DNA of 64,000 nt from Ariolimax columbianus (taxonomy: Eukaryota; Mollusca; Gastropoda; Stylommatophora; Arionidae), in assembly GCA_036924085.1 (NCBI GenBank), contig JAVGWX010000007.1:75578448-75642447 (forward strand), given 5' to 3'. Shown here in pieces: positions 1 to 64,000 of the stretch. Each line of letters starts with the position of its first letter. Positions within the stretch are counted from its first letter, which is position 1. Position numbers and translations under genes: made by a program. The notes beneath the pieces were generated by a model. That model did not search any database, was not told the origin of the DNA, and saw only the letters and a list, made by a program, of their open reading frames with translations.

Positions 1-119
1 TTATTTCATTGTGGTAATGTTTAGTGTTTTATTCCAGTGTTATAAGTGGTGACTGTGGAATACCTTATTGTTTACACAGGTGTGTATGTAGCTTTAAATG
101 GTGGATACTGCGGTACGTT

Positions 120-525
120 TTTAAATACTCTATTGTCACATACGACCTTTATAGTGTATATGGTCTATACAGCGTACTCTATTGTCACAAACGACCTGTA
201 TAGTTTAAATGGTCTATACAGCATACTCTATTGTAACAGGCGACCTTTATAGTTGTGTATGATCTTTACAGCATACTCTATTGTCACAGACTACATTTAT
301 AGTTTTATATGGTCTATACAGCATACTCTATTGTCACAGACGACATTTATAGTTTTATATGGTCTATGCAGCATACTCTATTGTGCCAAGTCGGGTTTCA
401 TAGTTGTATATGGTCTATACTGCACATTATATTGTCACAAACTACCTGTATCATTTTATGTGGCAGCACAGTACATTATCACGCAATGGTTTTACAGTTG
501 TAAATACCTGCTACTCTATTGATAA
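120..525. repeat. 50-bp tandem repeat, about 8 units
   Basis: The block GCATACTCTATTGTCACA recurs at 221, 271, 321 and 371, giving a 50-bp period, with more diverged units on both sides. Units carry small substitutions. Short reading frames through the array are a by-product of the repeat and are not annotated as genes. Confidence 0.9.
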
Positions 526-595
526 CTATGGTTTTCTATGTTGATAATGATAAATCGAATTGGGAATTCATGCGGGTTTATCAGAGCATTCATTT

Positions 596-901
596 ATGGA
601 GAAAATTGAACACAATCAGGCAAGAAACAAAACAGCCATGTTAAGACGGAGACATCCGTTCAAGATAACAGCTGGGCCGAAAACATCTGATCGTCTTCTG
701 CATGACCACGAGCATGTGTTTAATAAATGTCATATCCACGAACAGCGTAGACTTCCAATCTGGCGCAATCTTTTGGAACATATGTTTGTTTGTTCATACG
801 CATTCAGAATATTTCAGACGCAAGTATCTTTTGGCTTAGCCAAAGAAAGCAAAGTCAAAACGTACAATGATCGAGAAGCAGGTGTTTCCAATCGTTTATG
901 A
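596..901 (+). other. Unassigned 101-codon open frame
   Basis: From the ATG at 596 this + strand frame encodes about 101 residues rich in Arg, Lys and His, in a sequence that is neither repetitive nor obviously transposon-derived. A GTATGC that could act as a splice donor follows AGCAAG at about 903-908, in another frame. I do not recognise the product. It could be an exon of an unknown gene, a degraded mobile-element frame or chance. Confidence 0.2.
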
Positions 902-1851
902 GAGCAAGGTATGCATTTTTGTCTTTGGTAAAACTTTGGCAGGTAAAGTTACTCCCGTTTGAATAAGGCACACTACACTGACGTTTAAGACTTACATTTG
1001 GGGACAGGCGGTGTTAGGAAAGCCTGTTCATCGAGGTGGGGATTGTCACTGTGTACCCGTAGTAACGAGTCTGCAGAGTACTCCAGCCTTTTCTTTAAGC
1101 CAAGAGGATCCAGACCTACTTAGTACAGCAGGAGGATCCAGACCCACTAAATTCAGTAAGTCGAGGGATAAAAGAAGAGCGACTGTACCCTGCGACAAGA
1201 GAGCATTCATCAAGAGGGAAGAACTCATCACCAGTAGCCTCCAACAACAACAACAGCAGTAGCAATATAGTTAAATGCATCTTCCAATTTTGTTTTGTTT
1301 TTATAACTTTGAGGAGAAATTCAATGATCAAGCGAATAAAATCAATCTGTCCATACACATGCAGAAGCACTAGTCACATAATCCATGCTCCAAGTTATCT
1401 GTAAAGTAAATGGTGGATCGAACTTTTTTCACTTATTTCGTCATACTTCCATTGAACATAACGCACACTGATTTGAAAAATGAAATTGGAAGCACAACTT
1501 CAGGGCTAGTGACAAGACTGAAAAGAAAGATATGGTTCCAAGGTTGACCATATCGACAGCACCAGACACAAGTTTGCTGGGGAAACAATACTAACTACGA
1601 GGCATCTGTACATTCGAATTATGATACGTCCCTGTAACAGATCTAACAGAATTTACAAACTTCCATTACACGTTCTTTAAATAAAAAATAGGGCAAGTTG
1701 CAACAACAAAGCAAAATGAAGATTATACAAGCTCAATCTGTTACGGGAGAGAAAGTAAAAATATAATGCAGCTGGTTCATTTCAACGCGTCTTTCGGTAA
1801 CCTCTGCGAGTCAATCATATTTTTGCTATATATTGCTTGCCTTATAGTCAT
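902..1851. other. Unassigned stretch with one polyQ-ending frame
   Basis: A + strand frame of about 83 codons (1011-1262) ends in a run of glutamine codons written by a CAA/CAG microsatellite at about 1243-1260. A CAA-type tail like this can mark the 3' end of a retroelement, but no domain is recognisable. Nothing else in 1266-1851 could be assigned. Confidence 0.3.
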
Positions 1852-2935
1852 CATCAGTCCGGTAACCTAGAAGGTTATTGAGGCACTGTTATTGCAGTTT
1901 TAATTTCATCTATAGACCTTCCCGTCCAATTTTGTATATCGTCATCCTATCTCTTTTTTGGTTTCCCTCTCCTACGCTTCACAGGAACTGCCTTGCAGGA
2001 CGGTTTTGGTCAGCCCCACCGATCGTGATATATGTCCATACCATGTCAATTGTCGTATTTTTATTAAAGTAAGTAGGTTTTTATACTGGTCTAACTCCTT
2101 CCTAACAATTTCAAGAACACTCTCGTTTGTAACGCGATCCAGAATTCTTTGCAAGCATTGCATTTCCATTGCGAAAATTTTACGTTTTAGGGCAGCCGTC
2201 AGAGTCCAAGTCTCACACGCGTAGAGGTATACGAAGGTGACCATTGTATACATGAAAGTCAGCTTTGATATAAGGTTAATGTTCTTGTCTTTTCAGATTA
2301 TTCGCAGTCTGGTCAGGGCGACTATGGTCATCGCTGTTCTTGACTGGATCCTGCTCTAGACCCCTCCACATTCATTTCTGCTCCCAGATATTTGAACCGC
2401 GTAACACTTTCCAGAGGTTCACTACCGTTGGCCATAATCTGGTTTTAAATACCCTTTGGGGAGTTAACCATGATCTTACTCTTCTCTGCACTGATTTCCA
2501 TCCCAAATTTCTGGGCAACATTATCCAGGTTTGCGACTAGCCTTGCAAGTTCAGGCTCTGTTCCAGCCAGACCATTAATGTCGTTGACAAACCAGAGGTG
2601 TCCCTACGTGTTCATCCAATGTTTCTGACATAATGCGTTCTAGAAAAACATTGAAAGGTCTCGGAGAGAGGACACACTCCTGACGCACGCCGACTGTCAT
2701 GTGGAACCACTCACCTGTGGTCCCGTTGAAGTAAACTGCACTGCTGGCATCGAAGTATAGTTTCTCAATGACGTGGGTGAGCACCATCCTACTCGTACTT
2801 GCGCAGAGTTTCCCATAGGGCCTGATGTCCCACCCTGTCAAAAGTCGTTTTAAAGTCAACGAAGACCTGGTACAATTTATGTTTGTGCTGACTGTATTTT
2901 TCACTGATCAAGCGCTTGTCTTATCGATCTGTCGA
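1852..2935 (-). mobile_element. RTE-type LINE fragment, 3' part of RT, degenerate
   Basis: Read on the - strand the segment gives the later reverse transcriptase motifs in order but in several frames: a GVRQECVLSP block (catalytic-core motif before the active site) near 2670, a DINGLAG block near 2570 that corresponds to the YADD region, then YLYACETWTL and LTWYGHISRS motifs near 2200-2050. The 3' end at about 1852 reads CTGATGATGA on the - strand, the same end seen at 60820-60835. Frameshifts make it a dead 5'-truncated copy. The companion EN piece at 60126-60481 probably belongs to the same family. Confidence 0.8.
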
Positions 2936-2993
2936 AATGGTGGCATAAAACACTATTGTAAAAATTCTCTGGACTTTGACAGGATGATGTATT

Positions 2994-3298
2994 AGTTTCT
3001 CGAGTCACCTTCAACGTGACAATGTTATTTGTCCGACACTAATGCCCTATCAGTTTCACGAGTCACCTTCAACGTGACAATGTTATTTGTCCGACCCCTA
3101 ATGCCCTATCATTTTCTCGAGTCACCTTCAACGTGACAATGTTATTTGTGCGACCCCTACGGCCCTATCAGTTTCTCGTGTCACCTTCAACGTGGTAATG
3201 CTATTTGTCCGACCGCTACTGCCCTATCAGTTTCTCGTGTCACCTTCAACGTGGTAATGCTATTTGTCCGACCCCTAATGCCCTATCAGTGTCCGTGA
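2994..3298. repeat. 59-bp tandem repeat, 5 units
   Basis: The block GAGTCACCTTCAACGTGAC recurs about every 59 bp from 2994, followed each time by a version of ATGTTATTTGTCCGACC and TAATGCCCTATCA. The last two units share the variant GGTAATGC, which suggests the array grew at its right-hand end. Confidence 0.9.
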
Positions 3299-4269
3299 GA
3301 GATCTCCTCTGCCTGTGGCAAAGACCAGAACAGCACCGCTGACACAATGAAATCATGTCGTAAACTGCGGTTAACAATGCCGACCAATTAATTTTGGATT
3401 GAAGATACTGAAACTCTTGTCATTGAAACCCAAATTACATATATCACAAGTTTTTACAGTGTGTGATAGATATCTTGGTTTGAAATAATTTTCTGAAAAC
3501 AATATTTAATATGTGGTGCAGTAATATAACTAATTCGAATCGGGAGAAAAGGAAGAAGAAGAAGAAGAAGAAGAGAAGAAGAAGAAGAAGAAGAAGAAGA
3601 AAAGAAGAATAAGAAGAAGAAGAAGAAAAAGAAGAGAAGAAGAAGAAGAAGAAGTAGAACAACAACAACAACAACAATAATAACACATCAACAACAATAT
3701 GAACAAGTACGTTGTCCCTGCATAAATGATTCTATGCCAATCATCATTGACATCCTGACAGCAGTCACGACGGTCTAATGATGGCGAGTGTTTGATGGAA
3801 CTTTTGTGTCCCACTTTTCCTTTCTTTAAAGTCAAATTAATTGAACTTTAGTGAGGCGAGGTAATGTACAATCAATGTTTAGCCGGCGCTGAAAACTACT
3901 ATAGATTTTGCTGCGCTGTTCCACCCATTGTCACAGCTTTGTCTCTAGTACGTGCATACATTGTGGTTTCGACAAAGTTGACTTTGGCTTAATTGCTAGT
4001 TCTCCCTATAGACTATTGCTGCAACAGGTGCTCTTCCTCGGCGTATGCTGTGGGCGATCTTCTTGAGCTGAACTAAGGTGATTCCAGTTGCCCTACTCAA
4101 ATGTTCTTGACCAGATGTTTTTGGCTGCCCCACTAATCTCCTCAGCCCAAGTGTTGCAGGGGCCTGAAAGGGGCGTGAAGGATAGTTTCACTGAAAATAT
4201 GTCAATCATATTGTAAAAGGCGTCTAAGGTTGGTTGAACATAGGACTGGCTGCTTCATTATGTAGATTC
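3299..4269. other. Unassigned stretch around a GAA/AAC microsatellite
   Basis: Nothing recognisable apart from the microsatellite at 3545-3680. Long low-complexity frames on the - strand here are simply its translation. Confidence 0.5.
3545..3680. repeat. Compound GAA / AAC microsatellite
   Basis: About 105 bp of interrupted (GAA)n is followed by AACAACAACAACAACAATAATAA. Given that I-group LINEs in this window end in (GAA)n, it may be an expanded LINE or SINE tail, but no element sequence was recognised beside it. Confidence 0.9.
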
Positions 4270-4880
4270 TTACTTACTTACTTAGTCGCTCCTCTTCTAC
4301 CGTGAGGTGTAGAGGTTTGCCAATGAGAACGTCACCCTGCTCTATTCGCCGTCTTTTTCCTGGCCTCTTTCCAATCCAGCCCTCTATCACTTAGGGACTG
4401 TCGTATGTTGTCTTCCCAACGTACTTTGGGACGTCCTCGGGGTCTGCGTCCTTGACTTTTGATCTCCCATGACCGCTTTGGTATCCGATCTTCTCTTACA
4501 TTCTACAGACATGGCCAAACCACTGTAGTTGGGACTGCTCCACTCGTGTCTGCAGGAGTTGAACTTCAAGATTGCTACGTACTGTCTGGTTACGGATCTT
4601 GTCCCTTTTCGTCACCTGAACCACCTTTCTTAGGTACCTCATTTCTGAAGTTTGTAATTGCCTTTCTTGGGATGTAGTCATTGCCCATGACTCACGTCCA
4701 TATGTCAGGACAGGCACATAGGTCGAGCGGTATACATCCATCTTTGTTTTCCTGCTTATTTCTCTTCTAATGAGGAAACCTCTGTTTATTGCATGGAACA
4801 GTCTACTTGCAGCTGCCCTTCGTGCAGTTAACTCCTCTTTGATTCCTCCCCTGCTGTCTATTAGTAGATTCTTTAAGCCC
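4270..4880 (-). mobile_element. LINE fragment, RT C-terminal region
   Basis: The - strand encodes a typical post-RT region: YVPVLTYGRESWAM near 4710, then LQWFGHVCRM near 4510, with a frameshift before a basic tail rich in Thr, Arg and Gln. The 3' end on the - strand lies at about 4283, where GTCGCTCCTCTT is shared with 54031-54042, so a second copy of this 3' end is present there. Without the RT core the clade is uncertain; RTE-like is most likely. Confidence 0.7.
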
Positions 4881-4884
4881 CAAA

Positions 4885-5395
4885 ATATTCAACAAACATG
4901 GACAATCCAAGGAGATGGGTGGCAGGATAAGATACATGCGCAGAGGTATTGCAGAGAGCAGGCACTGTCACGGTCTTTTCATGTCTAGTCTTCGAAGGCT
5001 CCGATGACTAGAACGCACTCGGAGCATTTGGGGATTACAGAATACCAAAAAACATTCTCTATTGTGAATTACATTTGGGGAAAAGGCCTTTTCGCCGGCC
5101 ACTGCTTTGGTACAATGATGTATGCAAGAGGGATATGAATGATGCGGGCCTCGCTTTTAAATCATGGGAACATGGATCGTGTTGCATGGAGGAGCAGGAT
5201 TAAGCATGGAATACAGACAAAGGAGATACTGATTGCCGATAGGCTAAGGGCTCAGCATTTAAGAAGACACGCCATACAATGTGATGCCGCAAACAGTCCT
5301 GACTTTCCTTGCACACACAGTGAAAGCCATTTCAATGTTCGGTATTGTCTTACGAGTCACATTCGTTATTATCATAGACTGTAGTTTCATCCATT
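4885..5395 (+). mobile_element. LINE C-terminal fragment with zinc-finger tail
   Basis: The + strand reads WQDKIHAQRYCRE, then HGIQTKEILIADRLRAQHLR and a damaged PCTHSESHF...H finger (5270-5380). The same C-terminal cassette lies at 31577-32270 on the - strand, where the finger reads CLNCGRRFSA. Frames change several times, so the copy is dead. It abuts the opposite-strand LINE fragment ending near 4880. Confidence 0.75.
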
Positions 5396-7279
5396 TTTTT
5401 CAAAGCACAACTTCCTATCATCTGATAAGACGAAAATAGCCAATGGATGAACAAGTTAACATAAGAAACACAACTCATCATTCCAAGACGGAAGAAGGAC
5501 GTATGTCATGAGGGCATGCAAAGAAAGCCCCGAGTAATCTGCATAGTTGACTAACATGTTTTATTTTCTATGAATATCTGTTATATTATGTAACTAGAAA
5601 GATCTTGCAATGTACGAATAGACGACTGTGCAGGTGGCAGCATACGTGATACATTTCAAGACCGATATTCTGAGACTGGTGGAAACAAGATGGATAGAAA
5701 TTTGGAGGCCGAAACTGAACACAGCGAAATACTACTGCCCACATGGCACACAGACAAATATGTACACCTTATGAAGATACGAACTGTAGAGTTCTACCTT
5801 AAGGTAGGCTTTTGAGATATGTCAGATATGAACTAGTGTGTGACATGGATGTCTCTGATCACTATTTCTCTTTCTCCGGACTATTGACTGAATTATGAAG
5901 ACAACAACATCTACCGTTGTTGGAAAAAAATATGGAATTCAGAGGTGTTTGACAAAACAACTTGATGATTTGGACTCTTCCTATGACTTGAATATTATAT
6001 CGCATCATCGCAATAAGACACACAATAAAACATGTATATTTGATTAAAGGTCACATTAAGATTAGGAGAATAAATGCAGGTAACGACAATTAGATTGTAT
6101 TAGTACGATACACTCTTACATGATGGGAAATCATTAATACATCGTGGTAGAAATATAGACAAGCTATGAAGACCAGATACATATAGACAAAGTTTGAAGT
6201 ACAGATAAATATAGACAAAGTTTGAAGTACAGATAAATATAGACAAAGTTTGAAGTACAGATAAATATGTCAAAACAATTACACAAAAGAAAATACATTT
6301 GAGTGAACACATACAAAAAAAAATCAAAACAAAATAAGGCCAATACTAAAACAAAAATTTCTTAACAGTTCAAACACAAAATTAAATTCTTCAGCTCGAA
6401 TGTATAAATTCTACACGAATAACAACAACCAAAAGATGTGGATTTTCATAATGAGTGCCTGGGTAGAATAAAAGGATTGATATGGTATGAGAACATCAGT
6501 AATATGAAACGTTTTGAAAGGATCAGATGCAATTGGAACATGAGGTGAGATAAAATCACCGGCGTTAGAGACGGCACAGTTTAATGAGATCATTTGATAG
6601 CACCACAAGCAGTCTCTGTTCTTGAATCCGTATAGCAAGTGCAGTAGAGTTAGACCAAAACACATATGGAGAAGAGAGCTAGACAGAAAGGAAACGAAAT
6701 AAATGGACAAAGCTGGAGCAGTTGGCTCAGGACAGTGGGACTTGGAGTGTATATTTTGAAAACATTTGCCTCTCAGGCAGCAGAAAGGTTGAAGTGACTC
6801 TTCTCATCCCCTGTTGGTTCCATTTCAGCGCATTTATGTTGTTGTTTTTTTTCTTCATATAGTTACTGATGAAGAAAACTATTATAACAATGAATTATCT
6901 ATTACATCAAAATAATGATGTTATGCTGGAAAAATTGAACAACGAATGCACCTTAATTTGAATAGCATCGCTGCAGTTGCACCTTTCATCTCTTTTATAA
7001 ACGGTTTAAATGTTCCAGAGAGAATCACTAAAATTAAAAAGCACACAGTTTAGAATTTGCTGTCTGAATTCGTGTGAAAGATAACGTACTTGGTGTGGTC
7101 CTTCACTTTCTAGAAATGTCAATGTGTTCATGATATATAATCTCAAATCATCTAAAAAACATAATTCTCAGTTAATATTTCACCATTACTCAGTCATTTG
7201 TATGATTTGTCTTTATGGTTCACTGATGAATAGGACCACCACTAAATTTGGTTTATTTTTTTTAAAGTGCATTCCCTAG
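5396..7279. other. Unassigned AT-rich stretch
   Basis: No gene, RNA or element was recognised apart from the short tandem array at 6165-6275. The longest frames are hydrophobic AT-rich readings with no conserved motif. Confidence 0.5.
6165..6275. repeat. 27-bp tandem repeat, about 3.5 units
   Basis: The unit ATAGACAAAGTTTGAAGTAC plus AGATAAAT repeats from about 6180 with almost no divergence between the central units. Confidence 0.85.
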
Positions 7280-7590
7280 AGAGTTGAAAACGCTATTGGC
7301 CCTTTTGAAGATCTGTTCACAACAATCAAAAGACGAAAGATGGTCTGGTGCGGGCACGTCGCGAGGTCCAACGGAATTACCAACTCGATACTCTTTGGTT
7401 CCGTACCGGGACAGAGAGAGCGAGGACGTCCAAGGAAGAGATGGGTGGACAACATCACTGAGTGGTCAGGCCTTTGTCCCGGTGAGATACGACAGGCTGC
7501 GGCAGACAGAGAAAAATAGCGTGGGATTTTGGAAGTGTCTTCAAGTGTGTCCCAACGACTGATGGGTTACGGGATGAACTGAACTGAATT
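7280..7590 (+). mobile_element. RTE-type LINE 3' end (subfamily A)
   Basis: The + strand gives RRKMVWCGHVARSNG, GRPRKRWVDNITEW and a final MGYGMN, matching the end of the longer copy at 45679-47590. An in-frame TAG interrupts it near 7518. The 3' end has the subfamily form TTACGGGATGAAC followed by TGAAC repeats. Confidence 0.8.
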
Positions 7591-7829
7591 GAACCCTAGC
7601 ATTTACGTGTGCCGATTTCATTGTCATGATGACGGTACATGATGAAGTTACCAGACCCAAGCACATTCTGTAGATGCCTTTTACGACATGCTTGGAGGAT
7701 TTTAAGTGGTTATACTCTCTTAAGCTTGAGTGCCACTCGTGTGCGCCATCTGTAGGCACAAGTCAAAATCCTACACTTGTGTAGGCCGATCCAGGCAACG
7801 TAGAATAAGCGATAGTGATACAAGTGAAG
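7591..7829. other. Short unassigned stretch
   Basis: Nothing recognised between the LINE end and the minisatellite. Confidence 0.4.
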
Positions 7830-8460
7830 AGGGTAAATGTGAAACTGGTAAAAGTAATGGTGGGAGAAGTGATGGTGGGAGTGGTGATGGTGTGAGTGGT
7901 GATGGTGGGAGTGGTGATAGGGAGTGGTGATAGGGAGTGGTGATGGTGGAAGAGGTGATGGTGTGAGTGGTGATGGTGGGAGTGGTGATAGGGAGTGGTG
8001 ATGGTGGGAGTGGTGATGGTGTGAGTTGTGATGGTGGGAGTGGTGATAGGGAGTGGTGATGGTGGGAGAAGTGATGGTGGGAGTGGTGATGGTGGGAGAG
8101 GTGATGGTGGGAGTGGTGATGGTGGGAGAGGTGATGGTGGGAGTGGTGATGGTGGGAGTGGTTATGGTGGGATAGGTGATGGTAGGAGTGGTGATGGTGG
8201 GAGTGGTGATGGTGGGAGAGGTAATAACGATAGAGGTGATGGTGGGAGAGGTAATCATGACAGAAGTAATGGTGGGAGAGGTAATCCTGACAGAGATAAT
8301 GGTGACCATAATGTAGTGGTGATGTAGGTTAGGGTAGTAGAGAAGGTGATGGTAGAAGTAATCATGGTGGAGAGCGTGATGGTAGAAGTAATCGTGGTGG
8401 ACAAGGTGAAGGTATCGATACTGATAACAACAGAAAAACCACCGTGGGAGACCATGATTT
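7830..8460. repeat. GATGGTGG minisatellite, about 630 bp
   Basis: The array is built from a 15-bp unit GGTGATGGTGGGAGT with 12-15 bp variants, grading at the right into diverged units containing AATCATGA or AATCGTGG. Both strands stay open over long distances because the unit is a multiple of three, giving Gly-Asp-Gly-Gly-Ser on + and Thr-Ile-Thr-Ser-Pro on -. I treat those frames as artefacts. Confidence 0.95.
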
Positions 8461-8926
8461 GATGTGAGGCTAGTTATTTGCAAGAATGTTATCGCTCATG
8501 CTCCATGCAAATGGAAATAATTATGCCTCTGTACTACTCATTTCTGTATGCACGATAAGTGTCCATCTCCCTTCTTGTTATACGTTGTATGCTCATATTT
8601 TTTTATGTTTTCTGTGTGATATTCAATGTAGAGTTAACACATTTCTACATCCCCAGCCAAAGTTAACGGAAAAAGAAATGCGAGGTAAGAGTAAATTTAA
8701 CAGTTAACATATTGTATACAAAGTGTGACCCAACCACGGACCTAGATCAAATATGGTCAAAGTAACAAAATGTGTATGGTCTGGGCTCAAACAAAGTGTA
8801 TGGGTCCCATGATGCAGCACTGAATTAGCTGATAGCAGCCAACGATTCAGAGCTGACTGCTTGCAGCGGGATCAGTGATCAATAGCAGACTAAGACTCTA
8901 TTCCGCTTTCAGCAGGCGGCCCTGGA

Positions 8927-9115
8927 AAAATGTTGCACTAGTGTAACCTGACTAAGAGAATAAGAATTGCAGAGGGATGGCAAACCTGACTGCCAAACAT
9001 ACCGTGCTGAAACCGGAGTGTCGGGCCGAAAGGTGTGGATATTACTGCTTCGCTGTAAACTACGACACTATGTCCATTTTATGAAGACAAACTGGACTGT
9101 TGACATGTTGTATAA
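8927..9115 (+). repeat. Dispersed repeat, copy 1 (CGAAAGGTG family)
   Basis: GTCGGGCCGAAAGGTG and GCTTCGCTGTAAACTACGAC (9018-9065) recur in diverged form at 26830-27003, 36090-36270 (reverse) and 58931-59145. The other copies end in GAAGAAG, so it looks like a small retroposon. No reading frame is conserved. Confidence 0.65.
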
Positions 9116-9219
9116 GACGACTGCAAATAAGTGACGGTATATTTAGTTGGCAATTGTAGCAGTGCACTCTGTTGTCTGGACCATACGCAGTAGTAATAAC
9201 AAAACAAAAAATAGCACAC

Positions 9220-9540
9220 ATCACAGGGGGTGTTAGAATGTTAACAAAGAGAATGTAAGTCTGACGTGCAGATGCTTGTTATAAATGTCAGAATGTTCAC
9301 AGTTTCGATTACAGTGTTGAAGTCACTTCAGAAATTTTTAACAAAGACAATAAATTGAAGAGTGCAAACATAAGTCAGAGTACGATAACAGACGATAGCA
9401 TCGACAGCGGCAGACATTCGAGAATGTTCGCAGTGGTGATGCCAGTAACAAGAGTAGATGTTAGTTAAAGAATGTTAACAGATATAATATCAATAACGAT
9501 TGTAGATGCCAGCTGGAGAATGTTAAGAGACAATGAAAGA
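9220..9540. repeat. Degenerate tandem-like region around AGAATGTTAACA
   Basis: Variants of AGAATGTTAACA or AGAATGTTCACAG recur at irregular spacing, with repeated TAGATG(C/T)CAG or TAGATGTTAG pieces. It looks like an old, decayed minisatellite. Confidence 0.5.
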
Positions 9541-10135
9541 AACTTAACTTAACGTCTTTTTACTGTTTTAGAAGACTGCAGAGTCTGAAAACAGCCAGTA
9601 TCATTTTCATTTACTTGCTCTCAAAGCTTTACGCATCTAATCTATTCTTAAATGCATTTATTGTCCCTTTCTCTACTACTACCTGTGGCAATGCATTCCA
9701 AGCATTCATCACTCTCAGACTAAAAAAATAGTTCCTAATATCTAATCTGGACCTCTGTTTAGTTAATTTGTAGCTATGCCCTCTTGTTCTTGTAGGTGGT
9801 TGTATTTTGAAAAACGTGTTATAGTCTAATTTATCCTTCCAGTTGATAATCTTATAGACCTGTATTGTGACCTGGAATTCTTCTCTTTTCTATACACTAG
9901 GCCGGTTTTTCTCTTTCCTCATAACTGTAATTCTAGAATCACCCTATCAGCGTTCTCGCTCTCCTTTGTTTACTTTCCAGCATGTTTATATCTCCTCTAC
10001 GATAAAGATTCCACACCTGAACACAGTACTCCAATCTAGGTCTAACTAATGCTTTATACAGTTTGACAATTACTCCCTTGCACTTATGTTTAATATTTCT
10101 GTTTATCATACCTAACATCCGTGTCGTCTTCTACT
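9541..10135 (-). mobile_element. CR1/L2-type LINE, 3' end
   Basis: On the - strand the segment carries the C-terminal RT region: LYKALVRPRLEYCVQVWN near 10050, then the SRLDIR / FSLRVMNAWNALP-type block near 9740, and ends in a (TTAAG)n-like tail at 9541. Frameshifts are frequent. It is the longest of five copies of this 3' end in the window (others at 24587, 32302, 62110 and 63872). Confidence 0.8.
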
Positions 10136-10389
10136 CATCTTCCAAATGTTTCATGTCATCTTTTGCTTTATACTCACCCATCCTTTCTTTGTTTCTGCTT
10201 CCACACCTTTTTTCCTAGTCCCCTCACCTTTGTATTTTGTCTTCCTCCTTAATCTTTTTATCTGCGTCTAACACTAAGGGTGTACCCAAAGTGATGTACT
10301 GGGCAAAGGGCAGATTATACAAGTAACCTAGGTCTCCATGTTCAAACATGCAACAATCAATCGAGACTGGAATTACAGATATAAACACG

Positions 10390-10775
10390 AACACGTGTGT
10401 GTGTGTGTGGGTGTGTCTATGTGTGTGGTTAGGTGTGTGTGTGTTTATGTGTGTGTGTGTTTATGTGTGTGTGTGTGTGTCTATGTGTGTGGTTAGGTGT
10501 GTGTGTATTTGTGTTTGTGTGCATGTGTATGGTTAGGTGTGGGTGTGTATGTGGGTGTGGGTGTGTCTATGTGTGTGGCTAGGTGTGAATGTGTGGGTGT
10601 GGGTGTGTCTATGTGTGGGGCTAGGTGTGTGTGTTTGTGTGTGATTCTATGTGTGTGGCTAGGTGTGTGTATGTGTTTGTGTGTATGTGTCTATGTGTGT
10701 GGTTAGGTGTGTGTGTGTGTGTCTGTGTGTGGTTAGGTGTGTGTGTGTGTGTGTGTGTTTGTGCAAAAAGACAAT
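10390..10775. repeat. GT-rich microsatellite/minisatellite
   Basis: (GT)n tracts are broken by recurrent CTATGTGTGTGG(T/C)TAGGTGT, so a higher-order unit of roughly 50-60 bp is present. Frames rich in Cys and Val across it are artefacts. Confidence 0.95.
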
Positions 10776-11337
10776 AGGATAAACCGGGATTTCAGTAACG
10801 CTGAGATAAGAATACAATCTAGAAACGCGTCCGAGCGCGCTAAGTATGTGAGGTACGGTTCAATCGATACGGAGATCTCGTTAACGTATTTGTAAATAAG
10901 CGTACATATATATGTAAGCAACATATACTTCGGGTGCTTGGAAGAAAACAGCTGATGCCACTCTGAAATCAATGTTGATGTTAGACACCTCAACCATCTT
11001 GTATTGGAGCACGTCAACGGCAGTTTGGGAAACAAAGTCCGAACACGTTCCTGGGATAGACCGCCAACGCGTTGGGCAGACTACCTTGCACTTCACTACA
11101 ACATGCGTGGTACGTTAGAAGGAATGCGTGTTACCCACTAGACCTCGATAGCCTAGAAAATCTGGGACCAGCCCCGCCGCCCCCCCCCCTACCCCGCCCC
11201 CCGTTGAGGAACGGATCATCAAGTAATCAAATGATTAAAATAATTATTTGAAAAATTGAACGAATATATATATATATTGCGTTGTGTTCGAGAACATGCG
11301 GAAATCAACATCTATTAAATCCAACACACATTGATTT
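10776..11337. other. Unassigned stretch with a C-rich run
   Basis: A C-rich run with short interruptions lies at about 11175-11203 and a short (AT)n at about 11266-11277. No gene or element was recognised. Confidence 0.4.
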
Positions 11338-11440
11338 TTTTAAAAGTCTGTAACTCCACTGTCAAGTCAGTTCTATTGTATGGGGCTGAAACATGGAGTA
11401 CCACACATAAGATAGCAATGATGGTGCAGACTCTCAAAAG
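11338..11440 (+). mobile_element. Short LINE fragment (LYGAETW motif)
   Basis: The + strand reads VCNSTVKSVLLYGAETWSTT, the conserved block just after the RT domain of RTE-type LINEs. Similarity stops within about 100 bp. Confidence 0.6.
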
Positions 11441-12771
11441 TGGTGCTGAATGTAGAGATTGGAATGGTATGACAAGAACACGTTTGTGGATATGCGAGAG
11501 ATGCCCGAACAGTAGAACAGGACTGGTAGCAAGTCCATTGGTTCAATTTGTGTTTGTCAGTCAGTAGTTTGGGTATCCGCAGTGAGCTCACTTTCCTTAA
11601 ATGTAATCGATCATGCACCACACTGTAGGCTAAACCCTGCGAAGACCCTATTGCAGTTGCTACACTGACTGTCGTTACTCGTCTGACTGCTAAAACCATC
11701 TCTATCATCCGTCATAAATATTCCGATGTTGCAATCGGAGCAGGACGACCAGGTCCGGCTTTATAGGCAACGTGTAAGCGACCTTGAGAAACTCTATCGA
11801 CCACATTATGTTTCGACAAACATTTCTCACCGTAAACAGAAAGTATTCCTTGATGAATATCCCATTTCAAAATGTTCTTTTGCAGATTATTGAATATAAA
11901 CATTTTTATTTACATTTAAACAACAATATTTTTTTTGTTGTTGGATGAGAGGAGTATTATCAGTATTTTCTACGGCGAAAAAAAATTTGCTCTGACACTA
12001 CGTATACATCTACATGACTGTCGTACTCATAACTTATGATTAAGAATTTGGGATATTGTTGATTTACTGTCGAATCGTAGAACAATTTGTGAATACCTAA
12101 TCCACACGAACATTATTTGTGTTCACCAACTAAACAAAAAAGCCCCTCAACCATAAACAAAAGCCCATCAACCATTACATAAAGCCCATTAATCAAAATC
12201 AAAAGCCCTTTTTCCCAAACAAAAAGCCCCTTATCCATAAACAAAACCCTCTTAACTATAATACTTTTGATTTAATTTTACAAGACATTCTCGGGAATAT
12301 TTTTAAAACATGCTAAACATAAAGGATAAAAACTGCATATTCGTCTTCATCTGAAGCGATAACAGAGCATACATAAATGTTTAGTTAATGCTTTATCTTA
12401 TTAAACTTCACCCCACACAAATGGTGTCGTCTTTCATGAATGCTATTTTAAATAGATGAGCATAACAAAAATAGTGCTGATTCTTCTCCAACTTCCGTCT
12501 AGGGAGCGAAAAGTCGCACACGTCAGCAAAGAAAATTAAATAATCAAAGAAACAATTACTTTTCTGGCCAACTGGATGCAAGCGCCCACTGACGCTCCTG
12601 CTCATCCATATGCTAGCTACGCCACTGATATACCCTGTAACCAAGTTCCAGAATCTCTGTTAACCATCATTCATTTCATTAGGAAACCTTTGCAGAAAGT
12701 ATTAGTGCAAAATACATATAGGATTTCTAAATGGAAAGCGCTTACTTAAACAAATGAAAGGAAACATAGTC
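11441..12771. other. Unassigned stretch
   Basis: Apart from the AAAGCCC array at 12134-12260, no conserved motif was recognised. The sequence is AT-rich, as in neighbouring intergenic parts. Confidence 0.4.
12134..12260. repeat. About 23-bp tandem repeat with AAAGCCC core
   Basis: The block AAAAGCCC(C/A)T(C/T)AACCATAAAC repeats about six times with substitutions and changes in A-run length. Confidence 0.8.
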
Positions 12772-12784
12772 ATTTAATCAGTAC

Positions 12785-13430
12785 GACAAAGATATCACCA
12801 AGAAAACAGTATTCCTGACTGATGCCGGGTCAGTATTAGCAGCGCTAAAACAACACAAAGACGAAGATCTAGAGCAATGTATGTTCTCCCTGACACAGCT
12901 CTCAGCAGAACGCCCAAGGTTGGCAATACAGTGGATCCTATCCCACTGCAATATTGAAGGCAATGAAGCTGTAGACAAACTAGCAAAGAGTGGAGGAGCA
13001 TCCCCACAAACAGACCTGAGTATCACATATAACGAGGCCTAGACCAAAATTAAAGCCGACTTCAGGGTAAAATGGGCTGATCAACACTCCGACTTCCGAA
13101 AATAAGACAGCTACTATAACTTAACTAGAGAAGAGCAAGTCATCATCTTCAGACTGAGAACTTGGCATAACAGACTCAAGGGTCATCTTTACAACAAAAT
13201 GAGGATTGGAACAGATGACAGGTGCCCATGTGGGGAGCATACCATGACCGTGGAACACATCCTACAAAGCTGCACGCTCACGCAGGAAAAGAGAACAATG
13301 CTGGCCTCGTGAGACAGATATGAGACAAAAGCTCTATGGAGATGAAACAGCCTTACAAACAAAAGTGTCCTTTGTAAGAGAAACCGGAACCTTGACATGA
13401 GGATGAACGAAGAAGAAGAAGAAGAAGAAG
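12785..13430 (+). mobile_element. 5'-truncated I-group LINE with 13-bp target duplication
   Basis: This 646-bp insertion is bounded by a perfect 13-bp direct repeat, ATTTAATCAGTAC, at 12772-12784 and 13431-13443, and ends in (GAA)n at 13408-13430. It encodes the end of an RNase H domain (FLTDAGSV with catalytic Asp; WILSHCNIEGNEAVDKLAKS with catalytic His and Asp), then VIIFRLRTWHNRL and a CPCG...VEHILQSC zinc-knuckle-like motif. The order matches the C-terminus of the two full-size copies at 49.7-58 kb, but the sequence is a different, more diverged subfamily with in-frame stops. A sister fragment lies at 33683-34180. Confidence 0.9.
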
Positions 13431-13443
13431 ATTTAATCAGTAC

Positions 13444-14255
13444 ATTTAAATATGCAAACGGTTTAGGGCATATGTCCGCAAATATCCCTATATTCACGAG
13501 ATAGTAAAGATATGTTAAAGGCTAGACAGAAAAAAACGACTTGGGGAAAGAAAATAACATACAAGTCCTACATGGCATTAATTGACAACACCACTATACA
13601 TGGCATATAATAAATTCAAAATAGAACACTAACCAAAACATAGAAGCAATTCTAACATTCCGAGTGCCAGTAACAGAAAAAGACTCAATCAAAATAGTTT
13701 TTATAAAGACACATGCTACTTTGACTGTGGTTGGTCGAAGGTCCTCTAGCTTATATTACTGTCACGGATACGAGTATATTGCAATATTTTATGCTGTACA
13801 AATGTCGTCCGGAAAGTATATATGTATCATGTGCGCAAGCTAACATTTTTTAAAAACAACACACACACACGCACGCAAGCACGAACACGCACACATAAAT
13901 ACACACCAACACACACAAACACACACACAGACACACACCGACACACACGCACACACAAACACACAATCTGTTGTATTTCTAATAAAGTGGAGGAAAAATT
14001 ATGACATATTGAACTGTCAATCAGATTCCAGCACCGTTACCAAAGATGAGCTGGGAGAAGGATACTGAGATATATAGGTCATCATAATTTAGGTCATTTG
14101 TCACTCAACTTGTCTCTAAAAGAAAACTGTCAAATTTAATAAATATATAAATATAATAAATTTACTTCATGATTCGAGATAGTTTTTGTTCTCAAATAGA
14201 ACAGTTGCGTTCGTATTATATGCGAGACCGTATGATATTCAACGTGAATTTCCTG
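13444..14255. other. Unassigned stretch
   Basis: Contains the AC microsatellite at 13857-13965 and otherwise nothing recognised. Confidence 0.4.
13857..13965. repeat. AC microsatellite
   Basis: Interrupted (AC)n with GCAC, AAAC and GAC variants over about 110 bp. Confidence 0.95.
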
Positions 14256-14612
14256 GGAAAAATGCCCCTGGTCTAAGGGTAGTGAGACGGACTCCTGCGT
14301 TCAGTGTCGAGCACGTTAAAAATTCCTTGCCATTTGGAAATCCAAAAGAGTAGGCTCAACTGCCGCTGCTCGGACAAAATTCAAGTTAAAAATCTACAAC
14401 AGTTATTTGTACCTTTCCCCATTTGGTTTGTTGAGAGCAGATATAGATGGCGCCTAACTAGCTGCGGGTCTATTTAGCTTTAGTGTTTCAGTCTTTTAAG
14501 ATGGACTCGCACATCGGTTAAACCACCCTCCAAGGAACTGGTTGTGTACAGACTCTGTGGAGTTTTCAAAACCAGTATAAAGTCGTTCAGTTAATACAGT
14601 ATCTCCAAGCGA
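14256..14612 (+). mobile_element. tRNA-headed SINE with LINE-like 3' tail, copy 1
   Basis: The head begins near CTGGTCTAAGGGTAGTGAGA, a box-A-like stretch, but the box-B part seen in the copy at 60873-61495 is deleted here. The body includes GGACAAAATTCAAGTTAA and GGCGCCTAACTAGCTGC. The last 60 bp, AACTGGTTGTGTACAGACTC through CCAGTATAAAG, match the 3' end of the CR1/L2-type LINE copies. It lies + strand, opposite to the copy at 61 kb. Confidence 0.75.
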
Positions 14613-14850
14613 CTTTCGGCTGGTTTGATTTTGAGATCCCATTAGTAGGTAAAGCATATATTAAACTGTCCACCTCAGGAACCAACACGTTTTGCAAACA
14701 CGACAAGGAAAACAAGACTGTGTTCTATAACTATGGAAATACCCTCAATAAATGTAAATTATATTGTCCAAGACGAGAAGAAAGAGATGGTAAATAATAG
14801 TGGCAACAAAAGAGACATAATTAGATATGTTGCACAAGAAATTACAACGA

Positions 14851-14851
<1 letters not shown>

Positions 14852-14932
<81 letters not shown>
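14852..14932. repeat. AT microsatellite
   Basis: About 40 uninterrupted AT dinucleotides. Confidence 0.95.
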
Positions 14933-14934
<2 letters not shown>

Positions 14935-14984
14935 CAAAAGTTGGTTATAAAATAGTTATAATATTGATAATAAATGTACTTAAT

Positions 14985-15120
14985 AGTCAGTTAGTTAGTT
15001 AGTCAGTCAGTAAATCAATCAGTCAGTCAGCTAGTTGGTTATTTAGTTAATCAATCATTCAGTTTGTAATATATTAAGTTATTTAGCTAGCTAGTGAATT
15101 AGTTAGTTAGTTAGGTAATT
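14985..15120. repeat. Tetranucleotide-like AGTT/AGTC repeat
   Basis: Irregular runs of AGTTAGTTAGTCAGTCAG and variants over about 135 bp. Confidence 0.85.
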
Positions 15121-15204
15121 AATTAGCTGTCCATCTGTGCCCTATTTGGGTGACATAGGGAGTCTACGTCGCATCTCCTGGACCTGACGTCGCCAACTCA
15201 TGTC

Positions 15205-15385
15205 GATGAATGTTACCTTTATGTCATATATACACCTTTTCGTCATCTATCCACATTTACTTCATTATCCACCTTTACGTCATTTATCCCCCTTTATATC
15301 AGCTATACGCCTTTACGTTACCTATCCACCTTTACGTCATTTATCGACTTTTACGTCATCTATCCATCTTTATGTCATCTATCCA
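15205..15385. repeat. 19-bp minisatellite with CTTTACGTCATCTATCCAC unit
   Basis: About nine units. The last ones run into the left end of the 216-bp direct repeat, and part of the same units is carried along in its second copy at 16412. Confidence 0.9.
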
Positions 15386-15577
15386 CCTTCCCCTTGATCA
15401 CCCTCTCGTTCGGAAGCCCGTCCATCGGACATTGTACGCTCGCAGGTGAAACTGATCGGGTAGCATTCTCGTGAGATGGCCGAACCCTCGCACCGTCTGT
15501 CTGTACATGTACTTCACACAGGGATACTAACCCTTTTGCAAATGTTATCTTTTTTCGATTTCGCTTTCTCCTGAAGA
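15362..15577. repeat. 216-bp direct duplication, copy 1
   Basis: Matches 16412-16627 at a constant offset of 1050 bp with four substitutions seen by eye and no gaps. On the - strand it contains a LINE C-terminal piece (RGFGHLTRMLPDQFHLRAYN). Copy 1 continues smoothly into unrelated sequence at 15578; copy 2 ends where the inverted-repeat arm begins. Confidence 0.95.
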
Positions 15578-16411
15578 CGCCATGACCTATTCGCGGACAT
15601 CTCATTTCGAAAGTGTCATTCATATACAAAGATATTGTCAGAGCCTTATATCTATTAACGAACAAAGCCTGAATTGATTGGACATACTGAAGTTCCAATA
15701 CAAACAACAAAGGATGCCACTGGAAACCGCCAAACTGAACACGACAAATGCGTGGAATAATAGCGCAATAAAGCAAAGTAAACATGAGACTAGTACGATC
15801 ATGTTGTGTCCATGGAAACGATGAAACACAGTTACACATTAAATACTGGCAGCTGTAATCGGGGGGGGGGGGGGGGGGGAGGTGTGATTGGGGGGGGGGG
15901 AGGAGGAGTATTCATTATTTGTAATATTTGTTCACATCACGATCTCTGTTGCGTAATGTTTGCTCTTGAAAAACCTATGGATACGAAAATTAACGTAAAT
16001 GAAAAATTGCAGTTTGGAAACTAGTACACTAACTAAGGTCCCCACAAAGACAAATCTTTCGCACTATCAAATGGATCGCTTCTGGAGAGCAAGCGGTGCA
16101 TTTCATTGATATAAAAAAATCAAATTAGGATACGTTGGTGGAAAAGAGTATTACATATTAACTGTACATATTAATTAAGGGAAGACACACCATTTTTCAC
16201 ACATTAATAATATACATATATTTAAAAAAAAGGTTCGAAACTATGCAACAACTGGAATTATCCCAGTAAAAATGAAGGACAAGGCGGGAAATAAAGAAGA
16301 TCTGAAACATGACATGACGGTAATGGTTAGGGTGACCTCGATTGAACGAAGCGCTACAATGCTCGAATGCTTGACAGTTACTCAGTGGAGTAATCGTTAA
16401 AGCCACTAGGA
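15578..16411. other. Unassigned stretch with poly-G tracts
   Basis: Two long G runs lie at about 15860-15879 and 15891-15901. The rest contains nothing I recognise. Confidence 0.4.
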
Positions 16412-16627
16412 ATCCATCTTTATGCCATCTATCCACCTTCCCCTTGATCACCCTCTCGTTCGGAAGCCCGTCAATCGGACATTGTACGCTCGCAGGTGAA
16501 GCTGATCGGGTAGCATTCTCGTGAGATGGCCGAACCCTCGCACCTTCTGTCTGTACATGTACTTCACACAGGGATACTAACCCTTTTGCAAATGTTATCT
16601 TTTTTCGATTTCGCTTTCTCCTGAAGA
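16412..16627. repeat. 216-bp direct duplication, copy 2
   Basis: Second copy of 15362-15577. Its right-hand end is two bases from the outer end of the left inverted-repeat arm, so both duplications share a breakpoint. Confidence 0.95.
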
Positions 16628-16629
16628 GA

Positions 16630-17148
16630 CGCCTAACAGGCTGCGAGTCTACTTTGCTCTAGTGTTTGAGTCTATTTAAATGAATTCGTACATCGTTTAA
16701 CCACCCAACGCAGTGGAGTATTAAGCTGCTCAAGCCTAGCCCGCTAAGCAGGAAATCGTTCTTCCTGCTATATCCAGCTCATACCATAACTGAGACCTGC
16801 ACACGGTCATCTGTCCCTGTAGAAGTACAGGTAGACTAAGAACTAAGAAGAACATGTTTCCACATGCCCATTGAGGACTCAATGGAGAAACTACATTACT
16901 CATTTTCTAATCGTCTGAGTAGGAGGGTCGTAATGTGTTCCATTTTTACGGTTAGCGCGCCGATACGCTACCTCGATCTAACTGCAAATGGGTACCTGGC
17001 GTAAGGCGAGGGAAGGACGGTCAGCGAGGAAATGAACTAGCCAGTCCATCCTCATCTCACGATAAGCTGAGGCCTTACATAACGAATATTCGTCATCCTC
17101 AATAGCAGTGTCTCATGTGGAACTACATTTGTCGTTTTACTCAACGTG
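16630..17148 (+). repeat. Left arm of a 2.76-kb inverted repeat (unique part)
   Basis: This 519-bp segment is the reverse complement of 18875-19393 with roughly seven substitutions noted by eye and no length change, about 98-99% identity. Its first 90 bp belong to the GGCGCCTAAC repeat family found also at 14440, 33120 and 61220. The arm lies upstream of the EF-hand exon. Confidence 0.95.
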
Positions 17149-17375
17149 TGTCTCAACCATCTTGTGTCTCAATCATCTTGTGTCTCAACCATCTTGTGTC
17201 TCAACCATCTTGTGTCTCATCCATCTTGTGTCTGAACCATCTTGTGTCTCAACTATCTTCTGTTCAAAACATTTTGTGTCTCAACCATCTTGTGTCTCAA
17301 TCATCTTGTGTCTCAACTATCTTGTGTCTCAACCATCTTGTGTCTCAACCATCTTGTGTCTCAACCATCTTGTGT
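17149..17375 (+). repeat. 16-bp satellite, left inner arm
   Basis: About 14 units of TTGTGTCTCAACCATC, with one diverged block (TCTGTTCAAAACATTTTG). It is the inner part of the left arm and is complementary to the longer array at 18371-18874. Frames reading Val-Ser-Gln-Pro-Ser-Cys repeats are artefacts. Confidence 0.95.
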
Positions 17376-17495
17376 AACCATCTTTGTAAACAATTCGTCG
17401 CAGTTTTTCTCTCCGTCATTTTATTAACTCTTGAATACATTAAAACGGCATTACCACAGACAGTTAACTATGGTCATATTATATATACTTTCTAG

Positions 17496-17639
17496 AGCTA
17501 ACTGATGCTTTCCGGACTTTTGACAAGAATGGAGACGGCAACATCTCGCGAGATGAGCTGGCATCCGTGATGAGATGTATGGGCCAAAACCCCACTCAGT
17601 CTGATGTGGAGGACATGATCAAGGAAATGGATCCTAACG
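17496..17639 (+). CDS. Calmodulin-like EF-hand protein, exon (EF1 and start of EF2)
   Basis: This 144-nt exon encodes ELTDAFRTFDKNGDGNISRD and on to MIKEMDPN: a complete first EF-hand loop (DKNGDGNISRDE, calcium ligands at positions 1, 3, 5, 9 and 12) and the start of the second. It is preceded by TTTCTAG (acceptor AG at 17494-17495) and followed by GTAAAA at 17640. Both boundaries are phase 1. From memory of the vertebrate calmodulin genes, the matching exon is also 144 nt with the same phases, which supports the chosen acceptor over the AG two bases later. The exon with the initiator ATG, expected to be about 30 coding nt, was not found in the upstream 17 kb. The exon lies in the loop of the inverted repeat 16630-19393. 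Calmodulin-like or troponin-C-like are both possible; it is not canonical calmodulin. Confidence 0.9.
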
Positions 17640-17797
17640 GTAAAACTGTTGTTGTCTGTGGGTATGCGTGTGTGTGTGCGCGCACGCGCGCGAGTCATGG
17701 AGTCATAGCTACAGACAAAGCGGGAACAATCAACATTTATAAACATCTATTTGGATACATTATTTCAGGATATTTTATGAGCGACAGTATGTATGGA

Positions 17798-17912
17798 CAG
17801 AATGTATAGACGGTGTGCATATACAGTATATATAGACGGTATGCATAGACAGTATGTACAGACGGTATGTATAGACAGTATGTATAGACAGAATGTTTAG
17901 ACGGTAGTGATG
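17798..17912. repeat. 13-bp tandem repeat, AGACGGTATGTAT unit
   Basis: About nine alternating units AGACGGTATG(T/C)AT and AGACAGTATGTAT inside the first visible EF-hand intron. Confidence 0.85.
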
Positions 17913-18370
17913 CACAGTATGTATACACAGGCAGACATTTAAAAAAGGAAGAAACAATATCATAATCACCTTCACGTGTCCTGGCCCCTCGCTGGCGTGA
18001 CCATCTTCTAGCCTACACCATCCCCACCCCCAGATACTTAACTTTCAGTGGAACGCCGTGGTAAACCATGTTTATTGCGAACAATGAATCAATGTTGTTT
18101 ATACCACTACAGTGTTCCCTATTTGAAATGACCTGCATTGTTTCCTTGTGTATCCGATTTCAACAAACGTTACTGCCAGGTTCTCATGCCCTTTCATAGC
18201 GCCAACCTGCAAGAATAACAACATGTTTGTGTCTGGATTGTTGCTGCTCTTATTCGTTTGTTTTGTACGGCTTTTTTGTCCGGCAGTGGCCATACAATTT
18301 CTGATGTAGCTTTCAAGGGCAAGGGGACACTGAAGCTTCTCTTCCACATTAATGACGAGACTCCAAATGT

Positions 18371-18874
18371 TTGGAATAGAAGATGGTTGAGACACACGAT
18401 GGTTGAGACACAAGATGGTTGAGACACAAGATGGTTGATATACAAGATGGTTGAGACACAAGATAGTTGAGACACACGATGGTTGAGATACGAAATGTTT
18501 GGAACAGAAGATAGTTGAGACACAAGATAGTTGAGACACAAGATAGTTGAGACACAAGATGGTTGAGACACAAGATGGTTGAGACACTAGATAGTTGAGA
18601 CACAAGATAGTTGAGACACAAGATGATTGAGACACAATATGATTGAGATACAAAATGTTTGGAACAGAAGATAGTTGAGACACAAGATGGTTGAGACACA
18701 AGATGGTTGAGACACAAAATGTTTTGAACAGAAGATAGTTGAGACACAAGATGGTTCAGACACAAGATGGATGAGACACAAGATGGTTGAGACACAAGAT
18801 AGTTGAGACACAAGATGATTGAGACACAAGATAGTTGACACACAAGATAGTTGAGACACAAGATGATTGAGACA
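18371..18874 (-). repeat. 16-bp satellite, right inner arm
   Basis: About 31 units of GATGGTTGAGACACAA with A/G variants, interspersed with a recurrent variant block containing AAATGTTTGGAACAGAAG. It is complementary to, and about twice as long as, the left array. Long - strand frames across it are artefacts of the 16-bp period. Confidence 0.95.
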
Positions 18875-19393
18875 CACGTTGAGTAAAACGACAAATGTAG
18901 TTCCACATGAGACACTGCTGTTGAGGATGACGAATATTCGTTATGTAAGGCCTCAGCTTATCGTGAGATGAGGATGGACTGGCTAGTTCATTTCCTCGCT
19001 GACCGTCCTTCCCTCGCCTTACGCCAGGTACCCATTTGCAGTTAGATCGAGGTAGCGTATCGGCGCGTTAACCGTAAAAATGGAACACATTACGACCCTC
19101 CTACTCAGACGATTAGAAAATGAGTAATATAGTTTCTCCATTGAGTCCTCAATGGGCATGTGGAAACATGTTCTTCTTAGTTCTTAGTCTACCTGTACTT
19201 CTACAGGGACAGATGACCGTGTGCAGGTCTCAGCTATGGTATGAGCTGGATATAGCCGGAAGAACGATTTCCTACTTAGCGGGCTAGGCTTGAGCAGCTT
19301 AATACTCCACTGCGTTGGGTGGTTAAACGATGTACGAATTCATCTAAATAGACTCAAACACTAGAGCAAAGTAGACTCGCAGCCTGTTAGGCG
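18875..19393 (-). repeat. Right arm of the inverted repeat (unique part)
   Basis: Reverse complement of 16630-17148. Unlike the left arm, the homology to the dispersed GGCGCC-family repeat does not stop at its outer end but continues through 19530. The right arm therefore looks like the original and the left arm the derived copy. Confidence 0.95.
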
Positions 19394-19530
19394 CCATCAT
19401 GCTGCTCTAAACAAACCACCTAACCATGCGGGTGTTATGCCACGTCACACAGTTAGTCGCCTCTCACGACATGCTCTCTGTGGGGCAGTGGTGCTATTAT
19501 TGTCCTTGTTATACACAAAGACCCTGGCAG
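19394..19530 (-). repeat. Continuation of the dispersed GGCGCC-family repeat
   Basis: CTCTAAACAAACCACCTAAC, then GACATGCTCTCTGTGGGGCA and ACACAAAGACCC are shared with 33128-33260. No counterpart exists beside the left arm at 16630. Confidence 0.8.
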
Positions 19531-20188
19531 ACCACACGTGGAAACACGTCAGTACGTATATTTAAAGACGTGGGCATAAATTAGGATGTGATGAACGAGA
19601 TAAACGTACCAAATTATTTCGTTGCTGTATTGTTAAAATGAGCGAACTATTGTCATTATTTTCCGAACGTTTAAATAATATGATAGGAAAATTGTGAGGA
19701 CTAGTATTAATGTATGAGATTACAAATATCATGATAGTGTTGAAAAACAACCACACAATAGACAGTGAATGTTAGACTACGTAGTGCGTACTAGAAATTA
19801 CAGTTTATTAGCGGAAATATCGTCTGAAGAATGAACACCATAACACGTATAAGATTATTAGTATGAGTATTTACGATCAGCAACTTACGTCATACAAATG
19901 ATTCTGTAGTCACAGAAGATGTTGGATCAAATCTAACGTTTTTAAATTTGGTTTTACTGCGAAGCGTTCAACATTGTGTGGTTTATGAGAGAAGGGGTAA
20001 CGCATGGAATTGGCGGTGCGTTCAATTAATCCTGGGTCTGGAAAAAGGATGAAAACGGTTAAACAAGAGTGTTACTCCTTAACTAAGTGTGAAGATTGTT
20101 TGTGTACTTGCATGTTGTTTGATGTTATATAATTACTAACATTAACAAGTAATGGAATCATATTAGCAGTTATTGTCTACCTTTACAG
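19531..20188 (+). other. EF-hand intron, remaining part
   Basis: AT-rich intron sequence with nothing recognised. It ends in TGTCTACCTTTACAG, a good polypyrimidine-AG acceptor. Confidence 0.6.
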
Positions 20189-20288
20189 ACAACGGTAGAA
20201 TAGATTTCAAAGAATTTGTCGATTGCATGTCCAAACGAGGAATAAAAAGCCAGGAACAAGAAACAGACGAACTTATTGCAGCATTCAA
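20189..20288 (+). CDS. Calmodulin-like EF-hand protein, exon (rest of EF2 and linker)
   Basis: After CTTTACAG this 100-nt exon joins in phase (G from the previous exon plus AC makes Asp) to give DPNDNGRIDFKE, a canonical second EF-hand loop, then FVDCMSKRGIKSQEQETDEL and IAAFK. The stretch corresponds to the central helix of calmodulin but is shorter and differs strongly in sequence. The exon ends AA|GTTAGT, phase 2. This donor falls before the EF3 loop, not inside it as in vertebrate calmodulin genes, so the intron has moved or is independent. Confidence 0.9.
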
Positions 20289-21419
20289 GTTAGTAACTTT
20301 TTTTCACATTTCTTAGAGCGCTATCCCTTGTTTTCAATATCAAAACTTTCCTTGAACGTGACGATTCAAAATTTCTGGTGGTAATTTGATTAAGCAAAGA
20401 GCGAAATCAGGCTTAAACTTGCTTTGATAAAATTATCACTTGACATATGTCGTTTTCATCACATGCACAGGAAACCCAAACATATTTTCAGTTGGAATGC
20501 ACACGGCATGTCAATGCTATATTTAAGCTTCGATAGGTGGTCGTCGTGTCACCTTTATCTAATTCCCATGGTGGAATCAAACAGTGGAGCAGGCATGAAG
20601 AAAAACAGATAGCAACAAAAGACTGGCGGAAAGCCGAATAGGGACAGACTTTCAGTGTTGAAGAGGTTGACAAGGGGAATGAGAAAAATCACAGAGCAAC
20701 AAATTGTTTTAAAACCATAGCGAGGAAATAAAAGAAGGGAGAAGCGGAAGAAATTATATTCAGGCTGGCTAATGATAGTACCCTCCAGAACTACTGACAC
20801 GTCCATCGAAGGAGGAGCGGCAAGAATGCAAGCCAACTAATCCCTACTATTCAATATTTGGCAGGGACTTCCCTGAAGACGAAGGAAAAGACGTGTATTG
20901 TATTTTTCAATATTTACCTTGCTCTGACTAACAATATGGATAAAGATCCCCCGCAGGAAATTCAGAAATACATTTTAAACACTGTCAATGATGTTTCTGT
21001 AGACCTAACAACTGGGTGACTTTAATGTTCTCTTTGAAAGAGTGGGGAATAACCCATAGCTGGTGAGGTGAACATCAGCTGCTCTGATGGAGTGAACAGT
21101 TGCACTTCACTTGATATCTTGAACACCAGAATGGATATGAATATTCCCAGGGCTATCCCAAGGCTGTCCGTTCTAGTCGGAGTTGTTTAACATCTATCCA
21201 ATAAAAGTGGCCAACATCATATCCACAGAACCAGTGCCAACATTAACGCTTGGAGATTATCACGTTGCACCGTCCAAATTATACAAATATGCAAATAGCG
21301 ACGGGCAGCACTAAAGACAACGATAGCTGAAAACAGTGAATTTTTGTGACTGCTTAATCAAGGCATCAGGCTGTTCATTCAGTTATTGCTTAAGAAGGTA
21401 AAGAAGGGTTGCATATTGT
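20289..21419 (+). other. EF-hand intron, 5' part, unassigned
   Basis: No element was firmly recognised. A GDFNVLFERVG-like reading near 21015 recalls the GDFN motif of LINE endonucleases but has no supporting context, so it is not annotated as such. Confidence 0.4.
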
Positions 21420-22115
21420 TTGTCCATCGTTTCTGAAGAGAACCATATTGTCATCTGTCACTCCTGGAGTGGGTTCTTGTAGGAATTATCAAACCAAACC
21501 GAGTCCCAAAGCGTCTTTCACACTGAGGACAGAGAAACACTGTCTGGCCGTCAGGCGGAGGCAATTTGTCTCTCGTCTTTCGCGTCGCTCGTCTCCGTGC
21601 AGATTCCTTCTATTCTTGTCTGCTCCATAAGCGGCGTGCCAGCAGAGACTTTGATACGCCATGTATAGCGATCAGCAGCAATATTCTCCCTATTATCAGT
21701 CAATGTCGCAGTTCTTCAGTGAGGCTTTCAGAGTGTCTTTGAAACGTGTTATTTAGCCACCTCGAGCTCGCTTGCCTGACTCAAGCTCGCCATAAAATAC
21801 TTTCTTTGGAAGAAGCTCATCTGACATGCAGACAACATGGTCAGTCCATCTAAGCTACGATTTGCACAAAGTTGTATGAATGCTTGCCCTGCCAGCCCGC
21901 GAGAGAACTTCTACATCTGTGATCCTATCTTTCCATTTCATATTCAGCAGTTTCCATAGACAGCCCAGATGGAAGTTGTCAAGCTTCTTTGTCTGTCCAC
22001 AATACACAGTCCAGGTTTCACAGGCGTATAGATATGGTTACAGTGTGAGTTGGCGGACGTAGAGGCGCCAGAAGGGGTCTGCGTGGACCATTGCTGTCCC
22101 GGTCCTCATTAATTG
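21420..22115 (-). mobile_element. LINE C-terminal fragment in the EF-hand intron
   Basis: On the - strand: YLYACETWTVYCGQTKKLDN near 22020, KLLNMKWKDRITDVEVLSRA near 21930, LRWTDHVVCMSDELLPKKVF near 21850, then RFKDTLKASLKNCDID. This is the same C-terminal region as at 40336-40800 and 48093-48590. The copy is interrupted by frameshifts and antisense to the host gene. Confidence 0.8.
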
Positions 22116-22199
22116 ATTAGTTGAGTAATTGGTTCGTCCGTTCGTTCTACGTGAAGCATAGGGCCACATGTACATCTGACCTACTTAGTCCCCTTTCAC

Positions 22200-22500
22200 G
22201 ACATGATTTGAAGTTTAGACACACTCAAGTGTGACAACCTACTTTTTTCAAATCTAGACACGCTCAAGTGTGACAACCTACTCTATAGACACACTCAAGT
22301 GTGACAACCTACTTCTTTCAAATCTAGACACGCTCAAGTGTGACAACCTACTCTATAGACACACTCAAGTGTGACAACCTACTTCTTTCAAATCTAGACA
22401 CGCTCAAGTGTGACAACCTACTCTATTTATGTCTAGACACGCTAAGTGTGACAACCTACTCTATTCATCTCTTGACACTTTCTGAGTATGACAATCTACT
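22200..22500. repeat. 70-bp higher-order tandem repeat of a 35-bp near-palindromic unit
   Basis: GACACACTCAAGTGTGACAA recurs at 22218, 22288 and 22358, alternating with TAGACACGCTCAAGTGTGAC. The core CACACTCAAGTGTG has perfect 6-bp inverted arms. A solitary related unit (CACGCTCAGGTGTGACAA) lies at about 23167. Confidence 0.9.
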
Positions 22501-22529
22501 ATTACTGGATTACTGGATTATTGGACGAC

Positions 22530-23040
22530 CCGTTCTTCAGCGGCAGTTACACAGTTGCGGGTTCCAACTTCTCTTCCAACGGTCTCTGTCTTGGTCCACG
22601 GTGGACCAGTAGATAATGAGTAGCCCTTCTGTGGCATTGTAAACGTTGTTGTGGGATGCAAATTAGTAAGACAAACGTGTCGGTGGTCGTCCCCGTGGTC
22701 GTTCTTGTCTCTGTGGTACCATATTGCTGTGGCTGTGCTCCATCAATCGTTCGTTCTTAGCAGTAAATGCCCCTCCCCAGCGATCTTTCATTTTGTCTGC
22801 ATAAATAACTGCATCATCCACCAGGGACAATTGACTATGTCCGAGTTATTAAGGTATTTTGTGCGATGGATATAAAGCGCTAGGCCGACCATGCGTATCT
22901 CGAGGGAGGCTTGGGTCACCCTGAGCTTGGACTCCATCTCCTTCGTGAGTGTCTATGTTTCCGCCGCATAGCACATTGCAGGTATTACTGTGGTGTTCAA
23001 TAGAGAGGTGCGCAGGCGCTGGTCGTGGTGTTGTCCAGTA
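22530..23040 (-). mobile_element. Degenerate LINE 3' fragment in the EF-hand intron
   Basis: The - strand reads PPSRYAWSA..FISIAQNTL near 22870 and ETRTTTGTTTDTFVLL near 22690, then a Thr-Lys-rich C-terminus. It resembles the terminal region of RTE-type ORFs. Stops are frequent, so the assignment is moderate. Confidence 0.5.
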
Positions 23041-23046
23041 CCGGCT

Positions 23047-23157
23047 TTATTCTAATATAATACAACCAACTATATTCTAATATAATACAACCTACTATAT
23101 TCTAATATAATACAACCTACTATATTATAATATAATACAACCTACTATATTCTAATC
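23047..23157. repeat. 25-bp tandem repeat, TCTAATATAATACAACCTAC unit
   Basis: Starts at 23051, 23076 and 23101 show a 25-bp period; about 4.5 units. Confidence 0.9.
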
Positions 23158-23896
23158 AAGTCCAGTCACGCTCAGGTGTGACAATGATTGGGATTATAAT
23201 CAGTTAAGCATCTGACATCCTTACTTCGAAAGCGCCCATACCAGGGACACTAAATATGAATTCAACAGGGAGGGGGAGGGGTGGAGGGGGTTTGATGAGG
23301 GGAGGCTGGTCCAGCGGTTTGGGTGTGAGTATCCTGACTAGGAAACCACTCAAAACAAAGGTTTTTATTTGTCTATCGGAGATACAGTCAAAATAAGCAT
23401 GTACGGTCACTAACAAATGCATGGACAAGCGGCCTTCATTGAGCATCACTTATAATACTTACTTGTTTGATCTCAGCATTGGATTTATACACGGAAACCA
23501 TAGAAGAAACTTACTGGTCAGTGTATGGCTGACTGTCGAATGATGGCATCGAAATTGTTACATTGGCGATAAACAGAACGCAGTAGTTTCAAATCGAATG
23601 TAGGTCCACCACTAACAGATGCTAGAGAGGACGAAGCAGCCTAGACGGCTAACCATCTTGATACAATCCACCAGTATCTATACTCTTCTCCAAATGCCGG
23701 CAGAGACTGAGTACCTGCGGCTTCTGCCTAAATGGCAGTTATGTTGTTTCTGCACAACATAACATAACTTTCACAACAACAACTTCATAGACAATGCAAT
23801 TGTCCATCCTTCATAATCAACATTTCCTCATAACATGCACACGTCACAACTTCCCTGTGAAAGACTTCCTATGTATTGTATATCCCACTTTCTCAG

Positions 23897-24071
23897 AGTT
23901 TTCGACCGTGATGGGAATGGCTACATTACTGCAGACGAACTTCGGGACAGGATGACCTGTCTGGGAGAGCGGATGACAAATGACGAGGTGGATGAAATGA
24001 TTGAAGAAGCAGACTTTAATGGCGACGGCCGAGTCAACTACGAGGAATTTGTGCGTATCATGACTTGCTAG
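23897..24071 (+). CDS. Calmodulin-like EF-hand protein, terminal exon (EF3 and EF4)
   Basis: TTTCTCAG at 23889-23896 is the acceptor; the first base A completes AA|A (Lys). The exon reads [20 protein letters not shown], then [20 protein letters not shown] and EFVRIMTC followed by TAG at 24069-24071. EF3 ([12 protein letters not shown]) and EF4 ([12 protein letters not shown]) are both canonical calcium loops. With the two upstream exons the visible protein is 139 residues, so with about ten N-terminal residues it would match calmodulin length. The C-terminal lobe is closer to calmodulin than the N-terminal lobe. A possible ATTAAA poly(A) signal lies at 24176. Confidence 0.93.
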
Positions 24072-24586
24072 ACATTAACAACAACAAAAAACAGACAATT
24101 AACTGAAGGTTTTATAAAGAAAAACAAATGTAATATTTTTTTAGAACAAGAATATTTTAATGCTGACAAATAATGATTAAATGCGTAACTGTGTTCCACA
24201 AAACCCATTAATGGGTGAATATTTTAATACACAAAGTACACTTTTTCGTGTTATAGCTATTACATTATTGATATTTTGTTATTATTGACACAAGTCTACA
24301 ATCTACTTCTATGCTAGCCAAACAAACATTTATTATCATCGAAAATATACATGTTGCGATGCTATGATTCTGCTAACTACGTTTCGATTATGGTGACTTG
24401 AAAACAAGAACGGGAAAACATATCATTGTATGCACGATCAACTACAAGAGTACTAACCTTTCCATTTTCGCAGATCACTATCAAGGTTTAATCAGACACA
24501 AACAGCACACAAGTGATCAGTTTTCTCGTGTTTTTCAATCACCATGTGTATTTGTAGCTGTATTTCCTCACGTACTTTTAACTTAT
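24072..24586 (+). other. 3' UTR and downstream sequence of the EF-hand gene
   Basis: AT-rich sequence with a candidate ATTAAA poly(A) signal at 24176-24181. No further exon was seen. Confidence 0.5.
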
Positions 24587-24986
24587 CTTAACTTAACTTA
24601 ACTTCATTATACTGGTTTAGAAGGCTCTACAGAGTCTGTATACAACCAGTTTATTTCACTCTACGGATACCGAAAATACTGTGAGCATCCAATCTATTTT
24701 TGAATGCATTAACTGACTCTGCTTCCACTACATCGTGCGGCAACGCATTACAAGAATTCATCACTCTCTGACTAAAAAAATACTTTCTAATATCTAATCT
24801 AGACCTGTTTTTAAACAATCTGTAGCTATGCCCTAGTGTTCTTGTAGCCGGTCGCACTTTAAAAAACTTGGTATAGTTTAATCTATCCTTTCCATTTATT
24901 CCACCACAAGCGCTACTTGGCAGTTCAAATGTGTTGGCTATTTCGATTATTTGAATTGATTGTGGAAGTTGCAATGCGTTAGTCAC
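24587..24986 (-). mobile_element. CR1/L2-type LINE, 3' end with intact C-terminal frame
   Basis: The - strand is open from 24986 to 24651 and encodes FFKVRPATRTLGHSYRLFKN, RSRLDIRKYFFSQRVMNSCN and ALPHDVVEAESVNAFKNRLD, the well-conserved end of CR1/L2 reverse transcriptases. The 3' UTR and the (TTAAG)n-like tail occupy 24587-24650. It is the least damaged copy of this family here, and its UTR contains the segment shared with the SINE. Confidence 0.88.
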
Positions 24987-26439
24987 ACTCCCTTACTGTA
25001 TACAACAACATCCGAGGCGACTGTGGAGGGTTACATACCTCGTATTGGATTTCCGTGGCCAAGACAGGGTCAGCTGGAGACGAAGTTGGGACTCGAAGTA
25101 TAAGTTGGGTCATCAAGTATAAGTTGCAAGCAAAGACAGTCACATTATTGTGAAACATTCTCTATAAATACCGGTGCCTTGTTTGACACATCTCAACTAA
25201 TGTGTAGAGATTTATAATATGTTAACTAAACTGTTGTGCAGTTTTGCGTATCATCATTCCATATTTGACAACACATGAGCGTAGGATAGCCATTACAGTT
25301 CGCCTACTTAATGAGAATGTTCCTCCTCAACGCATATGTGGGCTCTTGTCGTGGTAGTTTCTGTTGTATTTTGTTGTAAATGTTTAGGCTGTTAGCCTCA
25401 CGTACAAACCTTCATAGTCTCTTCTTGTTTGAGATGCTTAGTAGAATCGTGCTCAATTGTCTTTTCGCTCTAGGGGAATCACGAGACCATCACTACTACA
25501 GCTGTACACTTTTCATGAAGCCTCTATCCGGACATCTACAATCGCTGTTTCAATAGCAAAGGTTTTACATTATGATGTTCCTAATCGTGTGCACAACCCT
25601 CTTTGTTTTTTACAACATGCTTGGAAGGTTACAGTCGGCTTAATATTTTCTACCCTGGTATCCCTAGAACTGCTCAATAGAGCCCAGAAGACTTATTCTT
25701 TCCTAAAGTGAGAAAGGTACTCGAATCCAGATAAAGGAAGCGTAGCCCTCGTGGACATAAATACGTCAAACTGTAATCATAAAAAACACGACAGAAATAT
25801 ATTTTAAAGTGTTTCTTCTAGAAATTTTTGAATAAAATAAAATGTCATTATTGATAACAAATTAATAGTATGCTAATTCGATATAATTCGTACACAAATA
25901 TAAAGAATTATTTACTTTAAACATTTGTGAGAAACCCCTAAGTATATGTGGGCAGTGTCATTATTTCCTATGTATGGATGTACTTGCACACAACTAAAGT
26001 AGGTGAATGTTGGTTGTGAGGAGTAACTGCTCATGTATGGTTCCTTGAGACTGAGTCCGGTGTATGCAATAAAAGCAGCAGAATTAGAATTACAAGGTGT
26101 GTCAAGCCAGTTCAACTTTATATTTTGTCAATTGAGCTATTGTATTTTCCTGTACGTACCATGCTGATACCACAAAATGGCCACATTTCTCTCCAACTTT
26201 CTTAATATTCATGTTCTACTTATTGAGATTCTACGACATCTTTTATACTATCCAAGTCAGCATGTTACTTTAAAAAAAATAATTTTGGCTGATGGCATGT
26301 GGCTTCAGTCACATCTTCATAAAATTCAATGAACACATCACTGGGAATATATATGATATGGACCAAAGAAGGAAGGCGGAAGTGAGACTGCCCTAAAATA
26401 ACTTGGCAATGACATACTTGGACACAGGTCGAAGAATGG
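24987..26439. other. Unassigned stretch
   Basis: Both strands were read for motifs and nothing was recognised. Confidence 0.4.
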
Positions 26440-26610
26440 GCACAGACCGAACAAATGGCGCACAGACAGAGCAGAAGGGGCACAGTTTCAAGAATAGTCA
26501 CCGACATAGAAAATGGCGCACAGACAGAACAGACTGGACACAGACAAAGCAGACCAGACACAGTTCGAAGAATGGTCACCGACAGAGCAAACGGGGCACA
26601 TTTCGAAGAA
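26440..26610. repeat. Degenerate tandem repeat, GGCGCACAGACAGA-type
   Basis: Units built from CACAGACAGAGCAGAAGGGG and AAGAATGGTCACCGACAGAG recur about four times with a period near 40-45 bp. Confidence 0.8.
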
Positions 26611-26829
26611 TGCTCAAAGGCGAAGCAAAGTGAAGGGAATGTATTTCTGGCCTGAAAGACGCTATCTCGCTTGATGGTTACACGCGGCTTCGTCAGTTTT
26701 CGGCCATGGATTTAACAATACTTGAGTGTTCTGACTTGTCCATTGTTTTAACACTGTATGTAAATTGTGCACTCCTTTTTTTTTACTACTTATAGTTCAT
26801 CTTTGCACACTTAACTTCACCTAATTCGT

Positions 26830-27003
26830 TTACTATATCTGCCAAAGACGGATGTGTCGGAGCGAAAGGTGCAAATAGCACAGACAAGCTGTAAACTTGC
26901 GACACAGCGCATTCCGTTCTCCGGACTACATCTGCTACTTGCAAAGGTGTTGTTCAGGGCTTGGTTGCTGGAGATTGAGAACGAACGCAGAAGAAGAAGA
27001 GGT
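26830..27003 (+). repeat. Dispersed GAA-tailed repeat, copy 2
   Basis: GGAGCGAAAGGTGCAAATA, CATTCCGTTCTCCGGACTAC and GGAGATTGAGAACGAACGC precede an AGAAGAAGAAGAG tail. The reverse-oriented copy at 36090-36270 matches closely over about 150 bp, including the tail. Confidence 0.8.
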
Positions 27004-27045
27004 TTATTTTAGCTGTCGATGTGATTCCTAACGTCTCTGCGAAGC

Positions 27046-27525
27046 TAAGAGGCGTGTTCAAATGAAACCGAACCTAACTGAAACAAGTGAACATACGTAC
27101 GATGCGCATGATGACGTCACGTCAGGTGTAATCAGCACATACCAACCGTCAATTTTGCAAAATTTCATTATCCTCCGGCTCATAGTTTCCTCAGCAGACC
27201 GCTGAAAACATTGCGGGTGTGATATGGAATCCGTCCATAGTGATTCGGTTTCTAACAGCTGAAGGATGTAAACCAGATGACATTCATCGCAGAATGCAGA
27301 CAGTGTATGGTGACAAAAGTGTGTTGAAGACAACAGTGAAGAACTGGACAATGATGTTTAAAGAAGGACGTGAGTTAACGAAAAATCTTCCGAGTCCAGG
27401 TCAGGTGCATATTGTTGCGTCAGAAAATGCAATCGCCAAAATTGATGCAGCAATTCGGGTGGACCGTCGCTGGAGCTTACGTTTCCAAGGCAGAGAAATT
27501 CGCTGTGTCGCTAGGGACAGTTCTG
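27046..27525 (+). mobile_element. Mariner-type transposon, 5' half
   Basis: Starts at a TA (27046-27047) followed by AGAGGCGTGTTCAAATGAAA, resembling a mariner terminal repeat. The + strand then encodes the N-terminal DNA-binding region: VIRFLTAEGCKPDDIHRRMQ, VLKTTVKNWTMMFKEGRE and a PSPGQVHIVASE linker, then IAKIDAAIRVDRRW. Two helix-turn-helix motifs are therefore visible, but no catalytic domain or second terminal repeat follows. The start region carries a frameshift. Confidence 0.85.
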
Positions 27526-27892
27526 CCTTATGATGGCTGGTCAGCAGCCGAGGTCCCCATTATGAACACACCTTCTGATTCTTCAGTTTCTTGCAAACCA
27601 CCTGGTCTCGGCATTGCCTATTTTTGTTTTAAAGACATTTTTCTGACATTCGCTGACAAACATTAATTACATAAGTCTGCTTTTCAATTTTGTAAATGCT
27701 GTTTGTGTGATAATATGTTCCTTACTTCTGCGCTAGATCTGTCATCTAACGTTATTGTAAACATGGTATTTCAATATATTTATTTTTATAAGTGTCCCAT
27801 GTAATTTAAGGGTGCATTCGTGAGAATTAAATTTATTATAGATATTCCTGCTTTCCGTATTCTTGATATTCAGTCTGGGGCCTTCGCCTTTA

Positions 27893-27957
<65 letters not shown>

Positions 27958-28559
27958 ACCACGTTAACCATTTCCCATAACTCCTTTTCAGTTATCAATA
28001 TTTAGGATGTCGCCATTAGCTTATTACAAATTGTTCATATTATGTCCACGTGCTTGTGGTACCCAGGAAGAAAAGAATAGAGCCAATGTAACCTTCCAAG
28101 TATATAATAAAAGACAACAACATATAGTTACACGTGGTGCTAGTGAACCTATTACGTATGAAGTAAATCTACTGAAGAGCACGCGCAAGTGCTGTTGTGC
28201 CGCAGACTACATGAAAGGGGAACATCTGCAGTGGTCGTCCGACGTTTTCTTCTAATTGAAACCAACGCTTTCTTGGAAGGGAAATGGACACAAGAAGAAG
28301 ACTATTATTGTAGGTACATCCTCTCAGAATCACAATGTATTCGCTTCGCAACGACAACAGATCAGATAATAGGACGTTTCCTTGTCTCACTATTTACCCA
28401 ATGAAAATTCCATATTTTACTGCCGTTTTTTATTGTTCCATTTCTTTTTGCTGCCAATGTGATGCGTGTTTTAAAAACAGAGAACAATATTATTCTCATA
28501 TCTTTGATATTGAAGATTTCGGACTTTTGATAACTTCCTTGCCGCACAGTACAGACCAC
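27526..28559. other. Unassigned stretch with CT microsatellite
   Basis: (TC)n occupies 27896-27957. The remainder contains several short open frames without recognisable motifs. Confidence 0.4.
27896..27957. repeat. CT microsatellite
   Basis: About 30 uninterrupted CT dinucleotides. Confidence 0.95.
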
Positions 28560-29092
28560 TTTATTATGGCACAAACAATAGCGGCGGTTGCACGACATAA
28601 CACAATTTGGCAAGACAATGGGTTAGCTTTATGCACGAAGATCAGATTAATGCGCACATTGGTCGTGTAAAAATACCTCAACGCTTGTGAAACATGGACA
28701 ATTACAGTTGACCTGCAATGGAGGATACAGGCCTTGGAGATGAGATGTTTCCGAAGACTTCTAAACGTCACATACAAAGACCGAGTTACAAATGAGGACA
28801 TAGAAGAAACAATTACAAAAGCAATAAGTTCGTTTGAAGGCCTCTTGGCAACGACAAATCACGGAAACTCAATTGGTAAGGCCATATTTTGAGATCAAAC
28901 AGTCTTTCAAATACGATCCTGCACGGAAAGGTACAAGGCGGGTAGTGAAGAAGTCGTCCATAAAACGATAGGACAACATAAAAGAATGAACCAATCTCCG
29001 ACCAGAGGAGTCACAGGCAGCGGCCGCTGACAGAGACGAGTGGCGGGAGTTTATGGGTGCACCAACCACCTCATCGGTTACGGCATGACCTG
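28560..29092 (+). mobile_element. RTE-type LINE 3' end (subfamily A)
   Basis: The + strand reads AAVARHNTIWQDNGLALCTK, LMRTLVV, NACETWTITVDLQWRIQALE and MRCFRRLLNVTYKDRVTNED, closely matching 47040-47270. A stop and frameshifts follow, and the copy ends TTACGGCATGACCTGA at about 29090. Confidence 0.88.
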
Positions 29093-29164
29093 ATTGAAGC
29101 ACAATTTTAAATCTGCTTTTTGTTGTAAGTGCCCACTCTAGTATTGTTTTTATTTTGTATATTT

Positions 29165-29430
29165 CTTTCTGTTTAACACGTTTCTTTAGTTTAACACATT
29201 TCTTTAGTTTAACACATTTGTTTATTATATTTAACACATTTCTTTAGTTTAACACATTTCTTTAGTTAAACACATTTCTTTAGTTTAACAAATTTCTTTA
29301 GTTTAACACATTTCTTTAGTTTAACACATTTCTGTATTATATTTAACACATTTCTTTAGTTTAACACGTTTATTTAGTTTAACACGTTTATTTAGTTTAA
29401 CACATTTCTTTAATTTAACACATTTGTTAA
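29165..29430. repeat. 18-bp tandem repeat, ACACATTTCTTTAGTTTA unit
   Basis: About 14 units with a few longer TATTATAT variants. Confidence 0.92.
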
Positions 29431-29439
29431 GTAGACAGC

Positions 29440-29800
29440 TGTCCAAGCCAGTATATCGGCTCTACATGATTGTAAGAAAGTTTGTGAGCCAATATATCCA
29501 CTCTACGGTGGTACAAGAAAGTTTGTGAGCCAATATATCTACTCTACGGTGGTACAAGAAAGTTTGTGAGCCAATATATCCGCTCTACTGTGGTGCAAGA
29601 AAGTTTGTGAGCCAATATATCCGCTCTACGGTAGTGCAAGAAAGTTTGTGAGCCAATATATCCACTCTACGGTGGTACAAGAAAGTTTTAGGGCCAATAT
29701 ATCAGCTCTACGGTGGTACAAGAAAGTTTTAGGGCCAATATATCAGCTCTACGGTGGTACAAGAAAGTTATAGGGCCAATATATCAGCTCTACGGTATGC
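29440..29800. repeat. 41-bp tandem repeat, about 9 units
   Basis: GTGAGCCAATATATC followed by CTCTACGGTGGTACAAGAAAG recurs with a 41-bp period (for example 29481 and 29522). The last three units share the variant TTTTAGGGCC or TTATAGGGCC. Confidence 0.93.
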
Positions 29801-30424
29801 ATCAATTAAACCTGTCTTCGAGAAACCCATAATGCCCTTTGCTAATTGTTGTCTTCATTGTTCTAGAAACGGTTATTATGATCATTTGAAACGCTTTTTA
29901 AATCAATATTTTAAAGAAATACATACCGTGAACTGCTTGGTATTACAAATATATCCAGACAAAATATATGACATGCCTTTGAGGACGTACACCAACAAAC
30001 ACAACCAGAAGGAAACAAAGGGCATCAACTTAAGACATCCAAGAAAAGTACCGTAATAAAGGTAGAACCGAAGAAGATTGTCCAAAATAGAAGTTGGTTG
30101 ACAGCAGCCATGTGGTACTGATGACTATAGAATTTGAGTTTTGATGAAATTAATATCAATAATTTGTGGAATATAATGTCAATGTTGTAGTGCTTATCCT
30201 TCATTAAAGTTGTTATCAGATCTTGATCAAGATCGTCTTTTGACTCTACTTTTGTGTTGTTCTAGTGGAAATATGAAATACACCTCAATCATTCAGTTAA
30301 TCTCCTAATCAATCAGTACCCCTATGGAAATAGGCCAGTATCACATGCTTTCATTCCCCTCACGTACAAAGCATTCTCTTTCTCTTCAGTTATATATTTC
30401 AATGATCCATAAAATAATGTCGTG
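29801..30424. other. Unassigned stretch
   Basis: No motif recognised. A 100-codon + strand frame starting in the array at 29754 has no conserved feature. Confidence 0.4.
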
Positions 30425-30880
30425 CCTGCGTGACTACTGTTCAGTTATATGTTATGCCTGCATGGCTACTGTTCAGTTATATGTTATGCCTGCGTGGCTA
30501 CTGTTCAGTTATATTATGTTATGCCTGCATGGCTACTGTTCAGTTATATGTTATGCCTGCATGGCTACTGTTCAGTTATATGCTATGCCTGCGTTGCTAC
30601 TGTTCAGTTATAATATGTTATGCCTACGTTGCTACTGTTCAGTTATAATATGTTATGCCTTGGTAGCTACTGCCCAGTTATATGTTATGCCTACGTGGCT
30701 ACTGTTTAGTTATAATATGTTATGCCTACATGGCTACTGTTCAGTTATAATATGTTATGCCTGCTTGGCTACTGTTCAGTTATAATATGTTATGCCTGTA
30801 TGTCTATTGTTCAGTTATATCATGTTTTCTGTGTGGCTATTGTTCAGTTATCATAAGTTATGCCTACATGACTACTGAGT
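30425..30880. repeat. 32/36-bp tandem repeat, about 13 units
   Basis: GGCTACTGTTCAGTTATA followed by TGTTATGCCTGC(A/G)T repeats with 32-bp units and 36-bp variants carrying an extra ATAT. The right half is enriched in the longer form. Confidence 0.92.
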
Positions 30881-30996
30881 TACACGTGTTCATGTTATCA
30901 TTATGTCACGTTATCATTATGTCATAGTATCACAGTTGTTGTTTGAAGCTAAACGTGATGATATTTTTTTACTTGTAATGTTTCATTGCTATCGGG

Positions 30997-31194
30997 TTAT
31001 GGTGGATCGTTTGATATCCTGAGGTATACTGAATAAGGTGGACTTGGGTTCTCCTGACTGTAGCGCAATGTCAGGCTTCTCAGCAGGCTGACCACTATGG
31101 GGATCACAGTGGCAATCTCCCCCTCATTGCTGTTATACAGCTTATTTTCGGGAGCATGGCGTGGACATGAGGTTGGGGTCTTGGTAAGCATCAT
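30997..31194 (-). other. Unassigned 65-codon open frame
   Basis: The - strand frame has a balanced, non-repetitive composition (for example KLYNSNEGEIATVIPIVVSL). I do not recognise it; it may be an unknown retroelement frame or an exon of an undetected gene. Confidence 0.2.
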
Positions 31195-31576
31195 ATTATG
31201 TCACACTGGTGCATTTGTATGCCTCAGAAATATGGCATGTATCAACAGACCCTCCCACATTATTAGAGTGTCCCCTAGTAAAATTCCAGCACAATATAAA
31301 TCACAACAGATGGCAGTTTCCTTTATGTATATCTATTCAAACTACACATCACATTTGAGTTCTGTAGCTGACCAATTTTATCATCACCAAGAATTTTACC
31401 ACCACAAATTTGCCTGCAAATTGAAACAAAACTAATAGATGATTTAATTAGAAGTTCTGATACAGTAGGTATTATTAGAGCATCACAGACGATTATTTAT
31501 TTCTATCCAGAAGAACGGATACATGTCTATACTGACGAGTCTGATTTTAAGGCCACAATTAAAGCAGGATATGGAG

Positions 31577-32270
31577 ATTATATACAGTATCCAGACAGAA
31601 CATCTGATGATATGTTTGATGTTTGTAGGCAGACATGCTCTAACTTATTCATCATTGGCTCTATCCATCTTGTCAGACGATAGAAATTGTGCTTTGAGAA
31701 AAGGGACGCAGAGAAGCGTCTTCCACAGTTTAGGCAAGGAAAGTCAGGACCGTTTGCGGCATTGTATGGTGTGGCGTATCTTCTCAAACGCTGAGTCCTT
31801 AGCCTATCCGTAGTCAGTATCTTCTTTGTCTGTATTCCATGCTTACAACCCTTCCATACCGTAATGTTATCATAATTCCAAATCGATGCCCGCATCATTC
31901 ATATACCGCTTGTATACATCCTTGTACCGAAGTAGTGGTCCGCCCCTAGACCTTTTCTCCAACTGTAATTCAAAATAGAGACAATTTGGTATTCTGCCAT
32001 TATCCATCCTCCGGGTATGTCCCAGCCATCAGAGCATTCGAAGACTAGGCATGGAAAAGATCGTAACAGTGCATGTTCTTTCTAACACCTCTGCGTTAGT
32101 GGTCTTATCTTGCCACCCAGCCCCCCCCCCCCTCATGTGATAACTCCTGGTGCGTGTAAGTAGACCATGTCTCACTGCCATAAAGAAAGGTGCTGAGGGC
32201 ACAGGCCTGGTAAACAAGTGTTTTTGTTTTAACAGTGAGATTCTTGTTCTCCCAGACCCTTTTTTGTTAA
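31577..32270 (-). mobile_element. LINE C-terminal fragment with zinc finger
   Basis: On the - strand: GWQDKTTNAEVLERTCTVTI, a region reading LRYKDVYKRYMNDAGIDLEL around 31920, HGIQTKKILTTDRLRTQRLR, then DFPCLNCGRRFSASLFSKH as a C2H2-type finger. It is the better-preserved relative of 4885-5395. Frameshifts separate the blocks, and a poly-C run interrupts it near 32120. Confidence 0.82.
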
Positions 32271-32301
32271 TTTGCTTATTTTTGTGGCTGCCTTGCCTAT
32301 C

Positions 32302-32362
32302 CTAACTTAACTTAACTTGACGTCTTTATACTGGTTTAGAAGACCCTGCAGAGTCTGTTAGT
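32302..32362 (-). mobile_element. CR1/L2-type LINE or SINE 3' tail fragment
   Basis: AACTTAACTTGACGTCTTTA and CTGGTTTAGAAGACCCTGCA match the shared tail. Similarity ends after AGAGTCTGTTAG, so the parent (LINE or SINE) cannot be told apart. Confidence 0.7.
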
Positions 32363-32929
32363 TTTGGTCCAGTCATACTCCATTAATGATTGAGGATTCT
32401 CGGTATGTAAAATGATCTACCTCGAGATCCTCATCATCAATGGAGATAACTGGTGCCTTGTTAGCACCCTACACCATAATTTGTATCTTTTGGGGTTGTT
32501 TTTTTTCTAACTTTCAAGCAATATAACAGCACTAGAATTAGCCCTTAACCACTGAAAGACTATTTGATCCTTCACCATCAAAGGCCCAAAGTGTCATTAC
32601 CTTTCTTGTCTCTCTGTTCACATGCAAGCTCTAGAAGACGGTGGTCATTGTAGGCCTGCATTTGCCCAGATATCTTTAGATACCAACCAGCTTATCAAGT
32701 CAAGAACAACAATACACACCACCTCTACAAATAGTTAAAGCAACTACTTAAAACAAAAAGTCTTGATTGAACAGATGGGCAATGGGTAATACTGGGAGAG
32801 AGATCCACAAACATATGGCCATCCAACTTCTTGAAAAAAGCACCATTTTCCAGCTTTGTACTCAGCACATACAAGTCACTTTAACAGAATTAAACCACAA
32901 CAGAGTGCTAGCAGTGCACACATTCTTAG
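32363..32929. other. Unassigned stretch
   Basis: Nothing recognised. Confidence 0.4.
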
Positions 32930-33260
32930 TCGACTTGTACTTCTGCTGTGCAGGTCCCAGCTCTGGTATCATCTGGATGTAGTCGGGAGGAGGATTTCCG
33001 GCTTAAGCAGCTTATTTACTCCGCTGCTCTGGGACAAGTGCCGCAGAGGGTGGTTAACTGATTTGCGAATCCATCTTAATAGACTCAAACACTAGAGCAA
33101 AGTGACAAACGGCCTGCTAGGCGCCATCTCTGCTGCCCTAAACAAACCACCTAACCATGGCCGGTGTTATGCTTGGTGACACAGCCTCTTACAACATGCT
33201 CTCTGTGGGGCAGTCATGCTATTCTTGTCCGTGTCATACACAAAGACCCAGGAGGACCAA
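32930..33260 (-). repeat. Dispersed GGCGCC-family repeat, full-looking copy
   Basis: It covers both the part contained in the inverted-repeat arms (AGGTCCCAGCTCTGGTATCA through AATAGACTCAAACACTAGAG) and the part found only beside the right arm (AACAAACCACCTAACCATG to ACACAAAGACCC). This is the dispersed copy used to judge which arm is original. Confidence 0.75.
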
Positions 33261-33682
33261 TCTGGCAGTGCACACATCCCAACGAAATTGTGGGACACCA
33301 TCTGTTTGAGTGAACGATACTTGATGGTGTCAGAAATGAGCTTCTTCCTCCGTGGCCAGACAAATGGAACACTTTGTGCGGACCTCAACAACAGCTCTCA
33401 CAAACACTTGTAGATACCACTACATGGCATTGGTCCATGGGTATGTTTCACATGCTTCTGGAACTATTATTAACCAACCAGCTATCGTCAAAGGTCTTCC
33501 TTTTTGAAGATAATATTAAGTGTAGAAAGACCTGCATTTTATTTTTGTCGTGCTCTTTAGATTTATCCTGCATACATCAAAATCGTATATAAACGTGTGT
33601 CAAGATTATAGAGTATTCTCCCAAATCTCTTCTCTTGAGACATTAGATGTTGCTTTCGGTAAGATATTATTCATCTTATCCT
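33261..33682. other. Unassigned stretch
   Basis: Nothing recognised. Confidence 0.4.
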
Positions 33683-34180
33683 TGTTCATCCTCAAATTTA
33701 GGTCCCGGTTTCTCTTACAAAGGACACCGTTGTTGGTAAGGCTGTTTTATCTCCACAGCTATTGTCTCATATCTGTATTGTGAGACCAGTATTATTCTCT
33801 CTTTTCCTGCGTGAGCGTGTAGCTTTGCAGGATGTGTTCAACAGTCATCTGTCCCAATCCTCAATTTGTTGTAAAGATGACCCCTGAGTCTGTTATGCCC
33901 AGTTCTCAGTCTGAAGATGATGACTTACTCTTCTCTAGTTAAGTTAAAGTAGTCGTCTTCTTTTCAGAAGTCAGTGTGTTGATCAGTCCATTTTCCCCTG
34001 ATCTGCCTTTAATTATGGTCTTGGCCTCATTCTATGTGATGTTCAAGTCTGTTTGTGGGGATGCTCCTCCCCACTTTGCTAGTTTGTCTGCAGCTTCATT
34101 GCCTTCAATATTGTAGTGGGATAGGATTCACTGTATGACCAACCTTGGGTGTAGCAATGACTTCAATGACAGACACAGGT
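33683..34180 (-). mobile_element. Truncated I-group LINE, C-terminal part
   Basis: On the - strand it repeats the organisation of 12785-13430: a remnant of the NIEGNEAADKLAK region near 34100, DDYFNLTREE and VIIFRLRTGHNRLRGHLYNK near 33930-33870, then ETGT-like sequence before the 3' end. Part of the CPCG zinc-knuckle region is deleted and the GAA tail is eroded. Confidence 0.8.
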
Positions 34181-34641
34181 TTTGAATCTGAAATCCAGAT
34201 AGACTTCTTCATAGGGGTGTATAAAACTGTTGATATGAATATATCTCATACCTATTCCTAATGTTCCACTGTCTCCTTCCAACTCTGCATTGTTTTAAAT
34301 TCTAGAATTTATATTTGATAATTGTCTGTGTCCTTCATCAAATCCACTAGTTGCTACTATTATTTATTGTTTGTGTATTCACATATGAGATTGTTCAGAT
34401 AAGCTGCATTCCTTACTTGTTACCATCTTAGATATTCTCATTTGTAATGCCTTTAATTCCTTAAGATCTTTCGGCTGTAACATAGGTTTTTGTTTTTATT
34501 CCTGTGCAAACTTAAAAATGACTCTTCTATCTCTGTCATTTGTTTTCCTTTCCGGTAAATTTTCATTCCTTTCAATTTTCTTCATGTCTATATACAGTAC
34601 TGAAGCTTTTCTATCCAATGTATGAATTTTGTCCATGTCTA

Positions 34642-35384
34642 CGAGGTGTGTTAAAAAAGTATCCAACCGTAATCTTTTAAGCAGAAACAAATTAAGCATG
34701 GGTGTTGACCTTTGACAAGGAGGTATAGGGGACTGTCATGTGCATGTGTGAATTGGTTCCAGCCGCAGATCGCTTCAGTTTCTGGCAGTCAGCCTGTCAG
34801 TGTTGGAGTATAGTGAAAATCCACCAGGTTTTCATTCTCCAGGTGTGCAACAATGTCAAATTCATGTTGACCGTTTTCTTTGACTCCAGTGGGATTGTAC
34901 ATCATGAGTACACACCAATAGGTCAAAACGTTACCAAAGAGCACTTCCTGGAAATCACCCGTTGCATTCATGATGCTGTTCGACGCAAATGACTGGCATG
35001 TGGACAACAGGAACTTGGCAGCTCCATCACAACAATGCACCTGCTAATTTTTCACATCTGATCCAGACTTTTTTGGCCAAACACAACCTTCCTCTGGTTC
35101 GTCAGGCTCCCTATTTTCCCAACATGGCTCCTTGCAATTTTTGGCTGTTCCTAGCCTGAAAATTCTGCTGACAGGACCTGATTTGAGTAATGACAAGATA
35201 TTATGTGGAATACAATGACCCAGCTGTACTCCATTCCCAAAGAGGCCTTCCTGAAATGCTTCCAACAATGGTGGGACCACTGTGAGAAGTGTGTAGAGTG
35301 TGAAGAGGAAGAGGGTTTCAAACCTCCAGGTGATTAATTTGATTTTTCCGGACTAAAAGTCAGATACTTTTTGAACACACATCT
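34642..35384 (+). mobile_element. Mariner transposon, 743 bp, internally deleted and catalytically dead
   Basis: Both ends are present: GAGGTGTGTTAAAAAAGTAT on the left and its inverted relative ATACTTTTTGAACACACATC on the right, each next to TA (34640-34641 and 35385-35386). The remaining frame is the second half of a mariner transposase: VFFDSSGIVHHEYTPIGQNV, then HHNNAPANFSHLIQTFLAKH, PYFPNMAPCNFWLF and IPKEAFLKCFQQWWD. The N-terminal DNA-binding half is missing. Family members have Asp in HHDNAP and SPD(L/M)AP; both positions are Asn here, so two of the three catalytic acids are lost. A segment of about 50 bp is present on both sides (34587-34639 and 35386-35439). Confidence 0.9.
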
Positions 35385-35439
35385 TATATGCAGTCCAGTA
35401 CTGAAGCTTTCGTGTCCAATGTATGAATTCTGTCTTGCT

Positions 35440-36089
35440 TTTATTCATGCTTCTATATGTAATGCAAGGTTATCTTTAAGTCCAGATATTCTAGTTATAA
35501 CCATGGCTTTCTCTCAGGTGCAGATTCTAACTTCCCATTTGATCAAATCAAATTCCTAGTCTCAGTATTTTCACTATTTATGGCAGTGTTAACACATATA
35601 CATGTGGTCGTCGTGTGGTCTCACTATGTACCCCTTATCAATATACAATGCCTCAACTACAAATGGCTTTAAAGCCGACAGATTTATTATTTCATGTGAC
35701 CAGGACAACAGTTGGCACACTAGTGGTTTAAAACCCCTACATCTGCTATCCACTCATTGCACAGAAAATAATAAGGAATTATAGAAAGAAAAATTGGCAA
35801 TGTTCAGAATGACCAAAAAAATATTTCAATCTAATTAGTCTTGGAGAAATAAAGAAAACCAGTAAAATATAAATGGAATTTTATTAAAGACAGTTTCTTT
35901 TCTTAACACTAAACAATATAATTCATTTATTGCCATTACATGAAAAGAAATGAACACTTTTCTAGCTTTCAACACTTCAAATGTAGAGAGATATAAAGTA
36001 TTTTTTAAACCTTTAAAAATTTACCCAAAATACACAAAGTAATAGCGACTTCAATATTTGTTCCATCACCTTTGTGTATTACAAGCCTC
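35440..36089. other. Unassigned AT-rich stretch
   Basis: Beyond the duplicated mariner flank nothing is recognised. Confidence 0.4.
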
Positions 36090-36270
36090 TGGAATACTCT
36101 TCTTCTTCTGCATTCATTCTCAATCTCCCGCTACCAAACCCTGAACAGGGCTTTGCAAGTAGCAGGATGTAGTCCGGAGAACGGAATGTGCTGTATCGCT
36201 AGTTTACAGCTTGACTGTGATATTTGCACCTTTTGGTCTGACATTCATCTTCAGCAGCTGGATTACTCAA
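36090..36270 (-). repeat. Dispersed GAA-tailed repeat, copy 3
   Basis: Reverse-oriented relative of 26830-27003: the tail CTTCTTCTTCTGCATTCATT is at 36099-36118, followed by GTAGTCCGGAGAACGGAATG and GCACCTTTTGGTCTGACATT. Confidence 0.8.
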
Positions 36271-36775
36271 TTTATGTGTGTGCATTATTGCAAATGTTTT
36301 AATTTTGATTTGCTAAGTCATAGTCAATATTAGGAATTCCTCAGCTTCATTGCTTGTCCTGAAAAATTGAATGAAAGGCACAATAGTCTATTAAGACAGT
36401 GTTCTGAGAAGAGACAACTCTGACAACAAATTACAGCTGCCTCACAGGTAGACTGGTGACAGCCAAAGGTTAAAAAAAGCAGCCCCAAGATTGATTTACT
36501 GAGTTGTGTGCAGAACACAGGGCAATGCAACATATCTCACAAAGACAGCCACAGACATTACTTGGGCAGTTGATGTGAATCAGGATGAAGAACATAGTCA
36601 GTTTACAGAGTACATAGTTGAACACTGTATCTTGTGTCTAGTCATGCAGCTACCAATGAGCCATGTATGTTAATCCAGCATTTGAGTTCAAAAATGTCAA
36701 CTACACTGATATCATCATGTATGGGTTATACATACTTTTGTGCACTGCATGTCCTTCAGTGTAGAGTTTTTTTGT
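36271..36775. other. Unassigned stretch
   Basis: Nothing recognised. Confidence 0.4.
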
Positions 36776-37195
36776 GTGTGCATGTTCTTTAGTGTACAGG
36801 AGTACAGTTTTGTTGCATGTTCTTCAGTGTACAGGAGTACAGTTTTGTTGCATGTTCTTTAGTATACAGGAGTACAGTTTTGTTACATGTTCTTTAGTTT
36901 ACAGAGTACAGTTTTGTTGCATCTTCTTCAGTGTACAGGAGTACAGTTTTGTTGCATGTTCTTCAGTGTACAGGAGTAGTTTTGTTGCATGTTCTTCAGT
37001 GTACAGGAGTAATTTTGTTGCATGTTCTTCAGTGTACAGGAGTACAGTTTTATTGCATGTTCTTCAGTGTACAGGAGTACAGTTTTGTTGCATGTTCTTC
37101 AGTGTACAGGAGTACAGTTTTGTTGCATGTTCTTCAGTGTACAGGAGTACAGTTTTGTTGCATATTCTCTAGTGTACAGGAGTACAGTTGTGAGC
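36776..37195. repeat. 35-bp tandem repeat, about 12 units
   Basis: GCATGTTCTTCAGTGTACAG followed by GAGTACAGTTTTGTT, period 35 bp (for example 37091 and 37126), with a few shortened units lacking CA. Frames rich in Cys, Ser, Val and Tyr here are artefacts. Confidence 0.93.
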
Positions 37196-38397
37196 AGAAT
37201 GCTCCCCTCAAGAGCTTTCTTATCACAAATTATGTAACGGCGATTTTTAAATAAAATCTGGGTGTCTGGAAATTATTTGTCAACCATTAGGGCTTAAAAA
37301 AACATGCGTGTAGTCTAGAGGTTGTGAACGTGGTTTACAATGTTAACGTGCTCGGTTAGACAGACTGGACATTTCATAGGTTTTTTCATGGTATGACCAC
37401 TTCTCCCAACCTGTAAATGGATACCCGATAAAGTCTGAGGAAATTTTCAAAGCTGCCATAAGAGCTACGGAGTTTGTGCTCTGTCGTCGACACACTGAAG
37501 TCAGTTCTATGAGTGATTTTTCATTTCCACAACAATTAATTAATTGAATGCGATTCAGGATAATTTTTTTTCTCGTAGTGACGGAAAGTAGGTAGCCTGT
37601 ACTATGTAACATGTTCTGTTCATTGATGATACTTTCAGAATTTTGTATGCTTTATAGTTGGAGACCAGCGACCTCAAAATGACGGCCTACTAAGCCATTT
37701 GCTGGGGCACTTGATGGGATTGTTATTTTAGTGTGTGACAGAGGATAAAAATATGTGAGACAAGAATGAAGGGCACACATACTATAAAAGATCTGATCTA
37801 CACTATTCAACAACGGAAACATTATATAACTAAAAAGAAAGAATAAATTAAATGTGTGTTTATAGTTCAAATTAGAGGAAAAAAATCTTACAAGAAAAGA
37901 TGTACTTTTTTCTTTTACCATACAAGAGGAAGCCATAGCAGGCTTCCTGAAAAAAAATATTTTAAAAAAGAATGCTGAAGAAGAGACTAGTTAAAGTCAT
38001 AACAGTTGCAAATAATACATATACAATCATTATACTAGATGTAATATAATTTTTTTAAAGTTATAATAGATGCAAAAATATATATAATCATTAAATGCAC
38101 ACACAAAAATGAAGATACTTATAACAGATGCAAAATCATAAAATCAAAAATCTTTAATAATCTGCAAAATGTAGATTATATTTTAAAACTAATTAGGAAA
38201 TAATTGTTTAATTTCTGGGGTTTGCCAAGAAAAATCTAGGAATACAGGCTACTTACCACTGCTGTCCCTTAGGTTAGGTCTCCACTCTCGAAGAACAAAT
38301 CTAAAGCTTATCATAATCCTATGTCTCTAGACTAATGTTGTTTTAAATCTTTCAAGTGCTCACACAATCAGTCATTACATATATTCTCTCTAAAAGG
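37196..38397. other. Unassigned AT-rich stretch with a possible SINE remnant
   Basis: At about 37313-37440, GACCACTTCTCCCAACCTG and TAAATGGATACC resemble the AGCTGTAAATGGGTAC region of 39390-39610. The rest is AT-rich and unassigned. Confidence 0.4.
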
Positions 38398-38642
38398 TTA
38401 AAGGCAAGAGCACGACTTCATCACCGCGGATTTCCCCATTTGGCTCCGTCTCTCTTCACAGAACAGTATCCTGACTACCGCGAGCATTGCACATAGTATG
38501 AACACCCTAGCTCCAGCAATGAACCCAGGGATCTCCGGAAAAAATGCCATCATGAACCAACCGTCGCAGCTTGAATTTGAACCCCGACCATCTGAACATG
38601 AGGCATGCGGCTTGACCACTTCGCCACGGAGACCCCATATTG
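38398..38642 (-). mobile_element. tRNA-derived SINE
   Basis: On the - strand the 5' end GGGGTCTCCGTGGCGAAGTG resembles a tRNA start plus box A, and GTCGGGGTTCAAATTC about 45 bp later fits box B. The body continues with TCCGGAGATCCCTGGGTTCA to the end near 38398. It is not a functional tRNA gene: the acceptor stem is not closed and sequence continues past box B. Confidence 0.7.
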
Positions 38643-38739
38643 CTCCCATAGTTATATTTACCTATTTGAAAAGTAGCATTTGACAAAGATGCAGAAATGA
38701 ATCAAGACATTAACATCAGAGATGGAACTCGGCAGCATT

Positions 38740-39165
38740 CTCCATGGAAATATGACAACACAGATGTAATGTTGGTCCTACTGTACGGCTCAGAAACATG
38801 ACATATAACTAAAAGTATTACATAATAGACTATAGACCTTTATCAACAGATGACTCTGTCACATACTTTGTAAGTAATAACAAATGCATATCTACAACAA
38901 AGAACAATATACCATCCAATGCAGTTGGAGATTGGAGAGAAAAAGTGAAGGTGGATAGTACTCAGAAAGAAGTTTAACAATATAACCAGACATGCATTCA
39001 ATTGAAACATATAAGGAAAGGAGTGAGAAGGACAAAGACCATCTAGCAACAAAGCTCTGTGGAAATGAGTGGCCTGAGTACTGGAGTCTCATCACTGGAA
39101 CTCTAGAAGATGGACCACAGTAGGAATAGGTGGAGATCATCTGTTGGTGCCCTATGGCACAATTC
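38740..39165 (+). mobile_element. Degenerate LINE fragment
   Basis: LLYGSET near 38765 and RWRSSVGALWH near 39130 bracket a frame-shifted region reading KVKVDSTQKEV and KHIRKGVRRTKTI. These are the landmarks between the RT domain and the C-terminus in RTE-type elements. Confidence 0.55.
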
Positions 39166-39389
39166 AGTCACGCAATTAATATTATCATATACTTTGCCTG
39201 TATCATGTGTAAATTACACCTCAATACTTTCGAATCTGCCTCCTTTTAAGTGGTCAAATGTTTATAGTGTTTCTGAAATGATGCTGCATTGTTATACATC
39301 TACAGTTGTTTGTCGAGCATGTAGCCTGGTCGACAGTGAGCTGGGTTAATAGACTGGAATTAACAGCGTGCAGGGGTCCAAGTTCATGG

Positions 39390-39610
39390 ACAGATAGAGA
39401 ACAAATCTGAGACGTGGTTCGTGCCTGGTACGACCACTCCTCCAGTCAACCCAGCTGTAAATGGGTACTTGACGTATGAGTTGGGGGAGGTAAAGACAGC
39501 AAGGAAGGAAACTGGTCACACCACCTCACATAGACTGTGACTTAGTAATGAAGAATTATCTTCATTCCCGCCGGCAATTGTTGCCATGTGGCTGACCTTT
39601 ACCTTTACAG
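39390..39610 (+). repeat. SINE-like repeat with AGCTGTAAATGGGTAC motif
   Basis: CGACCACTCCTCCAGTCAAC and CAGCTGTAAATGGGTACTTG occur here. A relative of this motif (CTGCAAATGGGTACCTGGCG) lies inside the inverted-repeat arms at about 16981-17000 and in reverse at about 19023-19042. No clear tRNA head remains. Confidence 0.5.
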
Positions 39611-40335
39611 TGATTTATCATTGTATGCATTGGGATCTTAGTCCTGGCATTTCATAGTTCACTGTATTTGCAGGAAAAAAATGGGTGACTATAATCAACC
39701 AAAATTTATCAAAGTGCCCCACTTCAATGAAAAACTGATTACATTTTAAGTCCTAACGCACAACAGACTGAGGAAACAATGCTGCTTAACATTTTTCTAA
39801 TGTTAACCTAACATAATTTAATGCGGGTCTGCTCATTTCATGATTTCTTTGCTGCATCTGTTGTTCCCTCTTTGTGGTTTTTCTCCATATGTCATTGAAC
39901 TATCCATGTCATATAGTACTAACCTTTGTGGTGACACAAATGAACCAGTGGTAAGACGAGAGAATATAAGGAGCGAAAAGTAACATTAGGTTCAACTGAA
40001 ACATAGTAATCAAGATACAATCTCATGTATGAATCAGACTTCCCGGACAAAGGCTGTGGAACAGCATTCTGGCAAAAGAGGTTGGGATCAACACCTGTAA
40101 TTTCGATAGCAGAGCTAACTGATAAATCTTGTATTGCACTACATCCAGGAGGACCCTGGTTCACCTTCTCAAGTACACGTTGGAATGTAAAATGACTGTA
40201 GCCCATCACCAAAGAAACATCATCAAGAGCTGAATTAACTTACTACGAGTGGTTACCACAATAACAACAAGGCCATGGTACTGATGCCGCAACCATACAA
40301 TATTCAACTTCCAGGAAAATGAGTTATCCACTGGT
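39611..40335. other. Unassigned stretch with a low-copy dispersed segment
   Basis: Sequence at about 39970-40110 (AGTAACATTAGGTTCA, CACCTGTAATTTCGATA) is a diverged relative of 59430-59570. The element type is unknown. Confidence 0.4.
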
Positions 40336-40800
40336 TTATTGCCCATACCCTCCTCTATGCTTACGAGACCTGGACAGTGTACAGCAGTCATGTCAGATGG
40401 TTCAATCACTTCCACGTGGGTTGTGTGTGCTGGCTGCTCAAGATCAACTGACAGGAAAAGGTACCCAACTGTGAGGTGCTCTAAAGAGCTAACTCCGGAG
40501 CATCTAACTCTGTTGCAAAGTGCCCAGATTCAGTGGGCTAGGCATGTTGTTGGCAAGCCAGACCAGTGTCCTGCCTAAAAGCAACTCCTACATGGTACAC
40601 TCAATAAAGGCAAGCGTTCATCGGGCGTGCAGAGGAAAAGATACAAAGATTCTCGTTAAAGGCATCCATATTGATGTTGCCTCTTGGGATTGCTTGCCTC
40701 TTGACCTCTCAGTCAGGAGTTCTGCAATCACACAGGGTGCTTGTCTGGCTGGGTATAAAATCTCAGATGCAACAAAGGAGAAGTGAAACCCAAATGGTAG
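40336..40800 (+). mobile_element. LINE C-terminal fragment
   Basis: The + strand reads YETWTVYSSHVRWFNHFHVG near 40370, SAQIQWARHVVGKPDQCPA near 40550, then KRSSGVQRKRYKDSR near 40630 in shifted frames. It belongs with 21420-22115, 43950-44250 and 48093-48590. Confidence 0.8.
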
Positions 40801-40853
40801 CCATACAGAACTCACTGACTATCAGGTGTGACTACCGTGCGGTTTGGTGCGCA

Positions 40854-41190
40854 GAACCAGGATAAGTCTGCACAAGCACATGTAGACCCATACACAGCTA
40901 CATCTGCCCACATAAATCTGATCTTTATTCGCGATGGACAATTATTACTAGTACTCTACTACAAGTTTAGAGCATCCAAGCAACAAAATGATAAAAGCAC
41001 TTCTCTCTCACATCAAATGGAACCAGGATAGGTCTGCACAAGCACATGCAGATCCATACACGGCTACGTCTGCCCACATAAATCTGATCTTTATTCACGA
41101 TGGACAATTATTACTAGTGCTCTACTACAAGTTTAGAGCATCCAAGCAACAAAATGATAAGAGCACTTCTCTCTCACAGCAAATGGAAAG
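40854..41190. repeat. 166-bp tandem duplication, two units
   Basis: GAACCAGGATAAGTCTGCAC at 40854 recurs as GAACCAGGATAGGTCTGCAC at 41020, and similarity continues to about 41190 with few substitutions. Confidence 0.93.
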
Positions 41191-42015
41191 GGTTCATGTC
41201 ATTATTGCGGAAACCTCCAGTCTTCTTGTCTTGTCTTTCTGTTTTACCACATAGAAATCATAGAGCAACCACAGCATCTGGTTGCTTACAGGAAGTTTGT
41301 ATGAAAGCATTTATGATACTACCTTTACCTGTCTTACCTGTTTATTCACATTAAAACTGATTACAATAACTCTTAGGTTAAAGAATACAACCAGCAATTT
41401 GTTATCACCAAGCCTCAGTTGCTTAGATTATCTGATTTCAATGCTCAGGTACACAATAATGCTCACTTTTATAAAACAGGAAATAAATCATCCTGAGCAA
41501 GCAAGACAATACAAAACACATGAAGACAAACAATGCAAATTTTTTTTATGACAATGACAAAATATTACATCTCTTCAGTGTTTCTTTAGACAAGATATAT
41601 CACAAACACACATATTGCAAAGAATCACCTTCACACAACTTCTTTGCTGTAACACTGCTGTGGAAGAAACGAAAATGATTTATATTTGTTTATGCATATA
41701 TTTGTATATGTGCATACAGTTTACTTCAAATGAAACCCTTACATTTTTTCTTCTTCAAAATTTATTAAGAAAAACTGACACACAACTGAGTTGTTTTTCT
41801 TACTAAAATCTGCAGATTGCTCCCAGTGTGGGTAATTAAATGCCCTTGTTTCTGTTTAATTTATACCTATGTTTTCCAGACATGTATTAGTTTCTCATCC
41901 CAGACTCTCGTCAAAGGTTTTATTTTTTTAGTCGGTTTGTCCGTCTATGTTCTTAAAGTGCCAAATAAGGCAGAAACCAGTGCTTTCCATTTTGATCTGT
42001 TTAACACTACTCTTT
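41191..42015. other. Unassigned stretch
   Basis: Nothing recognised. Confidence 0.4.
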
Positions 42016-42975
42016 TTAGCCCTCTCTAACGATTGTTCGACGAAGGGTTTCTTTCGGCCTTCCGTTTCCTGCTACAAGATGGTGACCATATAAACGCTTG
42101 CATAGGGAATCTGTTGCTATCCATCCTAAGAGCATGCCTGATATATGTCCACCATTTTTTCCTAACGAGCGATGAAGCATGTTGATTGGTGTCTTCACTA
42201 ATTAATTTGCTGAATATAAGTCTATAAGAACATACAAATACTTTTTTGTAATTTAATTTACTTGCTGGTGTCTTTATACAGAATATTGCTTCTCTTATTC
42301 GGCTGTTCTGTAGAAATCCAAACTGGTCACACAAAGCTTTGTGGTCTACTCTACGTCTAATTTTCTCCTGTGTCAATTGTAGCAGTAGTTCAATTGTGTG
42401 GCTTGTCAAGATGGTTGTTCTAATAATGAACATCCAATTGCATTTCTTGGCTTCAATCAGGTTATGCAGTATAGATCCTGTATTGTAGAAGTCATTGCAC
42501 AGAGATTAGTGATTTGTATCTATACCAAAATCCTATAAGGCCTCAACTAGTTCTATATATTTTTTGTGTCGATGCCTGTTGGTTTCTCCTTGCTTTTATC
42601 TTTTATTGCTTTCTCTACTTCTCATATGAGAATGCTGGGGCCATCAATATTCTTTGCTGATGGTTTGTTGCCTCTGTTGTCATTGAACAGTTCACTTATA
42701 TATTCCCACCTTGTTTGCTTTATATATCTTGCTTCTCATGCAAGTTGTCTCCAGTCCTGTTCTTAATGCATCCTCTTTCTTGAAATAGCCCTGTGTTTGA
42801 AAGTTCTGTTTGTATAGCGCCTCTTTTGCTTTTCTCCATGTTTTCTAATATCTTTAATTTTTATTCTAGCCACTGTTTTTTGTTGTTGTTAATGTTGGTT
42901 CATTGTACATATCTCTTATTCTCATTATAAAGTGTATATTGCTCCTTTTCATTCTTTCATTTTGTTTAACTTTCA
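42016..42975 (-). mobile_element. Degenerate LINE with RT and C-terminal remnants
   Basis: The - strand shows a linker region (KRSNIHFIMRIRDMYNEPTL, about 42910), an RT-like block DQFGFLQNSRIREAIFCIKT near 42310 (the QAGFRxxRST motif), and at the end WTYIRHALRMDSNRFPMQAF with a basic GRPKETLRRTIVREG terminus. The piece between the RT block and the C-terminus is missing, so there is an internal deletion. Confidence 0.7.
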
Positions 42976-43949
42976 CGTAACCACTGGAGAATAAATTTGC
43001 AACGTCATTGCCCGTCATTTTTATCCAACGTTTCATGGTCGACCATTGTTTTAAAGTGGTTTAATCAGAGATAGACATAGTCTGTTTAAGTAGACATAAT
43101 AAATATGTTTAAAGTGGAAACTAACAGATATGCTGATCTAGTAAACATTGATTATCTGCCCTTTTTTTTTAAAATTTCCAAACAAAGGCTGCCAAAAAAA
43201 ACAGATGAGTATTTGTTTGTGCTGTTTTTCAACATTTTCGCATTATTTTTTTGTATCTCAAAACCTAACACATACACACAAAAACAACAATTACACCAAC
43301 AAGTTCTTTATTAATTTATATCTCTACACCCAAAATCATATCTATAGACAAACAAATAAAAAGGTTACAAGCTGTCAAAGTCAACAACCACATCAAAATG
43401 TGATCTGCTGAAAAATAATACATCCTCATTATATTATAAATGTAAATCACTTTTTTCTATGACCTCTGAGAGCTTGTAGCAAAAATAGTTACCTTCTGTA
43501 TGACTTGAATTGCAGACATTCTTCACAATATCACCTGGTAGGAAATTAGAACTGAAATCTATATTAACTATTATGGAAAAATACGACACATAAGTCACTA
43601 TTTGAGGTAGGTTATTATTACCTATAAATTATTCACATGTGCACCTTAGTTATCATAAACATTGGAGCAATAGTCTTTTAAAGGAAATAGTTTTATTACT
43701 GCTTACAATAGAGTAATATATATATATATATATACACACTGCACTTCTAAGTCAAGGAGCTACCACCCCAACAAGTATCACTTTAAGCAACAACCTAATT
43801 ACGCAAACACTACAGTTCTACTATTTGGGGTCAAATCAACAGCCACCCTCTCACTTGACGACAAAGAAATCAATACACGGATAGGAAATGTAGCAGTAAC
43901 ATTTGGCAGATTATCAAAAAGAGTGTGAAAATAATAAATTAACTATGCA
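42976..43949. other. Unassigned AT-rich stretch
   Basis: Contains a short (AT)n at about 43718-43733. Nothing else recognised. Confidence 0.4.
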
Positions 43950-44250
43950 AATGAAAACTCAGATATATTGAGCCTGCATGCTTAGTACCCCATTGTATGG
44001 CTCCAAAACATGGACCACTTACTCAAGACACAAGGGGAGACTCAACATCTTTCTTCTTCGTTGTCTATGCAAAATACAGAAAATCAAGTGGCAGAACAAA
44101 ATTACCCACACGAAGGTATTGCATCGAGCAAAGCTGCAATCCATCATGGGGACACTCAATAGCAGAAGACTGGGGTGGTTGGGACATGTGAGAATAATGG
44201 AAAACAACCACATAGCCCGAACAGGTGCTTTTCTGTGAACTTTCAGAGGA
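43950..44250 (+). mobile_element. LINE C-terminal fragment
   Basis: YGSKTWTTYSRHKGRLNIFL, KWQNKITHTKVLHRAKLQSI and RLGWLGHVRIMENNHIAR lie in one open frame from 43978. The order matches the RT-to-C-terminus region of the other copies. Confidence 0.85.
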
Positions 44251-45427
44251 GAGGAGACCTGTAGGTAAACCAATGTTTAGATACAAAGATTTGTGAAAAA
44301 CTTCAATGCAAGACTTCTTCATATGCAAGACTTCTTCGTAGACTTTCAAATGTGGGAGGAGATGGCTGAAGATAGTTACATGGAAAACAACATTATATAA
44401 AGATGTAGAGGCTTTCAAGGAAATGCTAAATAACACACTGGAAAGTAAGTGAAAAGAACGCAAAAAGTAAATGTAACCCTTTAAATATCCAAGACCTGCT
44501 GTGGTAAAGTTTGCATGTCTGAAATCTGCAAGATCAGTCATGAAAAGAGCTGTCAAATGAGACTTTTACCCACTTAAAACTGTCTGTAAAGATGAAACCA
44601 GTTATATATACATGTGTATATGTATATACTTTCTTTCACTCCAGTAGAAGCATGGTACCAATTCTATATCTTGCCTTCTTGCAGAAAGCTGCATCAAGGC
44701 ATTAATATGCTTCAGCAGAAGTGTTCTCTGTAGCTCATTGTTTGACATGACAAGGGTGCCAGCCCTACTTAGTTAAGTCACCTTTTACGAACTGCACAGT
44801 TGGGTGTAGCCAACATATTCTTTCATTCACACAAGGAAATTCCTTTTTTACTCAGCACAATAAAATGAGTACAATATCAAACATACAGACCACATCAGAC
44901 CTATGCAAAATTATATGCACTGAAAAAAAATGTCTTACCATATCCAGAACTGTTTTCATTTAATAAAATCCGAACAATTATCATATACTTCTGCCTTTGT
45001 CTTATTACTCTTGCTTTGTGGTGCTGCAGAGAGGAGGTATGCACAGACTTCTGGTTTGTGCTAGGTGGGGGACGTGCTGAGATTTTGAACTTTTGGAGTG
45101 TTTCTTTGATCCCCTTTATCCATCTTCACAGGGGATGAGCTCTTGCTCGTAGCCCTGAAACTTCCATGTAGTATGACCTCGCTGCAAGTTGATCATATGA
45201 CATCCTTGTCAAATGTCCAATCCATTTTATTTTCTATGCTTCAATACAGTAGCCAACAGATGCCCCATCACATTCCTCAGCGTGCTGTTGTGAATTTTGT
45301 CATGAATTGTTTTTCATGCTGCACTTTGTACATGACAAATCTCACAGGTCTTTGATATGTGTCTATCATATAGAACCCAAGTTTGACACTGGTAACATAA
45401 CGTAAGGATGATGCATGTGTTTATCAG
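44251..45427. other. Unassigned stretch
   Basis: Nothing recognised. A CAGCCCTACTTAGTTAAGTC block near 44760 resembles short pieces near 22180 and 19445 but is too short to call. Confidence 0.4.
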
Positions 45428-45640
45428 CATCTATTATGTGAAGGAGTACGTGGCTGAATGGTTTTGATGCCTGCCTGCTGACAAGGAGGGCAGCGAATCG
45501 AATCCCGGGTGGGGCATATGTTGCTTTACTGTTGGGGATGAAATAAACAAACATAGCCAGCACACGACTTGGCGACAGCAGTGACGATGCGGCCTGTAGT
45601 CATCTGCCTAAAAACCCCTCAACTACGCTAACAATTGGGA
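45428..45640 (+). mobile_element. tRNA-derived SINE
   Basis: AGTACGTGGCTGAATGGTTT is box-A-like, and GCGAATCGAATCCCGGGTGG about 50 bp later is box-B-like. A body of about 140 bp follows. It is a different tRNA-type head from the copy at 38.4 kb. Confidence 0.6.
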
Positions 45641-45678
45641 TAAAGTCATACAGTAATAATATTAAATTGACATAGTGA

Positions 45679-47590
45679 CATTCTAGACCTTTGTGATAAA
45701 AGAAGGTCACTGAAAAAACACAATCACCCACCGGAGGAGGTCGGCAGTTATAAAGAGGTCAAGAAAGCCATAAAACAAAAGATGAGAGAGGCGAAAGAAG
45801 CGTGGATATGTGAGCAATGCACAAACATCAAAGAGAGACTAAACAGAAATGATGCTAAAGGAGCATACAAGGTGGTCAAAGAACTGGTAACACCAAGACA
45901 AAGCAGGAACCTTATGATCCATGATAAAAGCGGCAAGTGCCTTATTGGGGAAAATGACGTACTGGCACGTTGGACAGAGTACTTCTGAGCTATATAACTA
46001 TGAAGGAGGAAACAAACCCGAAAAAACAGTTCCCCCAACACCAACAAATATAGAGGATAACCAACTGATAACGAAGGATGAGGTAATTGCAGCGGAAAAG
46101 ACATTGAGAAGAGGGAAGGCGGCCGACGTGGACAATATACCAACAGAGCTCTTACAAGCAGGTGGAGAGGTAGTGGTGGAAGGCCTGACACGCATCTGCA
46201 ACAAAATATGGGCGACAGGAAAATGGCCGGACTTCTGGACGAAATTAATAGTTATACCGTTACATAAGTCTGGAAACCTAAAGCTGTGCCAAAATTAAAG
46301 AACAATAAGCCTTATCAGCCAACCTAGCAAGGTCATGCTTAGATTAATCCTAAACCGATTGAAACCCCAAGCAGAGAACATCATTGCCGAGGAGCAAGCA
46401 GGGTTCAGACAGGGAAGAAGCACTACAGAACAGATATTTAATTTAAGGCTGCTAAGCGAGAAATATCTAGAACAGCAGCAAACACTGTATCATGTGTTTG
46501 TGGATTTTAAGAAGGCGTTTGATAGGGTATGGCATAAAGCGCTTTGGGCAACCATGAGGATATATAATATTATAACGGTCCTTGAACACCTGTATGACAA
46601 GGCGTCTAGCGTAATTCTTGTGAATGGGAGGCGAGGGGACTGGTTTCGCACATCAGTTGGTGTGAGAAAGGGGTGTACACTCTCTCCAACTCTTTTCAAT
46701 ATATTCCTGGAAGGAATTATGAGTGAGGCACTTGGAGGTCACGTTGGTACTGTCAAGATAGAGGGCCGAACGATTACCAACCTTCGTTTTACAGATGATA
46801 TCGACGGGTTGGCGGGTTCAGAAGCAGAACTCCAGGAATGGGTCAGAAGGTTCGATGAAACAGCTCTTGACTATGGTATGGAGATTAATGCTGGAAAGAC
46901 AAAATTAATGACCAACAACGCCATGGGCTTCAACAGCAGGATAAAAGCTAACAGTCAGGAACTCAAAGTGGTCGACCGTTTTAAATATCTTGGATCGATT
47001 GTCAGTGATGAAGGATCAAAATGTGAGGTGTTGGCCAGAATAGCACAAACAACAGCGGCGCTTGCACGGCGTAACAAAATCTGGCAAGATAAACGGTTAG
47101 CACTACACATGAAAATCAGATTAATGCGTACACTGGTCCTGTCAATATTCCTCTATGCGTGTGAGACATGGACAGTTACAGCTGACCTTCAACGAAGGAT
47201 ACAGGCCTTGGAGATGAGATGTTTCCGAAAACTTTTAAACGTCACGTACAAAGATTGAGTTACAAATGAGGAAATTTGAGATAGAATTACAACAGTAATA
47301 AGGCCTTTCGAAGACTTCTTGGCAACTGTCAAAAGAAGGAAATTCACTTGGTACGGTCACATATTGAGATCAAATGGTCTTGCAAATACAATCCTCCACG
47401 GAAAGATGCATGGCAGACGACGAAGAGCCCGGGACAAAAAGAGATGGGAGGACAACATAAAAGAATGGACCAGTTTCCGACCAGAAGAGTCACAGGCAGC
47501 GGCATCTGACAGAGAGGGGTGGCGTGGGATTGTAAGGATGTCTTCATGTGTGCCCCAGCGACCTTACCGGTTACGGGATGACCTGACCTG
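45679..47590 (+). mobile_element. RTE-type LINE (subfamily A), 1.9 kb, 5'-truncated
   Basis: This is the longest RTE copy in the window. It starts inside the linker before RT (LCDKRRSLKKHNHPPEEVGS), crosses a frameshift near 45985 and a stop at about 46296, then stays open for 307 codons (46335-47258): EEQAGFRQGRSTTEQIFNLR, VDFKKAFDRVWHKALWA, SVGVRKGCTLSPTLFN and LRFTDDIDGLAG, where the active site reads FTDD instead of the usual F/YADD. After an in-frame stop at 47256 the C-terminus RRKFTWYGHILRSNGLANTI follows. The 3' end is TTACGGGATGACCTGACCTG. ATAGTGA occurs on both sides (45672-45678 and 47591-47597) and may be the target duplication. The endonuclease is absent. Confidence 0.9.
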
Positions 47591-48092
47591 ATAGTGATAC
47601 TTGGGTATTTCAGGGTAGTGCCCCTTGTGTGCCTATTAAATTCTATTTTCTATCTCTCCGTTCAGTCAATTCTGCAGGAACATAAGCCTATGTTAGTCTA
47701 ACAAACATGAATGGAATGGGGACATAGTCAATCTCTGCATTCATTTCACTTTTTTACATTTAATAAATTAGTACTCTATTGGTTTACCGTCCCATACAAA
47801 ATCTTTTCAGTCAGTTCATAAATCATAGCCTATGACTCTCATGCTTACACAGGTACACCAACATATTTATTTTATCACTCCACTTTTATCTCTCACAAGA
47901 TGCAATCTCCATTCTTTAGTTCTACCAGTTTCTCTTCATCACACATTCCTTTGTCCCTGCAGGATTTTTGTCAACATCTGACAGTGTGTACTAAAGGTCA
48001 ATTTTCTGAGCACATGTACAATCTGATTCTTACATTCAATTCTTTCAAAAATCAGCAAAATCAAGAGTCCTGTAAATGTAACTTCCACTACA
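47591..48092. other. Unassigned stretch
   Basis: Nothing recognised. Confidence 0.4.
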
Positions 48093-48590
48093 ATGTACAC
48101 TACTGACATAACAAGCATCCATACAACCCTGTGCAAATTGCAGCTTAGATGGATTGGCCATGTTGTCCGCATGTCAGATGAGCGTCTTCCAAAGAAAATA
48201 TTCTATGGTGCCCTTGAGTCCGGCAAGCGAGTTCGTGGTGGCCAAATAAAACGTTACAAAGACACTTTGAAAGTCTCACTGAAGAACTAACATTGACACC
48301 TGATAATTGGGAGAACATTGCTGCTGATCACTCTGCCTGTCATAGTAAAATCTCTTCTGGCACAGCACATATGGAGCAGTCAATCAAGGAAGCTGTTCAG
48401 AGACGAGCGACATGAAAGGCAAGAGACGAGTTGCCTCCGTCTGATGGTCAGACAGTGTTTCTCTGTCCTCAGTGTGACATACGCTTGCAGGCCCAGATTG
48501 GTTTGATCAGCATCCTACGAAGCAAATCCAAGATTGACAGATGACAATGTGGCCTTCTTCGGAAAAGATGGACAAACAACAACACCCCCT
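48093..48590 (+). mobile_element. LINE C-terminal fragment with finger motif
   Basis: LCKLQLRWIGHVVRMSDERL, PKKIFYGALESGKRVRGGQI and KRYKDTLKVSLKN are in one frame; after shifts, FLCPQCDIRLQAQIGLIS (about 48465-48515) forms the start of a C2H2 finger. Best-preserved example of this C-terminal module in the window. Confidence 0.85.
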
Positions 48591-49005
48591 TTTTGAATAC
48601 AATCCAGAAGAGGGACGACTGAAATCAAGGAAAAGTTTTCTTCAAACTGTACAGTTCAGAAACCTGAGCAAAACTACACCAAAAAATGGTGTCAAAGATA
48701 TGTTGAGGAATGGATGGAAACCAAAGAAGAACTTGCAATAGGGCATAATATGCCATACCTTGTGCGGAGTGCCCTGAACAGATTATGAATGGAATTGTCC
48801 AGGTGTAGATCGAACTTGAAAAAATGGGGATATGCAAACAATAATTTCTGCAAATGCGGAGCCATCCAACATCTGTATAACTGCCCAAGTACACAAGAAC
48901 CATGTTCTTTGGCAGATCTCATGGGAGTAGATGAAAGAGCTTTCAGAGCAGCTAATTTCTAATCCAATACTTTGTGAGGTTGCCGAACACAGAAAGTAAG
49001 TAAGT
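48591..49005 (+). mobile_element. LINE-like C-terminal fragment, CxCG module
   Basis: NLKKWGYANNNFCKCGAIQH followed by LYNCPSTQEPCSLADLM (48810-48920) has the KWG...C-x-CG...C-P arrangement common at the end of retroelement polyproteins. It follows directly on the previous fragment but belongs to a different family. Confidence 0.55.
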
Positions 49006-49389
49006 AATTAAGTAGAACCAACATCACTGTACCAATAGTCACTTTCAGAAGATTTGGAAGGATATGTTCGTAGACGGTTCCTGTAAGTCATTGACTGTAT
49101 ATACTTCTGCTCTGCTCTCTCAAGCACTCCCTCCAACTTGATTTATATTTTATTCTGAACTCCCGTAGTCTCAGCATGGCTGATTCCTTTATTACAAAAG
49201 TGTCATCAGAAAATACACCCCCCCCCCCCCCCCCCACAACTAACATATTTAATGTTCTAACTATGGGTTTCCATACCAGGTGACAACTAAAATATCTAGG
49301 CCAAAGCACCAACCCTTTCAAGTACCTTTACACACAAAAATCCATTTAAACATAAAGCTTTTCATTAATAAGATGTTTACAAATACTTT

Positions 49390-49570
49390 TCAAAGTGTAA
49401 TACTAACCTCGACAATAAATTTAAGTGTATCGATTAAAATATTCCACCATAAGGGAAGATCCTCTTCAACTCTGTGATCAGCTCTTGGTGATTTACGAGA
49501 TGATTTTGAATGAGTATCTTTTTCACTTTGATGTCGTGTGGAACCACCATCCATTTCTTCATAGTAATAT
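49390..49570 (-). CDS. C6orf120: UPF0669 protein, last exon (charged region and hydrophobic C-terminus)
   Basis: Acceptor TTGTCACCAG, then A|TAT TAC TAT giving KYYYEEMDGGSTRHQSEKD, a basic Ser-rich stretch and EEDLPLWWNILIDTLKFIVE. The frame ends VSITL and TGA at 49390-49392. GAG|GTTAGT at about 49401-49410 could be a further donor: family members end in a short aliphatic-Phe tail right after this Glu, so a tiny terminal exon further downstream is possible. Confidence 0.85.
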
Positions 49571-52500
49571 CTGGTGACAAGATAGTCCACTCTAAGTTTC
49601 ATGCAGTATGTAAATTAGCAGATTTGTTACATAAACAGCAGATTCCCAGGTGCAAAAGGTATGAAGTATAAACACATTCTCCCTGGCTCAACACATAATG
49701 TATAAACAAACGCTCTCAGATGCAACAGATATACTTCTTCTTCTTCTTCTGCGTACACAGTCAGACAGTAACCATTATTTTCTCGAAAAAAGCGGCGGTC
49801 ATCCTGAGACTCTCGCCACAACCATAGAGCTTGTCTTGCAGTTCCACTGGCAATGGCCACATCTGCTCTCTCTGATCCTCATATGTCGGGCAGTTCTGCA
49901 GCAGATGTTCAGTGGTCATTTTACCAGTACCGCAAGGGCATTCGTCGGTACACCCTATCTTCAATTTGTTGAAAAGGTGGTACCTCAGTCTGTTGTGGCC
50001 AGTGCGAAGTCTGAAGACAACGACCTGCTCTCTTCGGTTCAACTGGTAATAGGCATCGTTTTTGGTGTAACCAGTATGTTCGGTTTCCCATTTGGACATG
50101 TACCTGGCTTTGATAAGCCGTTTTGACTCTTCGTACGTCATACTGGTATCTATTTGTGGTAGCCTTGCACCTTCTTTTGCCAGTCTGTCTGCCTCCTCTT
50201 TGCCTTGGATGTTGCAGTGTGACGGAACCCACTGTACCACTACCCTTTTTGGTGCGGACTGCTGGCACAGTTTGCAGAGTGCTGCTCTTAAGTCATTAAG
50301 CTCAGTGTTTTTCTGGCTTTTTAGCGCTGTGACTACTTCGAGAGCATCTGTCAGCAGGACTATATGGCTCTCATTTTCACTGTGTGTTACCATTTCTTCC
50401 ACTGCCGCCCTCAGTGCCTCTGCCTCTGAAATTGCTTGTGTACTTACCAGTAGCGAATGACAGTGTTATTTTTCTGCCATTTGGTAGGTTCAGGAATGCT
50501 CCTGCCCCTCCGTTCTGTGTAGTGTTTGTTACAGAACCGTCGGTGTATGCATGGGTCCAGTCCATGCTTGGGTAGCTTTTCGTTATGAAGCTTAGGGTAG
50601 TGTCTCTCCTTTCTTTTTCACTCTGGCAGTTTTTGTTTGCAATACCTGGTATATTTTCTACCACCTCTGGAAATATATCCTGCCTCCAAGTAGGTTTTCG
50701 TACAGTAGTGATGGGTTTTGGTGTTGTTAGTGCGTTTATGGGATCTTCGTGCATCTTTGCTTTGGCTATTTCTGCAAAGTTTCTCCGCTTTAGTTTCCCA
50801 TTTCCCAAATTGTTTAGTCTCTGGTACATTGGATGGTCCGTCAGTCTTCGGAGTTTCTCTGACTGCAGCTGGGCTCTGCAGTCTCTTCTATCGGTCATGG
50901 ATTGCAGTTTTGTAATCTTTTCAAGTTCTACAATTGGCGTTGACTTCATGCCACCTGTTATAATTCTCATGGCTTGATTTTGAAGTTTGTTAACTTTATC
51001 GAAGTTCGCCTTCGCTGCTGTTGTCCATGCCGCAATGCCATACTCGAGAACTGGTCTCACTCTTCCAGTGTACAGTTTCTTTAGTATGCCTTCGTCTGCT
51101 CCCCAGCTTGTGCCAGCAAGTTTCCTCATGATCGCCATTCTTTCTCTGGCTTTCATTCGGTTTCTCTCAATCTGACTTTTCCATGTCATGCGCCGATCAA
51201 ATGTGACTCCCAGATAGGTTGGGTTGTCGTTTGGCTGCAGGATTTTGCCATTTAGGCTTAATTTGGTACTTTGGGGTTTTAATGAGAGCGAGAATATTGT
51301 GCACGTGGTTTTCTCCTCGTTTATTTTGACCAGCCATGAGTTCGCCCACTCTTCCAGCGATGTTAGGGCCGTTTGCATCCGATTTCTTGCTATGGTGAGA
51401 TTCTTTTCAGAGGTCCACATAGCCAGATCGTCTGCAAACATTGAGCTATGGACTCTTCTTGGTATATTCTCTGTAATATCGTTTATATATACCAGGAAGA
51501 GTGTGGGTGACAATACTCTCCCTTGGGGTACTCCCTGCTCGAGTGTCACCTTTTTGCTCATCTGCCCTTGTACTTGGACTCTGGCCGTTCTTTGTTTGAG
51601 GTAGTGGTTGATCCACTTGTACATCTTCCCACAGACATCACTTCTTCTTAGCTTGACTCTAAGTCCATCCTTCCAGACTTTGTCAAATGCCTTTTCCAGA
51701 TCCACCCAAACAGCTACTGTGTGTTTCTGTGCCTGGTAGGCATCTTCTATCTCCTGGGCTATGAGGATGACCTGGTCCTCAGTGGATCTGTGCTGTCTAA
51801 AGCCGGCTTGCTGTGGAATTAGTATTCGTTTTTCTTCCAGATGCCACATCAGTCTGGTGTTTATCATCCGTTCCATCAGCTTGCCGACACAGCTCAGTAG
51901 GCTTATGGGCCTGTATCCATTCGGATCTGTTTTGTCCTTTCCTGTTTTTGGTACTGGTACCAGTATTGCATCTTTCCATGCCTGGGGTACAATACCCCTT
52001 TTCCAGCTTTGGTTCAGGACTGATAGTAGTTTTTTCTTCGCTGTTTGGCCCAGCCCCATCAGCATTTCGTTTGTTATCCCGTCTTTTCCGGGAGATTTCC
52101 TTTTCTTTAGTGTTCTCATAGCCTCTTCCATTTCGCGCATTGTTAGTTTGGCCATCATGTGCTCTTCAGGAGCCGTATTTATGTTTTCGTGACCCTTTAG
52201 CTCTTCGCTAATGTCTGTATGCTTATCTGCAGGGACCTCGATGTGGTTTGCTCTGGCATAGTGATCGACAAAGGCGTTTGCGGCTTTCTTACCTGTGATC
52301 AAGTTCTCGCCCTGCTTGATAGTGATTTGTTTATTTGACGGGGTTTCGTCATTCATGGCTCTGACTAGCTTCCATAGCTTGTTCCCTTCTTTGTCCAGGT
52401 TTAAACTTTCCGTTTTATTTTTCCAACTTTCTCTTGCTGTTTGCTTGAGAGTGTGTTTGTACTTCGCCGCCGCGGCTTTGAGGGCGATGTTTGCCTCCAT

Positions 52501-54071
52501 GGATTTATCTCGTTCTGCCATGTTCCTAGCATTTGTTACTGCATCTTCCACTTTCTGTAACTCATCATTCCAGTAGGGCTTATAGTTTTTCCTGGCTCCT
52601 CTTGGGATGGTTTCAGTGGCGGCTTGCATTATTGCCTTGCTTAGGCTCTCTACCATGGGCTTCATTTTGGTGTTTCGTGTGTTGATGGTTTCACACAGCC
52701 CATCTGTCAGGATTGCAAATCTGTCCCAGTCGGCTCGTTTGTAATTCCAACGTGGGAGCGGTTTTGTTTCCTGTGGGCCTACTTCCATGTCAATGGTTAG
52801 CCTGATCGGCCTGTGGTCGCTACCTGCCAGTTGGTTTAGCACCTGGCGGTCTATTTTATAGTGTATGTCCTGTGTGGAGAAGGCCAAATCTGGAGTCGAG
52901 GTGGTATGCCATGTTCTTGAATAGAAGCTAGGGCTATCCTCCGGCCTATTGATTAGGGAGAGATTTGCATCTATCTCCCAATCTTCCACTTCGTCACCTC
53001 TGCTGTCTGTGTCAGAGTATCCCCATCTCTCCGAGTGGCTGTTGAAATCTCCAACTACTATGCAGTTGGAGTCTCTGACCTCCATACTCGAGAGCGATAG
53101 GTCTCTGTTTGGTGGTCCGTACAGATTGAAAATGCGGAGCTTCGTCTCTTGAGCCATTATGTCAACTCCTACAATTTCTGCTTGTCCGGTGTGATTGACA
53201 GGTACCGCGCTACTCGGTATGCTGTTTCTGGTCAGTATCAGGACCCCTCCTTTGTGGCCTTCTCTATCTAGACGGAAGGTCTGGTATCCTCTGATTGAGA
53301 ATTTATGGTTATTGTTGAGGTGCGTTTCCTGGATACATGCCACGTCAATCTTACCTTCATGCAGGTGGTGTGTTAGGGAAAGTTTTTTGTTAATGACTCC
53401 CTCCGCATTCCACTGTAGTATTTTGAGGGTCTTGAGGTTTTGGCCAATAGACGTTGCCCCATAGCCATGTGCCTTGACTCAACAGATATACAATATAAAC
53501 ACATTCTCCCACTAAACATATGAATGATGTGAATACACTTTCTTATGTTTAACGAGCATACTTTAAAATATGTGACAAATATTCTCTGGTGAAACATACA
53601 CACAAAAAAGATTTATAAAAACATACTCTCGGAAATGTCAAACATATTATATCTAAATTTGATTTGAATCATGAAATCACTAGAAATAATAAGTAACAAA
53701 ATGTACAATATAGTTGTATAATATATTTAGTGTTACAGCTAGATTCTGCTCTGATCTATTTAAATCCAAATCACAAATACATGTGAAGGCAATCCAAAAA
53801 AACAGATATTGGCACCAGGGATGAAGTGTTGCCAACATCCTTCTACCAAGTCTCAGAAGTATTTTTTTTAAGATGGGTAACAAATTCCATTTTTCATTGC
53901 CAAGCCTCTCATTAGCTGCAGTCTTGTACCCATTTACAGTACTTACGTAGGCCTTCTCTATAAGGTGTAGGATCCAATGCAATATATGACCATGTTCCCT
54001 AATATTTAAAAGTGATCTGTTCTCTTAGTCGCTCCTCTTTTAACCCTTGGGGATGTAGAGGTCTTTTTCTT

Positions 54072-54132
<61 letters not shown>

Positions 54133-57100
54133 TTGCAATCGAGTATGCAGACAAACAGGTAGCTGGCCTGTTATCTTTTACATGATGGAGCGGTCTTCAT
54201 GTAGGCCATTATTGGGTAGGAATTGGCATTACCTTTGAAATTGTTGCCCGAACAGCGTCTAACAGTTTGCTCTTTACAATGTTCTTCTTCTTCTTCTTCT
54301 GCGTACACAGTCAGACAGTAACCATTATTTTTTCGAAAAAAGCGGCGGTCATCCTGAGACTCTCGCCACTACCATAGAGCTTGTCTTGCAGTTCCACTGG
54401 CAATGGCCACATCTGCTCTCTCTGATCCTCGTATGTCGGGCAGTTCTGCAGCAGATGTTCAGTGGTCATTTTACCAGTACCGCACGGGCATTCGTCGGTA
54501 CACCCTATCTTCAATTTGTTGAAGAGGTGGTACCTCAGTCTGTTGTGGCCAGTGCGAAGTCTGAAGACAACGACCTGCTCTCTTCGGTTCAACTGGTAAT
54601 AGGCATCGTTTTTGGTGTAACCAGTATGTTCGGTTTCCCATTTGGACATGTACCTGGCTTTGATAAGCCGTTTTGACTCTTCGTACGTCATACTGGTATC
54701 TATTTGTGGTAGCCTTGCACCTTCTTTTGCCAGTCTGTCTGCCTCCTCGTTGCCTTGGATGTTGCAGTGTGACGGAACCCACTGTACCACTACCCTTTTT
54801 GGTGCGGACTGTTGGCACAGTTTGCAGAGTGCTGCTCTTAAGTCATTAAGCTCAGTGTTTTTCTGGCTTTTTAGCGCTGTGACTACTTCGAGAGCATCTG
54901 TCAGCAGGACTATATGGCTCTCATTTTCACTGTGTGTTGCCATTTCTTCCACTGCCGCCCTCAGTGCCTCTGCCTCTGCTCTGAAATTGCTCGTGTACTT
55001 ACCAGTAGCGAATGACAGTGTTATTTTTCTGCCATTTGGTAGGTTCAGGAATGCTCCTGCCCCTCCGTTCTGTGTAGTGTTTGTTACAGAACCGTCGGTG
55101 TATGCATGGGTCCAGTCCATGCTTGGGTAGCTTTTCGTTATGAAGCTTAGGGTAGTGTCTCTCCTTTCTTTTTCGGTCTGGCAGTTTTTGTTTGCAATAC
55201 CTGGTATATTTTCTACCACCTCTGGAAATATATCCTGCCTCCAAGTAGGTTTTCGTACAGTATTGATGGGTTTTGGTGTTGTTAGTGCGTTTATGGGATC
55301 TTCGTGCATCTTTGCTTTGGCTATTTCTGCAAAGTTTCTCCGCTTTAGTTTCCCAGTTCCCAGATTGCTTAGCCTCTGGTACATTGGATGGTCCGTCAGT
55401 CTTCGGAGTTTCTCTGACTGCAGCTGGGCTCTGCAGTCTCTTCTGTCGGTCATGGATTGCAGTTTTGTAATCTTTTCAAGTTCTACAATTGGCGTTGACT
55501 TCATGCCACCTGTTATGATTCTCATGGCTTGGTTTTGAAGTTTGTTAACTTTATCGAAGTTCGCCTTCGCTGCTGTTGTCCATGCCGCGATGCCATACTC
55601 GAGAACTGGTCTCACTCTTCCAGTGTACAGTTTCTTTAGTATGCCTTCGTCTGCTCCCCAGCTTGTGCCAGCAAGTTTCCTCATGATCGCCATTCTTTCT
55701 CTGGCTTTCATTCGGTTTCTCTCAATCTGACTTTTCCATGTCATGCGCCGATCAAATGTGACTCCCAGATAGGTTAGGTTGTCGTTTGGCTGCAGGATTT
55801 TGCCATTTAGGCTTAGTTTGGTACTTTGGGGTTTTAATGAGAGCGAGAATATTGTGCACGTGGTTTTCTCCTCGTTTATTTTGACCAGCCATGAGTTCGC
55901 CCACTCTTCCAGCGATGTTAGGGCCGTTTGCATCCGATTTCTTGCTATGGTGAGATTCTTTTCAGAGGTCCACATAGCCAGATCGTCTGCAAACATTGAG
56001 CTATGGACTCTTCTTGGTATATTCTCTGTAATATCGTTTATATATACCAGGAAGAGTGTGGGTGACAGTACTCCCCCTTGGGGTACTCCCTGCTCGAGTG
56101 TCACCTTTTTGCTCATCTGCCCTTGTACTTGGACTCTGGCCGTTCTTTGTTTGAGGTAGTGGTTGATCCACTTGTACATCTTCCCACAAACATCACTTCT
56201 TCTTAGCTTGACTCTAAGTCCATCCTTCCAGACTTTGTCAAATGCCTTTTCCAGATCCACCCAAACAGCTACTGTGTGTTTCTGTGCCTGGTAGGCATCT
56301 TCTATCTCTTGGGCTATGAGGATGACCTGGTCCTCAGTGGATCTGTGCTGTCTAAAGCCGGCTTGCTGTGGAATTAGTATTCGTTTTTCTTCCAGATGCC
56401 ACATCAGTCTGGTGTTTATCATCCGTTCCATCAGCTTGCCGACACAGCTCAGTAGGCTTATGGGCCTGTATCCATTCGGATCTGTTTTGTCCTTTCCTGT
56501 TTTTGGTACTGGTACCAGTATTGCATCTTTCCATGCCTGGGGTACAATACCCCTTTTCCAGCTTTGGTTCAGGACTGATAGTAGTTTTTTCTTCGCTGTT
56601 TGGCCCAGCCCCATCAGCATTTCGTTTGTTATCCCGTCTTTTCTGGGAGATTTCCTTCTCTTTAGTGTTCTCATAGCCTCTTCCATTTCGCGCATTGTTA
56701 GTTTGGCCATCATGTGCTCTTCAGGAGCCGTATTTATGTTTTCGTGCCCCTTTAGCTCTTCGCTAATGTCTGTATGCTTATCTGCAGGGACCTCGATGTG
56801 GTTTGCTCTGGCATAGTGATCGACAAAGGCGTTTGCGGCTTTCTTACCTGTGATCAAGTTCTCGCCTTGCTTGATAGTAATTTGTTTATTTGACGGGGTT
56901 TCGTCGTTCATGGCTCTGACTAGCTTCCATAGCTTGTTCCCTTCTTTGTCCAGGTTTAAACTTTCCGTTTTATTTTTCCAACTTTCTCTTGCTGTTTGCT
57001 TGAGAGTGTGTTTGTACTTCGCCGCGGCGGCTTTGAGGGCGATGTTTGCCTCCACGGATTTTTCTCGTTCTGCCATGTTCCTAGCAATTGTTACTGCATC

Positions 57101-59895
57101 TTCCACTTTCTGTAACTCATCATTCCAGTAGGGCTTATAGTTTTTCCTAGCTCCTCTTGGGATGGTTTCAGTGGCGGCTTGCATTATTGCCTTGCTTAGG
57201 CTCTCTACCATGGGCTTCATTTTGGTGTTTCGTGTGTTGATGGTTTCACACAGCCCATCTGTCAGGATTGCAAATCTGTCCCAGTCGGCTCGTTTGTAAT
57301 TCCAACGTGGGAGCGGTTTTGTTTCCTGTGGGCCTACTTCCATGTCAATGGTTAGCCTGATCGGCCTGTGGTCGCTACCTGCCAGTTGGTTTAGCACCTG
57401 GCGGTCTATTTTATAGTGTATGTCCTGTGTGGAGAAGGCCAAATCTGGAGTCGAGGTGGTATGCCATGTTCTTGAATAGAAGCTAGGGCTATCCTCCGGC
57501 CTATTGATTAGGGAGAGATTTGCATCTATCTCCCAATCTTCCACTTCGTCACCTCTGCTGTCTGTGTCAGAGTATCCCCATCTCTCCAAGTGGCTGTTGA
57601 AATCTCCAACCACTATGCAGTTGGAGTCTCTGACCTCCATACTCGAGAGCGATAGGTCTCTGTTTGGTGGTCCGTACAGATTGAAAATGCGGAGCTTCGT
57701 CTCTTGAGCCATTATGTCAACTCCTACAATTTCTGCTTGTCCGGTGTGATTGACAGGTACCGCGCTACTCGGTATGCTGTTTCTGGTCAGTATCAGGACC
57801 CCTCCTTTGTGGCCTTCTCTATCTAGACGGAAAGTCTGGTATCCTCTGATTGAGAATTTATGGTTATTGTTGAGGTGCGTTTCCTGGATACATGCCACGT
57901 CAATCTTACCTTCATGCAGGTGATGTGTTAGGGAAAGTTTTTTGTTAATGACCTTTACAATGTTCAACTGCCATGAGTTCTTTTACATGCAGAGCGTGTT
58001 TACGGATCTCAGAGCTTATCGTCAGCCTCTGATAGACTAGACTGCTAATCTCACCTCCTTTGAATTCAGGGGATGCTTGAAACTTGCGGAATTTGAACAA
58101 TAGCCATTTTGTGCATCCAAGAGGCGAGCTCTCATTTATAGTAATCTATCCATTTGTTAGTGATATTGTCTAAATATGAAATTATTAGGACTAAAGTAAA
58201 GCACTATTTAATCTTAGCTTAGTGTATTTAATCTTAGCTTAAAGTTAAGGTTACTTGCAACACAAGTTAGTATAGAGACATTACAAAAATACGGGACTGA
58301 CATGAACTTTTGAATCACAACTATTTAATTCTATGGACAATGAGAACACTAACTACATCACCCTGCATAAATTACATTGTATGTTATACATGAGAACCTC
58401 TCATACTTATCCACGAGTGCTTCATAATCATCTACAACAGGCTCATCCACCTCAAAGATGGACAGCCGGTACTTTGACTGAATATTATTTGGGTGTCCAA
58501 ACAAACCCAAGTGAACTGGCCGAGGCATGATAACAGCGATAGGAATTACATCAATGCCACAAGTTTCTGATTTCAGATCATAATTTGAGTAATCCGGCTG
58601 TGTAACCTGCAAGATAACAGATCAACCAAAGAAATGTTAACAAGGAATAGCTTATGTGATCTAAATGATCAATGAATAAATGTTTAAAAGCTGTCAATGA
58701 ACCTAGCGTGTTCAAAACAACGCTTATGTGAAGCACGAACAAATCTAACAAAAATATATAAACATACATTCTAGTATATAAATTTATTCTAAACATGTAA
58801 AATAATGTTAATGATAAACTTCTAGTATAAAGCAATTGGGTTCAAACAATAAAAACTATTTATGAAACATTAAATGCTATAGTGGAGTCAAATATACAGT
58901 TAAAAGAAGACAACAGTAAGGGACTCATAACTGTCCTAGTGAAGACCTTGAAAATAGGCTACATCCATCCAGCCTGGCTGAGAGAATAGATATCGAAGAG
59001 TGAAGGCAAACCCTGTCCCAAAATTGTGCCATGCTGAAGCAAGATTTATCAGTCCAAAAGGTGTAGATAATATCGCAGCTTCGCTGTAAACTATGACACA
59101 ACATGACAAAACTTCCTTTTAAGGATGAACAATGAAGAAGAAATGATATCGTACACATAACTCATATCTTTTGCAAGTGAAATTATGTTGCACTGTTTCG
59201 TTAAGTCTGTACATCCAATTTCAACATGCAATTCTTTATGGTATGCATTCTCTATCTGTGATCAGCCTACCTGCAGATCAGCAGTTTAATGTCTCATTTA
59301 GTCTGACCTTATACCCTTTAACCTGCTCAACTTGGGACACTCAGTCGATACAAGTGACACTGAAAGCAGACCTTTTAGGGTCAGAGGGACACACATGTGC
59401 CTCTACCATGACAAATAAGAGAGCAAATAGTAACATTAGGATCAGCTAAGCATACTGACCAAGACCCCTCACCTCCAATCCTCACATGGTTCCTAGAAAC
59501 AGGTTGTAAGATAGCAGCCTGGCAAAGAAGGTGGAGGCCGACACTGTAATCTCCATAAGGGTGAGCTTACTGAGGAGCCCCATAACAACAACAGACATGA
59601 CAAATGAGGAGGAATGGGAGAGAGGAAACTTTGTCTAATCATTAGCCAAAATAAAATGGAAGTGCAATTTCATTATCATTTTTTTTGTGTGTACACTTAC
59701 TGAAGAACTAACATAAATATCCACATCTCCCTGCAAGCTTGTAAGATCAACTCGAAGATTTCCTGGGCGCTGAATCTTGTAGAAAGTGAAGTTCTCAGCC
59801 CCAATATCACCATCAAGAGTTTGAATTAACCATTCTCTGCTACACAAGCACACATAAAATTGCAACGTCAAAACCACCACTGTTGTCCAAAGCAT
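49390..59895 (-). CDS. C6orf120: UPF0669 (C6orf120-like) protein, gene span
   Basis: Three - strand exons, 59895-59701, 58606-58407 and 49570-49390, join in frame to 576 nt including stop, 191 codons. The product begins MLWTTVVVLTLQFYVCLCSR, a signal peptide, followed by EWLIQTLDGDIGAENFTFYK with an N-glycosylation sequon at Asn35, then GDVDIYVSSS, DYSNYDLKSETCG, PVHLGLFGHPNNIQSKYRL and a charged Ser/Lys region before a hydrophobic end LPLWWNILIDTLKFIVE. The order and length agree with the animal UPF0669 family, whose human member is described as a secreted N-glycoprotein of unsettled function. The second intron (49571-58406) is 8.8 kb and houses two I-group LINE copies in the same orientation. 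A possible AATAAA lies at 49187-49192 (- strand). No promoter element was identified. Confidence 0.9.
49735..53479 (-). mobile_element. I-group LINE copy 1, 3745 bp, 12-bp target duplication
   Basis: The insertion lies between perfect repeats of CAACAGATATAC (49723-49734 and 53480-53491) and ends in (GAA)5 on the - strand. It contains the complete start of the endonuclease domain (KILQWNAEG), lacking in copy 2, but no ORF1, so it is 5'-truncated. It sits in intron 2 of the UPF0669 gene, in the same orientation. Confidence 0.96.
49761..53470 (-). pseudogene. Broken EN-RT-RNase H polyprotein of LINE copy 1
   Basis: The frame is open from the 5' end of the insertion to about 50430, covering endonuclease (CIQETH, IVVGDFNSH, GSDHRPI), RT (SPGKDGI, AGFRQHRSTEDQ, VWVDLEKAFDKVW, MFADDLAMW) and the beginning of RNase H (YTDGS). 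A 5-bp deletion near 50427, at a CTCTG repeat, shifts the frame just before the catalytic Glu. The original frame resumes as EEMVTHSENESHIVLLTDAL and runs to the end at 49761. A Gly-to-Arg change in the RT motif (QGRVLSP instead of QGGVLSP) and IQGKEEAD in place of IQGNEEAD are further differences from copy 2. Confidence 0.93.
53492..54271. other. Intron stretch between the two LINE copies
   Basis: A 3'-end fragment of the LINE family of 4270-4880 lies at about 54027-54066 (TAGTCGCTCCTCTT, GATGTAGAGGTC). It is followed by (AT)n at 54073-54131. The rest is unassigned. Confidence 0.6.
54073..54131. repeat. AT microsatellite
   Basis: About 29 uninterrupted AT dinucleotides. Confidence 0.95.
54285..57952 (-). 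mobile_element. I-group LINE copy 2, 3668 bp, 13-bp target duplication
   Basis: The insertion is bounded by perfect repeats of CTTTACAATGTTC (54272-54284 and 57953-57965) and ends in (GAA)5. It is 77 bp shorter than copy 1 at the 5' end. The two copies differ at only about 1-2% of positions by eye but have different target duplications, so they are independent recent insertions and not a segmental duplication. Confidence 0.96.
54311..57952 (-). CDS. EN-RT-RNase H polyprotein of LINE copy 2, open to the stop
   Basis: A single frame of more than 1,200 codons runs from the 5' boundary to 54311. Counting from 57967 (the first five codons lie in the target duplication): endonuclease residues about 6-215 with CIQETH (Glu29), VVGDFNSH (119-126) and GSDHRP (197-202); RT about 430-740 with QQAGFRQHRSTED (534-546), VWVDLEKAFDKVW (568-580), EQGVPQGGVLSP (625-636), FADD (659-662) and YLGVTF (733-738); RNase H about 953-1085 with Asp958, Glu998 or Glu1000, Asp1024, His1067 and Asp1077; and a C-x-C-x8-H-x4-C motif at 1160-1176. 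Damage is limited to the missing endonuclease start (no WNAEG) and SPRKDG for SPGKDG at 440-445. No methionine start of its own is visible, so expression would need host sequence. Confidence 0.94.
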   Translation of the reverse strand, partial: VINKKLSLTHHLHEGKIDVACIQETHLNNNHKFSIRGYQTFRLDREGHKGGVLILTRNSIPSSAVPVNHTGQAEIVGVDIMAQETKLRIFNLYGPPNRDLSLSSMEVRDSNCIVVGDFNSHLERWGYSDTDSRGDEVEDWEIDANLSLINRPEDSPSFYSRTWHTTSTPDLAFSTQDIHYKIDRQVLNQLAGSDHRPIRLTIDMEVGPQETKPLPRWNYKRADWDRFAILTDGLCETINTRNTKMKPMVESLSKAIMQAATETIPRGARKNYKPYWNDELQKVEDAVTIARNMAEREKSVEANIALKAAAAKYKHTLKQTARESWKNKTESLNLDKEGNKLWKLVRAMNDETPSNKQITIKQGENLITGKKAANAFVDHYARANHIEVPADKHTDISEELKGHENINTAPEEHMMAKLTMREMEEAMRTLKRRKSPRKDGITNEMLMGLGQTAKKKLLSVLNQSWKRGIVPQAWKDAILVPVPKTGKDKTDPNGYRPISLLSCVGKLMERMINTRLMWHLEEKRILIPQQAGFRQHRSTEDQVILIAQEIEDAYQAQKHTVAVWVDLEKAFDKVWKDGLRVKLRRSDVCGKMYKWINHYLKQRTARVQVQGQMSKKVTLEQGVPQGGVLSPTLFLVYINDITENIPRRVHSSMFADDLAMWTSEKNLTIARNRMQTALTSLEEWANSWLVKINEEKTTCTIFSLSLKPQSTKLSLNGKILQPNDNLTYLGVTFDRRMTWKSQIERNRMKARERMAIMRKLAGTSWGADEGILKKLYTGRVRPVLEYGIAAWTTAAKANFDKVNKLQNQAMRIITGGMKSTPIVELEKITKLQSMTDRRDCRAQLQSEKLRRLTDHPMYQRLSNLGTGKLKRRNFAEIAKAKMHEDPINALTTPKPINTVRKPTWRQDIFPEVVENIPGIANKNCQTEKERRDTTLSFITKSYPSMDWTHAYTDGSVTNTTQNGGAGAFLNLPNGRKITLSFATGKYTSNFRAEAEALRAAVEEMATHSENESHIVLLTDALEVVTALKSQKNTELNDLRAALCKLCQQSAPKRVVVQWVPSHCNIQGNEEADRLAKEGARLPQIDTSMTYEESKRLIKARYMSKWETEHTGYTKNDAYYQLNRREQVVVFRLRTGHNRLRYHLFNKLKIGCTDECPCGTGKMTTEHLLQNCPTYEDQREQMWPLPVELQDKLYGSGESLRMTAAFFEKIMVTV
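57966..58406 (-). other. UPF0669 intron 2, 5' part
   Basis: Between the donor at 58406 and LINE copy 2. No motif recognised apart from a GTATTTAATCTTAGCTTA duplication near 58208-58240. Confidence 0.5.
58407..58606 (-). CDS. C6orf120: UPF0669 protein, exon 2 (central conserved domain)
   Basis: 200 nt after ATCTTGCAG. It encodes VTQPDYSNYDLKSETCGIDV and on to FEVDEPVVDDYEALVD, leaving two bases (AA) at the donor GATAA|GTATGA. The single base opening exon 3 completes Lys132. Reading on past the donor would end at a stop near 58358, which does not fit the family. Confidence 0.9.
58931..59145 (+). repeat. Dispersed GAA-tailed repeat, copy 4, in UPF0669 intron 1
   Basis: CAGTCCAAAAGGTGTAGATA and GCAGCTTCGCTGTAAACTAT match copy 1. 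The 3' end AAGGATGAACAATGAAGAAG resembles the end of the I-group LINE fragment at 13400 (GAGGATGAACGAAGAAG). Confidence 0.7.
59405..59600. repeat. Low-copy dispersed segment in UPF0669 intron 1
   Basis: AGTAACATTAGGATCAGC, GCAGCCTGGCAAAGAAGGTG and CACTGTAATCTCCATAAG find diverged counterparts at 39970-40110. The element type is unknown. Confidence 0.4.
59701..59895 (-). CDS. C6orf120: UPF0669 protein, exon 1 (signal peptide and N-terminal domain)
   Basis: 195 nt, 65 codons, ending in phase 0 at TCTTCA|GTAAGT. The start at 59895 is chosen because it places a hydrophobic signal peptide directly before the conserved EWLIQ region. The frame remains open upstream to 60123, but that extension is unlike the family and AT-rich, so it is probably 5' UTR. 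Confidence 0.9.
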
Positions 59896-60125
59896 CTTAA
59901 ATGCTATTATTATCATGCTGAGGAGTATATAATTCAGACAATATCCATGAGAAAGTACAGACAGTATATTTGAGACTAATTTTAACTTTTTTTGTCCTTT
60001 CTTATAGTCTTGTTTATAGCTCTGTATTTTCCCGCTACGGGTATTGTGGTTTTTTTCTTTTTTGAGAGCTCTCCTAGTGTCACATAATAGTAATATATGT
60101 TCAAAGACCCATGGTTTAGACATCC

Positions 60126-60481
60126 GTTTGTACCTTCCCAGTATTTTCTAGGTCGTATCCTTCAGTATAGTGTTGAAGGCTTCTAACATTGACTATACAT
60201 TCTGGAGTTATGTATCTGAGTCAGTGCTTGCTGCTAGGTTAAGATTGTTCCTCAGGCTATCATGCTTTACACGCTTAGTGGATCTTTCAGTCTATCAAGG
60301 TCATACCTAATCCTTGGTTGTTGTAGTCTGGCTATGTTCTTTAGGCTGAGACAAAATGTAAGCATAAGCAAATCATGGTCGCTGCCTATGTCCGCACCTG
60401 TATAACTTCTCCTTTGGGCCTTCTTGATACTGGACAGAAATCTGGTTTGTACCATTATGTAGTCTATCTGGTATTTCATAT
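60126..60481 (-). mobile_element. RTE-type LINE fragment, endonuclease end
   Basis: On the - strand: YQIDYIMVQTRFLSSIKKAQ, GADIGSDHDLLMLTFCLSL (the GSDH endonuclease motif), IRYDLDRLKDPLSV and FNTILKD. It covers the end of the endonuclease and the start of the linker. It meets the opposite-strand 3' fragment head-to-head at 60481/60482. Confidence 0.85.
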
Positions 60482-60835
60482 TTGGATCGCATTACAAATG
60501 AAAGTGTTCTTGAATATGTTAGGAAGGAGTTAGGTCAATATAAAAACTTATTAACTATAGTAAAAACACAAAAATTGATATGGTATGGACATATATCTCG
60601 ATCGGTGGGGCTGACCAAAACTGTCCTGCAAGGCACTGTGACTGGGAAGTGTGGGAGAGGGAGACCAAAAAAGAGATTGGAGGACGATACAAAAGAGTGG
60701 ATGGAAAGGTCTATAGCTGAAATTAATCCCTGGCGAAATATTGAGACGTACAGCAGGAACTAGTTCAACAATCTGCAATAATGATGCCTAAACGACCTTC
60801 TAGGTTACAGGACTGATAATGATGAATTTTAACTA
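60482..60835 (+). mobile_element. RTE-type LINE 3' end (subfamily B)
   Basis: One open frame reads DRITNESVLEYVRKELGQYK, KLIWYGHISRSVGLTKTVLQ and GRGRPKKRLEDDTKEWMERS, closely matching the C-terminal region of 1852-2935. The 3' end is GGACTGATAATGATGA. Confidence 0.9.
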
Positions 60836-60872
60836 ACTTAAAATGTATGAGAATTGTAAAACATCTTAGATT

Positions 60873-61495
60873 TAACTTAATGTCTTTATACTGGTTTAGA
60901 AGACAGCAGAGTCTGTGTACAACCAGTTTCTTGGAGGGTGGTTTAACCGATGTGCGAATCCATCTTAAGGACAGGTTAAACCCCCAAATTGAATTAGAGT
61001 ATATCTGCTGGAAACAATGCTTTTAGTAGGTACATAATTCTTAAAGATTCAAGGAAAATTAGTTTTTAGAGGTAAATTAAAGGTATATTCAGAAAAAAAT
61101 ACTGAAAATGAGGTATTTTGGGCAGAAAACAGTCAAATTTATAACCATAACTTTCTCAAGAGATTTCAAAGACAAATAAAGATAGCTTAATAGACTCAAA
61201 TACTAGAGCTAAGTAGATCCGCAGCCAGTTAGGCGCCATATTTAGCTGCTCTTAACAAACCCCCTGGGGAAAGGTATAAATAATTTGGGTAGATTCTTAA
61301 CTTGAATTTTGTCCGGGCAGCGGTCATTAAGCCTACTCTTTTCGATTTCCAACTGCCGAGGAATTTTTAGAGTGCTCAACACTACACAGAAATCAGGGAA
61401 ATTTTTACCAGAAGATCCATGTGAAAAAAATCCCGTCATTCGAACCCACGACCTCCGAGACGAATACCTTACCTTGAGACCACTGTTCAACAAAC
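60873..61495 (-). mobile_element. tRNA-headed SINE with LINE-like 3' tail, copy 2, interrupted
   Basis: On the - strand the head runs from about 61490 with GTGGTCTCAAGGTAAGG (box A-like) and GTGGGTTCGAATGACGG (box B-like). The body contains GGACAAAATTCAAGTTAA and ATGGCGCCTAACTGGCTG. The tail at 60873-60935 (+ strand CTTTATACTGGTTTAGAAG, CAGAGTCTGTGTACAACCAG) matches the CR1/L2-type LINE 3' end. A 217-bp foreign piece at 60969-61185 splits the body. Confidence 0.85.
60969..61190. mobile_element. 217-bp insertion duplicating CTTAA inside the SINE
   Basis: Other copies of this repeat read CATCTTAATAGACTC without a break. Here CTTAA occurs at 60964-60968 and again at 61186-61190, with 217 bp of AT-rich sequence between. 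The precise duplication indicates transposition into a TTAA-containing target. The ends do not form an obvious terminal inverted repeat, so a piggyBac-type origin is only a possibility. Confidence 0.8.
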
Positions 61496-62109
61496 TAAAA
61501 TATTTTTGTCTCTCAAGCTCTTTAGAGCGGAATTATCATTAATGATGGTATATCATTAGCAATAGCTTTTGTAAGTGACTTCTGATGTACAAAGATCTTA
61601 CTATGATTTTCACTTAACGGTGACAACATTGTGGACATATTATATAATATACTTTACTAGAATATATTAGACCTACATATATGGCTTCTATATTTAATAT
61701 AATATTATCTCACAAACGTGGATACAAAATACGAACTGACCACAATTTTTGTTTTAATTTAATAGTTTGCATTCTTTTTTCTGACCTTTGTGGCAGTATC
61801 CAAAACTTTCAATTCAATATTATCATATGGCATAGGCCCTATTTCAATTTTGCTGATTGTCAGATTCAGTGACACTGATTGTCCATTGACTTGAGCTGGT
61901 GATCATTATTCATTGAACTACATCTATGACAAACACAGCAGCAACAATGATTACAATGACAGTATATTTTAAACAATCAGAAAAAATATAGGCTAGACAA
62001 TGGAAAAGAAAGTATAATAGTTTACAAAAATAAGCAATCCGTGATCAAACCACTTGTCTTTGACTTTATTCCCGCTTTGTGTAATCATTGTGGCTGCCTC
62101 TGCTTTGCA
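61496..62109. other. Unassigned AT-rich stretch
   Basis: Nothing recognised. Confidence 0.4.
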
Positions 62110-62740
62110 TTTAACTTAACTTTATTTTACTGGTTTAGAAGGCTCTAAAGTAAAAGAGTCTGTACTGTATACAACCAGTTTATTTCACGCCACAAATACT
62201 AAAAATAACTGTGAGTATGCAATCTATTTTTTAATACATTAACTGACCCTGCCTTCACCACATCTTGCGCCAATGATTTAATGCATTCTAAGCATTCACT
62301 GTAGTGTCAATCAGTGATTCAATGTGCCCTCTTGTAGCCAATTGTACTTTGAAAAACTTGGTTATAGCATAATTTATCCATTCCATTATAAATTAATTTA
62401 TAAACTTGTAATAATTACAAGTTTATAAATTTACAATGTAATTATAAATGGAACAGCGTAATCATTTAAATCATTACATTGTTATTTTGTAATGTTAGTA
62501 ATAGTAATTGTATTGGATTGTAACAACAATCATTGTTGTGATTGTCATGATCAATTATCTCAAATAAATTCTTCTGGTTCTACTCATCTACTGTCACTAC
62601 TGTAGTAGGCCAGTTTTTGCTCATAACTATAATTCTAGAAACTGTGTATCCTTTCTAGCATGTTTATATCTACTCAGTACTCTATGATAACTAAGGACTT
62701 CACACCTGAGCACAGTAAACTACACAACACGTCGTATTTT
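62110..62740 (-). mobile_element. CR1/L2-type LINE, 3' end, degenerate
   Basis: Left edge AACTTAACTTTATTTTACTG, then CAACCAGTTTATTTCACGCC as in the other copies. Similarity to the 9.5-10.1 kb copy resumes at 62600-62740 (AACTATAATTCTAGAA, CACACCTGAGCACAG) after AT-rich foreign sequence. A 33-bp hairpin (15-bp perfect arms, TAA loop) lies at 62397-62429. Confidence 0.75.
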
Positions 62741-63234
62741 TCTACACTACTCCAGGGGTCCCGAGCCAATCTTACTAATAATAAATAATAATCTTATTCT
62801 TAGTTTAGTGACTTAGTCTTACTCTAGTCTTAGTCTTACCAATCATGTGGGGTATACAATTTTTGTAAATTGAATGGACTAACTACATCTGCGGAACTGT
62901 GCTCTTCTACAAAACTAAAAATATCGACTTGCGTCTGCAGTTTTGCTTACAATGTTTTATAGCAGCAATTGATAGCATATGTAAGTCTTGACACGAAAGT
63001 ATAGTCTGCATATATTCAATGCGTCGGTCTGTGGAACATTCCGAAACCTTGGTTGAGCTCCTCAGTCCTGAAGGTAAGGAACTTCCGTATTGTGACGTAG
63101 TACACATTTTGTATCGTCTGCGAGAAATGACTGTACAATGATTTTATGAATGACTTAAAGCGAAAAAGCAACATCCTGGAAAGTGGCTATATCACAGATG
63201 TCAAGAGGGGGGATGGAGGATCGACACTTTAATA
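62741..63234. other. Unassigned stretch
   Basis: Nothing recognised. Confidence 0.4.
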
Positions 63235-63375
63235 CCAGTAATAATACATCTAAACGAGGCACTGGATGATGTACCGACTGCAGAGGAGACCCAACAAGCG
63301 GTTAGTCAACTCTCCAGTGGCAAAACACCTGGCTCCGAAGAAATTAATGTGGAGGTTTATAAAAACGGCCGTAGT
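63235..63375 (+). mobile_element. LINE fragment, linker to RT
   Basis: LNEALDDVPTAEETQQAVSQ and LSSGKTPGSEEINVEVYKNG correspond to the block before RT motif 1 (SGKAPGxDxIxxEVYK). Similarity stops at about 63375. Confidence 0.8.
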
Positions 63376-63389
63376 AGGCGTATGTATTG

Positions 63390-63870
63390 TATAGCACTAT
63401 ACGAAAAACTCCACTTGCTCTTCAAACAGTTTCTGTTTCTAAAAATCGACGTCACTTCACTCCGGGCATACCCATAGCTGCTCAGTCTCTCTCAGCAAAT
63501 GGCGTTTGGTATGGATGCATATGGTCCCTGAGTGAAGCTCGCTGGTTGTACGCTCGCCTGCTTCTTCCTCTCATGCGCCATACTCCGCTTGAACCTCATT
63601 TAATGTCGAAAGTTTGCAGTGTCCTCATCTAGCAGGTGGTCATTTATTGATTTCAAAATGTCACTTCTATCCATCACTAATGTGACCATGATGGGAGCTT
63701 GTGAAGCCATGATACCAGCTCTTTCATTGCCCTGAACCCCAGTATGAGCAGGACAGTAGATCCATGTCAACCCCTGGAGGTTTGAGGCTTCAACAGCTGC
63801 TATCCACTCTTACCCAAGCCATCCCGTCTGAACCTTCTGAAGCACGGCTTGCGCGTCTGTCACGACTGCC
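63390..63870 (-). mobile_element. LINE fragment, RNase H domain
   Basis: On the - strand, AVVTDAQAVLQKVQTGWL near 63850, LQGLTWIYCPAHTGVQGNER near 63770-63730 and DRSDILKSINDHLLDEDTAN near 63640. TDAQA and PAHTGVQGNE carry the usual Asp and His positions; one stop interrupts the start. It is a different RNase H lineage from the I-group copies in this window. Confidence 0.8.
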
Positions 63871-63871
63871 A

Positions 63872-64000
63872 CTTAACTTAACTTAACTTCATTATACTGG
63901 CTTAGAAAACTCTAGAGAGTCTTATACAACCAGTTTATTCTACTTTAAAAATGACTGATCATCCAATCTATTCTTGAATGCATTAACTGACCTGCCTCCA
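63872..64000 (-). mobile_element. CR1/L2-type LINE, 3' end, cut by window edge
   Basis: ACTTAACTTAACTTCATTAT, ACTGGCTTAGAAAACTC and CCAATCTATTCTTGAATGCA match the copy at 24587-24986. It continues beyond the window. Confidence 0.85.

What the first reader, a model, noticed from the sequence alone, without database searches (positions are those of the whole stretch)
16630..19393. EF-hand exon in the loop of a long, almost perfect inverted repeat: candidate circular RNA or dsRNA-editing locus
Seen: the 144-nt EF-hand exon (17496-17639) is flanked in its two introns by complementary 519-bp arms (about 98-99% identical by eye), each extended inward by complementary 16-bp satellite arrays. Known: complementary sequence in introns on both sides of an exon favours back-splicing, and long intramolecular dsRNA attracts ADAR editing. 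Inference: the pre-mRNA should fold across the exon, promoting a single-exon circle, exon skipping or editing.
Basis: partly seen in the sequence, partly recalled or inferred. Interest (0 to 1): 0.8.

Follow-up and report, generated by a model that had tools for sequence, protein, structure and literature searches.

The report
Copied DNA making an exon-spanning hairpin
In what looks like a snail genome, a DNA-copying accident seems to have pasted a back-to-front copy of one intron's sequence into the intron on the other side of an exon, so the gene's RNA should fold into a long hairpin around that exon; whether this changes the gene's output is untested.

Summary
Arms 16630-17146 and 18877-19393 are complementary over 517 bp with 7 mismatches and no gap (98.6%). 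The match continues into the 16-bp satellites. Between them lies a single-copy 144-nt coding exon (17496-17639) of a calmodulin-like gene, closest to a Candidula land-snail protein.

The outer end of the left arm cuts through a dispersed ~365-bp repeat that is intact on the right (19170-19540), so the right arm is the source and the left arm a truncated inverted copy. Abutting it, 2 bp away, 16412-16627 is a direct copy of 15362-15577 (98.1%), also cut in mid-repeat. So 964 bp of intron consists of two nearby templates joined end to end, with short matches at the joints: the signature of template-switching repair, not of a transposon.

Expected effect (inferred): pre-mRNA hairpin, ADAR editing, perhaps some in-frame exon skipping or circularisation. 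No RNA data were available; published work finds exon-flanking inverted repeats only modestly predictive of circles. Most likely a recent, possibly neutral structural variant with testable RNA consequences.

The parts
15362..15577 (+). source A: template of the first inserted piece, part of an old dispersed repeat running on to about 15615
   Evidence: 98.1% direct match to 16412-16627; of 39 remote matches 21 continue past 15577 to 15607-15615, 18 stop earlier (15494-15559), none stops within 10 bp of 15577 (40 of 240 candidates scored); 7 of the 21 aligned
16412..16627 (+). copy A': direct copy of 15362-15577, cut off in mid-repeat
   Evidence: 98.1% over 216 bp, 4 mismatches; homology ends at 16627 while source and the 7 aligned remote copies continue
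16628..16629 (.). joint of copies A' and B': two extra bases GA; the CGCC that follows (16630-16633) is present in both sources
   Evidence: side-by-side junction listing
16630..17375 (-). copy B': inverted copy of source B (left arm plus left satellite); strict unit register reaches about 18669 in the source, BLAST extends to 18604
   Evidence: 510 of 517 identical in the arm; outer end cuts the dispersed repeat; extents
17147..17375 (+). left 16-bp satellite array, 14.3 copies
   Evidence: unit order shared with the right array in units 4-11
17376..17388 (+). return joint; AACCATCTT shared with the satellite unit, CCATCTTT shared with the start of source A
17496..17639 (+). 144-nt EF-hand exon (EF1 and the start of EF2), in the loop; 48 codons, so skipping it keeps the frame
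   Evidence: the 385 bp around it have no second full copy in the genome, only three partial matches
18380..18876 (+). right 16-bp satellite array, 31.1 copies (source side)
18877..19393 (+). right arm (source B)
19170..19540 (.). dispersed ~365-bp repeat, intact here and crossing the outer end of the inverted repeat
   Evidence: 5 of 5 remote copies compared align across 19393; three weaker relatives inside the window do so too
20189..20288 (+). next coding exon of the calmodulin-like gene
23897..24071 (+). last coding exon (EF3, EF4, stop)

Best explanation
A repair or replication fork in the intron before the exon switched template. It re-copied 216 bp from about 1 kb upstream (15362-15577, same strand), jumped about 4 kb to the opposite strand inside a dispersed repeat at 19393, copied some 700-790 bp backwards into the 16-bp satellite, and returned to the intron at about 17376. 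The event left an inverted repeat on either side of a coding exon of a calmodulin-like gene. Shown: both copies, their truncation in mid-repeat, their abutment, their near-equal identities. Inferred: that it was one event and of this mechanism; that the pre-mRNA forms the hairpin; that ADAR edits the duplex; that some transcripts skip the exon in frame or form a 144-nt circle. Default reading of function: a recent, possibly neutral variant.
For: The right side carries the intact dispersed repeat, the left arm the truncated one. Source A continues as dispersed repeat, copy A' is cut off. Copies A' and B' lie 2 bp apart and differ from their sources by similar amounts: 4 of 216 and 7 of 517. Short matches at the joints: CGCC; CCATCTTT, a run of 8 or more with the same probe being found at 461 of 62,915 window positions; AACCATCTT, 9 or more at 68 of 62,915. 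Fold. ADAR-type deaminase domains in the genome. A like signature is described for MMBIR templated insertions: several templates possible, and 2-12 bp of microhomology, average 3.7 bp, at 80% of the junctions of 103 cancer events (PMC8421209, passages seen).
Against: No relative or allele without the insert was found, so the empty site is not shown; the loop side is single-copy here, so no paralogue can supply it. The GA at the middle joint belongs to neither source. The 9-bp match at the return joint is partly circular, since that border is itself set by likeness to the satellite. The last three full left satellite units do not follow the right array, so the inner end of copy B' is not sharp. 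The pieces are much longer than the short, within-100-bp ones that the MMBSearch paper was built for. Of the 4 differences in the repeat part, by majority of 5 remote copies 3 look derived in the copy and 1 in the source, too few to test anything. No RNA evidence for any effect.
Confidence: 0.78

Rival explanations
1. One reading: a functional exon-circle, exon-skipping or editing locus, possibly kept by selection.
For: Long, near-perfect arms with the inner duplex end about 120 nt before the acceptor; exon length 144 is a multiple of three, so skipping keeps the frame and removes EF-hand 1 and part of EF-hand 2. Precedents: TBXT (PMC10901737, abstract read), zip-2 (PMC8330042, abstract and section 8 read).
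Against: No transcript data. Arms differ by only 1.4%, so the structure looks young and conservation cannot be shown. PMC12093144 (passages seen): repeat length does not separate circularising exons, and ADAR and DHX9 are reported to limit back-splicing.
Confidence: 0.2
2. Two separate events: a tandem duplication making A', then an inverted duplication landing beside it.
For: Two sources in two orientations.
Against: The copies lie 2 bp apart, both are cut in mid-repeat, and their divergence is nearly equal.
Confidence: 0.12
3. A mobile element with long terminal inverted repeats (foldback or TIR type) enclosing the exon.
For: Long inverted arms with tandem repeats inside resemble foldback elements (recalled).
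Against: The repeat at the outer end runs on past 19393 in 5 of 5 remote copies compared; 46 of 46 remote rows for the whole arm lie within its first 227 bp (40 of 5298 candidates scored); no second copy of the loop; no target-site duplication seen by eye at the outer ends.
Confidence: 0.02
4. Assembly artefact: a fold-back or haplotype misjoin.
For: One assembly only; no reads at hand. A misjoined second haplotype could show about 1% difference.
Against: The insert holds two pieces from different places and orientations, each with its own mismatches, and two satellite units fewer in the left copy.
Confidence: 0.06
5. The hairpin serves as a Dicer substrate giving siRNAs (hairpin-RNA locus).
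For: 262 uninterrupted stacked pairs predicted.
Against: The duplex is intronic and no target was sought or identified; no small-RNA data.
Confidence: 0.04

Closest known systems
Templated insertions by MMBIR/FoSTeS template switching (PMC8421209, passages seen; PMC7954356, passages seen)
   Same: Insert built from nearby templates, one of them inverted, with short matches at the joints; PMC7954356 notes that switching makes inverted repeats prone to form hairpins
   Different: Fixed in a genome assembly and long (216 and some 700-790 bp); breakpoints lie in dispersed repeats and satellites; the result encloses a coding exon
TBXT intron Alu pair of apes (PMC10901737, abstract read)
   Same: A new intronic copy pairs with an older one in reverse orientation; an exon lies between them
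   Different: There an Alu insertion with shown exon skipping; here a templated local copy with effect unknown
Sry and HIPK3 circular RNAs with flanking inverted repeats (PMC12093144, passages seen)
   Same: Exon enclosed by complementary flanking arms
   Different: Circles shown there; none shown here, and the exon is only 144 nt
Foldback/TIR transposons (recalled)
   Same: Long inverted arms with internal tandem repeats
   Different: Arm ends here are not element ends; the dispersed repeat crosses them

Membership tests
Template-switch templated insertion (MMBIR/FoSTeS) | Insert copied from nearby templates | tested here: met
   Two local templates, 98.1% and 98.6%
Template-switch templated insertion (MMBIR/FoSTeS) | Microhomology at the joints | tested here: inconclusive
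   CGCC, CCATCTTT, AACCATCTT; two extra bases at one joint; the third match is partly circular
Template-switch templated insertion (MMBIR/FoSTeS) | Direction: one side is derived and truncated | tested here: met
   Repeats cut at 16627 and 16630, continuing at the sources
Template-switch templated insertion (MMBIR/FoSTeS) | Empty ancestral site | tested here: inconclusive
   No second full copy of the loop side in this genome; the tool holds no relatives of this genome
Inverted-repeat-driven circular RNA | Complementary sequence in both flanking introns | tested here: met
   the upstream intron is inferred from the splice phase, its 5' exon was not found
Inverted-repeat-driven circular RNA | Back-splice junction reads | not testable with these tools
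   No RNA data
ADAR-edited dsRNA locus | ADAR deaminase encoded by the genome | tested here: inconclusive
   13 PF02137 matches over the cut-off on four contigs; the family also holds non-ADAR members (recalled) and the genes were not assembled or classified
ADAR-edited dsRNA locus | Clustered A-to-G differences between RNA and DNA | not testable with these tools
   No RNA data
Foldback/TIR transposon | Arm ends coincide with element ends | tested here: not met
   Dispersed repeat crosses 19393 in 5 of 5 remote copies compared
Foldback/TIR transposon | Other copies of the whole unit | tested here: inconclusive
   None seen for the arm plus satellite, with 40 of 5298 candidates scored; the search with the inner arm alone did not complete

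The most novel reading that the evidence does not exclude
A single germline template-switch event created a new splicing variant in one step: an inverted intronic copy that makes the calmodulin-like gene skip, circularise or edit around one EF-hand exon, a templated-insertion counterpart of the TBXT Alu case without any transposition.
Probability: 0.2. Interest if true: 0.65.

Novelty: new member of a known kind. Interest (0 to 1): 0.4.

Why it matters
Exon-flanking inverted repeats are often put down to pairs of transposons (in humans, Alus). Here the source, the copy, the direction and the joints can all be read, and they point to replication-type template switching as another route to such structures. 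If RNA data show skipping or circles, it would be a clean case of one mutation creating a splice variant; if not, it is a natural control for how little a 517-bp, 98.6% duplex can matter.

Tried and rejected
Foldback/TIR transposon: rejected because the dispersed repeat crosses the arm's outer end. Exon captured by a mobile element or duplicated: rejected, the exon and its flanks have only three partial matches elsewhere, two of 72% and one of 40 bp. Known RNA family or tRNA in the window: nothing in Rfam at gathering score, no tRNA by ARAGORN. The first exon of the gene was looked for by a loose protein motif from 20 kb before the window to 17.4 kb and not found (one hit looked alike but has the wrong splice phase, judged by eye), so the gene's 5' end is open. 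Whether the inner arm (16855-17146) alone occurs elsewhere could not be learned. Dating was left out: no rate for this organism.

No claim is made that such cases are absent from print. One search counted 239 papers with at least three of five terms; the 10 listed are circular-RNA papers by title and were not opened.

Full report
Check of the observation. The arms 16630-17146 and 18877-19393 align over 517 bp with 510 identities, 7 mismatches and no gap. Both continue into a 16-bp satellite, and the arrays share unit order in part: left units 4-11 correspond to right units 6-13, including rare variants, with one base difference; the last three full left units do not follow the right array. The repeat finder gives one inverted pair of 753 nt, 94% complementary, 1258 nt apart. 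In the 64-kb window 45 inverted pairs reach E 1e-10; the next best outside this locus is 82% over 519 bp with arms 20 kb apart. The predicted RNA fold of 16600-19420 pairs 512 of 517 left-arm bases with the right arm and 227 of 229 left satellite bases with the right array, at -1749.6 kcal/mol; seven other stretches of equal length in the window give -635 to -745, and the segment without the left insert (2066 nt) -517.5.

The gene. Exon 17496-17639 has an AG acceptor and a GT donor and encodes EF-hand 1 and the start of EF-hand 2. With 20189-20288 and 23897-24071, whose borders also bear AG and GT, it gives 138 residues and a stop, aligned without gaps to a Candidula unifasciata protein at 70-71%. 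The first exon was not found. The exon has 144 bases, so skipping it keeps the frame. A 385-bp query around it finds itself and three partial matches of 40-126 bp, so the exon is single-copy and no paralogue offers an empty site.

Direction of the duplication. A search with the left arm and satellite gave 50 rows: 4 local and 46 remote (40 of 5298 candidates scored). Of the 46, 38 run from query position 1-3 to 203-227 and 8 are short pieces (within 157-211) in one tandem cluster; none reaches the inner part of the arm. I compared the 5 remote copies that were handed out as loci with the window: in 5 of 5 the homology runs along the right side from 19170-19179 through 19393 to 19464-19544, while on the left side it stops at 16630-16631. 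Three weaker relatives inside the window, at 14424-14528, 32947-33259 and 61186-61265, also match across 19393. So the dispersed repeat is whole on the right and cut on the left: the right arm is the source. In the repeat part the two arms differ at four sites; by majority of the five remote copies three look derived on the left and one on the right, which tests nothing.

The second copy. 16412-16627 matches 15362-15577 in direct orientation at 98.1% over 216 bp. This too is a dispersed repeat: of 39 remote rows (40 of 240 candidates scored), 21 continue past 15577, to 15607-15615, 18 stop earlier, and none ends within 10 bp of it. Seven that continue were aligned; source and remote copies go on, the local copy does not. 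Copy A' ends at 16627 and copy B' begins at 16630.

The joints. At the middle joint CGCC occurs in both sources, with an extra GA in the product. At the outer joints, the start of source A and the return site share CCATCTTT, and satellite unit and return site share AACCATCTT; runs of that length or more with the same probes occur at 461 and 68 of 62,915 other window positions. The second figure leans on a border that was itself set by likeness to the satellite, so I count the joints as supporting, not proving.

Mechanism. Two templates, two orientations, nearly abutting ends, cuts inside repeats and near-equal divergence fit one template-switching event (MMBIR/FoSTeS kind). PMC8421209 (passages seen) describes insertions from one or several templates, with 2-12 bp of microhomology (average 3.7) at 80% of the junctions of 103 analysed cancer events; [quoted passage not shown] The present pieces are longer than those studied there.

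Consequences. The genome holds ADAR-type deaminase domains: 13 matches to PF02137 on contigs C2, C15, C16 and C17, all over the cut-off; they were not classified. Molluscan ADAR editing is reported in PMC6651903 (abstract read). Complementary intronic stretches promote circles and skipping in C. elegans (PMC8330042, abstract and section 8 read), and an inverted Alu pair is tied to exon skipping in TBXT (PMC10901737, abstract read). Against strong claims, PMC12093144 (passages seen) finds only modest predictive power, about 100 complementary nucleotides sufficient in HIPK3, and limits set by ADAR and DHX9. So I expect hairpin formation and some editing, and regard skipping or a circle as possible; none is shown.

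Verdict. The RNA outcome is an open and simple test.

Noticed in passing
50377-53478 and 54311-57982, - strand: Two long reading frames, alike by eye, of a non-LTR retrotransposon type (1033 and 1223 aa, stop to stop); the first shifts frame near its end. Type judged by eye from the translation.
   Followed up: no
46299-47258, + strand: A 319-aa open frame that looks, by eye, like a reverse transcriptase piece of another element.
   Followed up: no
17783-17930: A 13-bp tandem array (GACAGTATGTATA) in the loop between exon and right arm.
   Followed up: no
G000 contigs C2, C15, C16, C17: PF02137 deaminase domain matches at several places, some with stops inside the matched stretch (which may be intron read-through), suggesting several genes or some decayed copies.
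   Followed up: no
18380-18876: In the right satellite a TCTGTTCCAAACATTT-like variant recurs at units 10, 14, 24 and 32, a hint of higher-order repeats.
   Followed up: no
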